Of a stretch of 64,000 nt of DNA, positions 1 to 64,000 are shown in pieces. Each line of letters opens with the position of its first letter. Within the stretch, counting starts at the first letter, position 1. A program made the position numbers and the translations under genes. This stretch comes from Apiotrichum sp. Y4204 (taxonomy: Eukaryota > Basidiomycota > Tremellomycetes > Trichosporonales > Trichosporonaceae). Below the pieces are notes generated by a model. It had not been told where the DNA came from, ran no database searches, and saw only the letters and a program-made list of their open reading frames with translations. The DNA is taken from NCBI GenBank assembly GCA_025531455.1, contig JAMYHL010000113.1, forward strand, positions 35,059 through 99,058. Reading direction: 5' to 3'.

Positions 1-1666
1 CCAAATCTCGCACATACGATCATGTTCTTGGGCTCAAAAGCGACAGTCATTTTGATGGATGTGTCTGGGGGTTTTGGAGGACGGGGAGTGATGTCGGATG
101 GGAATGCCACGACCGTGGGTATAAATACTTTAATGGCCGTAGGTCCTGTTGACATGCACTTCGTTTATGCGCTACAGATTATGCGTTCATAGCTTGGTAG
201 CCTCGGTGCTGTTGCTGCGCTGGCCGCAAAGTTGGGGACAGTGGGACCATATGGCGCAGCGATGACGGTATGACGGTATTGGCCGGTGGAGGGCCGGTGG
301 AGGCCGTGGCAGCAAGATGCACTATATAAAGTCGGAGCCGGAGCAGGTCTGTTTGTGGTCCCCAGACCAACCACCAGGACGAACTCATGACTCGACGCGA
401 CCGACATGCATGCTGAGCGCGCGGTTCCATTCACTGCACTATCGGCTCGGCTCCTGGACTAGCTGGAGAATTGCGTTCAAGCGACTCCAAACGGCCAGTG
501 GCATGAGGCTAGCTTATCAAGCCGACAGTGGAGGTGGTGGAGGGCTGGCGGTGACTGACACAGAAGCAGTCCCCATCGTTGGATATGCGTAAACAGAGGA
601 GCTCTTGCAGGCTCACAGGGCGTTGCCCCGCACGATGTTTCTGCTCCTCGTCGCGTCTTCAACGGCCGGAGCTCACATAGGCTGGGCAGTCAAGCATCGC
701 TCTATGCACGCCGTGAGAGTTGCCTGAAGGCCACACAAATGACCGACGGTCACTTTATGTTCAGGGAGACCTTGAAAATACCGAAGGTGGATCATGACCT
801 CATGGGTCCTCCTGGAGCATCAGCGCATCAGAGGTACATCTGATCGCGTGAGGAGCACATGCGAGCGAGCGCGCAAGAGTGTCCGGAGATCGGAGACGGA
901 CCATTGCGACTTGGTCAAGTAGATCTTGGAAAAATGGTTGCGGGCGACCATGCTTGCGGCACGCCAAAGGCTCATTCATCCTCTTAGTCCACGGCTCTGT
1001 CGAGGACGACTTGAATGCAGGCGATCCCATCAAATCGCCGGCCGGTTACCTGATGGCTCGGCATGGGCAGGATGCCTGGCCCGAGTGAATGTCGGTCGCT
1101 TGGTTGGGGGCCAAGGTGGAGTTGTGTAGATTAATCATGTGGAGTTTTAAGGTTGACAGAGCCATTGGCATGCTGCGTGTCAGGGAGAGTCACTACCAGG
1201 AGAGTAGGAGCTTCAGCACGGACACTGGTGACCATCTCCGACAAGCTAGTTGGTACATGCAAGCAAGTCGATGGCCGACGGGGGAGGGAGGCGGTGGTGA
1301 CAGCAGGCAGGGGGGCACGACAGCCTCTGTGAGTCCTCGTCACTCGCGCTGGGGCGTGGACGGGGATGTCACCAGCTCACCGGCGCCCACCCCGGCGAGA
1401 TCCAGGATCTCTGGGATCGAGGACGGTCTTCGGCGATGAGCGAGATTTGAGTGCTGTCCGGCTAAACCCCACCCACCGGCCATCGTCCACCGGCCAGGCT
1501 CCCTGCGTGCCCCACACGGCAGTGTGGAAATCCCATCCTCACAATGCGATTGCCGGTCAGCCGACATCTTACATGGGTGCTACATAACTCTTCGATTTGG
1601 GACCACATTCTACTTACCATTCACACATCCTCCCACACTCTCTACCGCCCCACTCACACATTCAAC
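1..1666. other. Gene-free left flank and SDR upstream region
   Basis: No reading frame here has the composition, splice pattern or motifs of a real gene. The last ~80 bases before the SDR start codon are C/T-rich (repeated CACTC and CATCC), as is common for fungal 5' leaders, so transcription of the SDR gene probably begins near 1600. Nothing else was recognised. Confidence 0.6.
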
Positions 1667-2614
1667 ATGCCCAAGGACGCCGCCCCCGAGGTTATGCCCG
1701 AGCTCGGGCTCGACACGCTTTTCAGCATGCGCGGCAAGGTCGCGCTCGTCACTGGTGGTGCGACCGGTATTGGCCGCATGATCGCTGCCGCCTATGTGCG
1801 CAACGGCGCAAAGGTGTACATTGCCAGCCGCAAGCTCTCCGACCTCGAGCGCGTCGCTGCGCAGCTCTCGGAGGTTGGCGCGTCCACCGGCGGAAAGTGC
1901 ATTCCGATCCAGGCCGATGTCGGAAACAAGGCTGGCTGCGACGCTCTCGCCGACCAGATCAAGCAGCGCGAGACCCGCCTCGACGTCCTCGTTAACAACT
2001 CGGGCCTTACCTGGGGTGCCAAGATGACCGACTTCCCCGAGGCGTCTGGCTGGGACAAGGTCTTTGCCCTCAACGTCAAGTCGCAGTTCTACCTCACTGT
2101 CGCGCTCCTCCCGCTTCTTGAGAACGGCAAGGACAACATCAACCCCGCCTCCGTTATCAACATCGCCTCCACGGCCGCCATTTCGCCTCTCGCCGAGGGT
2201 GCGCTCTCCGCCGCCGGCAGCGGTACCTACTCGTACCAGCCGTCGAAGGCCGCGTCGCTCCACCTCACCCGCGTGCTCGCCGCTTCGCTCGCCAAGAAGC
2301 ACATCACCGTCAACGCCATCTGCCCCGGTGTTTTCCCGTCCCGTGAGTCTGGAGTGTGAAATAGTGGATTACGAGCAATATCACTTCACTACATCTTTCC
2401 TCAATGAGTTTTACTTACCCCAGGCATGACCGCGTTCGGTCTCGAGCAGAACCGCGACGTCCTCGAGGGCCACCAGCCGACCGGACGTGTCGGCACTCCC
2501 GAGGACATTGGTGGTCTCGCCCTCTTCCTTGCATCCCGCGCCGGTGCCCACTGCACTGGAACTGGCATTGTCGTCGACGGCGGTTCGTCCATTTCCCACT
2601 CGGCCAAGCTCTAA
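1667..2614 (+). CDS. Short-chain dehydrogenase/reductase
   Basis: NAD(P)-dependent oxidoreductase of the classical SDR family, 288 aa from two exons (1667-2342 and 2424-2614; 81 nt intron, GTGAGT donor, CAG acceptor). Residues ~25-35 hold the nucleotide-binding TGGATGIG motif. The structural NNAG motif appears as NNSG. The catalytic serine lies in INIAST and the catalytic pair in YSYQPSKAA (Tyr-x3-Lys). The C-terminus keeps the usual TGxxIVVDGG segment. The ATG at 1667 is chosen because the protein then starts shortly before the Rossmann fold; the frame stays open upstream to 1544, but that part is low-complexity leader sequence. The closest family I recognise is the RhlG/3-oxoacyl-ACP reductase-like SDRs, but substrate cannot be read from sequence. 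It is convergent with the thioredoxin-like gene downstream. Confidence 0.93.
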
Positions 2615-2944
2615 GCTGTGAGACACTGCGAGAGCCGGTCTTGAGAGTCGCAAGAGGTCAGTCAAGCGGGGTGACGGAGAGCGTTGCCCGCTTCGTCTCG
2701 CCTTTACCTGATCCCCTGCAGCTCATCTGACTGGCGGGTGGACGTGGTGAAGGGATGTATCTCATCACTACATGGTATGACCGTAGGGTAGACACTGAAT
2801 ATGTATGTATATGCACGCTGTGGCAGTCGAGTTCAGACCGGAGGATGTGGTGGTACTGATAGAGAGCCCTTGTCGATCTGTCAATCCGACATGCTCATAC
2901 ACAGGGGGCGTTCATATCCACAAGCATTACACATAGCCACGGGC
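2615..2944. other. Convergent intergenic spacer
   Basis: 330 bp between two convergent genes. It must hold both 3' ends; no further gene or clear terminator motif was seen. Confidence 0.5.
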
Positions 2945-3678
2945 TTACGCGGAACAAGTAACTCCGTTACACGTCTTGGTAGTGGGCTCCCCCTCGATGC
3001 CGTTCTCGCCGGTCGCGACCGTCGCGTCGTTGGCAGCAGGCTTGTTTGCGTTCCTGACCTTGGCCTGGGCGGCCTTGATCTCGGCGCGGCGCTTGGTCCT
3101 TGCCTTATTCTCCTTGGACATCGCATCGAAGCGAGCCCAGTCCTCATGCGCCCACTCCCAACGCGTCTTCGGGTCGACATACTCGTCGCCCTCGTGCTTC
3201 TCGAGATACGCCTCATACTCGGTGGGGCTAGCGACAAACGCGTCGAGCACACCGCCGAAGGGCACATCCGAGGGCATCAGGAAGCCACCGGCAAGCTCGC
3301 CCTTCTCGAGGCGATACAGGACTGGCACGCCGTTAATCGCCCATGCCTGGAGCGGCCAATTGTCCGTGTCAAAACTGGGGTCAGAATGTACACGAAGTAG
3401 CGATCAGAACTCCGACTCGCTCTCGACTTACTCGGGATGGCAAGGTACACGGCGAGCGCGTCTGGCATTAGCATAATGAAGTAACAGATTTCTTTGAGCT
3501 CACAATGGTCTCCTGCACCAAAGACGCGTTCAATCTCCGGCTCGACTTCCACGCACCCGGGGCACCACTTCTTGCCGTCGGCATTGGCCTTGGCTGTAAA
3601 CAGCACAAAGACCGTCGACGTGGGTGCCGCGGCAATGTCGTTGGACAGCGTCTCGAAGCTGGAGGTAGTGAGAGGCAT
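2945..3678 (-). CDS. Thioredoxin-fold protein (TRP14/TXNDC17-like)
   Basis: Small probable redox protein, ~205 aa. The N-terminal exon (3504-3678) has the thioredoxin active site as WCPGC at residues ~38-42, preceded by VFVLFTAK; TRP14-type proteins have WCPDC. The last exon (2945-~3374) gives the cis-proline region NGVPVLYRLEKGEL and then a charged, lysine-rich C-terminal extension. Intron 1 (3462-3503) has good GTGAGC and CAG sites. Intron 2 is unclear: its perfect GTAAGT donor puts the last exon one base out of frame, while a weaker GTACCT donor at ~3448 keeps the frame but leaves a 13 nt micro-exon. So either the weaker donor is used, or the gene or the sequence has a one-base error. The family call rests on the active site and the cis-Pro segment; a general thioredoxin-like protein is the alternative. 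Confidence 0.65.
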
Positions 3679-5927
3679 TGTTGATGTGAAGAAGGGGGGT
3701 GAAGAAGAGCCAGCGATGGTTAAGTCTCCGTCTTTGTAGTCCGAGCGCCAGCGAGCTGAAGCCCGCGGGCCATACGAGTATTGTCGCTGTCACCACATGT
3801 TTGTACCTGTTGCCCGCCCGCCCGCTCTTGTTTGGACAAAGTCAAGCAATCGCGCTGCCTCATGAGCTCGCGATCAACTTGACCGCATGGGGACTGCTAG
3901 GCAAGGCACAGGCTCAAGGGTTAGGTACTTGTTTGTGTCTCACTGCCAGATATCGTGCTCGCGCTATGAAGCGTCATTCAGTGACGGCCAGTGCGGGGTC
4001 CACATGGAGCACCATAACGCAATACGCACTCGAACGCACTCGGGTCCACTCTGCCCGATTAGCTGCTATTTCTGTCCTTTCTGGACACTAGCCGACTGAA
4101 TCTTATCTTGTTGACAAACAATAACTCTCAAATGTTCGCAATGGAGTGGAATTGGTGAAACACGTAAACGCGTCCCACATGGGTCACAAGGGGCGTTCCT
4201 GCGTACCTTCGTCTTTGGCACCTCAGAGCACCACATAAACTAGCGATATCCCGCTGTGACGCTCGTCAGGTCGTGGCCTCTTGCATTCGCGTCCGACAGC
4301 TTCCGCCATCACCTCGCACTACGGACATTGCCGAGCGACGATCACTCGCCCATTGCCCAACTCTCGTCCCACACTGATCGGTCCAGGCCACAGAATCACT
4401 TCTGAGGCCCCGCATGGTGCCCAACTCCCCCGGCGTTCAAGTGCGCGTGGTTGCACGTCACACAGCGGACGTGGCTTGTCTCCTTGTGTAACTCGTGCAT
4501 GTCCGTGCAGTTCAACCCACTTTGTTGTCCTACACTCGGCATGCAATATAGCGAAGTGGACATCCTTTACATTTCATCCGTCCTTCCATCTGTTGCACTC
4601 GAGGTGCTTGGCCGGCTCGAGTGGGAGTGCACCCGCACCAAAGACTACCAGCTATCGTACTGAGAGTTTGGGAGGAGTCGAAGACTGCTCGCAGGGGGAA
4701 TGGGCCCGACGATCTTGGGGCGGAACCGTCTCTCTCTTTGTCTCCCGTCTTCGGGACCTGTGTACGGTTGAGAGTCGCTTGGGCGTGACCAGCGCCCCGG
4801 GGCGTGGTTGGGTTATGAACAGTGAACAGTGCGCTCCGCTGATGTGTCAGGCAGGGTGGCGCGTCACTCTTGACGCATTCACTTGTCCCGAAGTATGTAC
4901 ATGTCCAATCGAGACCGCACTCAATGATCGGTGACCACCCGCCTTGTCGTCCTCACCAGACGTAGCCCGCACTCATCGCCACTGACGGGAACGACCGCTA
5001 CTCATCGAAGAAATCGCCACAATGCTGTCTCGGGGATGGAGCTGGAAGTGTGATCAGAATAGGCCCTCCCGGCGGCGGATTGGTTGGACAATAACCCGCA
5101 ATCCCTTGGACATGGGGATGGTGCCGAGCAGAATGTGCTCCCTCCTGTGATAATGCCGCGCAAGCTTGGCCTACCCTGATGAAACGGCTTCTCTTTGCCA
5201 GCGATCCCAGTGACAGATGTCCGCGAAGTGACGCTTGTAATCCGGGACGCCGCATTCATGTGTGTACGGAAAGGACCCCTGCCCATGGATGCAGACATCG
5301 AGATGTAATGAAGGACTTTCGCTACCATCACCATGCTCATTGCAGGAGCACTGGCGTGAACGGGTTATCACGTTCGTTATCAGTGTCAGTCTTATCTCCG
5401 GCAGTGACGAGGGCGTGCGTCGCCGTCCTGCCTAGTCCGCGGCCGCTTCCGCACCAGTCCCGAGCCTTTTCCGAGCCGACCCCTATCTGCCGTGATGACG
5501 TTAAAGCCGGCGACGTCGGCCGGACTCGGTTATCCTATCGGTCGCGTCCACGAGGGAAGGTTAAACCCAATACAGCCAACGACTTTCAGAGATGGTGGCC
5601 CTTCACTCAGTATAGCTTGTGCAGGGTTGGGGTCTTATGCTTGCCAGAAGCACCAGTTTCTGTTCATGAGTGATCTGTGCGGTAGGGTCAAAGTGGGCTG
5701 CGTTGATGGTAAGCGCCTGCGTTGCGCTTGATCTCGATTTGCTTCACATTCCGCTGCCTCGGTGTTCACTCGGCATGGCGTCATGCTTCATGCTCTGCTC
5801 AACTGCGCGTCCATCTGCTGTCCACTCCACCTCCTCGTGCTCGATCTTGTGCTCCTGCGCTCGTCACCGCATTGCTGCTAGGCCCCCTGGGCCGTCATGC
5901 ATCTCTACTTATACGCTCGTGATAGAC
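3679..5927. other. Gene-free stretch
   Basis: 2.2 kb between two minus-strand genes. The longest frame (4281-4934, +) has serine/arginine/histidine-rich random-looking composition, no motif and no supporting splice signals, so I do not call it. The left end holds the promoter of the thioredoxin-like gene and the right end the 3' region of malate dehydrogenase. Confidence 0.5.
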
Positions 5928-7708
5928 TTAGGCCTTGTTGACAAAGTCGACACCCTTGGCGATGTTCTTCTTGAGCTCGGGGAGAGCGGCGGCGAGGAGC
6001 TCCTTCTCCTCGGCGGAGAGGGAGCCAAGCTCGTTGATCTTCTTGACACCCTCGGGGCCAAGCTCGACGTTCGAGGCGAAGAAGTCAATGCCCTCACCCT
6101 TGAAAAGGGGCGACTCGACAAAGGTGGGCTCGACGACGCCGGACTCGCCGGAGAGACCACGGAGGAGCGAGTCGGTGAAGCGGGCACCGGCGTAGCCCAT
6201 GGAGAGGGTGGCAGAGCCAGCGCCGGCCTTGGCCTGGACGACCTCGTCACCACCGAACTGGATGCGGTGGACGAGAGCCTTGTAGGCCTCACCGGTGACG
6301 TCCTTGCCCTGAGGAGTCTGCGAGAGGAGGGGAATGATGGTGACGCCCGAGTGGCCGCCGACGACGGTGACCTTGATGTCCTTGGGGTCGGCGTGCTTGA
6401 CCTCGGCGAGGAAGCGCGAGGCACGGACAACGTCGAGGGTGGTGATACCGAAGATGCGCTTGGGGTCGTAGACACCGGCCTTCTTGTAGACCTCGGCCCA
6501 GATGGGGACGGTCGAGTTGACGGGGTTGGCAATGATACCAATGAGCGCCTTGGGGGCGTACTTGGCGGAGGCCTCGGCGAGGGTCTGGACGATCGAGGCG
6601 TTGGTGTTGAAGAGGTCGTCACGGGTCATGCCGGGCTTGCGGGGGACACCGGCGGGGATGATGACAACATCGGCACCAGTAAGGGCACCCTCGATGCTGT
6701 CTGTCAGTGACTGGTGGGAGTGGGGCCAGAGTCACGTCGAAGGGCGTCGACACTTGTGAATTACGAAGCCATCACAAGATTGGAAGTGCATCGTGAACGA
6801 GGGCACTCCGGACCTTGGGTCCATTCCGAACCAAGAGTGACTCCGAACTAGGACACTCCAAACCAGAATAGAATCGGACCAGAATGGCACCCCTAACTAG
6901 AATGGTACTCCGAACGGAGACCAGAATGACACTCTGCACACAAATGGCGTCGCGAAAAGCCAAGCCATTCCGCAGGGCTGCAGCAATGTCATCCCGATAC
7001 CGGGTGACTGTTGCGCTGGACAAGGGTCCATGGCATCGGATACACATCCACAGCGGACACGGAATGCGCATCGGAAGAGAGGCAAGGCTCAGAGTTCCCG
7101 AGAGGCATGGTGTTTTAGGGCCAGGGTATTCCCGGATGAGGCCGGCCCAATTGACCGACCAACCGTAGCCGGTTCACACAGAGGTGCGAACAGGTATGGA
7201 AAACGGTGACCGCTATCGCATCGACAGCACCAACAGCCCTGCTTCGACACGGCGCATCTACTCACTCGTCCTTCTCGTAGCCCTTAACCTCCGAGGCGGT
7301 GTTGACGTGCGAGATGTCGGCAGCGACACCGGGGGCACCACGGACGTCGTAAAGGGCGAGCTTGGTGACCTTGGGGTTCTCCTTGATGAGAAGCGACATG
7401 GGCTGGCCTGCATGGTGTTAGCGCTGACACACATGAGCAGAGAGAGCATCGATACCAGAGCGGAAACAGGATCGAGAAACCGGTTGGTAAGGTCAGTGTG
7501 GAGCCTGTCATCACCATGCACGTCCACATTTCCAACTCGATTTCTCGACCAGATCTTCATCTTCCGTCATGGTTTTTTGCTCCCTCTTTGTTTGGAATCG
7601 ATATGCACCAATGCCACCGCCGGCTCCGAGCACGGTGACCTTGTAGTCGACACGCGCGGAGGTCGAGAAGGAGCGGAGGAGCTGGGTAGAGCGACGAGCA
7701 GCGAACAT
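5928..7708 (-). CDS. MDH1: Malate dehydrogenase, mitochondrial
   Basis: NAD-dependent interconversion of malate and oxaloacetate in the mitochondrial matrix (TCA cycle). 336 aa from three exons: 7609-7708, 7266-7407, 5928-6696. The N-terminus [20 protein letters not shown] is an arginine/serine-rich, acid-free presequence. It is followed by the NAD-binding [13 protein letters not shown], with the last glycine codon split by intron 1. Substrate-binding arginines are in [12 protein letters not shown], the NPVNS segment is present, and the catalytic histidine is in [14 protein letters not shown]. There is no C-terminal peroxisomal SKL-type signal. Length is normal for the family. Intron 1 is 201 nt and intron 2 is 569 nt, far longer than most introns in this window; intron 2 holds a degenerate tandem repeat. 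Both splice junctions restore the frame (GG|C and GA|C). Confidence 0.96.
6790..6935. repeat. Degenerate ~18 bp tandem repeat inside malate dehydrogenase intron 2
   Basis: Roughly six diverged copies of a unit resembling ACTCCGAACnAGAATG on the plus strand, all inside the 569 nt intron of the malate dehydrogenase gene. Copies vary in length and sequence, so this is an old or rapidly drifting minisatellite. It probably accounts for much of the intron's extra length. No function is visible. Confidence 0.6.
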
Positions 7709-8914
7709 TTTGATGATGTGGATGGTTTTGATGGTGATGAAGGCAGATGAAAAGCGCGGTGGTGCAGGTTGTTTTATGGGGGGCGTCAGTGCAGCATGTG
7801 CCTGGCGGTTGCTGGGAATACGAGAGGAGGCTCTCTGGCAATGGGGTCTGTCACCGAGGCGATGTGAGCGAGCGAAGCGTCATTGGCTCGGGAGAGGAGA
7901 GAGAGCGATGAGGCGACGAGGCGCGAGGCGACGTCGCGCGCGCGTGGCTGCGCATGGCTCTTTCGGATCTTCTTGGTGTGGCACTTTATTCGGGCCCCAG
8001 CTATTCCACGGCAATCACGCTACGCCGCGCTGGTTGTCACTATTTTGCTTCTGAGCTTCTGGCATTCTCCAAAAACCCAGCCCTGCAGGCCCGCGGAAAA
8101 TATCGGAGCCACGGCAAAAACCCATCAATATCCACCCGAGAAATCCACAATCAGATCACAGAGCAAGGGGGACTGTCCGAATGACGCCATCGCATGCATA
8201 GCATCAGCACATCAGGCCATCGGGAAATGATCAGCATCTAGAAAGGCGCTAGAACAGATCGACGAGCCTATTCAGTCAATAGGCCGACGAATCTCCGACA
8301 GGGATGTCACATGCTACATTCACATGATCTGCACACGAACTCCATGCGCGAGAAGACCGATCAGGGGACATTGCTATCCCGTTTGTTATCCGGTTATCCC
8401 CTCCCTCTCAGCATAGCCAATATCTCGCACATTGGCTATGGGCACGTCCGGCGTGCCGGGGCCGGGTATGTAGACCCGTCTGCGGGAACGTGTAAAGCAT
8501 CCCACAGGTGGGCAGCACCGAACAAACGGCCCTGGGTGGGATGGTTCGGACAAGTGCAGCCAATAGAAACCACGACAATCGCCGATAACATCGGCATCCT
8601 CCCCCTAATCGCATCACCGACAGTCACCGCGTTGGCTATCACAGTTGACATCGCATTGCAATGAACCGCGGCATTCACTCTCCTGTCCGCAATATATGTT
8701 GACCGCCGGTGTAGAGAATAATGTTCATCAGTTTGTTCTTGCCCCTTCGGCGTGTCGTGTTCATCTCTGCGCTTCGCTCAGCAATAATCAGCAGTTCCTA
8801 GTCGATTCGAATCGATTCGCGTGCTCCCGTGCTCAACTCTCGACACGAGTATAAACACTTCTCGACCCGGCACCATTCCCCCGCTCGTTCCACCGCGTAC
8901 TTAGGTCTCTCAAA
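7709..8914. other. Divergent intergenic region between MDH1 and DAL1
   Basis: 1.2 kb upstream of both genes, so both promoters must lie here. A short palindromic run (around 8803-8818, GATTCGAATC) sits about 100 bp before the allantoinase start. No TATA box, no GATA cluster strong enough to call and no extra gene were recognised. Confidence 0.45.
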
Positions 8915-10510
8915 ATGGCGGCCCCCAAGCTCACCATACTCGCCCCCCGCACCGTCCTCCCCGGCCGCTCCGCGCCGGTTCCCGCCTCGATCGACATCGA
9001 TGCCGACGGCCGCATCATGTCCGTCCGCGACGGCCTCACTGCCGTCGACGGCGCCCCCCTCATGCGCATTGCCGACAACAAGGTGCTCCTCCCTGGTCTC
9101 GTTGAGTGAGTGAAGATTGTGGGCGGCCTGCTCGACTCGAGGCGTCATTCCAAAGTCCTCAGTGGTCGGCTCAATGGTCTGTGCCCGACTGCCCCACCTA
9201 GTGGTTGTAGTCTGTCGAGCCGGCACTAGTGTCGATTCTGCCCACCTGATCGCCCGGCACGCCCATACTGACTACAGCTCGCACGTGCATCTCAACCAGC
9301 CGGGCCGCACGGCGTGGGAGGGCTTCGCGACCGGCACGGCGGCGGCCGTCGCTGGTGGTGTGACGACACTGATCGACATGCCGCTGAACAGCATTCCCCC
9401 GACGACGACGGTGGCGAACCTCGAGGAGAAGCGCGCTGCTGCGCGCGAGACTGGCGTGTCGTGCGACGTCGGCTTCTGGGGCGGTATCATCCCCGGCAAC
9501 GCCGCCGATCTCCCCAAGCTCATCGAAGCCGGCGTCAAGGGCTTCAAGTGCTTCTTGATCAACTCGGGCGTCGACGAGTTCCCGCAGGTCAACGAGGACG
9601 ACCTCTTCAAGGCGTGTGACGCGCTCGAGGGCACCAACGCGCTTGTCATGTTCCACGCAGAGTTTGAGGCCACACCACACGCGCACGACCCGCCGGCCAC
9701 CGCCGACGCGTCCCAGTACTCGACGTTCCTCAGCTCGCGCCCCCAGTCGCTCGAGACGGACGCGCTGAAGATTATCCTCAACCTCTGCAGGCGGTACCCC
9801 AACCTCCGCTTCCACATTGTGCATCTCTCTGCTTCCGAGGCGCTTCCCGCACTCCGCGCGGCCCGCGCGGGAACCGACGGTGGTGCGCCGATCAAGAACC
9901 TCACGATCGAGACGTGCTTCCACTACCTCGTGCTCCGCGCCGAGGACATTCCCCCGAACGCCACGCAGTTCAAGTGCTGCCCGCCGATCCGTGACGAGAA
10001 GAACCGCCGTGCCATCCTCGACGCCGTCCTCGACGGCACGATTCAGTACATTGTCAGCGACCACTCGCCGTGCACCCCGGAACTCAAGAAGGGCGACTTC
10101 ATGTCCGCCTGGGGCGGCGTCAGCGGCCTCGGCCTCGGCCTGCCGCTCATCTACACCGAGGTCGGCGGCCACGTCGCCCTTCCCCGCATTGTCGACTGGC
10201 TCTCGGGCATCCAGGCGCAGCAGGTGGGGCTTGAGAAGCGCAAGGGCGCGATTGAGGTTGGCCACGACGCCGACTTTGTCATCTTCGACCCCGAGGCAAA
10301 TGTAGAGGTCAAGCAGGTGAGCAAAAATTCTGTACGGCAAGACTAATTCCCCAGAGCGAGCTTCTCTTCCGCAACAAGGTGTCCCCATATGTCGGCAAGA
10401 CGCTGCGCGGCCGCGTGGACGCGACGTACATCCGCGGCGAGAAGGTGTACGACGCGAGCGAGGGCGGCGTGCTCTGTGCTGGCGACAAGGCCAAGGGTGA
10501 GCTGTTGTAA
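8915..10510 (+). CDS. DAL1: Allantoinase
   Basis: Hydrolyses allantoin to allantoate in purine-derived nitrogen assimilation; a zinc amidohydrolase of the cyclic amidase family. 461 aa from exons 8915-9105, 9278-10316 and 10355-10510 (introns of 172 and 38 nt, both frame-preserving). The first metal-binding motif is DSHVHLNQPGR (usually DAHVHLNxPGR). Then come GVTTLIDMPLNSIPPTT, the bridging lysine in VKGFKCFLI, histidines in FHAE and HIVHLS, and the last metal ligand in SDHSPC. These together are diagnostic for allantoinase rather than dihydropyrimidinase or dihydroorotase. The C-terminal exon closes the small beta-sandwich domain. It is unlinked here to other purine-degradation genes. Confidence 0.95.
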
Positions 10511-12476
10511 ATAGCGCGACGGGGTTAGAAGTGCATCTGCACGCATATGATCGAGGTGTACAGATACTCGCCCGCGAGGGCTGACATGCAGCGATACTAT
10601 TGATTTCCGCGAAACGTCAGATGAGGGTAAGAATGCGATGGGACTGACCGCCAGTAGACACTGATGTGACTAACCCACTGCTCACTGAGCAAAAGACAGA
10701 CGTTCACCCGCCGGGGGTCGTCATGGCGGGCTCGACCTTCCCTTCCTGGTTGGTTTTGAAGGCATTTCGTCCAGCGTCAACGTCCTGAAACCGCACGTCA
10801 CGTATTGCTGAGCGTCATCTGCTGGAACTGCCTTCCAAGTCTGTGAGACAATCGTCGTGAGATCGTGAGCCCGATAAGGTGGGGGTGCCAGCTGCGGTGG
10901 CGTGACTGTGTGCGCCTCACTCGTGTTGTCCTGGGCCCTCCCTGTGGCCGCTGGGTAGCACCACAGTTGCTTCTAGCAATCACAAACGGATGATTTAGAT
11001 GAGAAGTGAGATGCACGGCAAGATCATTTGACTCGTCTACAACAGGCTTCACATGGTGTGAGTCATCACGAACAGGAAAGGCGCCAGCCACCCCCGCATC
11101 GAAAGTTGCGGTTCGGCTCTCGCGTCACACTTCAGTCTCCGATTCTTGGGACTCTAGTAATCTCGGTCCGTGGCCTGATGATCGCGTTCGGACTCGCGCA
11201 ACTGGATAATCTCTGGTGACGAGCTTGGGCGTCGACGGGCTGTCTTCTGCAAGGCGGCTCGCAAGCTGCAAGCTGCAAGATTCTGTCTATCGCCCCGGTG
11301 ATTCCCATGATGATGGTTGTACCTGAACGTCACGAGCCCCGTTTCACCACGGACCGGCGACACTTTCTCATCATCCCAGGTTCCTGTCGGCCGACGTCCC
11401 GTCTTTGCTCCCTTGCTTTTTGTCTGCATGCTCTGTTTGTTGTGCTGTGCAGTTCTGCGTGTGATTCGACCTCACAACACCACACCGCCCTCACTACGTT
11501 CTGTGTTCAGTGTGGAGTCTTTCTCTGCGCCCTTGCTTGCCGATGAGGGGGGATTTGTGCGTGAGATTCCGGCATCCAGCTTCTCCGCCAAATCCACACG
11601 ACACGGAGGCACGGGAAGACGGCCAAGAGGATGCTTTCAGTGACAGCAAAGTCCATATCAATTGTTCCAGCACCCTGCTTGGACTAGAGATCTAGAAACT
11701 GTAAGCCGACGGTCGAGCAGCGCGCAACGACTGTCTACAACTGTTGGCCAGTGACGAGCTGACTGCAAGGCTTCTCAATGCCTCTTTTGAGAACACGACG
11801 GTCGCGGGACTTGATGTGCTCATCTGCTCGAGCTGGCTGCTCACCTGTGCGCGCTGTGCGAGCGCCCTCTCACGCGCCCTCCTGGCAGTCTTTTGCGCCC
11901 CTCCGCAGCATGCAATGCGCAGCAGCTGTGTAGTGAGCATCGTGAGGACAAAAGACAAGCTTTTGTTGCAGGGGTTTCCCCATAAAAAAGTGCCGCCACC
12001 GTGTGTGAATGTGTGCCCCACTGATCCCACTGATGGCGCTGACAAGATATATAAACAGCACCTTCCCCGGTCTCCTCTTTCTCTTTCTCTCTCTTCTTCA
12101 AGGCAAACAGTGTTCTTCAGCCAGTCGAATAACTGTCGCCTCGACATCTCACCCCTTCGCCCGCGACACGCACATCCTTGCAAGGCTCCTTTGATGATTC
12201 CTCTCGTCTTTCCACTTTGCTAGTTCTTAGCAGTAAGTTTGACGGCTATCATCATCCGCAGAGAATCACCGCTGACTTCCCCCAAGTGACGTCTGCTGAG
12301 AGTGGCAAAGCGTGAGAGACGGTCGACTCGTTGGACGTCTGCAATTCGGTGCGTTTATCCTATTCGCGGGCATATGCCCTTCCTCTGGCGTCGCGTCGGT
12401 CAAGCCTCCCTCGTTGTCAAGCAGCGTTATTCTTGGGAGCACGTCCTTCACATCGCCCACGGCGGTTACGTCGTTA
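10511..12476. other. Gene-free stretch before the pyrimidine-rich arrays
   Basis: No coding frame was credible. The last 400 bp contain a good TATA-like box (12048-12055) followed by a C/T-rich run at 12062-12103, which together look like a pol II core promoter firing rightward into the repeat arrays. What it transcribes is unknown. Confidence 0.45.
12048..12055 (+). promoter_or_regulatory. TATA-like box upstream of the repeat arrays
   Basis: TATATAAA followed 10-50 bp downstream by an unbroken C/T-rich stretch that could hold the start site. There is no recognised coding sequence for more than 1.5 kb downstream, so if active it would make a non-coding or unrecognised transcript running through the arrays. 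Confidence 0.35.
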
Positions 12477-12910
12477 CCTGGCCTATCGTCGTTCTTTAAG
12501 GCGCCTCATTCACATGGCCTCCAATACTCTCTACTCTCAGTTTCGGCTTTACTCTATCTCTCTCTCCTCTCTTTACTCTCAGATTCGGCTTTACTTTATC
12601 TCTCGCTCTCCTCATATCGTGGGAGCACGTCTCTCTCTCTCCTCTCTTTACTCTCAGTTTCGGCTTTACTTTATCTCTCGCTCTCCTCATATCGTGGGAT
12701 CCGGTCATTCACATGGCCGACGGACACGTCGTCGCCTGGCCAATCGTCGTTCTTTGAGGCGCCTCATTCACATGGCCTCCAATACTCTCTACTCTCAGTT
12801 TCGGCTTTACTCTAACTCTCTCTCTCCCCTCTTTACTCTCAGTTTCGGCTTGACTCTATCTCTCTCCTCTTATCTCTTTACTCTCAGTTTCGGCTTTTCC
12901 AACCTCCTCT
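12477..12910. repeat. Pyrimidine-rich composite tandem array
   Basis: The core motif CTTTACTCTCAGTTTCGGCTT recurs at least five times (near 12530, 12577, 12648, 12789 and 12878) separated by CTCTCTCTC tracts. On a larger scale, a block of about 80 bp beginning at 12477 recurs at 12735 with only a few mismatches, so the array has a ~258 bp higher-order period. The plus strand is almost purine-free in places. The frame 12331-13317 stays open through the array, but its product is a repetitive serine/arginine/leucine string, which I take as a by-product of the repeat. Confidence 0.8.
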
Positions 12911-13054
12911 TCGGCAACACAACGAACTCTCTCGAGTGTTCTCGCGAGTGTCCGTTGACACAAACTTCTTCCGTCCCGTCAAGTCTTCTCGTGTCGACTA
13001 CGAAAGCTCTTCTAGTTCGTCGTCGGCACTATTCTGCCGTCTCCGGCAATCAAT

Positions 13055-13235
13055 CACCTTACTCCCGTCTCCGGCAAACAACAAACACTCTCGTCTCTGA
13101 CAAACAACAACACCTTACTCCCGTCTCCGGCAAGCAACACACCGCCGTCTTCGGCAAACAACATTTACTCCCGTCTCCGTCAAACAACACGGCTGTCTTC
13201 GGCAAGCAACACCTTACTCCCGTCTCCGAAACAAA
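13055..13235. repeat. Short tandem array with a ~22-26 bp unit
   Basis: About seven copies of a unit close to CTCCCGTCTCCGGCAAACAAC, with variants containing GTCTTCGGCAAGCAAC. It follows the preceding array directly but has a different unit, so it is an independent amplification in the same pyrimidine-rich strand. Confidence 0.75.
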
Positions 13236-14050
13236 CTGGTGCGCGTCAACAATCTCGTCTCCGTGTCGAACTTTTCCTTTTTCTAGTAACGCGACGCTGA
13301 GCGAGAAAAAGGCCTAGACCTTTTCAAAGGTCGGGAACCAAACCGACTTCGTTGGCACAGCTGGTACTCAAGACTCGTCAACACAGTCTCCTTGACTTCA
13401 AAAATCCCCTGTCTCGGAAGTTTGATTTTCTCATGTCGCGCAAACAAATCAACACACACACGCACAACGCAACGCCAGAAATGAATGTCTTCTTCGCCAT
13501 TCCCCTACCCTTGCCCTTTTCCTTTCTTTCTGGGCTCCTATTTCCACAGGCACCCTACAGGCACCCTGTCTCATCGTCGCTACTGCCGCTACTTGACTGC
13601 TCGCTTATGAGGTCGCCTTCAGCGTCTTGGACGCGTCTTGTTGGGAGCAACGCCACGGGAACCGCAGGGCATTTTCCTTCTTTTCACAACACCTACGACC
13701 AAAAGGCCACCGGACAAAACCAACCAGCGTGGCGCGGAAATAGGAGGCGACCGCCGACGGGGCGGGACCTGGTCGGTCGGAGTCGGCGCAAGACGGAGAC
13801 GAGAGTCTTTGGGGAAGAGTCTGAGGAAGGATAGGGGACAGGCGTTCATCCAGACAGTGTGTGTTATGTATACTTGTGTGTTCTCGATATTTGGATGCCA
13901 CATTTGCCGCCACAACGAAATCAGTGCATCTTGCCACCAACCTCCACCAGGGCACCTCGTCCACCTCCACCCACCCACTCCCAAATTCCACCTCCATCCA
14001 CCCCAATTCCTTGTCAACAACACTCTCATTCTCGTCACCCACCCACCACG
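13236..14050. other. Region between arrays and NRDE2 start
   Basis: 815 bp with no recognised gene. The final ~130 bp are rich in CCACC and CACTC, consistent with the leader of the NRDE2 homologue. Confidence 0.45.
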
Positions 14051-17000
14051 ATGGCGGACCCTCCAGCGCAGCCAACAGGTCCGCCCGCGTTCCGCTCTTT
14101 CCCATCTTTTCCAGCCAGCGCATCGACATCAGCCGCGCCCGCGCCGTCGTTTGCGTCCTTTCCATCCTTCCCTGCCCCGACTACCAAACGGCCACGGGAG
14201 GAGGGAGAGGGAACTGAGAGTGGAAAGGAGAAGAGGCGAGAGAAGGATCGGGAGAGGAGCGAGGGACAGGAAAAGGATCGGGAACGGCGGCGCGGTGATC
14301 GCGACAGGGGGAAGGAGAGGGAGCGAGATAGACATAGAGAGAAGGATGCCCGCCAACGAGAGCGCGACAAGGACCGCGACCGCCATCGGGACCGAGACCG
14401 CGATCGAGACCGCGACCGAGATAGAGATCGTGAGCGATACCGCGACAAGGAACGCGGTACAGAAGGCGAGAAACACCGGAGCGACACGGACAAGGAGCGA
14501 CGACGCGACGGGTCCCGGCATCGACGAGAACATGACCGGGACGAGCGGCGGAAGGAGATCGAGGACCGGCGCGCCCGCGAGCGGCGGAAAGCAGCCGCTC
14601 TGGCGGAGGGTAAGGCGGATGTCGTGGAGGATGACGGAGCATGGTATGAAAGCGGGGCGGCGAAGAGGGGGAAGGAGGCCGAGCCGGTGAGTTGATAATG
14701 AGGCCGCCGCTGACCGCAGACTCTTGGCGTTGCGTTTGTAGACACTGTCGGCGACCCGGACGTCGTGCGGTATGGTGCCACGAGCTCGTTCTACGCCCCC
14801 CGATATCGGCGTGATGGAGGTGAGCTGGCAATTGTAGCATGGAGCTGACAACAGGGAGTGTTTTGGGCCTCAACCCGGGATTGCGCATCGTGTACTCGAA
14901 GGACAGGACGCAGAAGGGCGTTGAGGTTGCGCCTCGCGGTCGGCCATATGTGCGTATCTGAGTTGACGAGGACTAACTCCAGATCCCGCGATACTCGTCG
15001 CGCCTCATTGACGGCACGGCGTCGCGCCACCTGGCTCGCATCCTTCTGCGACCGAGCGCGGATAGTACAGATCTGAACGGCGAGTTTTCGCCCTTTGACA
15101 TTCCCCGCCTTAAGGACAGGGACGATGCGGACGACCTGCCGGAGTACCGCGCACTCGGTGAGGACAGCGATCAGGAGGAGCTCGACGCAATACAGGCCGC
15201 GCTTGGGACGGTGTCTACGCTGGAGGACGACGTGCGCAAGCGGAATGCCGAGTACGAGCGGGAACTGCGCGCCAACCCCGGAGACGTTGACAAGTGGATC
15301 GAGTACTCCACCCTCCATCTCCGCTTGTCGCCCGAGACATCTGACTCGAAGCAACCTACAAACCGCGCCAATGCGGAAGTCACGCTTTCAATTCTCTCTC
15401 GCGCACTCGACCACACGCCGAACTTTGCGTCGCCCGCACTGCATATCACGTACCTCCGCGCTGCGGAGGTGTTCTGGCCGCCAGGGAAGGTGACCGAGCG
15501 GTGGCAAAACGTCATCCGCACGCTTGGAGACCGCGGGGCCGACGAGGAAGACATGATGGGGCTTTATCTGGGCTACATCGAGTGGCGCGAGGGCCAGGGT
15601 ATCGGCCAGACTGCGGACGGAAGCGTCGGTGGTGTGGATGAGGTTGTTGACGTCTATCTTGATTGTCTCTACAAACTCAACAGCGGAAATGGTAAGCTGT
15701 ATACAGTGCCCGAGCTGACAACAGTGCGTAATCAGGAAGCCCGCGAGGAGAACCAGGTGTATCTCCTTCTCCGCGCATGTCTGTTCCTCAAGCAGGCGGG
15801 ATTCACGGAGCGCTCCTTGGCAGTTTTCCAAGCGTTGCTGGAAATGTGAGTCTACTCCCGTCTTTGATCGATCTAACTCTCAGCACGTTCTTCAAGCCGC
15901 CTCATCTTCGCCAGCCTGCGCCGCCGTTCGACCGCGGGAGATGGTTTCACGGTGTGCTCGAGGAGTTTGAAGACTTTTGGGACTCGGAAGCGCCGCGTCT
16001 TGGCGAACCGGGGGCGAAGGGCTGGGCAGCGGCTCATGCTTCCAGAGAGGCAGTTCCGGTACTATCAGCTGCATCTCGACCACCGCCTCCGGAACCTTCC
16101 TCGAATTCTTACGCACGCTGGCTCGAGGCCGAGCAGCACGCGGAGCAGTCGTTTCTTCTCCCGGGCCGCGTTACGGACCTGGACGTGCCGGACGACGATC
16201 CTTTCCACTTCGTCATCTTCTCCGACGTCCGCGACTTTCTCTTCCCTATCCAGACGTCGACTGCACGCCTCCAGCTGATTTACGCCTTTTTCAACCTCCT
16301 CGGTTTGCCATTTTCGGCGCCCGATGTGCCTACCTCGTCCGCATCGTCTACGGACCCGCGCCTGCGATGGACTATTGGCGAGAACTCTGCGCTCCGCGCC
16401 GCTTTCTGGCCCCCGCGGCCTAGCGTCAAGCGCATCGTGTGGCAAACTGTCGGCGGCGAACCAATGGAGCCTGAGCAGCAGCGAGTACTCGCTTCGCCTT
16501 TCGGATGTCCCGTCAAGTCGTGGATACCTGACCGCGGGACGTTGCTTCCAACATCATGGTTTCGCGACATTGATGCGGCAGATCTCGTGCACGTCAACGT
16601 GGAGTATGCTAGGTGAGACCAACGCGACAGTAACCGCAACACGAAGCTAATGACAGAAACGTCCTCGCTACGCTGCGGCCACTCGTGCCTGACCCGTCGT
16701 TCGTACTCGCCACATTCGCTTTCGAAGCGGCTCTTTCTCCGAAGTCGTGAGTTGCGAGCACAAGAAACAACTGACATCAGTGCGGTCAAGCTTGCCAAAA
16801 CGGTACTGTCGACAGACCGCGACAACCTGGCACTCTGGGACGGGTACGCTCGCTTGGAGCGACAGCGGGGCAAGGTGGCTGCAGCACGACAAGTATACGT
16901 CACAGCAATTCAGGCTGCTGCGCAGCGGACGACGAGCGACGATCGCCTTGACGAGGCGGATCTCTGGGCTGCATGGGCCGAGATGGAGTGGGAGGAGGGC

Positions 17001-17972
17001 GAAGAGGCGCGGTGTCTCGAGGTGCTGGTTATGGCTTCCGGCTCGCGTGAGCGCATTGCGGAGTGCGCGGACCCCGCCCACATCCCAGGGCGTCCGTCGG
17101 CCATCGCGCTATTGAAGGCCAAGCAGGTAAGCTAGTAAGTCTCGATTACAGCTGACAGTCAGCACTATGGTACGGCCATGACGGAATCGACCGCCACTCT
17201 TCTGCTCGGTACGCTGTATCATGTCCTCATGGAAGGTATCGAGGCGGCTCGAGACCGGCTGCTCGAGGTTGTGGACTCCTTCCCCGCTGGTCATCCGCAG
17301 GCGGAGGAGACACTCCAGCTCCTAACGAAGGTGATCCATACGCATACATCGCGCCACACAACTCCACCGGCTGTTGCGCGCGGCGTCCTGGAGCGGGCCA
17401 TCGAGATATTCCCGAATAACACGCTCTTCCTCTCGCTGTATCTCTGGGGAGAAACCGGAGGACGCGTCTATGGCCGCGTGCACCAGCTCGTCACCCGCCT
17501 CGCAGACCAGGGCGCCACAGCTCTCCTGTGGTCTGTGTGGGCTGAGGCCATGTCCGCCGGAACAATGTTCTGGCTCGGAGGGGGGGAACGTGTGCGTTAC
17601 GCGCTCGACCGCGCGATTACCTCCACCGTTGGCAAGAACTCGGCAGCGCTCTGGCTCCTGTACATTGAGTTCGAGGCGCAACACGGCAAGTACGCGGCGG
17701 CGAAAGCGCTCGTGTACCGCGCCCTCGCAGCTGTGGGCGGGTGCAAGGCGCTATACCTTGTCCCCTTCTCGATTCTCCGTGATCACTTCAGCGATCGGGA
17801 GTTGCGAGGCATCGCGCAACTGATGGCTGAGCGAGGTGTGCGCACGCGTATACAGACTGACGAGTTCTGGGAGGACGCGGATACCGAGGAGGAGGAGGAT
17901 GACGAAGAGATGGGGCCGGACGACTACGAGTATGGGATGCTGAGGGAGCGCGAGGAGCTCAAGCCGTATTAG
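14051..17972 (+). CDS. NRDE2: NRDE2 family nuclear RNA-processing factor
   Basis: Homologue of NRDE-2 (Nrl1 in fission yeast), a nuclear protein that works with the Mtr4 helicase in RNA surveillance, splicing and small-RNA silencing. 1211 aa from nine exons (14051-14686, 14720-14819, 14855-14949, 14983-15691, 15725-15845, 15884-16612, 16657-16746, 16781-17126, 17163-17972); the eight introns are 33-44 nt and all junctions keep frame. Residues ~55-190 are an arginine/aspartate/glutamate-rich low-complexity tract with RD repeats. The conserved N-terminal block follows (GATSSFYAPRYRRDG, IPRYSSRLIDG). The rest is helical HAT-like repeats (for example NPGDVDKWIEYSTLHLR and TDRDNLALWDGYARLER). The C-terminus ends in an acidic EEEEDDEE stretch. 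The combination of RD tract, the GL(N)P block and HAT repeats fits NRDE2 better than other HAT proteins. Confidence 0.9.
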
Positions 17973-18273
17973 ATCTGTAGCCATTGCATTGAGATGAGAT
18001 CGAGATTGGACTGGAGAGGAATCTTGGAGGGTTTACATGGAGCAGCTAATGAAGGCTTGTAATGACGACATCTTTGGGCGTTGTCGGAAGCAAAACGTGT
18101 AATACCAACTCCCATATTTCTAATGATCTTATTACAAACCCTGCCATTTGATCTATGTCGCGTCCACGCGTCCTCTCCTGGCTCGTCGTCCTCGTCATCA
18201 ATCAATCTGGCCAGCTCCAAGAACAACAACCACAACACAACTCCCCTTCCTCTTATCTCTTGCATCCACACTC
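17973..18273. other. Intergenic spacer NRDE2-SEC12
   Basis: 301 bp between two co-oriented genes. The last ~100 bp before the SEC12 start are C/A-rich leader-like sequence. Nothing else was recognised. Confidence 0.4.
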
Positions 18274-20295
18274 ATGACACGCACACAGCATTATTCGCAT
18301 CCAACACGCCAGTTCCCCGTGTACTGCCTCGACTGGGCAGACGATGCGGAACTCATCCTCGGTGGCGGCGGCGGCGCTAGCCGGAGCGGGATCAAGAACA
18401 AGATTGTGAGTGCCAGCATTGCCAGACGGGTTTTGTGGGTGGGGTGAGGTGATATGGTTGGGCCCTATCAACTGCTTCTTGTGCGCTATCCGAAGCTGTA
18501 GAAAACGACCCACGTCCACACGTTCCTTCCACCGCAACCCATCTGGCGCAAGCGCACGAGATGTGTGGGGACATGCAGCTGACATGCAGAAACTTGCAAA
18601 GGTGTCGCCTGATGGCAGGCGTGTGCAGGATGTATCAGAGATTGTCCTGAGCAGTGACGAGGACGCACCGATGACGCTGGCATTGGACCGCGAAGTGAGT
18701 CCGGGATCGGATGGAGGTTGTGGCCTGTGATTGCTGTGATTGGGCCGCAGCCAGGCACAGGGTGTCTTGCTGCGGTACCCCGGTCGTCATGGGAGCTTCC
18801 CGCGCCGCATGCGGCTTCCCACACATGATATAACTAGCCTGCACTGCTACTTTCTCTTCCTCTTTTCACTCTATTAACACTACCAAGTCATCTCTGCTTG
18901 TCACGGGTATCAATGGGTCCGAGGCCGACGTTCAGGCAGGGCGGAATCCGAACTGCCGGATCTACTCGTACAAGGACAATACGTGAGTGTCGGTCTGCGT
19001 GTGGAGTGTGAGAGCGAAAGGGATGCGCAATGTCTCGGTCTGCCTCGGTCAGACTTGCGACTTGTCATCCTTTCGGCTCCTTCCCATCCTTTAATTCTCT
19101 GTTGCCGGGCGTTTATGATGATCAAACAAAGTCTTCTTTCCCCTGATGCCTTTATGATGTCTATCTTTACGCGTTATCTTTCTGATGCCCGCAACTCTCT
19201 GTTCTTGTCTTCCGCTCCATTATTCTTGGTTCAGAGCTGAAACCCTCAGGCTAGCACACGTCCGGTCACAGCAGACGATCGATGCCGCGTGGTCGGATGA
19301 CTTTCCCTACCAGGTGAGCCTACCAGAGACCCGTCCAGCACACTCGTCTGACAGCAGAAACTCACTGCGATATCAGGCGATGCGGCATTTGTTGCCGTCG
19401 GGAGCACGGACAATTGTGTCTCGCTGCTGGCCTTCCCGACTCTCGATGTCGTGATTCCATCCATCACCACCAGCGGCGGGGACCTCGTTGACCTGAGCTG
19501 GGGCGGGCCTAGTGGCCTGTGGCTCGCAATCACGACCGCCGAAAAGATCGAGGTTCGCGCCCTCACGCAAGGAGAGAAACCGTCGTTCTCCCTCCTCGCG
19601 TCCATCCCCGCCCCACCAGGGGAGGGCGCGACGCTCTCGTTCCGTGCCGCGCGCTTCGCGCCGGAAACGACGCCCAACCCCCCGATCCTCGCAGTGCTCA
19701 ACTCGGGCATCTCCCGCAAGGATCGCAAGGCGGCTCGCAAAGCGTTTGTCGTCAAGTTCGAGGCTGAGGGTGGCAAGATCTCCGAGGTGGACGAGAAGGA
19801 GACGGAGGAGAGCGAGAAGAAGGTTGAAGAGCCAACAAATATCAAGTGGACGCTGTCAACGCGCCGCGAGATTGCGCGGAAACCGGTTACGACCTTTGAC
19901 GTCTCACCGGACGGCCGGCTCGTCGCGTTTGGCTCGTCGGACTTGTGTATTGGGATGTTGGACGCCAAGACGCTTGCGGTGAGTCTGCGTGGATATGTCG
20001 ACCTCAGGAGATCCAGTCACTGACTCGCAGCCCCTACTCAAGATCCTCCAGGTGCACTCGTTCCCGCCGACGGCCCTCAAGTTCAACCCGTCGGCGACGC
20101 TGCTCGTCTCGGCGAGCGCGGACAACACGATCCGCACCATTGTCGTCCCGCGGAGCTTTGGAAGTGGTGAGTCTGGTGGAGCAAGACCTGAATTGTAACC
20201 CGATCTCACTTCGCTTACACCCAGCACCATCGTCGTTTGTTCTCATCATCCTCGCCCTACTCATTCTTGTTGCTGCCCTCTTGTTGAGGAAGTAA
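18274..20295 (+). CDS. SEC12: SEC12-type guanine-nucleotide exchange factor for Sar1
   Basis: ER membrane exchange factor that loads Sar1 with GTP to start COPII coat assembly. 412 aa from seven exons (18274-18405, 18590-18694, 18888-18982, 19235-19313, 19358-19978, 20031-20166, 20225-20295); all junctions keep frame. It reads as a divergent WD40 beta-propeller: FPVYCLDWADDAELILGGGG at the start, then blades with AFVAVGSTDNCVSLLAF, FDVSPDGRLVAFGSSD and LKFNPSATLLVSASADNTI. A single membrane segment follows at the very C-terminus (FVLIILALLILVAALLLRK). N-terminal propeller plus C-terminal anchor is the SEC12/PREB layout. Introns 1-3 (184, 193 and 252 nt) are longer than the rest. A generic tail-anchored WD40 protein is the alternative, but the early GGGG blade is typical of SEC12. 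Confidence 0.88.
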
Positions 20296-20451
20296 CGTTT
20301 ATGCACTGTTAGATGCAAAGATGCCTGTTGTCTTGACTATACTTTATACATCCCGCTGTTCTACGGCAGGTAACTGTTGAATCATCCTTAGTTTGTGCTC
20401 GGCCAGTTGAGCAGCCGAGTGTTCTCCAACCAAGCTCAATGGCGGTCAAGC

Positions 20452-21786
20452 TTATGCCTTGCCAGCGGCAAACTCGGCGATGTAGTCGGCGAGGAGCTGG
20501 ACGCTCTCCAGCGTGACCGCATTGTACAGGCTTGCGCGGATACCGCCGACAGAGCGGTGTCCCTTGAGCTGGCGGAACCCGCGCTTCTCGGCGCCGGCAA
20601 GGAAAGCCTTCTCGCGCTCGGCGTCGCCGGCAATCTCAAAGGTGACGTTCATCCAGCTGCGCGCAGCCTTCTCACGGACGACGCAGCGCACCGCACCAGC
20701 GGCCTCAGCGGCGTCGAGCGCGGCGTAGAGCACCTCGGCCTTCTTGCGGTTCGTCTCCTCGACGCCCTGGATCCCGCCGCGCTGCTGGAGGAGGTACTCG
20801 AGCACGAGGGCCGAGACGTAGATGGGGAAAGTGGGCGGTGTGTTGTACAGCGAGCCGTTGTCGGCGAGCGTCTTGTACTCGCTCTGGATGGGGACGGCGG
20901 GGACGCCGCCGAGCTTCATTGCCTCGGTGGTGTCGACGAGTAGGTCGCGACGGACAATGACGACGGTAACTCCCGACGGGCCGAGGTTCTTCTGCGCGCC
21001 GGCGTAGATGATCGCGTGCTTTTCAATGTTTGGGATCGGGCGGGAGACAAACGACGACGAGAAGTCGGCCACGATCGGCACGCCAGCGGGCACCTTGTCG
21101 AACGGGAACGCGAACGGCGCGGCAGGGTCGGCCGGGAACTCGATACCGTTGATCGTCTCGTTTTCGCAGTAGTACACGAACGCGGCGTCGGGAGAAAAGT
21201 CGTACGACTCGGGCAGAGTCGTAAACTTGCTCGGTTTGGAGGTGGCCGCGAGACGGGGTTCGGCATAGGGCTTGGCGCCGGGAGCCGGGGGGATCGAGAG
21301 GCGCTGGCCCTCGGCATACGCCTTGGACGACCACGAGCCCGTCACGACGTAGTCGATGCTCGGGGGCGCGTACTCCTCCGCGGACTGGGAGGCGTGGGCC
21401 AGACGCCGGGCAGCGAGCACGTTAAGAAGCACAGAGGCAAACTGCGTCGTGCCGCCGCCCTGCGCAAAGAGCACTGCGTGCGTGTCCGGAATCGAGTAGA
21501 ACTTGCGGAGGTTGGCTGCGGTGAGAAGAGGTCAAACGAAAACAGAGGGCAGGAGAGTAGCTGCCAGATCACATGCAGCTACCACTTCATCCCGCCCACT
21601 CGGCGACTCACCCTCGGCTCCCTCGATAATCGCCGTGAACTCCTTGCCGCGGTGGCTGAGCTCGCACACGCCCATGCCCGTGCCGGCATAGTTGAGCAGG
21701 CCCTGCGCAGCCTGCTCGAGCACGGGGGTCGGCAGCGGCGACGGGCCCGCCGCAAAGTTGTGCACCTGCTCGCGCGAGAGAGACAT
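20452..21786 (-). CDS. SER1: Phosphoserine aminotransferase
   Basis: PLP enzyme converting 3-phosphohydroxypyruvate and glutamate to phosphoserine and 2-oxoglutarate, the second step of the phosphorylated serine pathway. 412 aa from exons 21612-21786 and 20452-21515 (96 nt intron; the alanine codon is split G|CC). The N-terminus VHNFAAGPSPLP is the family signature (NFxAGPxxLP). The central PLP region is VADFSSSF and the Schiff-base lysine is in YAGAQKNLGPSG. The C-terminal GHRSVGGIRASLYNA binds the phosphate and is almost invariant. Length matches the family. It is divergent with BCS1 across only 220 bp and convergent with SEC12. Confidence 0.97.
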
Positions 21787-22006
21787 TGTGGTAGTGGATA
21801 GAGAGGAAAATGGAGATGCGTGAGAGATGTGCTTTATCTCTGACTTGTTCTTCTTGACGTACTGTGTACATCTCGAGTCGAGATGAGAAACATCGGAACA
21901 GCAGCGGAGAGTGCTCCATTCTCCGCACAACAACGCGGATCCCACGCGCCAATCATCCTCATTCGGCCATCTTTGGTCTTTGATTTCGCGTCGCCCGCCG
22001 TTCCAA
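21787..22006. promoter_or_regulatory. Compact bidirectional promoter SER1/BCS1
   Basis: Only 220 bp separate the divergent start codons, so both genes' promoters overlap here. No TATA box is visible; the region is otherwise unremarkable. Confidence 0.5.
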
Positions 22007-23769
22007 ATGTCGGAATCGCACTCTCCACCATCAACAATGTTCCGCGCAGCGCCTCCAGCGTCCGCGCCGCCACCGCCCCCGCAGCAGCAGGCGCCAGATG
22101 CGGGCGAGCCCGCTGCGGCCGCCATGGCTGGGCACATCCCGGAGCCTGCGCCTACGCCCCCGCCAGCACCGCCAGCGCCAAAGGCCGAGGAGGAGTCACT
22201 GATCTCGAAAGTGATGAAGGACAAGTACGTGTGCCGCGGGGAGCCACGCTGACCGCAGCCCGTACTTTGGCGCCGGTGCCGGTCTGATGGTGAGTTCCTT
22301 TCTTCTTTATTTTGCTGACAGCAGGGACTGGGCCTGGTACTCACCGGCCTGCGGCGAGGCGTCAAGCTCGCGTCTCTGGCCGCCCGGCGCCGCATGCTGA
22401 TCACGCTGGAGATTCCGTCCAAGGACCGCGCATACCCGTGGTTTCTGGAGTGGATGGCGGCGCAGGCCGAGGCCGCGCGCGCCGTCCCCGAGGCGGAGCG
22501 CGGCATCCGCGGCGCGCTCGCGGGAAAAGTCAACCAGCTGCCGAGCCACGAGCTCGCTGTCGAGACGACGTACAAGCAGCACGAGAACGGCGCGTCCGAG
22601 GCCCTCTTCAACCTCGTCCCTGGCCCGGGAACGCATTATTTTGCGTACAAGGGCCACTGGTTCCAGGTGAGATAGCTTCTTTTGCCCACCCCGTCAGCTG
22701 TCTTGCTCACGTTCAGGTTAAACGCGAGCGCGACGCAAAGCTCATGGACCTGCACAGCGGCACGCCGTGGGAGACGCTCACGCTCACGGGTCTGAGCAGC
22801 TCGCGCACGCTGCTTCCGCAGCTGCTCTCCGAGGCGCGCGAGCTCGCCGAGCAGGGCACCGAGGGCAAGACGGTGGTGTACACTGCGTGGGGCGTCGAGT
22901 GGCGGCCATTCGGGAAACCCCGCCCGCGGCGCGAAATGGGCAGCGTCGTGCTCGCTGCCGGCGTCGCCGAGCGCATTGAGACGGACCTGCGCGCCTTCCT
23001 CGCGCGTCACAAGTGGTATGCCGAGCGCGGTAAGTCACGAAGCGTGCGTGAATAATCAAGCTAACTGATAGGCATTCCATATCGCCGCGGATACATGCTC
23101 ACTGGTCCGCCGGGGAGCGGCAAGACGTCATTTATCCAGGCGCTTGCGGGCTCGCTCGGGTACAACATCTGCCTGCTCAACCTCGCCGAGCGGGGGCTCA
23201 CGGACGACAAGCTCAACCACCTGCTGGGACTCGTCCCGGACCGCAGCTTTGTGCTCCTCGAAGATGTCGATTCGGCATTCACGCGCCGTGTCCAGACGAG
23301 CGAGGACGGGTTCAAGTCGAGCGTCACTTTCAGTGGTTTGTTGAACGCGCTCGACGGCGTCGCGTCCTCCGAGGAGCGGGTCATTTTCATGACCACCAAC
23401 CATGTCGAGCGCCTCGATCCCGCTCTTATCCGTCCCGGCCGCGTGGATATCAATGAGAAGCTGGACGACGCAGTCGGCGAGCAGGCCAAACGTCTGTTTG
23501 TCAAGTTTTACGCGCGCTCAGACGATGCAGAATCGCCAGAGGTCGCGGAAGCCGACGCCTCGACAGAACCGAATCCGCTTCTTCGCGACGAGCCACTCGC
23601 CCCTGGTGAGGTCGAGCGCCTCGGCGACGAGGTTGCGCGGATTGTGGATGCCGCGCGGAAGGAGGGCCGTACAGCATCCATGGCCAGTCTGCAAGGCCAC
23701 TTTATTCGCCACGGTGCAAGGCAGAGCGTCGACGGCATTGACGCGCTGTGCAAAGTCCACCACCGCTAG
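22007..23769 (+). CDS. BCS1: BCS1 mitochondrial AAA ATPase
   Basis: Inner-membrane AAA protein that moves the folded Rieske iron-sulfur protein across the membrane during complex III assembly. 533 aa from exons 22007-22224, 22259-22289, 22325-22666, 22717-23029 and 23072-23769; one exon is only 31 nt. A proline/alanine-rich N-terminus is followed by one membrane segment ([15 protein letters not shown]), then the BCS1-specific domain ([29 protein letters not shown]). The AAA module has Walker [10 protein letters not shown], Walker [12 protein letters not shown], sensor 1 [18 protein letters not shown]. The single TM plus BCS1_N block distinguishes it from FtsH-type AAA proteins. An in-frame ATG at 22037 is an alternative start. 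Confidence 0.95.
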
Positions 23770-24040
23770 ACATAGAAGAATCGCATTGCTCATAGCTCAC
23801 ATCCTGTCATTGCCATTGTACACTACCATGCACCCCTCTTGCGCTGCGCCAAAACCATTAGCCATGCATGTTGGCCGTATCCTACAAAAGCAAACCAAAG
23901 AGCAGAGACATATTATACAACACACGGCGCTCTACGGTGCGTTGCATCCGGCGTGTGCGCGCCACTGTATTCTCTGGACTACGTCGAGTCCCTCTACACT
24001 GTTCCCTCTAACCCCCAACCCACTTCACTCTCCTCCCCGC
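23770..24040. other. Convergent spacer BCS1-RhoGEF
   Basis: 271 bp between two convergent genes, C-rich near the end. Nothing beyond 3' sequence was recognised. Confidence 0.4.
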
Positions 24041-27000
24041 CTAGATATAGTTATTGTTTTGGTAGCCGCCATACTGGTTGCCATGATTGCCATGGTTGCC
24101 GTGGTTGCCGGGATTACCACCGTAGGGCGGCGCGTTGTAGTGGTTGCTGTTTCGTGAGCCCTGGCGGTACACGTTTCCGCCCGGCATCATATCTTGAGGG
24201 TAGTGTCCCGAGGTCTGCGGCGTCGGGAAGACGGCGCTGTGGTTTTGTTGCTGCATGTGCGCAAACTGGTTGTACACGGGGGCACCACCACCGCCGCCGC
24301 CGCCGCCACCACCGTTTGCGCCGGCGCCAGCACCACCAAAGTTGTGCGTGCTCGCCGACGAGATACTCGCCCGGTCCGCTGCCACTGGGTAGTTGCCCCC
24401 ATCGTACCCGCTGTAGCCCCCATATCCACCATAGTCGTGGATCGATCCGCCGCCCATGCTCGTGCGGTGGTTGAGCGGCGCAGGTGGGAAGTAGTTGGGG
24501 TCCTGCGTATACACCGGGTTCAGGAGCGGGTTGTTGAGCAGCAATGTCGGCGTCAGCTCGTAGATATGCTGTCCTATGCCGCGCGTGCGCCGCGAGTCGT
24601 CCGTCCGCTTGCAGATATGTATGCGCGGCTCCTGCGACGTGACTTCGTCGCCCCAGCCCCTGTGATGTTAGTAAGGGTTCTTGTAGGCGCTGTTGGGTAC
24701 TCACTTTGGCCCTGGGCTGTCGTTGTACTGACGCGCCTGGCCGCCAGTGCCGTCCCACGTGCAGCGGATATCGCTGCCAGTGTAGATCTGGAGAAGCTTG
24801 GCGGAATCGATGTGGCGTATCTCGATAAACGACGGCGAGATGAGCAGAAGGTACGGCGGGTGGAAGGCGACGCTCTCGGGCTGGCCCTCCCATTCGATCG
24901 CCTGGATGGTGCGGTTGGGCTCGCCGTGTCTTCTGTTAGCGATGCTATATAACATCAACTCACCGGTCGACGTAGATGCCAAACGTGTCATAGCACAACA
25001 AGAACTCTGAATCGGTCGAGCGGAACATGGCGAGCGGCTTGGCGTTTTCGCACTGCCGCGCAAGCTCCGCAAGCATTGGCTTCTCGCGCACCTTGACGGG
25101 ATCGAAGATGGGGATTGCTCCGCCCTTGAGGTCCGTGAGATCCATGATCTCGAAGCCCTTTGCGCACACGATCGCGAGCTTGGCCTTGAGGAAGTGCACG
25201 TGCACGGCCTCGGTAGGAATGAAAAAGTCCTTGTACACCCGGAACCACTCCGAACGCGTGGACAACAGAGAGCCAAAGCCACGACGCTGGCGGTTGTCCT
25301 GCGGCTCGCGGTTGAGAATCGGCTCCAGAACGCGGAACACTGAGTCGAGCTGGTGTAAGCGGTGATAAGAACAGGAACACTCACTCCCTTGCGCTTCATG
25401 TACAGCACGAGTGTGCGTCCCGATATCTGGCCCACACAGAAGAAGACAATGTCACGCACACCACTAAGACGCTGTGGTGCGGAACGGACCTGCGGTGAGG
25501 CTGCCGTAGGCACCAGTGCCTCGAGGTGGTACGCGAGCAGACTCTTGTCTGCCAGCACAAGGAATATGCCAAACTCCTCGAGCACGGCAATTTGGGTGAC
25601 GCTTCGCACGTGCAGCACCTTGCGCAGCGACGACGGTGCGTGGCGCACACCAATCCATACGCCCTGCTCGCATCCGACAGCAACAAGCGAACGCCTGTCG
25701 GGCGTCACTGATAGTCAGCATGACGTTAACACCGCATGACTCACTGAATGGCACGGAACATGTCACACGGCCAGTGTAGTCGTCCGTGTTGGCAGGCACA
25801 CCATATCCAGGCGCCTGGTAGAAGGTGTCGAGACTCAGCGGCGTCATCTCGAACACCTTGCCAGCGTCATTGACCTCATCACGAAGGACCTTTGCGTGCC
25901 TGAGCTTTTCCTCCCACTCCGAGCGCGCGGCGGCCGAATCGGTCCAGAGGGTGTACTGTCCACTGAGCTGCCCCTGGCCGATAAAGCTGTAGGTGAAGGG
26001 GTAGACTGTACGTGAGTCGGACACGGTCGTTGCCTCCTCCTGGTTGCCACCACCACCGCCGCCGGCGCCACGGATCGTCTTCAGCAGACCGAGTGAGCGG
26101 TTCTGCGCCGGCTCGGTGAACGTGCCGAGCTTGAAGAGCTCGAGTGGGATCGGACGACGGTTTATAGTATACCGCAAGGGAGCGTCCTTGACCTTCGACT
26201 TTATCACCTTGACAAGAACAAAGTAGTTGTCGAATAGCAACAGGTGCAACTCCGACCAGGCACCAGAGATGGTACCTTCAGGCTGGCGGTACACCTTGCC
26301 CTTGTGGATGAGCTCGCGCATGGGGTTGAGCAGGTCGAGGTCCTTGACCGCGCGCTTGCCAAACTTGCCGCCGTCCAGAGTCGTCTTGAACTGCCACAAC
26401 TCGACCTTTGCCGTGTTGACCGCAACACCCTTCTGTCCTGCCTTGGCCAGGTTGTCGATGAGGTCAATAATCTGCGGGATACACTCAATGTCTGGGTGGT
26501 CGGGCGGGCCGACGGCCTTCTGCAGCTTGAGAATCTCCTTAAGCAGCAACGGATAACGGACAAGACGCGGGATGGGACGACTGATGTAGTGGTCAATGTC
26601 TTGGCGCTTCGAAATGGGATTCCGGCGGCATTCCTGGAGGAACGCTGCAAAGGCGGGGTTTCGCATCTTTTCCTCGAGGATCTTGGCCTTGGCAATGGGG
26701 TAGTGCGGCATGTACTCCAGGTACGCCTCGTGCCAGTTGAGCGCGGCATCAAGGACAATATCCGAGATCATGCCGAAGTGCGGGTGCTGCTCGATCTGGC
26801 GTTCCTGCAGGGCCTCCAGCAATCGCGAGTGCACTTCGATCAGGGAGCGGTAGTTGTGGAACGCGTCGTCGATGAAAATATCCAGCCGGGACCGGTCGAC
26901 AATGGGGTTGTCTGCGTTACGAAGCGGCTCGACGAACACGGTGTCTATTGCCTCGAGATCCGCCACGTAATCCATCTCGCCCTTGATCAGCTCCCAAATG

Positions 27001-30000
27001 ACCATCTGACGCTTGAGCTCCTTCTTCTCCATCACGCTGAGGACGCTGGCGGGTACAATTGACTCGTAAGCGAGGTCGGAATTCGGTCCACGGCCCTTGG
27101 AAGCCTGGAAAAGCTTGAGCTGGGCAATGTACGAGATGTTCTGAATGGACGAGAGCGACTCGTTGAGGAAGTCGTAGTCTGGGTCGTCGGCACTTGTCGC
27201 CTTGAGAATCTGCTCGAGCGCTGGGGGATACCGCTGCAAGTGCGTAGCCGGCCGCTTGAGAAGGTAGCGCAGATCGCCACGGCGGTCGCCGTTGTGCGAG
27301 ACGCGCTGCAGCCACGCCGCAAACCTGGAGTTTTCTTCCACTGTCGTTGTAAGCAGCTGGTCGGCGTGGGACAGATTGTCCATGTACTCGGGGTACAGGC
27401 TGCGGAAGTCGGTGGCGGCCTCGAGAAGGATATCGCCCACGGTGACGATGAGTGGCGACTGCTCACGCAGCCGGATAGCAAAGTTGTCGATAAGTCTGCG
27501 CGAGGCGCGCCGGATCTCGGTAACGTTCCCAAAGAGCTGCTGCACAAAGTGCTCGAGACGGTGGTAAGGCTCAATGACTGGCGGGTGGGCGGAGAGAAGC
27601 GGGGTGATAAAGACAGACTCGAGAGCACCGAGGTCAGCCTCGTACCGCTCCTCTTCGAGGATCGCTTGGCGTATGAGAGTCTGACGCGTGCGCTGCTGCT
27701 CAGTGAGCTCGGCTAGAATGACAGGGTCAACGTCCTCTGTCCAATCTGTCTCATTCTTCACCATCGGGGCGCGCGAGGACGCAGAGTCCTCCTCGACGTT
27801 CGTCAGAAAGGCGCTGGGCGGCGTCTTCCACGGACAGCGAGGGGCGTAACACCTCTTGTCCCCGGGGCAGCTGGGCGAGTAGCACTTTGTTGCCATGGTG
27901 AGCACACCACTCGGGAGTGGGACAGCAATAGGGCCCGTGCCGCCCTCCATCTCGTTCATAAAGTTGAAGACGACGTCGGATGAATCCCGGATCGGCTTGT
28001 CGTCCCAGTCCACCTCCATCACCCACAGCTGCGATTGCAGCGAACGTGCGGTGATGAGCGCAAAGCGGCGGTCCTGGGGATCCTCGCGCGTGAACGACGG
28101 GAGAAACGACTGTATGGTGGTCTGCAGGTTAGGCCATGGCACTGCACCGGTTCTTGCACTCTACTCACAACCAAGTCGCGGCCCGTAAAAGTGCCGACCC
28201 ATGTGATGCCGCCCTTGACATGGTGGCCACGGACCACCCGGTCACGGAGCTGCACGGCTGTTTCGCTGAGGAATGCAGGGTTGAAGAAGCGAATCTCGTT
28301 GACCTCTTCCTCAATGTCGTGGTCCTCGCTGGCAGAGTCCTCGTACTCGTCATACACGCCGTCCTCCTCGTAGTAGCCGTCCTGCTCCTGTGACTGGTGC
28401 AGGAGGAGCTTGGTCTGCACCCAGCGCGAGTTGGACTGCTCTGCCCATTCTGTATCAGGTGCGCCAGGATGGGACGAGGAGCCGGCCTGCATCCCCACAG
28501 GCGTGTCGTCATGAATGTGATGGTCGAGCATGAGCTGCGTGGGAGGTTCACTGTCCACTGTGTCTCCCCGTTGCAAAGGGCGCGTGGGTCCAGCGCGTGG
28601 CGTCGATGGGAATCCGTCAAAGGAGGAGGCCGAGACAGTGCGTGACCGGGTGTCGAAGACGTCGAGCTGGTCGCGATCGGGCGCCCCAGACTGTCCAGAA
28701 TTGGAACCATCGAAATGCGGGAGATACCCGTTGGAAGCAGAGGGGGTGCGGTCGCCGCTGCCGGATGGGTACGCGGCGGACACAAAGGGCCGCTGGGGAA
28801 CGGAGACGTGCGGCGGCTCGTCGCGCTCAGGTCGGTAGTCGTACTGTTGCGGCTGCGGCGGCGGCAGTGGCGGCTGGTATCGGTTTTGCTGAGGCGGCTG
28901 TGGCTTCTGGGCTGGCTCGTTCGGTGGGGCGGAAACCTGCTCCATGGGCGACGACTCTCGGTAGTCCGGAGACGGGTGACGGTGATCGAGCATGTCCTTG
29001 CGGTAACTATGCTGGCTGGACAGGGAGGTGTTAGGGGTAAGCGAGGGAGTCGTCTGGTTGGCAAAGAATGATTCTCCAGTGGCAGTGGTGTGCTGGGTCG
29101 AGGACGTGTAGCTGCGCTGCACGTCTGGCTGTTGGTCCTGCATGGCATGCTGTGCTGCCGAAGGAGGCGCGTTCGGCAGGGATCCGGGTGCAGGAGGCTC
29201 GTACGCAGGCGTAGGCCTCGGTGCTGAGGCAGGGGGCGCGTTGGCAGGGGTAAGGGCAACAGGCGAAGGAGTCATGTTGGGGGGGATGTTGGACGAGCCA
29301 TGCTCAGAGTACGAGTGGGGCGGGCGCGGGGGAACGACAGGTGGTGTAGGGAGTGCGCGCCGCCGCTGCGGCGTCGTCGGGGACGCGGGGAGGGGAGATG
29401 AGGGCTGGTTGAGGCCGCCGAGCGCAGCGCCAGGCGGCGGGAGGGCCGGCAGAGCGCGTCCGCCCGCGAGGGAGGCCCCACCACCGCGGGAATCGTGCGC
29501 CGACATCAATCGCTCCGGTTGCTGGGGTAGCCTACCGTGCACGGGCGTCTGCATGGTCATGGGGCTGTCGTACGTTGCCGGGGCGTTGGTGTGCAGCGAC
29601 GGGTTGTCAAAACTCGGCCGCGTGTCGTAGACTGGCGGCAAACTGTGGCTGTCGTACGCCGATGCGCTGCCGCTGGGGATGTGCTGCTGGTGGTGGTCGT
29701 ATGATTGTGCACGCGCAGTGTAACCTTGGTAGTTGTTGTCCTTGGGGAGGTTGACGGACGGGGATCTGGCGCGATCATACGAGCTGCGCGGCTGGGGCGG
29801 CGCCGTGGAGAGAGACTGGGTCGGGACCGACGCGGCGGGCTTATGGTGATGCATGTGCTGCTCGTAGCTGGAATGCCCTGTCTTGGGCGGGACCTGCGGG
29901 GGCTGGGATGGGAAGTATCCGGATGGCGAGGGGATGGGAGGCGACGAGGAGGGTGGCCCGCTCGACTTCATCCGGCCGGAGTGGGAGCGGTACGGCGGCG

Positions 30001-30220
30001 CGCCCATGTGCGGGTCACCTGCTCCCGGCGGCGGCCCATGCATTGGAGACGACGACGAGGATGCTGACGACTGGTGAGGATGGAGAGACGCCGAGGAAGA
30101 CGAGTAGCTGTGACTGGGAATCGACGGGTCCAGCGCGCCGGGTGGGAGCGTCGAGCCAAACTCGAAGCTGCGAATGTCGGCCAACGGCGAAGGAGTGCGG
30201 TCCGCCGGCGGCTGGTGCAT
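24041..30220 (-). CDS. Rho guanine-nucleotide exchange factor with tandem DH domains (ROM2-like)
   Basis: Activator of Rho GTPases, in fungi upstream of cell-wall integrity and polarity. 1993 aa from six exons: 28169-30220, 25745-28121, 25385-25707, 24964-25349, 24705-24929, 24041-24659; all junctions keep frame. Residues 1-~640 are disordered (Pro/Ser/Gln-rich). A DEP-like segment spans ~650-745 (FFNPAFLSETAVQLRDRVV), followed by the cysteine motif CYSPSCPGDKRCYAPRCPW seen in Rgf/Rom proteins. Two DH-like domains follow: ~830-1015 (EEERYEADLGAL ... LLKRPATHLQRYPP) and ~1055-1245 (GEMDYVADLEAI ... ISRPIPRLVRYPLLLKEIL). Then come a PH region and a C-terminal CNH domain, ending in a Gly/Asn-rich tail with GNH repeats. 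Known ROM2/Rgf proteins have one DH. The second copy keeps the canonical CR3 helix better, so the first may be regulatory. Confidence 0.9.
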
Positions 30221-32570
30221 GGTGGTGACTGTGCGCTGTGCGCTATGCGTGCGCCGTGGCCGAGGAAGCGGGTTGGATAGGGAAAGGGAAGAGACTGTCT
30301 GTCGGTTGCCTGTTGTTGATCTGTTTCGTGTCGTATCGAGTGCTGTGAGAGAGTGGAGATTAGAGAGAGAGAGAGATGAGAAGAGTGTGGAGAGGGAGTG
30401 CTTGGCACCAGGCGAGGGGGGTTCTGGAAGTTGATGACGATTACCCCCAACCGTGTTGTGCGCCCTTTCGAATGGGGGAATGGGAGGAAAAGGAGATGCG
30501 TAACGGAGGGACCGAGCGATGGGGAGTGAGTATAGGAGTCCGTCGGCGGAGACGACGACGACAACGACGACGATGATATGGATGGGGGAGAGAGACAGAC
30601 ACAGAGAGCTACAGAGAGAGAGAGGGAGAGACCGAACACGCTTTCCCAATACAAGTGAGTGGTGGTGGTAATCCCATACAACAGGGGTTCCGCTTCCCCC
30701 CAGGCCCAAAAAAAGGGTATCATATCATAAACACACCCAGTACCAATCTCCAGCTCTTCAGCACAGTTCACCCACCACTCCCGATGCATAGATTATAGAC
30801 TGTATTTTACCAGCATCGAACACCCCTCTTTGCCATCATTGTCGTCGTCGTCGCAGTCGTTATGGGTCAACGAGAGAGAGAGAGGTGTCAAGACTGTAAG
30901 ATGATGATTTCCTGATGCTGTGCCAATGCGCGACGCTCCGGGGTTGGTCCTGGTCCGTGTTCGGGGTCCCTTTCAGCTCCTCCTTTTGCTGCACCCTGGC
31001 TGTGGCGCATTCTTCAATCGACCCCACTTTTTTCTTTAAATCCTCAAACAAACTCTGCCGCACAGAATAAACTCTCTGGGGCTCAACACATGGAAGAGTC
31101 GATGGACATATGGACATACTCCTCGCCGTGAAGATCGAAAGCAGGGACACACAGCAAAGTGCGAGTGCGCGCGTGTGAGAGCCAATTGGTGCGCATTGGT
31201 GCGCGAGCTAGTGTGGAGATCTCACTTAGCACACCTCTGCGACAGCCGCCCGCATTCTAGTTGTTCAACTCTGGGCTCTGAAGTTGATGTTTAGCACAGA
31301 CAGTATTTGCCTGCCCCGGAAGAACGAAACGGGGAGAGAGTAAAAAGCATCCCCATTATGGATACAGGAGATGCAGGACAGGGCAAGCCGCACAGGATCC
31401 AACATTGACCTGCGACGTACGGAGTAGCTGTCTGCCCTCGACGACAAGGTTTTCTTCCATCGTTCCCGGAACTTCTGGCCGCCCAACCACCTACACCGCC
31501 TTGTCTCGCCTTGCCGGTCTAGATCTGGCCATGCCAGAGCATTATGCGAAATGCGACATATGCACTCGGCTCATCGTGAACGAGTGCGCAGTGCAGTGGG
31601 CACATTGCCATCCTGCATGTGCCGAGAGCGGCTGAGCTCCAGAGGTGATAGGAGCCAATGACACGCAGCAGATGCGGGGTCCTCGCCATACCCCGGCCCA
31701 AGGGAAGGGAGCCGTCTGATGCCGGCATCCGAGCCGCTGTCCGGTCGTGGAAGCGCGACGCTCGCCTAGATCCAGATCTCATCGGCGCGTGGCACTGTAG
31801 TCTGGACTGCGATCGCAGTAAAGGGGTCCAGAGGTGTGGGACACCTCCGTCTGTCGGCAAGGTCTGGAGGAAGAGGGAATCTAGAACAGGAGAAGACATG
31901 GAATCAGCGTGGCGTGTTCTGCGGAGAACAGGGTGTTGCAGCTGTGGAGCTGGTTGCAGAGCTGTGAGTACATGATCCAGATCTACTCATCTCGGGCAGA
32001 TGAGGGAGTGTGACCTATTGGTTAATCCCCCTCGTGTCTGGCGTAGCCGTGTCTGGAGACTTCAGATCCATGTCTCCGTCCGAGTTGCCGGTTCCGCCAG
32101 GTCCAAACTGTCAGATCTCTGGCTTCTCACTCTCCTGTACCTCGATCCCAATTGTCCCGCTCGTTCAATGTTGTCTGGCGCCAAAGCGAACTCGCATCTC
32201 CCATGTTCCATAGTTTTGGTCGAGCATCTCGAGATTGCCATCGTATGCAAGGATGGGCCTGATCGGCAGGGAGATCGAAAGAGGATCAGCAATGATCAGC
32301 AGCATCTGATCGGGCAGATCAGCACAGCACAGATCGCCGCCAGAAGCAGTCCAGAAGCGCGCAGATCGATCCCAGAAGCGCAGATCACGAGGGGCACAGG
32401 ACCTAGGCCTGCTTGCCCTCACGTGACTATCACGTGCTTATCGGAGGCCCCGATAAAGTTCTTCTGTCGCCACCCCCCGGTCGATGATCCCTTTGCGCAT
32501 TTCGTCAACATTTCGGATTCTCGAATTCTGACGTTTCTCGTCAACAATAACCCCCTCGCGCTCACTCCCA
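30221..32570. other. Divergent intergenic region RhoGEF-SMN
   Basis: 2.35 kb with no recognised gene. The frame running into the RhoGEF start extends to 30709 but is serine/histidine-rich leader sequence. The first 450 bp contain purine microsatellites. Around 32283-32400 there is a loose cluster of CAGATC and AGAAGCGC motifs. Promoters of both flanking genes must lie here. Confidence 0.5.
30339..30640. repeat. Purine microsatellites in the RhoGEF leader
   Basis: GAGAGAGAG runs near 30361-30375 and 30613-30625 and a GACGACGAC-type run near 30550-30570, all just upstream of the RhoGEF start codon. They are probably part of its 5' leader, where they read as C/T-rich on the coding strand. Confidence 0.6.
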
Positions 32571-33620
32571 ATGGAGGACCCCAAGCCCGGCAGCTCCATC
32601 TCCCTCCCACTCAGCACGTCGGGGTGGGACGACCGCGAGCTCGTGAACGCCTACGACGCGGCGCTCCTCGAGTTCCACGTGAGTTGCGCTTGCCGCGTGT
32701 CGCTGACGCCAGATCCACAATCCCGGACCGGGGAGCTGGCTCGACAAGGCCACGGCCGCGCTCGCAAAGGGACAGCCATTGCCCGGCGCAAATGATTTTG
32801 GGACAGAGTAAGTCGAGGCGCGGAGCGTGCGCAACTGGCGGAGAGGGGGAAGCTTGGCGGAGGAGAATACCATACTGATCCCAGCTGGTACGCAGCCGCG
32901 AAGCGCGTCGCGGACGCCGAGGCAGCGGCCGGACCGAAAAAGTATGCCGTTCCGCACCAGCCGCGGAAAAAGGCGCGCATTTCCCAAAGCAATCCGTACG
33001 CAACGGAGGCGGCCGAGGCGACAGAGTCGCCGCTGTCGCCCACATACGTGCCGGCATCCCCGGGCGCTGAGGACGTCGATGGTGATGGTGATGGCGAAGC
33101 TGTGGTCGAGGACGAGGCCAACGGCGATATCGATGTTGATCTTGATGGAGATGCTGAAGCTGAGGCCGAGGCAGATCTCGAAGGCGATGGCGAAGAATAC
33201 GAATACGACCCGATGCCAGAATGGGACGGACAAGTCAGCTATGCCCCCGGCCCCTCTGCTGGCCCCTCTGGCCCCTCTGGCCCGTCGTCCGGCCCCTCGG
33301 CCTCCTTCGGCGCATCTGATCCGTTCGTCTTCCCCCCGCCGAGCGGCGACTGGCCCGCGGCGGTGTCCCGCGACGCCGCACTGGGATACGCGCTGCACGC
33401 GCAGTACTGGGCCGGATACTGGATGGGCGTTGCGCGCGGCGCGGGGCGGGGCCAGCCCGGCACTGGGGCGGGAAAGAGGAAAAGAAAGGGGACAGTTGTG
33501 GTTGCGGGGAGCGGGGCGGGAAGTGGGAGTGGAGCGAGCGGGAGTGGGAGTGGGAATGGTGCACAACCTAGCGCACCGAGCTGGGCGCGCGGCAACGGCG
33601 TGAGTGGACTTCGGCGGTGA
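32571..33620 (+). CDS. SMN1: SMN (survival motor neuron) homologue
   Basis: Core of the SMN complex that assembles Sm rings on spliceosomal snRNAs. 312 aa from exons 32571-32678, 32713-32807 and 32885-33620. The N-terminus has the Gemin2-binding helix (GWDDRELVNAYDAALLEF), and the C-terminal region has the YG-box-like oligomerisation segment ALHAQYWAGYWMGVARG (glycine/tyrosine zipper) at residues ~235-255. Between them lie an acidic, low-complexity tract (GDGDGEAVVEDE, repeated D/E/A) and Pro/Ser-rich sequence. I see no clear Tudor domain, as in the fission yeast protein. After the YG box comes a Gly/Ser tail with a basic KRKRKG patch. The two short end motifs carry the identification. Confidence 0.85.
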
Positions 33621-34735
33621 TGACACAGACGACAGATATGGATGGTAGACGTGCATGCAGCATTACATCGTAGCGATGTTGGCCCGACTGACTACGCATT
33701 TCAGCTACCTGCACAGGTCCTACACGGGCGACGCGTGGCGACTGGGAATACCGGACACCTCCAGCTCGCTCCAGAACTGGAGCCCAGGCCTTTGTAAACG
33801 GCTGGAGGGGGGTTGCGCTCACTCCCAGCCCTTGCCCAGTTTCAGTCAATGAGGAACCCGTCCACTGGCCCACTAGTCCCAGCTAGTGCCTGTTCCGACG
33901 AGTGACGCCTTTCAAAGGATGAGGAGCATGGTGGGCATCTGGTGGCGAGCTCGCACATGCGCACATGCGGGCCTTGGGTTCCTGCGGTGAATTACTCTGC
34001 GACCTGCGACAGTCAGTTGGACGCGCGATAATATTGTTGTGTCAGTCTTGGCCTAGATGTTTTCGCCGTGACGACCTTCTGGATCAATCCAAGTGCCTTG
34101 TCACGCTCGGATGACTTGCCTCTTGAGACACGAGGCAGGAACGCCGCTCACAGCTCACAGCTCACAAGCTCACTACTTTACCCCTGATGTCAACACACGA
34201 GCTTCGGAACTCTAATACACGACGCGGCCGCCAACAGAACACCGCGGAGCCGATTCTAGACGTGGGGCACACTGGACTCGCTAGAGGGGCTGGTCTCTCA
34301 TCCATGACGGTGGGATTCGGAGTCAACGTCTTGCGGTGAACACGTCTTGCACCGACGCGCGCGCAATTCGTGCCGACTATCACGCCAGCTGCCTCAGCCA
34401 GACTCTCGACCGGAGCACATTGTGTGGCGCCGACAACACTCGCGCCGCTCGCTTGGCCCTATCCATGCCCGAGCTTCCTCTCCGACTCGACTCCAGGCCT
34501 TGCGTGGCATGCAACAGCACCACCCACAGCAGTCATCGTAATAAATGGTATACACGCTATGAAGCGAGAAGACTAGTGTGAAAGAAAAGAAATAATGTGA
34601 AGGCTATCATTGTCCACGGCGTAACCACTTCTGAGCTGCAACGGGATCTCTTTGCTCCCTTCTTCTAACGACTCATGATCATTTGCACTCCCCGTTGCCG
34701 TTCCCCACTTTTACTCTCCCTCGCTCCTCCACTCA
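33621..34735. other. Convergent gene-free spacer
   Basis: 1.1 kb between the 3' ends of the SMN homologue and the membrane-protein gene. No credible frame, RNA gene or repeat was recognised. Confidence 0.5.
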
Positions 34736-36871
34736 TCACCGCCTCGGCCCGCTGAACGAGCGCTCAAGGTCATTACGCTCGCCGGCCTCTGACGGACCGC
34801 CGCCGGTGCTCGCCCATTCGGGATTGTACGAGGGCGGAATGTCCTCGACAACAGTGTCCGGGTCTGGGTTGTGGACGACGGAACCGGCGTCCGAGTGGTG
34901 GTTGTAGACGTGGCGCAATGGACCACGGCCACTGTTGGCGCTCTGCCGCGCCATCTGTGCCTTGGTGAGCGCCACCGGGGGGAGGAGCGACTCGTGGCCA
35001 CCGGTGCCGAGGCCGGCGTAGCCAGCGGTGGTGATAGAATTGGTATCCGTCGAGTGATCACCATACGGGTCGCTGCCACCGTACGGGTCGCTGCTCGAGG
35101 TTGTGTACGCGGAAGTGTAGGGGGAGCTGGACGTCAGACATGTTAGAGTAAGGGCGCAATACGCACACTGGGGAGAAGCCATTCCGATTGCCCATGGCGA
35201 GAAGCGGGTCGTTCGAGTGCGAGCTGAGGTGACCACCACCACCCTGGAGAGTGAGGGGGGTCGGCTGAGGGCCGTAGATAGGCTCCTCGCCGTCTATGGT
35301 GCCGCGAAGAGGGTTCCTGGAGTGTGAGAAACTGCTTGGCCCGCACTTGTGTATGCCTCCACTCACGAAGTTGAAGCCTCCTGGCGCTTGCGGCGGCGGC
35401 AGAACATGAAAAGGAGGAGGCCGACGATAATCAGGCCGAGAACAACACCGACCACAATTCCTGCTATGGCGCCTCCGCTGATTCCCGATGACGAGTCGGA
35501 ACCTTTGGAGCTGCGCTGTCAGTGGTGAATTCTTGACAGACGGGTATCGCTGTGCCGTGGGTGATCACCAGTCACCGGCTTCCCAAGTAGTCGATCATTG
35601 TTGTGACCACAGCCTCACAGCCTTTACTCACTTGGGGACCTTGATAAACTTGAAAGCCGAGACGTCCGAGAACATGCTTCCATCGCTTTCCAGATGGGTG
35701 AACCTGACAGTGTACTGCTTGTTGGGATCCAAGTTGGTGAAGAACAGGATCTGGTCACGAGTAGTCCACGGGTTGAAGCTATTGCCGAGGAAGGTTTCAT
35801 TGCCGTTGGGAGGAGCCGGATGAACCTCAACCTTGTATTGACCATGGTCTATGTCAACAGATCCCATGACCTCGACAAGAGACGTCTTCGGTGGAACGGA
35901 CACCTCGGCGTACGCTCCGCTTGTGTTGGCGTATATACGCGGGTAGTCCGTGTCTGTCACGCCTGCCAATGGTGTCAGTGAGACTGACTAGGGGCCATGT
36001 CGCAGTCACTTACCACCGTTGCCAGTCCAGGCAGAGTCCGCGATGAAACCCTCGCTGCGAACATCGGAACTGATTTTACCATTGTCATAGGTGTTCAAGG
36101 TAACTATTTCCGCTTTAGAGGTGTCCGATCTGATGTCAGTCGTGAACCTAGAACACCAGACAAAACGAGGGGTCAGTGGAAGCTTGACATAAGAGGAGCA
36201 GGATGTCGATGGACACGAGTGTCACCGAACAAGAGTTCTCCGATTGGGAGACACAACACTGCAGTCCCCAAACTACTCGTCCCCGCCTGCGGCTGCCTTG
36301 TCTTCACGTCAAGACCGGGGTTCACATCGCGCCTTCATCAGGATTTAATGACTCACACATCAGAGGCAAAGTCATGCGCAAGGGTGATCGTGCTGACAGT
36401 GACAACACCTTGCTTCACCGTGAGTGTAGCGGTATGGGTCGTGTCCTTGAGCCCTGTCATGTTGCACTGAATCATGCCAGTGTTGCCGTTACACTGCGCA
36501 GGCTGTCCGTCGACAGTGAGCTCTGCCTCGCCGACAAAATTGGCGTTGTTCACGTTGTAGCCTTGGATACTGATACCCGTTCCAAGCCAGCTGACGGTGA
36601 GGCTCGCCCCCTTGGGTGCCCAGTGGTAGCTCTTGCCGAATCCAATGGTCCACGGTTTCCACGTCTGCCAGTTGTTCGCGGTGTATGTCACGTTCCACCC
36701 ATTGCGATTCACCGGTATGCTGTCAGAGCCGTAATCGGGGGCGGGGTTCCCAACAGGCGGGTTGTACGTGATGAGGGGTGATTGATCGTTCAGTTCCACA
36801 TTGTACGACGCTACCTGAGTCGCGACCGCTACGTGCGCCGCGATCAGCGCTGCAAGAAGAGCGGAGCGCAT
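34736..36871 (-). CDS. Type I single-pass membrane protein, function unknown
   Basis: 554 aa from six exons (36357-36871, 36014-36147, 35632-35962, 35367-35510, 35167-35316, 34736-35126), all frame-preserving. The N-terminus MRSALLAALIAAHVAVA is a signal peptide. The ectodomain (residues ~20-330) is rich in beta-strand-like segments, tryptophans and NxT/S glycosylation sites, with a SLTVSWLGTGISIQGY block that recalls jelly-roll ectodomains in other basidiomycete membrane proteins. One membrane segment follows (GAIAGIVVGVVLGLIIVGLL), then the stop-transfer FCRRRKRQ and a low-complexity cytosolic tail with PPSY-like and serine-rich motifs. I do not recognise a specific family. A cell-surface sensor or adhesion role fits the layout but is only inference. 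Confidence 0.85.
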
Positions 36872-39800
36872 GGTGTAGAGACGCGAGACAACACGGGGAG
36901 GGATGGGGAAAGGGCTGGTGGTGCGGAGGGGTATCGTTTGTGTGGGCGGCGAATGTCCTTGCGAGCTCGTGGTGGTGATCTGCTTCGGGCTCGGTCGGAG
37001 TCGTCAAGGCGCGGATCTCAAGGCGGGTCGCCTCCGCGGAATGGGCGATGGCGACGGGGAGAGATCAGACGGCACGTAAACCGTTGTAGCGGGGTCAAGG
37101 CAGAGACGCCGAGCAGAGTGTGTTGTTCTCCCTCGAGTGTTGAACGAGAGAACGAAGAATTGTGTGGATGATAGAATGTGTAGTGTGTTGTGTTTGCGAG
37201 TGGAATGGAAAATGGCTTCTTTTGCTGGTTCGACCCCATACAGCACACACACACACACAAATCTGAAGACACCTCCTGCTTTCCCCTCCCATTCATTCTG
37301 TTCCTCCCCTTCTCCTCTGCTTCCAAGCTCTACAATCTGCTACTGACGACGTACTCACAGGACTAATCTCCTCGTGCTGCCCGCCCGGAAAGGCTCTATG
37401 CATATGCACGCCAAGGGAATGTGCCGCCGCCCCACCAGGGTGCCAAGTCGACCGGAGCTACATACCCAGAGAGCAAGGGCGACACGTCTGACTGAGTGTA
37501 TTGCTTCTCTTGGCTCTTTCCAGCTGCCTCGTTTCCGGCTATGCTTGGGGGTATTCGGCAGCGGCGCAGTGGTAACCCTCTACCTCGCCGAGAGCCCTTC
37601 GCATCTGTGGTCCGGCAGCCGTGGCACCGCCAGCCGAGTGGTTCGTCCCTGGTTGACCTAGGTCCGTCCTCTCCCTCCCCCCCCTGGCTACTGCGTAGGT
37701 TTTGAGCGGGAGTTACGCACTACCAGGACCAAACTCTGTTCCATTGTCATGTGCCTTGGCTGGCGATCCTGCCGCTCAGCTGCAGCGCTGAGGCATAGCT
37801 GGAACGGACACGATGACCGGGTGTTGCAGGAACTGCTGAAGCAAAGGGTCGGTCCAAGTCCCTTCTGTGTTCGGCTACAGCGCAGACGAGCAGAGGTCCC
37901 GCCGTCCCGTCGTCCATTTCATCGAGCACGCCCATTCCGTCGCGTCCTGGTTGCCCGCTGTCGTTCCGCGCTCCGCATTCCTGCAACTGAAAATACCGAG
38001 AAGCACGCTGCACCAGCTGCACAGCCCGCTGTCATGGACAGACTATTTTCGCACAGCACTGGTTCTCGGACTCGTCCGACATATCCGACAGATGAGCTGG
38101 GTGCACGGACACAGACTCTGATGGCTGAATGGCGGTGCGAGGACTGAAGCTGCATAGCCCTGCACGCCCTGCACGCCCTGCACAGTCCTGCAATGCCCTG
38201 TGGACGCTACCTTGTGAGTCATGAGCCAAAGGGTCCTCGAAGGGTCTCAAAAGACTAAACGGACAGCCACAGAGGGTGTGGCGCCTGGTGCGCGACTGAA
38301 TTGTGAATGTGGCGTTTGGTTGTTTGCTGGTATCCCTCTGTGCGTGTCGCGTTCAAAGGTCCTGCGATGAGTCGTGCTACCTGTGACAGCGACGGTGGGC
38401 TGGGTCGTACACTAGTCGGTCCTGGTAGTCAGAGTCAATTGCGACAGAGAGAAACCGGAGTGTGGCTGGCGAATGCGCGTCCAATGCCATCACATGCGCC
38501 CGACTACCTACCAACTGCGGAGTCTGTGCTCTCTGCGTGAGGCACGCGGCGGTGCTGCTGCGTCGCGCATCGGCGCCAACGGTAACTCAAGCTCTCCTGA
38601 TCCTGTCCTGACTGACTCTCTCTCGCGCTTGCTGTGTTGCCTCTCGCTGGAACAATAGCCCACGCAATACAGTATTTCCACAACAGGCGACCCGACATGC
38701 ACCCACACCCCTGTAGTGCGTTTCAGGTAGACGTCCAGCAACGCTCAAGCTCAATCAGGGCAGGAATCATGGATCCCATGGATCCCACACCGGTCTCAGC
38801 GCGTGACTGGCGAGTGTTTCTGGATTAAATCTCCAGGTACGCTGGAGGAACCCGATGAGCTTCGCGCGACGCGCGACGACGACTCGCGGACAAAGAGTGC
38901 ATTGTCGCCGAGCCACTTGGAGCAGTAACGAGCAGAGCTTGGAGACTCGCGACGGGCCAGACTCACTGCCAAGTACTGTACGTTGTGGTTGGTCGATCAC
39001 TAGTCGCGAGTTGCGACACTGAGTGAACGACGGGGAATTCCCGATGACGAAAAGCCCCACGCGAACCGGAGGGACCGAAACCGCATGCCGGCACAGACGT
39101 TCCACCTTTGTCCACAATTAGCACGCTGCCTAGAGAGCCCTGCACAGATTCCGGATACACGACGGTACAGGGAACGACTGATCGAACTGACCGCCATACT
39201 TCTGTCCCACCAAGGTGACATTGTGCTGTACTGCGACTTACCTCAAGTCTCAGGGCCGTTCTCCCGATCTCTGGCATGCAGATGTTGCAAAGAGCCAACG
39301 AGAGTTGAAACCTGAATCTGAACAAGTCGCAGCGTTTAGAGGTTCTCGACTGCAAGCAATTAGGACCTACGGAGGCACCAGAATTCCGAGCTTGACAGCA
39401 ACAGTAATTGTGTTGAACGGGTTCTCACGATCTGAATCGATGAGATCGAGCGATCTCCATCCTGATATACAGTTCCGGCTTGGATCTCCGCTTTGGGAGA
39501 GGAACGATGTGATCTATATCTGATCTGATCACAACTGCCAACTGTACACTCCAACTCGCCCCATTCGCACCCCACGGAACCCCGCGCCCTCGGGCATTTG
39601 GGGTGGGTGACAACATGGCATGAACTGCCCAAATGGGCGCCTGGCACTCGACTTGTTCGTCGAGCACCCCTTGTGTCCGAGGTCCCGCCTGGCGACTGTC
39701 AGAGGCGCGTCCTAGTGCCTGCCCTGCAATGGCTGCACCATGACCTGATGACCTGAAGACCTGGTGAGCGAAAGAGGCAGGACATCTTCATGGGTGGTGG

Positions 39801-40040
39801 TATCTTTAGATCCAACCACGATCCCGAGGGTCCAACGATAACTGACTGACCTCATCATCGGTTTCAGCGTCAAACATCAATCTTCTCACCGATCAATCCC
39901 GCTCACCCTGCTCTCCGCCCATCGGTTGCGTCTCCCGATATCTATGCAATGCAATACATTATCAATTACAATGCCCCGTGAGGACAATATGTTTGTTCTA
40001 CAGTGATGCGTGATGTCGTTAATGGTAAGCCCCTGGCCAT
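36872..40040. other. Gene-free stretch with small simple repeats
   Basis: 3.2 kb without a recognised gene. It includes a (CA)n tract at 37243-37259 and a short CCCTGCACG repeat at about 38157-38200. The left end holds the promoter of the type I membrane protein gene. Confidence 0.5.
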
Positions 40041-42774
40041 TTACAGCGTGCCGTCGACGTTGGCGCGGGTCCACATGGTGACGTCCCAGTCAGGCGGCTG
40101 GACGTTGGGCGTGTTGAGGTGTTCGGAGGAGGCGCCGTCGATCTGGAGGGCATATAGGCGAGGGTGGGGGGGAGGCGTGGGGGTAGTAGTGGGGTTGAGA
40201 GGAGCGAGGGTGCTGCGGCGGGAGAGGGATTTGAGCGAGTTGAGGGAGCGGATCGACGCCGCGTGTGCGAGCAGCTGTGTCGGCGACGGCGGGTTGTGGT
40301 CTGGACCGCCAGGCGTGGAAGGGACGGCACTCGCGACAGAGGCGAACGAGTTGAGAGCGGCCATGTTGAGCGTTGGCATGGGGTTGGCCTGGAGCGCGCG
40401 GATGTGGTCCATGAGCGCGCGCTCGGCATCCGGGTTTGTGCCCCAGCTATTGTCGTACTCCGAGTACGCGGCGAGTGAGACAGGAGTGTTGGGAGACGCG
40501 TCGCCTGGGGTGACGGGGGTCTTGGTTGTGTACTTGGTCGCCTGCGCATCTGGCGGGAAGTAACCGTGCGAGTGGGCGGACGGGGTCATGAGTGCCCGCG
40601 CGGCGACGTCGCTGTCCAGCTCGTAGATTGTGTCGCGTGAGAGATCAATCACATCTGGGTACGCTGGAGCGACGGCCCTCGCCGTGGGATGGAGATACGC
40701 GTTCGGAGCGGTGGGGAGGGCGGACTTGGCAGGCGAGTTCATGTCAAACTCGAACATGCTTGACTTGGGTGTGTGGATATGTGACGTCTCGGCGGAGGAC
40801 AAGTTGCTCTGAATGCTGACGCACGACCCATAGCGGTCGTTGTGGTCGTCCGAGTGCGCGAGAGACGGCGTGCCCGTGCTCGATGTCGTCCACTCGCTGT
40901 CTGTGCGGGTGTGCCCACGGGGCCCTACCACACGGGGAGGAGTGAACGACGAGGGGGGGTGTGACGCCCCCTCCGGCTCGTCCTGGTGCTCGTCGACGGT
41001 GGTGAGGACACGGTCGTTCGAGATGCGGAACTTGCCGGAGCGCGCTGTCGCCGGCGTAGCGGGCGTGGCTAGAGTGGATGCCTCCTCTCGCTCAACGGTT
41101 GTCTCCACGCCGCGCGAGTAGTAGTTATCCTCGAGGGATGCGCCGCGGTGGTGAGCGCGGACCGCGGAGAGGGGAACAGGGTCGTTGTCCGAGCTGCGCC
41201 GGATGTGCGTACCTCGAGACGTGTTCGATGCTACGGAGAGGTGCGAGCCGGCGTGGGACACGCGGGAGACCGCGGGCGAGACTACCTCGGCGATGCTACC
41301 GCCGCCAAAGGTATCGCGCTCCTTTCGCCACTCGCTGGTCTCGACGACGTCGTTGCGAAGCGGGGCGTCTCCGTCCGGAAGGTGGACGATAGGGACCGCT
41401 GGGACCGGGGGTGCGTCGGAGGCGGCGCGGAACAGGCTGGCCGGTGATGCGGGAGAGCTACAGGCCGACTCTGGGTAGATGCTTTCAGCAGACGTGGTGG
41501 AGTACATGGACGTCGGGGAGAATGGGAGCGGGGTAGTGGGGGAGCTGCGTTTCGAGCGGGCCTTGGAGACGGGCCTGCCGCCAGGCCGCGGCGTAGTCGG
41601 CAATGGCGTAGTAACAAGCTGGGTCATCGGTGGTGGCAGGGAAGTGGGCACGGCGTTGCTGCTGCTGTCGTAGGTCCCGACGCTGCTGGTCCTCCTGGGA
41701 CGCGGGGGCGGGCGCGGGGAACGCGACGGCGTGACGGGAGTGACGGCCGAGCGGGCCGGTGTGAGTGGGTAGTTGTGCAGGCTGCGGTCAAACCGCGTGT
41801 CGGTGCTGTAGTCGCTGTGGCTGCTGGTCCCGCTGTTGGAACGGGTGACGGTCCCGCCGACGGTCGAGGTGGGGGAGCCGACGCCGGGCTGCCGGCGGGG
41901 ACCCTTGACACGGGTGGAGACGCGGTGTGGCGTGGTCGAAGGGCGGTTGCGGACGAGCGTCTCGGTGCTACTCTCCGAATCTGTGCGGCGGTGGGGAAGC
42001 ATGGTGTTGCGGTCGCCGATGGCCCGCGGGTTGAGAGTCCCGGGGACATCGTACGCGCCGACAAGCTGGTGCTGAGTGTCCTTGCTATCCTTGGTAAGGG
42101 CCTTTGGCGGGGGACTAAGGCCCGGAGCTGCGGCGCCGGGCACTATAGGGGAACGCGACTCGTCAATGACGGGGTACGCGCGTGAGCTGCTGTTAGCGAC
42201 GTCCGAATAGGAGGTTTCATGAGCACAGCAGTGACAGCAACAGTGATGCGTTTGTGACGGAACATGCACTCTCGTAGTGATCGAGACATCGTACATTATG
42301 CCCAGATCCCGGCCTAAGTCGGGGCTTAGTGCCACCAAAGGTTTCTGGATAGCCAGAACAGCCGTCACGGCCAAGTCGAGTGGCGGTGCCACTGCCAAAC
42401 CTTGTTGCCGGGCCGTGATATGTCTACTCCCACCTCCATATCGTCACCCGGCAGTGTGGAATTCCCGGCCCAGCAGACTCTGTCGCGCGGTCGGTCGCGC
42501 GGGTGCGGTTCCGACGGAAATGCTACAATTGCACTATCACTTTCCGAGATGCTAACCAGAGTTACTCACATAGTCATCGAGGGGAGGGCGGCGATGGCCT
42601 TTTCCTCGTCGACAGGCCTGCGCGTCTTCTTGCGCTGGCGGTAGATCAAGTAGCCTACCCCGCCCGTGGCGATGGCGAGGAGTATGCACACCTGGTTGTC
42701 AGTGAATGTGCTACCCGTGGTGGTATTTGTCTACTCACGACGACGATAGCGACAACATATGGAGCGACAGTCAT
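40041..42774 (-). CDS. Single-pass membrane protein with long cytosolic Ser/Pro-rich tail, function unknown
   Basis: About 767 aa from exons 42739-42774, 42570-42691 and 40041-42186 (intron 1 47 nt, intron 2 383 nt, both frame-preserving). A membrane segment lies near the N-terminus (VVVCILLAIATGGVGYLIY) and is followed at once by RQRKKTRRP. The remaining ~700 residues are disordered and rich in Ser, Thr and Pro, with many SP/TP sites and no recognised domain. Fungal proteins of this type usually have an extracellular part before the TM. The frame is open and Ser/Thr-rich for ~17 codons upstream of the chosen ATG (42774), behind a possible acceptor at about 42825, so an upstream exon may be missing. 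The acceptor of exon 3 could also lie 3 bases earlier. Confidence 0.75.
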
Positions 42775-44331
42775 CGTGGTGGATGCGGTGCGTGTGGAGG
42801 GCTTGGTGGAGGCGTTGGGGGAAGGGAGTTGGTCGCTGGTCGGTCAGGTTAAACGCGGGGTGTTGGTGGCCCAGCCCGATAGTGAAGGCGTTAGCTGCGA
42901 CGGGTTGAAGGCGAAGGCGGCTTCTCTTTAAGTCCGATACGCGGCGAGATGTTCAGATATGGACGGGGGAAACTCGGTGCATCTCGATCCCGTCCCAGGT
43001 ATTATATCTTCTCAGCAAGAAAGACCAAGCATGACCGAGCCGAGCATGACCGTGTCGACAGTGACCCTAACTCGATCTCAGAGGCAGTGAACGCTAGTGA
43101 AAGAGAGTTTGCGCTGGAACGGTCGAAGGTTGCGGCATGCGGACTGGACATGACGGTGCTGCACTCGAGGGCAGAGTCTGGAGCAACGAGCATGCAACAT
43201 CATGTCATGTCCTGTACCACCCCCCTGGCGTACAGTAGAGCGCGGCAGAGCAGTACATGAGCGAGGGGTTCTGGCGTCAGGTTCCTGCGTATTCCCGGCT
43301 TGTTCTGATCGCTCTGCGCATGATCTCATTGGCACCACTCCCGCGGACGATGCTGTAATCCTGCCAGCAGAGACCCCATCTTTGATGGCGATGCCGCGAT
43401 GCTGCCACCCCTTGCTGCCTTGTTGCAACTTGCACCGCGCGCATGCTCCTTTTCCTTCGTGTTCCTCTGCCTGCCAGCAGGTGCCCTGCGGTGGCGCACT
43501 TTTGATGCACGAAACACCACCCCAGGGATACAGGGAAATGTTCTTTGCATCATATCTCAGCCTCTGGTCGTCTGCCCAGCTGGTGCCGCGGCGGTTGGCC
43601 ATTCCCGCATCATCTGTGTGCCTGCTCCCAGGTCTCGACCTCGACCCCAACCTGGGATGGACAGCATTGCAGGATCCCAGACGTTCCAGTAGCTCTGATA
43701 CGAACACCTGTGCGTGCGCTGTTCCCGCAACCTGTGCTGCCCAGGCCTGAGACCTCGTTGCATTCTGAATCATGTTGACTGTCTATGTTGTTTTATTCCA
43801 GTCTTCGCAGTCTAGGAGCTGGAGTAACAAACAATTCGTCGCGGTCACTCGCGTCTCCCAAGTGTTCGCCGTCCGTCAGGATCAGTGCGTGTCCGAGCAC
43901 GGGCGGTGCTGCGCCACAGGGTACAGTGTCCGGATCCATCTGTGGGTCGGATCCAGAGCCAAGCGTTCTGCACAAAGCTGGTTGCAAGTCGTGTGCATGG
44001 CTCGCTCCGGGCTCCGGGGATGGTGGCCCCACGCATCGGGGCCTCGTCGTTTCTAGCATCCGAGCGCCGCATGGTTTCGCTAGGTCACCGCCACGCCCAT
44101 CGCGGACCGGCAGCGGGTCGGAAATGAACTCTACCAGTCGCCTCGATACCGAGCACGCCCGATGCCGATGGAAGCGGATATATTGATAGCGGAAAAAGGT
44201 CTCTGCCGTTGCGTTGCAGACGGAGTTCGAGCCTCTAGCTCTGTTCGGCTCACCATTAGTTCACAGCAGGGCTATTCCGCACTTTCTTAGTATTTCGCCT
44301 GTCGGAAGATAAGCGACTCGCGTGAGGAGAC
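42775..44331. other. Gene-free flank left of the retrotransposons
   Basis: 1.56 kb with no credible gene; it may contain an upstream exon of the preceding membrane protein. The sequence up to 44331 is the old chromosomal flank of the outer LTR element. Confidence 0.45.
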
Positions 44332-44336
44332 CCAGA
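44332..44336. repeat. Target-site duplication of the outer element
   Basis: CCAGA immediately before the left LTR is repeated immediately after the right LTR (57338-57342). The 5 bp length is usual for Ty3-type integrases and shows that 44337-57337 integrated as one unit. Confidence 0.95.
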
Positions 44337-44741
44337 TGTAAGGCTGGTGGCGTCTGGGGATCCCAATGGCGGCGAGAGCCCACGGAGGTAACTAGGTACA
44401 AAAGAGACTGCAGTCGGTTGTAGGAAAGTTCGTATGAGAAATGCAAGATATACATTTGCTACTTGGTATGAGCTCGAATCGCTCGTCTTATATATCGTGG
44501 TGGCCCCCCATAGTCAGATCTCGAACTCGTCGAGTTCGAGATCGAACTGTTCACCCCGCATCGCTTCTTCTACTTAACCGACGCCGAAGGTGGAGCGTTC
44601 CTTCACGGATGGTCCGACGAGGGCATCGGCACGCGTGGAGTTCGAGAACGGACGTATCGCTTTCGACCGATGCCTGTGGAGTCCCCACGGGGCTCGGTGA
44701 TCTTCGGCGCGTCCTGTTTGTTTGTCTTGCAGGGCATGACA
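44337..44741 (-). repeat. 3' LTR of outer element
   Basis: 405 bp, TGTAAGG...GCATGACA on the plus strand. It contains a 27 bp near-perfect palindrome (44517-44543: 13 bp arms around one T). The copy at 56933-57337 differs by T/C at the equivalent of 44469 and by G/A inside the palindrome. Confidence 0.95.
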
Positions 44742-44754
44742 TCCTCCCGTCTCT
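44742..44754 (-). other. Polypurine tract of outer element
   Basis: On the minus strand the 13 bases before the 3' LTR read AGAGACGGGAGGA, a purine-rich run in the expected position for plus-strand primer formation. Confidence 0.6.
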
Positions 44755-45043
44755 AGAGGAGAGATCGAGGACGAAGAAGGGTGGTCGTGTGTGGATGCGG
44801 ATGGTGGATAACTCGTCGTGCAGATCGAGGGGCGCACATGGCAATAGCTTGGCGAGGATCCATGACGGTGGGGCGTGTGTGCAGTTCGTTGATGATGTGA
44901 GGATGGATGATGCGAGGGCTGAGGGGGACGTCGTGGTGAGGAGACAATGCGCGGGCGTGTGTGTCGGGCTCACGATACTTAACCTAGGTTCACACGATCT
45001 TTCTCTTGTTGTTGCAACATCCTTCTCGACAACTCCTTTGATC

Positions 45044-45914
45044 ATGGTTCGTTCCAAGAATTATCGTAACGTGAATTCGTTCATTCCTGCGGCCGGCTCG
45101 GTCGGCCTCTCGGCTCTTCAGGCGCGCTTTAAAAAGGCGCAGAAGAACACAAAGTCGGCCTCGGCGCGCAAGAATCTTCGCGCTTACTCGGACGTCCTCA
45201 AGGCGCATGGTGTCGTGGTTCGTGGTGTCGCGGGTGAGTCCGTTTTTGAACTGGGTGGTGGTCCTAACGAGGTAGAAGCAGATCGGTGCGCTCATTGCAC
45301 CTCTCTTAAAAAGAATTGCTACGGGCCGATGGAGAAGAAGAATAACCAATGGAAACCAGTTAACGGGTACGTACAGTTAGGGTCGAGTAGCTGACGTTAT
45401 AGTTGTCTTCGCTGCGTGGTGGATCATCGTGGTTGTTCGCTTCGCGTGGCCGGAGCGCTGCGTGCTCGCACGCGCATTATTATTCCGGTCGAGAAGCGCA
45501 AGGAGTTCATTCGGCCCGTGGTTCTTGCCGAGCGTGATGCTCGCAACCACGACATCGAGTTGCCGGTCGCCACTCAGGAGGCGCTGCGCCACGTCTTGAA
45601 GGTGGGAAGGTCGTGCTTGTGGTTACTGATTGTAGACGGTGCTGACTTGCGACGACCGGAACCGCGCATTCGAGCTCGAGCTCCCACCGCGCCCGGTCGT
45701 TCACGACATCGACTTTGGGGAGGCTGTGCAACTCGTTCGTCAGTGGGTGAACGAGTCGGACACGGCGCTTGCCGCGGCGATCGCCGCGCGTGCCCGTCGC
45801 GAGCGTGAGCACGAGGAGATCGAGGGTGGTGTTGCCGCCGGCGAAGCTGCGTTCGCCTTCGAGGTGGACGAGATGGAAGTGTTGGAGGGTGAGCAGGTCG
45901 AGGGCGAGGACTGA
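45044..45914 (+). CDS. Antisense zinc-cluster (Zn2Cys6-like) protein gene of the outer element
   Basis: 250 aa from four exons (45044-45233, 45282-45366, 45403-45601, 45636-45914), with introns of 48, 36 and 34 nt; the first has a CCTAAC branch site. It lies within the retrotransposon, on the strand opposite gag-pol, between the 3' LTR and the pol end, convergent with pol (131 bp apart). A basic N-terminus (RFKKAQKNTKSASARKNLR) is followed at residues ~66-106 by CAHCTSLKKNC, a ~17-residue loop, then CLRCVVDHRGC. This is the C-x2-C-x6-C ... C-x2-C-x6-C spacing of GAL4-type binuclear clusters with a longer loop. The C-terminal ~60 residues are acidic (EVDEMEVLEGEQVEGED). Regular splicing and intact frame argue for a real gene. 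DNA binding is inferred, and there is no evidence for what it regulates. Confidence 0.85.
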
Positions 45915-46045
45915 GGAGGTGGTGTTTGGGGTTTGTGTATAGTTATTGATATTATATTATGCGTGGTATGAATGTGTGTTGTGCTTCTGCGAGTGTTTGT
46001 GTATCACAGTCGAACTGAGGGTGGTGGTTACGTCATTTCTCCTGC

Positions 46046-46252
46046 TCAACTCGGAATTTTGAAAGTTCGAGAACGGAGTCGGGTTTCCGGTTGAGGGGTT
46101 TGGTTTGCTCCCGTTTGGGCTCTGTTCCATTCCTCCTCGGATATCAATTGGTAACCCTTCCAACCCTTGGGTTTCGTGGTTTGTTTTGGCTTTTTCGTTT
46201 GGGGGGTAAAGTTGTCGAGTAATTCTTTCCATTCGTTCTTGTATCGGGCCAT
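46046..46252 (-). pseudogene. Outer element chromodomain 3' half, severed
   Basis: 68 codons ending in a stop: the second half of the outer element's chromodomain (helix YKNEWKELLDNF) plus a basic tail. The first half (KVRWSTDEVTWETEETM) is 8.2 kb away at ~54500. The duplicated CATGG includes the ATG codon shared by both halves, so the two join exactly if the inner element is removed. Confidence 0.95.
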
Positions 46253-46254
46253 GG
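46250..46254. repeat. Target-site duplication of the inner element
   Basis: CATGG directly before the inner left LTR is repeated at 54497-54501 directly after the inner right LTR. It splits a continuous chromodomain frame of the outer element. Confidence 0.95.
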
Positions 46255-46597
46255 TGTGAGCGCCGTGCTCTAGACGGGAGCAAACGGAGGCGACTCGCTC
46301 TGAGCGGGGCGGACAGGGATGAATCCGGACGGTGTCGGACGGGTTCGGACAAGATCAGTGCAAGACAATGCAGATATCGAGATCGATGCCGGTCTCGTCT
46401 ATAGAAGGGGACCTATATATATTACAGACGGGGCCGGCCGGTCTCGGACGAAATCGAACGGAGTCGGAGCGTCGGAGCCTTGGCGCGGAGTACGGCCGAG
46501 CCGACGGTGTGGCCGTAAGCGGAGACGGTGCGGTCACGTGACGCGTCGGTTGGGCTCGCACGTGATCGGGCGAGTCAGGACGGCGCGGGCCGTGACA
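46255..46597 (-). repeat. 3' LTR of inner element
   Basis: 343 bp, identical base for base to 54154-54496 by my alignment. It contains three CGGAC repeats exactly 10 bp apart (46325-46350), a second CGG-rich patch (about 46434-46478), and two CACGTG palindromes (46535-46540, 46559-46564). Confidence 0.97.
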
Positions 46598-46610
46598 GGC
46601 TCCCCCCCCA
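46598..46610 (-). other. Polypurine tract of inner element
   Basis: On the minus strand, TGGGGGGGGAGCC abuts the 3' LTR. The run of eight G plus AG is a typical polypurine tract in the expected place. Confidence 0.75.
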
Positions 46611-47934
46611 AGACACGCGCGTGGGCGTCGCGTGAGAGGCGGAGGAGAGGCGAACTCCGGCGGGCGCGCGCGTGTGGCAACATGTAAGGCCGTTTAAGAG
46701 TGGACCGCACTCGTTCCGAGGTTAACCCGCGGATATCCGAGGATAACGGCAGGATAACCTAGGAGGGGCGTTAGGCTACCCTCGGTGATGAGGACTCCTA
46801 ACCGGACACAACTGAAAGGATGCTAGAAGCGTGCAGAAAGCAAGATGCTACGGAGTACAAGGAACAGAACAGGAGTACGAGTATGAGAGATACAAGTAGT
46901 CTGAATTCTTTGGGGATAACCTCAAGAGACGGTCGTGCTTAAGTGTCGTTCTCTAGTGGTTATCCTCTGCGCATCCATCCTACCTAGACGGAGACGTCGC
47001 TCGGAGGTCCGGTGACCTGTAGAAGCAGCTGACCTCGCTTAGCGCAGCGGCGTCGTTACCCGTATCGCCGAGAGTGGCGGAGACGGTGAGACTTGGGGGA
47101 GTCGGAAGTTAATCGTTGGTTAACCTGAGTTATCCAAGGATAACCTCGTGGAACCCATGTGTATCCGGTCGTGTGTGCGTAATGTGGTGTGCCGGAATGT
47201 AAGGGTCTTACACAACACCTCGGTCACGTGACGGCCGCGTTACGTCAGGAGCGACCGTGGTCGGACGTCGGCGAGCGGTCACGTGATGTCGAGGCCGTCG
47301 AGTGCAAGGGGTGGCCGTCGAGCGAGCTGGCAAGAGAAGCGTCGGTCCAGTCGATCTTGTTGTTCAACATCTTCTCATACACCCTCCCTGTCGACTTCGG
47401 CCTCGCCGTTCGCTCGACAGCGTGCACATCCGTCGTTTTTACGGCAAATGTGAGTACTTCCGATTGCGTCGGCCGGGGAGGAACGCGCTCGCCTGCAATG
47501 GCCCGCGCGGCGGCGGATGCGGCCGTCGTCGTCGGCGGCGGCGTCCTGCAGGGGCGGGAGTTGTCTGGTTGCATGGCGCCTGCGTCGAGCAGGGGCAGAG
47601 TGCGGCGGCATGCGCTCCCGGTCGGCCTCGGTCGAGAGCAGCCGGTGGCGGCGCCGTCGGCGTGGATGTTGTCGGTGGCGAGAGCGGCGCTGGCGGCGGC
47701 AGTGAGCTTGCGCTCGGCGAGCAGGATGGCGTGAGAACATTCACAAGGGTGTGTGTGTGTGTCCGCGGATCGTGTGTGACGGGCGCAGTGTCGGTTGGTG
47801 GGGAGGGTGTGGCAGTGCCACACTCGAGCTAACAGGACCAGTTTTTTTCAATTAACAACAACAATATGGTCGGTCATGGACGGCGGCGGGCTGCAACGGG
47901 CGGTGACGGGAACGCTGATGGTTAGGCGGCTGTA
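46611..47934 (+). promoter_or_regulatory. Putative control region of the inner antisense gene
   Basis: 1.3 kb between the 3' LTR and the antisense gene. It holds six copies of GGATAAC or its complement (46741, 46752, 46914, 46959, 47129, 47138), two of them forming the palindrome GTTATCCAAGGATAAC at 47129-47144. It also has two GGTCACGTGA sites (47223 and 47278) matching a site in the LTR. Frames at 47189-47734 (+), 47302-47832 (+) and 47245-47823 (-) overlap here; none has a motif or consistent composition, so I do not call them, though an upstream exon of the antisense gene could be hidden. Confidence 0.4.
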
Positions 47935-49279
47935 ATGCCCTTCGGCGGCGCGGGTGGCGGCGGACTCCCTCCACCGGGACCGCCCGGTGGCGGCCCACCT
48001 TGGCCGCCATGCCTCGCGGACCTGGTACGCGGGTACTCGGTCCGCAAGAAGAAGCGGAAGCAGGGGAAGAAGCGGCCCGAGGGTGAGTGATCGGCTAGGA
48101 GCGGGGTCGTGCGGAGTCGGCTAGCGGCGGCCGGGGCCGTTTGGGATGGGGTGCTAACCGATAGGCTTCCGTGACGATGGCGAGTGGGCCGCAGCGTGCG
48201 GCGTGCAGGTCGTGCCGGCCTGCCAGAAGTGTGAGGAGGGCCAGTGCTTCATGCTGGTCGACAGGGCGAACTGTGGCCGGTGTATCGTGACGAAGCAGCC
48301 GTGCTCATACAATTTGGGCACGTTTGCGACCGACCACGATCGCCTGGTGCAGGCCGGGTTGTTGGAACCGCCGCCTTTGACGACGGCGATCTACAGCCCG
48401 GACCCTGTGCCAGCTCCGGGAGTCGGTGGTGCCGCGGGCGTCGGTGGTGGGGCTGGTCCTGTGGCGGCCAGGGCCGGCCCTGTGCCCGGTACTGCGGAGT
48501 ACTGGGCGCAATACGCCATGTACGCGGCGGCGGCGGCGGCAGTTGGGGTGCCTCCCGTGGCGCCTCAGATGGGACCTCCCGCGGTGCCCGGGGCGATGGC
48601 GGGCGGGTTCGGTCCGATGGGGGTGGCGCCTCCCGTGGCGCCGGGGTTCTTTGGGGCGCAGATCGTGCGGCCGCCCGTGGCCCCGCCCGCACAGGCTCCG
48701 CAGGCGCCTGTAGCGCCGCCTGCGCGTCCGCCGGCGCGACCGCCTGCCCCACCGCCCATCCGGCCTCCTGCGGCCGGTGGCGGTCAGGACGGTCCCGGCG
48801 GGCCGATGCGTCGAGGTCGCGCCACGCTCCAAGAGGAGCGGAATAGGGCGAATACGGCCGAGGCGAATCTGCGCGCGGCGCAGAGGCAGCTGCGGGAGGG
48901 GGCCGTGCGGGCCCAGGAGAGCCACGCCGCAGCCGAGCGGAATCTCGCGCGCGTGCACGGGTACGCGCAGCGGCTGTACGAGCGGCTGGCGAGTGGCGCG
49001 GGCCCTGGCGTGAACGATGGGGGCCGTACGGCCCGCGACGAAATCGGCGACTTTGCGGACGCGTTTGAGCAGGTCGCGGACGGTACCGACCGTCTCCGCG
49101 CAGCTGCGGACCCCGCGGTCGCCACGGAAGGGTGGCTGCAGCACCGCCGTGATGTGCGGCGGCAGCGGCGCGAGGAGTGGGAGGACCGGGACCGTCGGTC
49201 TGGCCGGCCGAATCGGCCCGGTCGCGGGGGACATGGTGAGGGAGGGTCCGCGCCCGGCGGGTCGGGGGGCGCGGCGTAG
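47935..49279 (+). CDS. Antisense zinc-cluster (Zn2Cys6-like) protein gene of the inner element
   Basis: 420 aa from exons 47935-48082 and 48165-49279; the 82 nt intron has GTGAGT, a GCTAAC branch site and a TAG acceptor and keeps frame. It lies inside the inner retrotransposon, opposite in strand to gag-pol and convergent with pol (164 bp apart). Features in order: Gly/Pro-rich start, basic RKKKRKQGKKRP (nuclear-localisation-like, residues ~39-50), cysteine cluster CQKCEEGQC-x8-CGRCIVTKQPC (residues ~68-95), a long Ala/Pro/Gly-rich linker, a predicted coiled coil (LQEERNRANTAEANLRAAQ onward) at ~280-340, and an Arg/Gly-rich tail. Cluster plus coiled coil resembles fungal Zn2Cys6 regulators. 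The first C-x-C gap is x4 instead of x6, so zinc binding as a true binuclear cluster is inferred. The start codon is the least certain point. Confidence 0.85.
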
Positions 49280-49290
49280 GTGTGGTTTTG

Positions 49291-49373
49291 GGCGACGACG
49301 GCCCGTAACGGTCGGGGTGGGCGGGGGTGATCAGTAGATAGGCGACGACGGCCTCGAACGGTCGGGGAGGGCA
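49291..49373. repeat. Pair of ~33 bp direct repeats between the convergent gene ends
   Basis: GGCGACGACGGCC followed by AACGGTCGGGG occurs at 49291-49323 and 49341-49373, 50 bp apart with a few mismatches. It lies in the spacer where the antisense gene and pol end, possibly in 3' processing sequence. Confidence 0.65.
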
Positions 49374-49443
49374 GGGCACATCTGGGTCATATAATATATA
49401 TAGCATCGCATGTATGGCTGGGTGTCGTCGTAGTCGAGCGGTT

Positions 49444-52400
49444 TCACTCGGCGTCGGACGGAGTCGGACGGTCGGGGTAGCGGTCGTGGAACTCGGCGAC
49501 GAGGTCGGCGGAGTTCGCGAGGGCCGAGGCCGGTTCGTAGGTCGGGGCGTCATACCCTTTCCACTTGACCTTGTAGCGGAGCGGCTCGGCGTAACGGCGG
49601 TCGATGCGTGAGTCGAGGACGGTCTCCACTTCCCATTCCTCGGCGCCGTCGACTTCGATCGGCGGAGGTGGGGGCGCGACGCGGCCGTCGAATTCGTTTG
49701 GTATCGCCGGCTTCAAGACGGAGACGTTGAAGACGTTGTGGATCGGGATCGACCGAGGCAGGTCGATCCTGTACGCATTCGGGTTAATTCGGTCGAGGAC
49801 GGGGAAAGGGCCGATAAACTTCTCCGAGAGCTTCTTGATCGGTCGACGGAGTTTAATGTTCTCGGTGTCGACGTAAACCAAGTCGCCTCGGTCGAGTTCG
49901 GTCGGCGCCGAGCGGTGGCGATCGTAGAAGCGCGCCTGCGCCTCCTTGACCTCCGCAAGTCGGTTCTTCAGGTAGGAGTAGACTTCAGACATGCGGGAGG
50001 TGACGGTCTCGGCGGTTGGCTCGCGGTAACGGGCCGGTTCGGTCGGAGTCGGTTCGCTGGGGCCACGCGGCTCGTAGCCGCGGGTGGCGACGAACGGGCT
50101 CACGCCGGTTGACGCGTGCTCGGACGTGTTGTACGCGAATTCCGCGAGGGGGAGCCAGTCGGCCCAGTCATCTTGCTGGTAATTACAGTACATGCGCAAG
50201 TACTGTTCGAGCCATTGGTTGACGATCTCGGTCTGGCCGTCCGTCTGCGGGTGATACCCGGAGGAGTAGGCCGTCGTCGTGCGAAGTCGCTCGTTAAGGG
50301 CTCGCCAGAAGGACGAGATGAACTGAGGGCCGCGGTCGGAGATGATGCGAGAGGGGATGCCGTGCTGCGAGATGACGCGGCGGACTACGCGTTCGGCGAG
50401 ATCAAGCGCGTCGGTAGTCTTGAAGCACGGTTCAAAAACGGCAGACTTCGTGAGAGTATCCACGATGACGAGGATGCAGTCGAAGCCGTACGAAAGCGGA
50501 AGAGGGCCCACGAAATCCATTGATATCGTGGACCAGGGTTTGGATGGGATTGGGAGGGGCCGCAAGAAACCGGGCGGCTTCGTGCGACGGTGTTTGCCTC
50601 GTGCGCAAGTAGGGCAAGAGGCGACGAAGGAGGTGACGGCGGCTTTGACGCCTGGCCAGTAGTAATGGCGAGTGACAAGCCGGTACGTCTTCTGTCGGCC
50701 GGGATGGCCCGCGAGCGGTTCGTCATGGCAGGACTGGATAATGCTCAGGCGGAGCCGTTCGGCGTCGGGAACGAAGAGAAGGTTTTTCCAACGGACAAGG
50801 TCGTCCGCGTCGAGGTGGTAGTGTTTCTCGCCGGGGCCGCGTGAGTCGGTGCGAATGCGGTCGGCGAGGGTCGAGCAGCCGGTGTCGGCTTTCTGCGCGA
50901 TGCGGACTGCTTCGGTTACGGATGGGGCAAAGGAGAAAAGGGCACCCAAGGTGACGGGGCCAAGGGGTGCCAGTGGGGGCGGGGAAACCCGCGACGGGTC
51001 GGAGTCGGCCGTCGGCGGTCTTGGTGGATCTTCGTAGTCGGCACGACGGGAGAGCGCGTCCGGCTTCGTGCTGTTGCGGCCGGGACGATACTCGATGATG
51101 TAGTCGAACCTTTGGAAGTCTTCCATCCATCGCGCCTGTTGGCCGTCGAGGTCGCGCTTCTTGTCGAACCATACCAAGGGCTGGTGGTCCGTCAAGATCC
51201 GGATTGTAGACGGTAAGCCTTCCAGGTACGCGCGCCAGTGCTTCAGCGCCGTTATAATCGCGAAGAGTTCCTTTTTGTAGACGGTGTAGTTAATCTCGGC
51301 GGCGGTGAACTTGTGCGAGAAGAAGGCGATCGGATGCCATCCGTCGTCGAAGCGCTGCGAGAGGATGGCGCCCATGGCGAACCCGGACGCGTCGGTCTCG
51401 ACCAGCGTCGGCCGAGACTGATCGAAGTGTCGGAGGATGTCGGCCGTCTCGAACGCCGAGCGAAGGCGGTCGAAAGCGGCCTGTGTCTCTGCCGTCCACT
51501 TGAAGGGAGTGTCCTTGCGCGTGAGGTGCGTAAGGGGGACGGTGACGGCGGAGTAGTTCGGGATGAATTGACGATAGAAGTTGGTGAAGCCGAGAAAGGA
51601 CTGCACTTGTTTGACCGTAGTCGGTGTCGGCCAGTCTCGGATGGAGTCGACCTTTGACGGGTCCATGCGGACGCCGTCGGCGGAGACGACGAAGCCCAAG
51701 AACTCGACGGAGGTGGAGTAGAATTCGCACTTGTCTGGCCGCGCGTAGAGCTGGCGCTCGCGGAGTCGGTCGAGAACGGCCGCAATGTGCCGGCCGTGCG
51801 CGGCGCGGTCCGGGGAGTAGATGAGGATGTCGTCGAGGTAGACGATGACGAACTTGTCTACCATGTCCGAGAATACGGAGTTAACCAGCGCTTGGAATGT
51901 CGCGGGTGCGTTCGTGAGGCCGAACGGCATCGCGCGATACTGGTAGAGACCGTACCGGGTGCGGAAGGCGGTCTTCCACTCGTCGCCGGCCGCGATGCGA
52001 ATTTGGTTGTACGCGTTGCGGAGATCGATCTTTGAGAAGAAGCGGCCCGAGCCGAGCCGATCGATCAGTTCCGGGATGAGTGGCAGAGGGTAACGGTTTT
52101 TGACGGTGATCTTGTTCAAGCCGCGGTAGTCGACGCAGAGTCGCAGCGAGCCGTCCTTTTTCTTGACGAATAGGATGGGGGCGGCCGCCGGCGACTCGGA
52201 CTGCTCGATCGTGCCCGCCTGGAGGGCGTCGTCTAGGTACTCGCGGAGGACCGCGAGTTCCTTCGGCGACAGCTTGTAGATGGGGCCGAAAGGAGGCGTC
52301 GTACCGGGCTCGAGGGGGATGCGGTGGTCGTACGGTTGGTGCTCGGGCAGAGCGGACGCACGCGTCTTCGAGAAGACGTCGGCGTACTGTCTGAACTCGG

Positions 52401-53076
52401 GCGGTACCGTACGAAGGGGATCGTCGTCGAGCGACGCCGCGTGGGACGGCGTGTCGAGGGCGGCCGACGGGGAGAGGGATGACACCGGGTACAGGTGTGC
52501 AAGGAGAGCAAAAGAATGCGGGGGTACGAGGGCGACGTCGGCCGACGGCGGGGCTCGCATCGATTTGACAGAGCCGGTTTGCCAGTCAAGAACGGCGTCG
52601 AACTCGCGGAGCCATTGTAGGCCGAGGACGACCTCGAACGATCCCACGGGGAAGATATAAAAGGTGAGGGTCGCGCGCAAGTGGCCGAAAGCGGCCGTCA
52701 GGCGTACAGAGTGAGTGATCTCGCCCGCTGTTGATCCGTCGAAGAGACGGACGGGTATAGGTTGGGCGAGGGGGAGAAGAGGGATGTTGTTGGTATCGGC
52801 AAAAGAGGAGTCAATAATGTTAAGCTGACAGCCGCAGTCGACGAACGCGGTCGTGCGAGTGCGGGTGAAAGCGGGCGAAGTCGGTAGGTCTAGTTCAAGG
52901 GGTATCGTGACGGACGGAGGTGCCGCAGCATTCGGCGGGGCCGAGAGTGCGGCGAGTATTACCGGACGCAGGCGGTCGCCTACGCCCGAGGGCCGTTTCC
53001 CGCTTGCGCGGAGGCGGCGACGGTCGGCGGGACCGACGCCGAGCGGGTTCGGTCGGACTTGGCCTTCTCCGGGCAG
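49444..53076 (-). CDS. Pol polyprotein of inner element (PR-RT-RNaseH-IN-chromodomain)
   Basis: Open frame of ~1,210 codons in the -1 frame relative to gag, overlapping gag by ~97 bp; probably expressed by -1 frameshifting at 53001-52995. Domains in order: retropepsin with FVDCGCQLNIID (DCG in place of DSG/DTG); reverse transcriptase with LRLCVDYRGLNKIT, MPFGLTNAPATFQ and the YLDD catalytic box; RNase H with ETDASGFAMGAIL and ILTDHQPL; integrase with an HHCC zinc finger (HDEPLAGHPG ... CPTCARG) and the D,D,E residues in MDFVG, SDRGPQF and TDGQTEIVNQ; GPF module (KFIGPFPVLDRI); C-terminal chromodomain (EEWEVETVLDSR ... YKVKWKGYDAPTYEP). No internal stop, so probably functional. Confidence 0.96.
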   Translation of the reverse strand: MPGEGQVRPNPLGVGPADRRRLRASGKRPSGVGDRLRPVILAALSAPPNAAAPPSVTIPLELDLPTSPAFTRTRTTAFVDCGCQLNIIDSSFADTNNIPLLPLAQPIPVRLFDGSTAGEITHSVRLTAAFGHLRATLTFYIFPVGSFEVVLGLQWLREFDAVLDWQTGSVKSMRAPPSADVALVPPHSFALLAHLYPVSSLSPSAALDTPSHAASLDDDPLRTVPPEFRQYADVFSKTRASALPEHQPYDHRIPLEPGTTPPFGPIYKLSPKELAVLREYLDDALQAGTIEQSESPAAAPILFVKKKDGSLRLCVDYRGLNKITVKNRYPLPLIPELIDRLGSGRFFSKIDLRNAYNQIRIAAGDEWKTAFRTRYGLYQYRAMPFGLTNAPATFQALVNSVFSDMVDKFVIVYLDDILIYSPDRAAHGRHIAAVLDRLRERQLYARPDKCEFYSTSVEFLGFVVSADGVRMDPSKVDSIRDWPTPTTVKQVQSFLGFTNFYRQFIPNYSAVTVPLTHLTRKDTPFKWTAETQAAFDRLRSAFETADILRHFDQSRPTLVETDASGFAMGAILSQRFDDGWHPIAFFSHKFTAAEINYTVYKKELFAIITALKHWRAYLEGLPSTIRILTDHQPLVWFDKKRDLDGQQARWMEDFQRFDYIIEYRPGRNSTKPDALSRRADYEDPPRPPTADSDPSRVSPPPLAPLGPVTLGALFSFAPSVTEAVRIAQKADTGCSTLADRIRTDSRGPGEKHYHLDADDLVRWKNLLFVPDAERLRLSIIQSCHDEPLAGHPGRQKTYRLVTRHYYWPGVKAAVTSFVASCPTCARGKHRRTKPPGFLRPLPIPSKPWSTISMDFVGPLPLSYGFDCILVIVDTLTKSAVFEPCFKTTDALDLAERVVRRVISQHGIPSRIISDRGPQFISSFWRALNERLRTTTAYSSGYHPQTDGQTEIVNQWLEQYLRMYCNYQQDDWADWLPLAEFAYNTSEHASTGVSPFVATRGYEPRGPSEPTPTEPARYREPTAETVTSRMSEVYSYLKNRLAEVKEAQARFYDRHRSAPTELDRGDLVYVDTENIKLRRPIKKLSEKFIGPFPVLDRINPNAYRIDLPRSIPIHNVFNVSVLKPAIPNEFDGRVAPPPPPIEVDGAEEWEVETVLDSRIDRRYAEPLRYKVKWKGYDAPTYEPASALANSADLVAEFHDRYPDRPTPSDAE

Positions 53077-54062
53077 TTATCGATGATGTGGCCCGGCTTG
53101 GCGCAGTAGCGGCAGAGGCCGCCGTCGATGCGACGTTGCATCTCGTCAGGTGGTACATGTCCGTTACGGTTGAGGCGGAAGGGTTGCGGGTTTGGCGTGG
53201 TAGAGCCGGACGACGCCGGGCGCGACGGAGCAGGCGCGGACGACGGCGCGCGTTGGTTACGGTTGCGGTTAGTGTTAGTGTTAGAAGTGTTAGGTGACGA
53301 CGCGGCCGGCGTCGGGCGGTCGCGCTCTTCTTCTTTGCGCTCGGTCTCACGTGCGGTGATGCGGTTGTCGATGGCCAGGGCCGCGCGAACGAGGTCGGTA
53401 GTGACGTCGGGGATGTCATCGCGGGCGAGTTCGTCCTTGATCTTGCCTTTCAGGCCGCGATAGTAGAGAGCGGCGACGGGCGCGGAGTCGTAGTTCCACT
53501 TGAGCTCGAGGACGTGACGCTGGAACAGCGTGGTGAACGCCGCGACCGACGCCGTCTGGTGTAGGGTGAGCAAGGCCCGTTTCGCACGGTTCGCGCGGTC
53601 CGGTTCGCCAAAGTTCCTCTCGAGTTCTTCCTTGAACAAGTCGTACCGGTAGTAGTACGGAGGGCGATCGTCGGCGGCGTAGTCGAGGAGGACGGCCCAC
53701 CAATCTTTGGCTGATCCGCTGAGGCGATCGGCGATGTAGAAGATGCGAGAGTGATCCGTCGCGTAGCGGTGCGGTTGTCCTTCAAAGACGGTTTGGCAGT
53801 CCGTGAGAAAATTGCGGAGTTTGGATCGAGTTCCGCTGAACTTCTCGGGGCCGTCTAGCTTCGGCTCGATTCGTTCGACGTGGGGCGGAGGCGGTCCGGC
53901 GGGGAGCTCTTCGAGCGCGCGGATGCGACGCAAGAGAGCCTCGTTCTCGACGCGCATGGCGCGAACGGCGTTGAGGATGTCGCCGCCGTCGGCCTGGGCT
54001 TGTTGGGGCTCAAGTGGCGGTGGCGGCGGCGAGCCATCCTGTTGGTCGACGTGATCGGCCAT
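52980..54062 (-). CDS. Gag protein of inner element
   Basis: 360 aa capsid/nucleocapsid protein starting MADHVDQQDG. A Pro/Gln-rich N-terminus and short coiled coil are followed by the capsid region (FSGTRSKLRNFLTDCQTVF, WWAVLLDYAADD, FQRHVLELKWNYDS) and a CCHC zinc knuckle CRYCAKPGHIIDNC near residue 327. The frame ends at 52980, five codons after the slippery heptamer. The leader between primer-binding site and ATG is ~75 nt. Confidence 0.95.
   Translation of the reverse strand: MADHVDQQDGSPPPPPLEPQQAQADGGDILNAVRAMRVENEALLRRIRALEELPAGPPPPHVERIEPKLDGPEKFSGTRSKLRNFLTDCQTVFEGQPHRYATDHSRIFYIADRLSGSAKDWWAVLLDYAADDRPPYYYRYDLFKEELERNFGEPDRANRAKRALLTLHQTASVAAFTTLFQRHVLELKWNYDSAPVAALYYRGLKGKIKDELARDDIPDVTTDLVRAALAIDNRITARETERKEEERDRPTPAASSPNTSNTNTNRNRNQRAPSSAPAPSRPASSGSTTPNPQPFRLNRNGHVPPDEMQRRIDGGLCRYCAKPGHIIDNCPEKAKSDRTRSASVPPTVAASAQAGNGPRA
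52995..53001 (-). promoter_or_regulatory. -1 ribosomal frameshift heptamer in gag-pol
   Basis: On the minus strand the sequence is G-GGA-AAC in the gag frame (X-XXY-YYZ), the canonical -1 slippery form. Sliding back one base gives GGG-AAA and enters the pol frame, which is open from 53076 onward; gag stops five codons later. The position inside the overlap is exactly where a gag-pol frameshift is needed. I could not fold the downstream RNA. Confidence 0.7.
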
Positions 54063-54137
54063 GATCGCTCGGGATCAAACGGTATCAGACGAAAAAGTGC
54101 GTGTCGTTATTGTCACCGGCGGTGGCGGTGGCGACAG

Positions 54138-54151
54138 ATCGATCTCGATAT
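54138..54151 (-). other. Self-complementary primer-binding site of inner element
   Basis: Plus-strand ATCGATCTCGATAT lies 2 bp inside the 5' LTR. Its exact reverse complement, ATATCGAGATCGAT, is at 54273-54286 in the LTR, beginning 34 nt downstream (minus sense) of the LTR TATA box, i.e. at the predicted RNA 5' end. This is the layout of the self-priming Tf1-type mechanism, not a tRNA site. Confidence 0.75.
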
Positions 54152-54153
54152 AC

Positions 54154-54496
54154 TGTGAGCGCCGTGCTCTAGACGGGAGCAAACGGAGGCGACTCGCTCT
54201 GAGCGGGGCGGACAGGGATGAATCCGGACGGTGTCGGACGGGTTCGGACAAGATCAGTGCAAGACAATGCAGATATCGAGATCGATGCCGGTCTCGTCTA
54301 TAGAAGGGGACCTATATATATTACAGACGGGGCCGGCCGGTCTCGGACGAAATCGAACGGAGTCGGAGCGTCGGAGCCTTGGCGCGGAGTACGGCCGAGC
54401 CGACGGTGTGGCCGTAAGCGGAGACGGTGCGGTCACGTGACGCGTCGGTTGGGCTCGCACGTGATCGGGCGAGTCAGGACGGCGCGGGCCGTGACA
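54154..54496 (-). repeat. 5' LTR of inner element
   Basis: 343 bp, identical to 46255-46597. It drives gag-pol on the minus strand through the TATA box at 54311-54320. Confidence 0.97.
54311..54320 (-). promoter_or_regulatory. TATA box in inner 5' LTR
   Basis: Minus-strand TATATATAGG. 34 nt downstream begins the 14 nt segment complementary to the primer-binding site, so the predicted transcript starts at about 54286. Confidence 0.7.
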
Positions 54497-55987
54497 CATG
54501 GTCTCTTCGGTTTCCCAAGTAACTTCGTCTGTGGACCAGCGGACTTTCCATTGTTGTTGGTCGCGTACGACCCTCTTCCCTTCCAAAAACAAGGGCGTGG
54601 GGGAATTGTCGATGATTGCGGTCTGTCTATCCGTAGACGGACTTCCATTGTATTGTTTGAGTAAGGAAACATGAAAAACGGGCCACACCCGAGAGCCCTT
54701 GGGGAGGTCGAGTTTGTACGCGACGTTGTTGATAACTTCGAGTATGGAGAAGGGTCCTGCGTAGCGATCGCTCAATTTTCGTGAAGATTGTAGCCCCTTG
54801 AGGTTCTTTACGTTAAGCAGTACGAGGTCTCCGACTTTGTATTCAACATCGCGCCTTTTTCTATTCGCGTAGTGGGTGTATTCTTCGCGGGCGGATGCCA
54901 GGGTTCCGCGCAACGTGGAGTGTAATTCTTGAAGGCGTTGAAGTCGGTCGTTGGCATCGCCGCTACCGGTGAGTGACATCGTTTCTTGTTCGTCTAAGCC
55001 CTTTCGTACTCGAACGCCATTGTTTGCTTCGAACGGCGTAAGGTTTATAGACGAGTGCACAGTAGAGTTGTAGCAGAACTCTGCGTGTGGTAACAGCGAC
55101 ATCCAGTTGTCTTGTTCGATGTTGGCGTAGCAGCGTAGATACTGTTCTAGCCATTGGTTTACGATTTCTGTTTGGCCGTCTGTTTGTGGATGGTACGAAG
55201 ACGATAAACGATGATCGGTTTGCAGATGTTTCGCGATCGTCCTCCAGTAGGCCGCGGTGAAGATAGATCCTCGGTCTGAGACGATAGTTTTCGGGAGCCC
55301 GTGTTTGCAGTAGATGTGTTCGAAGAATAACTCTGCAAATCCTTCGGTAGTTAACCTCTTCGTGGTAGGTAAAAAGTGTGCCATTTTGGTAAACCTGTCT
55401 ACGAAGACGAGGATGGCGTCCCATTCGGGTTGGTCGGGATCGACGTTGGGAAGTGGAGGTAAAGCGGTGATCATATCACAAGTAATGTGTTGCCATGGGC
55501 CATCCGCGACCGGTAGAGGTCTGAGCAGACCGGCGGGTTTTTGACGAGGGAACTTGGTCTTTTGGCAGACGAAGCATGAAGATACGTATTCGATTACGTC
55601 CTGTCGGAGTGTCGGCCACCAATATTTGGAGTTTACCGCTAGAATTGTCTTTTTCTGGCCTGGGTGTCCTGCTGATCGATGGTCGTGTAGTAGCTTCATT
55701 ATGGTAGGTCGGATGTCTTTTGGTGCATATCGTAGTTCGTCCTTGTAGTACCATCTTCGTCCTTTGGTGAGGTTGAATTTTTTGATTTCTTCTGATGTTG
55801 GTGTAACTTCGGAATTGGTGAACAGTTCGTGCTCTCCCAGATCTTCAACGGCCCACGTGGTAGCCACGGCAACGCGAACCAAATTGGAACGAATCTCGGG
55901 ATTGGTTAGTTCGAGTTCGTTGTGGCCGCGGTCGGGCCGGCGAGAAAGAGCGTCCGGGACCACATTCTGTTTTCCTGGTTTGTGATA
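54497..55987 (-). pseudogene. Outer element pol remnant (RNase H end, integrase, chromodomain start)
   Basis: The frame opens at the last residues of RNase H (YHKPGKQNVVPDALSRRPD) and continues through an intact-looking integrase: zinc finger HDHRSAGHPG ... CFVCQ, catalytic D, D, E in CDMITALPPL, SDRGSIF and TDGQTEIVNQ, and GPF module (RYAGPFSILEVI). It enters the chromodomain (QQWKVRWSTDEVTWETEETM), where the inner element cuts it. Protease, reverse transcriptase and most of RNase H are missing. As it stands, the frame reads through into LTR sequence. Its C-terminal end survives at 46046-46252. Confidence 0.95.
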
Positions 55988-56891
55988 AGTTGAGGAGCTT
56001 GTTTGCTGCTACTTCGGTCTGGTCCAGGGGTCGGAACACGTTCTTCAGTTCTTGTTTAAACAACTTCCAATCTTCAAGCCAAATTGGAGTGATTTCGGAG
56101 TTGTAGTAGGGTGCCCACCATTGTCGAGCTCCTTCACGGAATAAGGATACGGTAAACGCAATGCGGTCTTTGTCCCTCGGATACGCTTTGTGATTGAAGT
56201 CGAGATATTGACCACATTGTGCGAGGAAAGCCGGAAGGCTTTCGCCGTCGCCTTTCCATGTGTCCGGCTTCGGTAACTTTGCGTTCGACGACCGGTTCTC
56301 TTCGTTGTCGGAGTCGCTGGATTGGCCTTCGGTCCTTGTCGATTCTCTGGTTGGTTCTCGGTGTCGGTGCTCCGGGATTTCTGTTCCCCCACGGGATTGT
56401 CTGGGTTCGTTTTCCAGTTCTTCAATTCGAGCACGCAATGCTTCATTGCGGTCGATAGCTCGGTTTACGGGTATGTTCTCCGCTTGCTGATTTCGTACGA
56501 GTTGTTGTAGAAGTTGTAGTATGGCCATATTCGGGTCCCCTCCGCCTGGGGGATCCTCTCGAACTGGTTGATTCTGGGTCTGTGTGGAGCGTTGTTCGGT
56601 GGTGACGTCATTTTCGTTCTCGAAGTTTTCTAGTTCGAGATTTTGTTGAGTCCGAGAACCTTGAGCCCTTGAGGGCGTGTCGTCACGGGATCGTTCCCGT
56701 TGTTGAGTTGTCTCGTTCGTAGACGGACTCTCCCCCAAGGGGTGGAGTCTGGTTACGTTCGTGGTCGAAGTTTCTACTTCTTGAACGGGTTCATCTTGGT
56801 GGCCCTCGGTCTGATTCCTTGTCGAGGGGCGGCTCCTTGTGTTACGTGTGGGTTGATCAGGCCCCACGTTCAGAGGAGTAGGTCGAGACAT
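55988..56891 (-). pseudogene. Outer element gag, truncated by deletion
   Basis: About 300 codons of gag from MSRPTPLNVGPD: a long polar, disordered N-terminus, a coiled coil (RNEALRARIEELENE), then the capsid region (TWKGDGESLPAFLAQCGQYL, WWAPYYNSEITPIWLEDW, NKLLNL). It then breaks into the other frame at ~55988, where the sequence becomes the end of RNase H. The zinc knuckle is gone. The apparent ~45-residue tail to 55845 is out-of-frame pol. Confidence 0.9.
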
Positions 56892-56917
56892 AACGATAGA
56901 GTTATCTCCGTGGTAAG

Positions 56918-56930
56918 AGCAAATGTATAT
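56918..56930 (-). other. Self-complementary primer-binding site of outer element
   Basis: Plus-strand AGCAAATGTATAT lies 2 bp inside the 5' LTR. Its reverse complement, ATATACATTTGCT, is at 57044-57056, 34 nt downstream of the LTR TATA box in the minus sense. Same geometry as the inner element with an unrelated sequence. Confidence 0.75.
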
Positions 56931-56932
56931 GA

Positions 56933-57337
56933 TGTAAGGCTGGTGGCGTCTGGGGATCCCAATGGCGGCGAGAGCCCACGGAGGTAACTAGGTACAAAAG
57001 AGACTGCAGTCGGTTGTAGGAAAGTTCGTATGAGAAATGCAAGATATACATTTGCTACTTGGTACGAGCTCGAATCGCTCGTCTTATATATCGTGGTGGC
57101 CCCCCATAGTCAGATCTCGAACTCGTCAAGTTCGAGATCGAACTGTTCACCCCGCATCGCTTCTTCTACTTAACCGACGCCGAAGGTGGAGCGTTCCTTC
57201 ACGGATGGTCCGACGAGGGCATCGGCACGCGTGGAGTTCGAGAACGGACGTATCGCTTTCGACCGATGCCTGTGGAGTCCCCACGGGGCTCGGTGATCTT
57301 CGGCGCGTCCTGTTTGTTTGTCTTGCAGGGCATGACA
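56933..57337 (-). repeat. 5' LTR of outer element
   Basis: 405 bp partner of 44337-44741, two differences. It contains the TATA box at 57083-57090. Confidence 0.95.
57083..57090 (-). promoter_or_regulatory. TATA box in outer 5' LTR
   Basis: Minus-strand TATATAAG. The predicted RNA start, 34 nt downstream at about 57056, coincides with the start of the segment complementary to the primer-binding site. Confidence 0.7.
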
Positions 57338-57342
57338 CCAGA

Positions 57343-60300
57343 CATCGTCAGAGGCCGCTTATCCCCAGCCGCCCTTGTAGACCTTGTCGAACATAAGCCG
57401 TGTAGACAGCCAAGTCCCCCGAGCTCCCAGCTCCCCGCTCCAGGCGAAACGCATGACAAGCTTGGGCATACGACTAGCGTCGATCGTACTAGCATCGGCA
57501 TCCAAGAATGGCAGCCAGATAACCACCGACAAACGCGACTTCCGGCGGCAGCAGCATCGCCCGTGCCTGTGACATCCCACCCATCCGGCACACCGTCACA
57601 TCGTCAACAACGTCCATTCCCATACCGGGACCTGGGTATGCATGCCTCACTGATCACATATTCGAACCCGGGAGTCAAGGGGTGGGGCGGAATGGGCAGC
57701 ATGATCACATTCCCTGAATGCCTCATCATGGTTCTCATGGTGGAGATTCACTTCTAAGACTTGCTCGAGTGCCCTCAGCACGCGTCGCTTCTACCATGAG
57801 ACTCAGGCTGCTGCAAGCAACGACTGCAATGACCAGCGGCGGAATACAACACGCTCAATCAAACAAGGTACTTGGTCCTCGAAGTCCAGGAGCATTGGCC
57901 GGATGTGGGCGACTTGACATCGGAACATCTTAGCCAGCTTGACACTTTAACAACCAAGCTTCACCCAATCTGTTGTCGAGGGCAACGCCGTTAAACAGAG
58001 TCGCGAGTTGGACGAGACCAGGCCGGTCCAGACACGTCACCGGGATGCAGGATGGAGCATGAGCATGGTTGTGGGCCACCCGCTTCCGGCGGGACGAGGT
58101 TCCGCAGGAGCGGGTCAGCCCCGCACTGCCCCGGATACAGTGTCGTTATCAGATCCCGTGATGGTGGTTATATCTGTAGCTCAGGTATCTTTGGAACATG
58201 GAACAATGCAGCAATGGTGCAGTAGGGACTGGATGACTTTGCGGGAGAGGTTCCCGTCGGGGGTCACGCTCGACAGTGATACCCATCGGAACACGACGAT
58301 TTCAGCAATCTACAGCGGTTAGTGCCATGATGCTCGATAGGACATGACGAGATGTGATCTCTCGTGATGATACCCAGCGCGATGAGCAGTGAGCTTCACC
58401 ACTTGAGGCTGTGGCTACATCGACGGGAGAAGTCCGCAAAGAAGGCCGCTACTTGGTATTAACCGCAAATGGGATGTCTGTAGTCACAGTCGTCACAAGA
58501 ACAGCGTCGTAACCAGGGTGTCCTCTATCAGACCATAGGTCAGAGCCTTCCGAGCGAAGTGCTGGACTTAGAGGCATCACCCGTCGTCTTCGGGTCCTAC
58601 ACCACCCAGTCAACAATCCAAGCCAAGACAGACTCATGAAGGTCACAGCCAGTTCCTGTGCTCGTCGCTGAGGTCATCTACCTAAACACTTCGGGCGGAG
58701 GCAGTTGATGTACGCAGCAAATGATCACGGGCCGCACACATTGTTGACTTGCTTGGGCTTGATCACATCTCCCGAGCTTTATCCACTCCCCGCTCTTGCT
58801 CTGTGAGACTATCGTCACCGCGCCGGCTTTGTCATACTCTGCGTCACCACAGACACCAGTCAGTGAACATGGTCTTTGCGCTGGGACTTTCGCAGGGCGA
58901 CTTTGCTCCCTGTCCATGTCCAGCGGGAGAGTGGCGTGAGCTGAGACCTGACAGCGAAGTTGACGCAGAGAGAAGCCGTCGAGTTGAGACATGAGGCGTT
59001 CAGACGATTGGGGCAGACGCGGAACGGACGCCTCATTGCAGCGGTCTGGACTTGATGATCAATCATCGGCCGCTGAGAGTGCCAAGTCCACATCTCCGAA
59101 GCGAGCATAATGTGGGACAACCAACGTGCAGCCTTGATTATAAACTGCGCCGGAGCGCCATCATGAACGCCTCACACCGACTGACAATGGGAATGGGAAC
59201 ATGCATACCCTGCCACACGTCATTGGCCCCGCTCTAGACTGCTTGAGTGTAGGCGGCACTGGCCGGCGGCGGCGCCACAGTGAGGCCGAGCCAGTTCCGG
59301 GGTTGCGCCTCGGCATCGCGTGGTCCGAGAACTTGGCTCCGAGGTCAAGTTATACTTGGAATGTGGGGCACATTGTGAGTGCCTCTGCCCTTATTTGCAC
59401 TTCTCGCGACTATTGTTATTGGTCGGGGTGACGAGACAGGAATAGCGGCGCGCGCGCGCATGCTGTTACAGTCAGAACCACGAGACCGTCTTGTCGATCC
59501 TAACCCCAGAACCCATCATCCACAGCCGTCCGCGCATCTCGGAATGGGACGTCGATCAGCTGTGCAGCTCGGAATGCGACATATGTCGCTGCTGTTGGGC
59601 GGCGTCGGCGGGGCATAATCAGACGGCGACGGTAGTCGCTGTGCGAATAAAGTTGTGATAGGCTCCGGCGAAGTGACCGAGTCAGCGAGGTTGGGGGGGT
59701 AAATGAGAGGGTCATTTGGCTTCCTGAGCTTCTTCTTGCGGGGAGGAACACCGATTTAGTGTGAGCACTCTCCTGGGATCCTGGGGCTCAATCCCTTGGC
59801 ACAAGATCCACAGAACAAAGTATGTCTCGCGATGTTCCGTAATGGCATCTGTCATTCTGCCATTGATGGTCTGGCATGTGATGTGAGGTGCTGCAGCGCT
59901 GCAGATGCCGGTGATCGCCCTCTGCCGTCAGCTGGAATGTTAATGGCGACTTTAGACACGTTAAGGTTGACGTTTGTGAGAGTGAGATGGAGGCACAGAA
60001 GGCGCCGAGGAGGCGGAGACGAGTGGCGAAGGAGAGTGAGGAGCGTGAGGATTGCGAGGCTCGAGGAGTAGCTCTCGTCGCTCTCCCTGTCCGATGATGA
60101 GTAACCGTGACAGGTCTGTTTGTGTGTGTGTCGATGATCTCCCCCGCGCCCTCAACAATCAGACGCCTCAAAGCAAGCTTGTCTGCACGGCACCTGCTGA
60201 TTCGATGCATGGCAGCACAAGAGATATGGCGGCATGCGAGCACATGTGCTGTGCATAGATGTATTCAGAGTGCGTACTGCGAGAGAGAATGAGAGCATAG

Positions 60301-60663
60301 AAGCCGCTTTTGTGCCGCCTCATCCGCTTCGAGCTAGACATTCAGCATAAGAATCATAACGGGTTCCCGTCGTGCCGTCGATCACCTTTGAGAGATCACT
60401 TGACCTTTGTTTTTTGCCATCCCGTCTCCATCTCCATCTCTACTCCATTCCATCACAAATCATCCATCACTCTCCCTTTCTCAATCATCTCCGTCTCTAT
60501 CTTCCTACTCCCCTCAGCTCCCGTATCAAATATCGCTGCAGCACACGTCCACATTATCACCTTACAGGTATCTGTCCCCTTCCCACCGCCGGTTGATCGG
60601 CTCCCCCGGCCCGCCGCTCCGCGTATCTGGCCCCGCTTGCCCCACCGCATCACACTGCACGCA
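57343..60663. other. Gene-free stretch right of the retrotransposons
   Basis: 3.3 kb without a credible gene. The last ~250 bp before the transcription-factor start are C/T-rich (CATCTCCATC, CTCCCTTTC), probably its leader. Confidence 0.5.
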
Positions 60664-63286
60664 ATGAACAGCAGCGGTAACAGCAGCGGCAATGGCAGCA
60701 GCAACGGCAACGGCAATGGCGCGGTGCGGCCAAAGCCCAAGCCTCTCCAGTCACATCCGCATCCCGACGATGCCGACGCCGGTCCGGGGAAGAAGCGCAA
60801 GCTCAGCACCGGACGCACTTCCCAGGCATGCAGTGAGCACGATCGGGATTCCTGCCGTCGCCATCTACTCACTCCCCAGCGCGATGCCGCTCCCTCAAGA
60901 TGAAGTGCATCGGCGCGACGGACCCACCGTGAGTTGAGCGAGGTACATGCATCTCGGGTGCTCGCGCTTCTTTTGTCGCCCAATGCACAAGCCACCGCGA
61001 AGCACGCGGTGGCAGATTGCTTTGTGCTTTTTTCTCGGCACTGCCGCGTCGCCGACATTCCACACACGCTGACACCAGATGCCGCCGCTGCCGTCGGACA
61101 GGCGCGACATGCGACTTTGTGCCCCGCGCCAACGCCGCGCGCCCGTGGTCGCCCGGTCCGTACCCCGCGCATACATGCACCGAGCTGTGGCGGAGCGACG
61201 TCATGTCGCGGATCAAGGCCCTGGAGGCGGTACAAGCTCGCTTCGAAAGCTTGGTCACACAGCTTCGCGGACGCGGACTCACGACGGTGGATGAAAATCT
61301 CGGAGCTCCGAGCGAGATGCCCCGCCGTCTCCGCGGCAGTGGTGACTCGCTCGAGCTCGACTTTGGGATCGAGGAAGGCGACGAAGACGATGACGGGCAC
61401 GACCACCACGACGACATTCCGCCGGAGTACACTGGCGTGCTGGACGCCGTCTACCGTCTCAAGAATGAGCTGCCTGCGCGTCTTGCAAACAACGAGGCGT
61501 GGGCGCCGACCAATGTGGGCAGGCTCTGGGAATCGTGAGTATCGAACAAAAGAGCTAAGTGCTGATATGCAGGTTCCGTGCCAACATGCCTGGCCTGCAC
61601 TTCTTCAGTGGCCAGGTGTCGTTCCTGCATCCCACGCCGCTCCTCGCGGTAGCGATTCTGTATGTCGCGACGCAGCATTCCCAGTCCGCCGAGCTGGCGC
61701 GTCACGGCTCAGTCTACTTCCAGGCGTTTACGCGCACGATAGGTGCACTCTCGCTCCCCGACTGTCCTATCCGCGGCAAGACGGCCGACGAGGGCTCGCC
61801 CTCGGGCAGCACCAGCGGCAACATGGATGATGTTCTCGGCATTATTCTTGTCGGCCTTCTGGCTGTCGGCTGGGTTGATACCGTGGGCATGTGGGTCAAC
61901 ACCGCGTATCGCCTTCTTCTCGACGGCATGGCCGAGGAGCGCGGAACTCTCCAGGCTGAGTGGCGCGGTATCTGGGAAGGCCTCCGCGTGAGTCATGTGT
62001 GATGTTTTCTTCTGACGTCCAGACTATCGAGCTTGAGCACTCGTCGCTGCACCTCATCTGCCCTGCCCTGCCCTCTTCGCCTCCCAATCCCCCCTTCTCG
62101 CCTCTCATCCCGCAGCCGGACAAGGACGCCGGCGGCTCGATCGGCGAGCTGCTCCAGATCATGCAACGCTGCATGCCCCGCTTTGTCGGGCGGGGATTAC
62201 CGACTGTATGGGAGACGGTGTGCGAGCCCAACACGGCAGCCCGCAACCCGATCAATACCGGCCCTGACGACATGACGGCGATTCGCGCATGGGCCGAGGA
62301 GATAGACGCGTGGTATTCCCGCGTCGCTGCTGACAGTGAGCTATTGAATAGTGTCTAGCTAACAGCAGCCACCGAGGCGAGCCTTTACATCCGCGCGATC
62401 ATCCTGCTCAACTACCACCTCCACAAGCTGTTCGTTCTGTCCATCTTCTTCTCTCTGCGCGGGGTGGCGGCGACGAGCATATCTGAGCGGGAGGAGTTAT
62501 TGGCGTCGTCTCGGCTTGTCCTCAGAATAGAAGCGTCAGGATTTGAAGTGTGGAGCAGCTGGGATCTTGTCGTGAGTGTTGGAGGATGCAACTCTGCTGA
62601 CGTCGCAGATGATCACTAACGCTTCCCTCGTCCTTCTCCAAGCCTGGGCCGCTGGCGCCGCGGACCAAGAAGACTTGAATTTAATTAACAGCCACCTCAA
62701 CTCGCTGACGTGCACCCAACAAGCTGCGCCTTCTCTGCGTCACACACTGGCGATGCGTCTCGAGACCGCGCTTCAACAGGTGCGCACACCTGTACGCGCG
62801 AGTGCGAGGCTTCCCCACTCTCCGACGCAGAGCACCGTTGAGCTCGTCAACCGGTACTCAAACCAGGCGCTGCTTGGCCCCATGTCGGCCGGCAGCTCCG
62901 CCTCAGGTCCGAGCCCAAGCGGACCGCCCCCACAGAACGGTATAAAAGGAAACGACAGCGGCTATTTGTTTATGAACATGACCGAGCCGACGAACCTCCT
63001 TCCCGAGCTCCCGACGTTTGACATACCCACAGACCCAAGCATCGGCGACTGGCCTCCGTTCCTCCTCAATCTCTTCGGCGAGGATCCCAACATGGCCGGT
63101 ATGAACTACCCGAACATGAGCCACAACCCGCCAAACCCAGGAATGAACAACATGGAGCCCCCGATGGCCCCGAGTATCAGTCCCACGATGCCGATGCAGC
63201 CGCCCCTGCACGGCCACGGTGTCCCAATGCACCCTGTGCACAGCGTCCACGGTGTCCACGGCCAGGTGCACGGACCGATCCACTAA
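60664..63286 (+). CDS. Zn2Cys6 fungal transcription factor
   Basis: Nuclear DNA-binding regulator, 760 aa from seven exons (60664-60832, 60880-60928, 61079-61534, 61573-61987, 62023-62335, 62369-62571, 62609-63286). The zinc cluster is spread over exons 1-3: ACTRCRSLKMKC, then PCRRCRRTGATC, giving C-x2-C-x6-C-x8-C-x2-C-x6-C, the classic spacing. A Ser/Asn/Gly-rich N-terminus with a basic GKKRKL patch precedes it. A short coiled coil (IKALEAVQARFESLVTQLR) follows. The middle region has the helical pattern of the fungal_trans ligand/activation domain (LLAVAILYVATQHSQ, LVGLLAVGWVDTVGMW). The C-terminus is Pro/Met/His-rich. The overall style resembles PrtT-like basidiomycete regulators, but the target pathway cannot be read. 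A 49 nt exon carries half of the cluster. Confidence 0.93.
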
Positions 63287-64000
63287 GATAACGAGACCGG
63301 AGATACGAAAGAAAAGCAAGGTGCAAACTCACATGGCTGGCCGCCAATGTGCCCGGACACTGGAACAATGGAATGACTGGATTATGGACCATTTTTGTAG
63401 CCTGTATATATTGGAGACCGGAGTGATGTATTCAATAACACCCGGAGCGAAGGAGACCCTGGAGCAGTGATGATGGGTACTGGAGCGGAGCATGTCACTG
63501 GCGAGTGTCCTAGGCGAGCCGCCCTTGTCGTTACCACACACAGCCTGCTGCTCCTGGCGTCGATAGTCGACGGGCGCAGCGCATCCCTCCTGCAGACTGT
63601 TATCTCGTCCATCGACTCGAGCTGTTAGCGCTCTTATCGTGTATATATACCCGTGCGCACCTCGGATGGTGGCGCTCCAGCGCTGCCAGTACATTACGAA
63701 CAAACAAGGACGCCACCATGCATCGAAATGACATACATACAGTGCCTAGCTCCTGGGCTGGTCAGTAACCGCCCACCCCGCATTGGCCAGCAGCGAGTCT
63801 TAGTGGCAACGGCAGAAGAGCCGGCCGGAGCCCCTACCGGATATAGGACAGCGATGGGACACAGGGAGTGGGGATTGTTGGAAAACAACGGCGAGAAACC
63901 CAGGAAAAACAATCAAGAGAGCAAGAGTGGAGGTGGGCCACGATGGGCCACATGATGCCGATACGGATTGCGTCTATTGGAAACACGGCCAGTGTTGGAA
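63287..64000. other. Right end, gene-free
   Basis: 3' region of the transcription factor and further sequence with no recognised gene. Confidence 0.4.

What the first reader, a model, noticed from the sequence alone, without database searches (positions are those of the whole stretch)
44742..49279. Two nested, unrelated-in-sequence chromoviruses each carry a spliced antisense zinc-cluster gene in the same slot
Seen: both elements have, between the pol end and the 3' LTR, a plus-strand gene with good GT-AG introns and a paired cysteine motif (outer C-x2-C-x6-C-x17-C-x2-C-x6-C; inner C-x2-C-x4-C-x8-C-x2-C-x6-C), a basic patch near it, and pol ending tail-to-tail 131-164 bp away. Known: extra antisense ORFs downstream of pol exist in some plant Ty3 elements, and Zn2Cys6 proteins are fungal DNA-binding regulators. 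Inference: this is a conserved accessory gene, perhaps a self-encoded regulator of LTR transcription, silencing escape or target choice. The shared position with little sequence similarity suggests an old trait of this lineage.
Basis: partly seen in the sequence, partly recalled or inferred. Interest (0 to 1): 0.88.

Follow-up and report, generated by a model that had tools for sequence, protein, structure and literature searches.

The report
Antisense zinc-finger gene in fungal retrotransposons
Several families of a jumping element in one fungal genome each carry an extra, spliced gene pointing backwards near their end that makes a likely zinc-binding, probably nuclear protein, and selection has kept that protein working, so it probably helps the element live in its host.

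Summary
Two nested LTR retrotransposons (outer 44335-57337, inner 46255-54496) each carry, between pol and the 3' LTR, a tail-to-tail plus-strand gene with introns and a six-cysteine motif. Outer exons: 45044-45366, 45403-45601, 45636-45914. Inner exons: 47935-48082, 48165-49279. Second copies in the same 48.9-Mb genome keep frame and splice sites; dN/dS is 0.13 and 0.22. It is not limited to these two. Of 7 Ty3 families (my grouping) whose pol-3'LTR slot could be read, 6 have a spliced antisense Cys6 gene and 1 does not. dN/dS is 0.06-0.23 in all four pairs tested. Protein similarity between families is detectable in two cases and follows the pol tree there. It looks like an old, fast-evolving accessory gene. 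In the inner pair the gene block is about 70% identical and its flanks 85-100%, which suggests cassette exchange. Membership in PF00172 (Zn2Cys6) is not met. Antisense accessory ORFs are known in plants and in Botrytis Boty; my searches of open-access papers found no spliced Cys6 version in basidiomycete elements. A nuclear accessory role is my best reading, but it is inferred: no RNA or biochemical data were available.

The parts
44335..44741 (-). outer element 3' LTR (element is on the minus strand)
   Evidence: 405 of 407 identical to 56931-57337; TSD CCAGA
56931..57337 (-). outer element 5' LTR
45044..45914 (+). outer antisense gene, 266 aa; exons 45044-45366, 45403-45601, 45636-45914 (stop included); Cys6 motif encoded across intron 1
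   Evidence: dN/dS 0.133 against the C94 copy
45367..45402 (+). outer intron 1, 36 nt, GTACGT..CTGACGTTATAG
   Evidence: GT, branch-like motif and AG kept in the C94 copy; unspliced reading meets a stop
45602..45635 (+). outer intron 2, 34 nt, GTGGGA..CTGATTGTAG
46046..46254 (-). 3' end of the outer pol; stop codon 46046-46048, cut off from the rest by the inner insertion (46250-46254 is the target site)
   Evidence: alignment with the C94 copy
54502..56008 (-). outer pol, integrase part; about 2.7 kb of pol missing near 55978-55983 relative to the C94 copy
46255..46597 (-). inner element 3' LTR
   Evidence: 343 of 343 identical to 54154-54496; TSD CATGG
54154..54496 (-). inner element 5' LTR
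46683..47212 (.). solo LTR of a third element family, TSD CAACA, inside the inner element
   Evidence: related stretches at C131, C157 and others; C171 lacks it
47935..49279 (+). inner antisense gene, 420 aa; exons 47935-48082 and 48165-49279 (stop included); basic patch, Cys6 motif, Pro/Ala-rich middle, C-terminal part that looks helical by eye
   Evidence: dN/dS 0.220 against the C171 copy
48083..48164 (+). inner coding intron, 82 nt (93 nt in C171)
47450..47925 (+). possible 5'UTR intron of the inner gene (GTGAGT at 47450; branch-like motif and AG ending at 47925)
   Evidence: signals also present in C171 (alignment); seen by eye, not tested
47415..49314 (+). block of 62-85% identity to C171 per 100 bp (mostly about 70%) inside flanks of 85-100%: candidate exchanged cassette
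49444..53076 (-). inner pol (protease, RT, RNase H, integrase, SH3_Tf2-1, chromodomain); stop codon 49444-49446
52980..54074 (-). inner gag (Ty3 capsid; CCHC knuckle by eye)

Best explanation
Each element carries a spliced accessory gene on the strand opposite gag-pol, in the pol-3'LTR slot. It encodes a six-cysteine, probably zinc-binding protein with basic, NLS-like patches and, in several families, parts that look helical or coiled-coil by eye. SHOWN by sequence: a protein-coding gene under purifying selection, present in 6 of 7 readable Ty3 families of this genome. INFERRED: a promoter just upstream of the gene drives it; the protein enters the nucleus and binds nucleic acid or chromatin of its own element, or the host machinery acting on it, to help the element's expression or integration, much as proposed for plant antisense aORFs. 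Probabilities: functional protein-coding gene about 0.95; nuclear accessory role of this kind about 0.5.
For: Intact spliced frames in second copies with dN/dS 0.064-0.230, upper bootstrap bounds 0.09-0.32, in 4 of 4 pairs tested; only in the proposed frame (outer and inner). Six of 7 readable families carry it. Every gene could be read with GT..AG introns of 34-93 nt that keep the frame (one search looked only for introns with a CTRAY motif, and one C104 intron without that exact motif was placed by eye). Densest basic stretch 4-9 K/R in 10 residues; no stretch hydrophobic enough for a membrane segment. Protein similarity tracks pol: blastp C104/C113 5e-9 and C124/outer 0.002, both sister groups in the pol tree.
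Against: No transcript, protein or zinc data. No match above threshold to any DNA-binding family. One family (C144) has only about 128 bp between pol and LTR and no such gene, so it is not required for every Ty3 element here. Most between-family comparisons of the proteins are not significant; hhalign gives 94.5% probability for C104/C113 but at most 16.2% for the other 14 family pairs. The LTRs of the inner pair barely differ while the genes differ strongly, so the LTR is not an obvious partner.
Confidence: 0.55

Rival explanations
1. The gene is an anti-silencing factor, a fast-evolving TE-encoded protein that lifts host chromatin or RNA silencing from its own family (works like plant VANC proteins; recalled).
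For: Fast divergence beside conserved pol and apparent swapping of the gene block in the inner pair fit an arms race.
Against: No comparison with VANC was made; no target motif found; no expression or methylation data.
Confidence: 0.2
2. The gene is a self-limiting or superinfection-type regulator that represses related copies.
For: Family-specific, apparently exchangeable protein sequence; few pol-bearing copies per family, 1-4 seen in capped searches.
Against: No data on transposition; low copy number has many other causes and the counts are lower bounds.
Confidence: 0.1
3. The antisense transcript, not the protein, acts (antisense RNA or dsRNA control of gag-pol).
For: Orientation; dsRNA control is discussed for plant aORFs (passages of PMC7264820).
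Against: Amino-acid-level purifying selection in 4 of 4 pairs; in the outer pair 37 amino-acid changes against at least 63 in neutral simulations.
Confidence: 0.07
4. A captured or separate host gene that happens to sit in the slot.
For: Stand-alone Cys6 genes with a similar layout exist at C145 (two in tandem) and C126 in the same genome.
Against: Same slot and orientation in 6 families; similarity follows pol in two cases. The link between the stand-alone genes and the element genes is weak: E 4e-4 with outer_C94 against the 10-kb stretch alone, E 0.12 genome-wide.
Confidence: 0.06
5. Spurious ORF from GC-rich sequence.
For: GC-rich region with long mirrored ORFs on the minus strand; 72 of 2000 neutral simulations of the outer CDS stayed open.
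Against: Only plus frame 0 is open in both copies with low dN/dS; conserved splice signals.
Confidence: 0.02

Closest known systems
Plant antisense aORF-3R (Grande gene23, RIRE2, Retand TRP28, PvRetro13)
   Same: [quoted passage not shown] kept in most copies; nuclear or DNA-binding role suggested (PMC7264820, section 5 and passages; PMC11963269, passages)
   Different: The Retand domain is TRP28 (PF04195), not a Cys6 motif, and was not hit by the outer, inner, C124, C172 or C113 protein nor by the C104 C-terminal part. Plants, not basidiomycetes. The word 'intron' occurs in neither main text, though PMC7264820 asks readers to look for antisense and spliced transcripts
Boty brtn of Botrytis cinerea
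   Same: Fungal Ty3 element with an additional antisense gene (named in PMC7264820, PMC8365987 and PMC4227169)
   Different: Original paper (Zhao 2011) not seen; brtn sequence, introns and cysteines not compared; ascomycete
Additional ORFs in fungal Gypsy elements (Novikova et al. 2010, PMC2864245)
   Same: Additional ORF of unknown function in some of the elements drawn (Figure 3 legend; section 5 read)
   Different: Neither 'antisense' nor 'zinc' occurs in the main text; figures and supplements not seen
Fungal Zn2Cys6 cluster, PF00172
   Same: Six cysteines as two C-x2-C-xn-C arms
   Different: Spacing often outside the family range (recalled), basic recognition residues mostly absent, Pfam scores below cut-off

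Membership tests
Antisense accessory ORF (aORF-3R) of LTR retrotransposons | Lies between pol and 3' LTR, opposite to gag-pol | tested here: met
   Outer, inner, C124, C104, C172, C113; not C144. LTR borders of C104 and C113 rest on partial matches
Antisense accessory ORF (aORF-3R) of LTR retrotransposons | Kept in copies of a family with conserved protein | tested here: met
   dN/dS 0.064-0.230 in four pairs; one further copy (C93) is interrupted by an inserted LTR
Antisense accessory ORF (aORF-3R) of LTR retrotransposons | Transcribed in antisense | not testable with these tools
   No RNA data; the only database relative found reads through intron 1
Zn2Cys6 cluster PF00172 | Match above the Pfam gathering score | tested here: not met
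   No PF00172 hit for the full outer and inner proteins; 4 of 10 Cys cores hit it sub-threshold, best E 0.023; best piece 16.2 bits against a cut-off of 21
Zn2Cys6 cluster PF00172 | C-x2-C-x6-C-x5-12-C-x2-C-x6-8-C spacing (recalled) | tested here: not met
   Outer linker x16, inner first arm x4, C124 linker x37, C172 last arm x9; only C104 and C113 fit
Zn2Cys6 cluster PF00172 | Several basic residues between the 2nd and 3rd cysteines (recalled) | tested here: not met
   Arms such as CQKCEEGQC, CGLCMSQSIVC, CRTCERSAVIC; only the outer arm has two basic residues there
Zn2Cys6 cluster PF00172 | Binds two zinc ions and DNA | not testable with these tools
   No assay; structure prediction not accepted, machine busy
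Chromovirus (Ty3 with chromodomain) | Chromodomain at the C-terminus of pol | tested here: inconclusive
   Inner: PF00385 E 9.3e-8. Outer-family polyprotein: none at E<0.001, though SH3_Tf2-1 is present
env-like gene | Membrane-spanning segments | tested here: not met
   Maximum 19-residue hydropathy 0.82-1.51 in ten proteins
Boty brtn | Sequence relation to brtn | not tested
   brtn sequence not obtained

The most novel reading that the evidence does not exclude
The antisense Cys6 gene is an exchangeable specificity cassette of a lineage of fungal Ty3 elements: recombination swaps whole genes between elements that otherwise share LTR and pol, and the host genome carries stand-alone relatives of the gene (C145 tandem pair, C126). 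This would make it a TE-host conflict gene family with element-borne and host-borne versions, unlike known antisense aORFs.
Probability: 0.2. Interest if true: 0.8.

Novelty: new variant of a known kind. Interest (0 to 1): 0.6.

Why it matters
The function of antisense accessory genes in LTR retrotransposons is described as unknown in the plant papers read here in part. A small fungal genome with six families carrying a selected, spliced version built around one motif would give a simple place to test what such genes do. If it is widespread, TE annotation of these fungi probably misses a gene, or counts it as a host gene.

Tried and rejected
Idea rejected: a circularly permuted Zn2Cys6 cluster. 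Of 13 PDB sequences at E up to 10 (none significant), the two best, both PUT3 (E 0.37 and 0.65), aligned with the halves swapped; Mdm2 RING chains were also in the list. But separate half-motif scans put the first half of C104 and the second halves of C124 and C150 all on the second half of PF00172, and 17 of 20 half pieces gave no PF00172 hit, so the order is not consistent. Idea rejected: env-like gene. Not settled: a shared upstream motif CTTGTTGTT(G)CAACAT in outer and inner (2 plus-strand matches in the window); it is altered in the outer C94 copy and in C171, and absent from the upstream stretches of C172, C113 and C104.

Searches that gave nothing: the protein database search with the outer gene found one relative, a fragment that reads through intron 1 (only the 8000 best candidates were scored), and none at E<=1 for the C172 exon or for C124/C150. 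A viral-contig scan with the inner pol end found none. Structure prediction was never accepted because the machine was busy. Paper searches returned no paper; others returned listings, of which I read passages or sections of five papers (PMC7264820, PMC11963269, PMC2864245, PMC8365987, PMC4227169).

Not done: the slots of C82 and C157 run off contigs; C90 and C132 have very distant pol and were not examined for the gene. No census in other fungi was possible with these collections.
Full report
Observation. The window holds a nest of three LTR insertions. The outer element has LTRs 44335-44741 and 56931-57337 with TSD CCAGA; the inner has LTRs 46255-46597 and 54154-54496 with TSD CATGG. A solo LTR of a third family (46683-47212, TSD CAACA) lies inside the inner one; the C171 copy lacks it. 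Both elements read gag-pol on the minus strand. In each, a plus-strand gene lies tail-to-tail with pol, before the 3' LTR. The outer gene has exons 45044-45366, 45403-45601 and 45636-45914 and encodes 266 aa. The inner gene has exons 47935-48082 and 48165-49279 and encodes 420 aa.

Is it a gene? The genome of the window (G000, 48.9 Mb, 182 contigs) holds other copies: C94 and a fragment at C136 for the outer family, C171 for the inner. The C94 copy has no indel across the outer gene and keeps both introns' GT, branch-like motif and AG while the intron letters vary. Codon comparison (Nei-Gojobori, bootstrap 95% range) gives dN/dS 0.133 [0.085-0.198] for outer/C94, 0.220 [0.163-0.292] for inner/C171, 0.230 [0.162-0.321] for C124/C150 and 0.064 [0.041-0.091] for C172/C113a (335 codons; C113a is cut by the end of the stretch held). 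The matching pol parts give 0.057, 0.077, 0.056 and 0.014. Within the outer gene the exons give 0.11, 0.06 and 0.29. For the outer CDS and the inner exon 2, plus frame 0 is the only one of six frames open in both copies; each other frame has dN/dS above 1 or several stops. In the outer pair 37 codons change amino acid against 63 or more in 2000 neutral simulations; 72 of those 2000 stayed open, so openness alone is weaker evidence.

How widespread? Searches with PF24626 and PF17919 gave 14 and 15 places (counts are lower bounds). Grouped by pol similarity, 7 families have a readable pol-3'LTR slot. Six have a spliced antisense gene with six cysteines: outer (C17, C94, part at C136), inner (C17, C171), C124/C150, C104, C172 (also a copy at the start of C113, whose pol is cut by the contig end, and C93, interrupted by an inserted LTR), and C113 at 425 kb. 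One, C144 with C104:1, has only about 128 bp between pol and LTR and no gene. LTR borders for C104 and C113 rest on partial matches limited by what I fetched or by the contig end; for C150 only the 3' LTR side was compared. C82 and C157 run off contigs; C90 and C132 have very distant pol and were not examined. My first motif scan of 10 loci (ORFs of 90 aa or more, linker up to 30) hit 4 of them, each time an ORF antisense to and downstream of pol; it missed C124 and C150, whose linker is 37 residues, found by reading the translation. The introns I chose are 34-93 nt. One search listed only introns with a CTRAY motif and in some genes offered alternatives; I took the one that keeps the frame. 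One C104 intron without that exact motif was placed by eye.

Relations. The pol tree pairs the outer family with C124/C150 (support 97/95) and C104 with C113 (100/100); 4 of its 10 inner branches are open. The antisense proteins show the same pairs: blastp C104/C113 5e-9, C124/outer 0.002; the next best between families is C113/inner_C171 at 0.025. Profile comparison by hhalign gives 94.5% probability for C104/C113 and at most 16.2% for the other 14 family pairs. The simplest reading is one old gene that evolves much faster than pol, but for the remaining families common descent rests on slot, orientation, splicing and motif. All six proteins have 7-8 cysteines, six of them in the motif; shuffles reproduced the (after-the-fact) pattern 0 of 20000 times in five proteins and 1 of 20000 in C113.

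Mosaic. In the inner pair the block 47415-49314 is 62-85% identical per 100 bp, while LTR, leader, the stretch beyond the gene and pol are 85-100%. dS is 1.06 in the gene and 0.13 in pol. For C124/C150 it is 0.72 against 0.27, and for C172/C113a 1.19 [0.93-1.61] against 0.55 [0.33-0.87] (116 pol codons only). The outer pair shows no such gap: 0.56 against 0.70. I read the inner pair as a recombined cassette, because the non-coding stretch beyond the gene is more alike than the gene itself; locally raised mutation cannot be fully excluded.

Stand-alone relatives. A weak genome-wide hit (E 0.12) led to C145, which has two tandem genes with C-x2-C-x5-C-x16-C-x2-C-x6-C, a basic patch and a tail that looks coiled-coil by eye. 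No pol was found in the 10 kb read. C126 has a similar gene; only 1.2 kb was read there. Their exon-wise dN/dS is 0.23-0.66. The link to the element genes is weak (tblastn E 4e-4 with outer_C94 against that 10-kb stretch alone). C145 and C126 share DNA at 84% beside and 78% across the gene, so they look like corresponding chromosomal places.

What it is. No Pfam family is met. PF00172 is the nearest, below its cut-off, and spacing and recognition residues mostly do not fit, so I do not file it there. Basic clusters and the lack of membrane segments suggest a soluble, probably nuclear protein. gag already has a CCHC knuckle (outer family by Pfam; inner by eye), so the gene need not replace nucleocapsid. 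A role at the element's DNA, RNA or chromatin is inference.

Known context. [quoted passage not shown] passages of PMC11963269; passages of PMC8365987 and PMC4227169; the original Boty paper not seen). A fungal survey draws an additional ORF of unknown function (PMC2864245, passages and section 5). I found no description of a spliced Cys6 antisense gene in basidiomycete elements in searches of an open-access library; subscription papers were not searched.

Noticed in passing
window 46683-47212: Solo LTR (530 bp, TSD CAACA) of another family inside the inner element; two related stretches lie 4.3 kb apart at C131, and others lie at or near contig ends.
   Followed up: partly
window 55978-55983: The outer pol lacks about 2.7 kb present in the C94 copy, with a few bases of shared sequence at the junction.
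   Followed up: partly
L042 1456-2815 (C145:96641-98000) and L088 (C126): Stand-alone spliced Cys6 genes with a basic patch and a coiled-coil-like tail; tandem in C145, no pol in the 10 kb read there.
   Followed up: partly
L042 771-1187: About 417-bp repeat also found wholly or in part at C142, C7, C120, C111, C110 and C97, not matched at C126; looks like a solo LTR.
   Followed up: no
L053 2608-3051 (C93): A C144-family LTR sits inside the antisense gene of a C172-family element.
   Followed up: no
window 47357-47371 and 45006-45021: Shared TTGTTGTT(G)CAACATC motif upstream of both antisense genes; not found upstream of C172, C113 or C104.
   Followed up: partly
G000 C145/C126: Corresponding places at 78-84% DNA identity suggest the genome may hold two diverged sets of chromosomes.
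   Followed up: no
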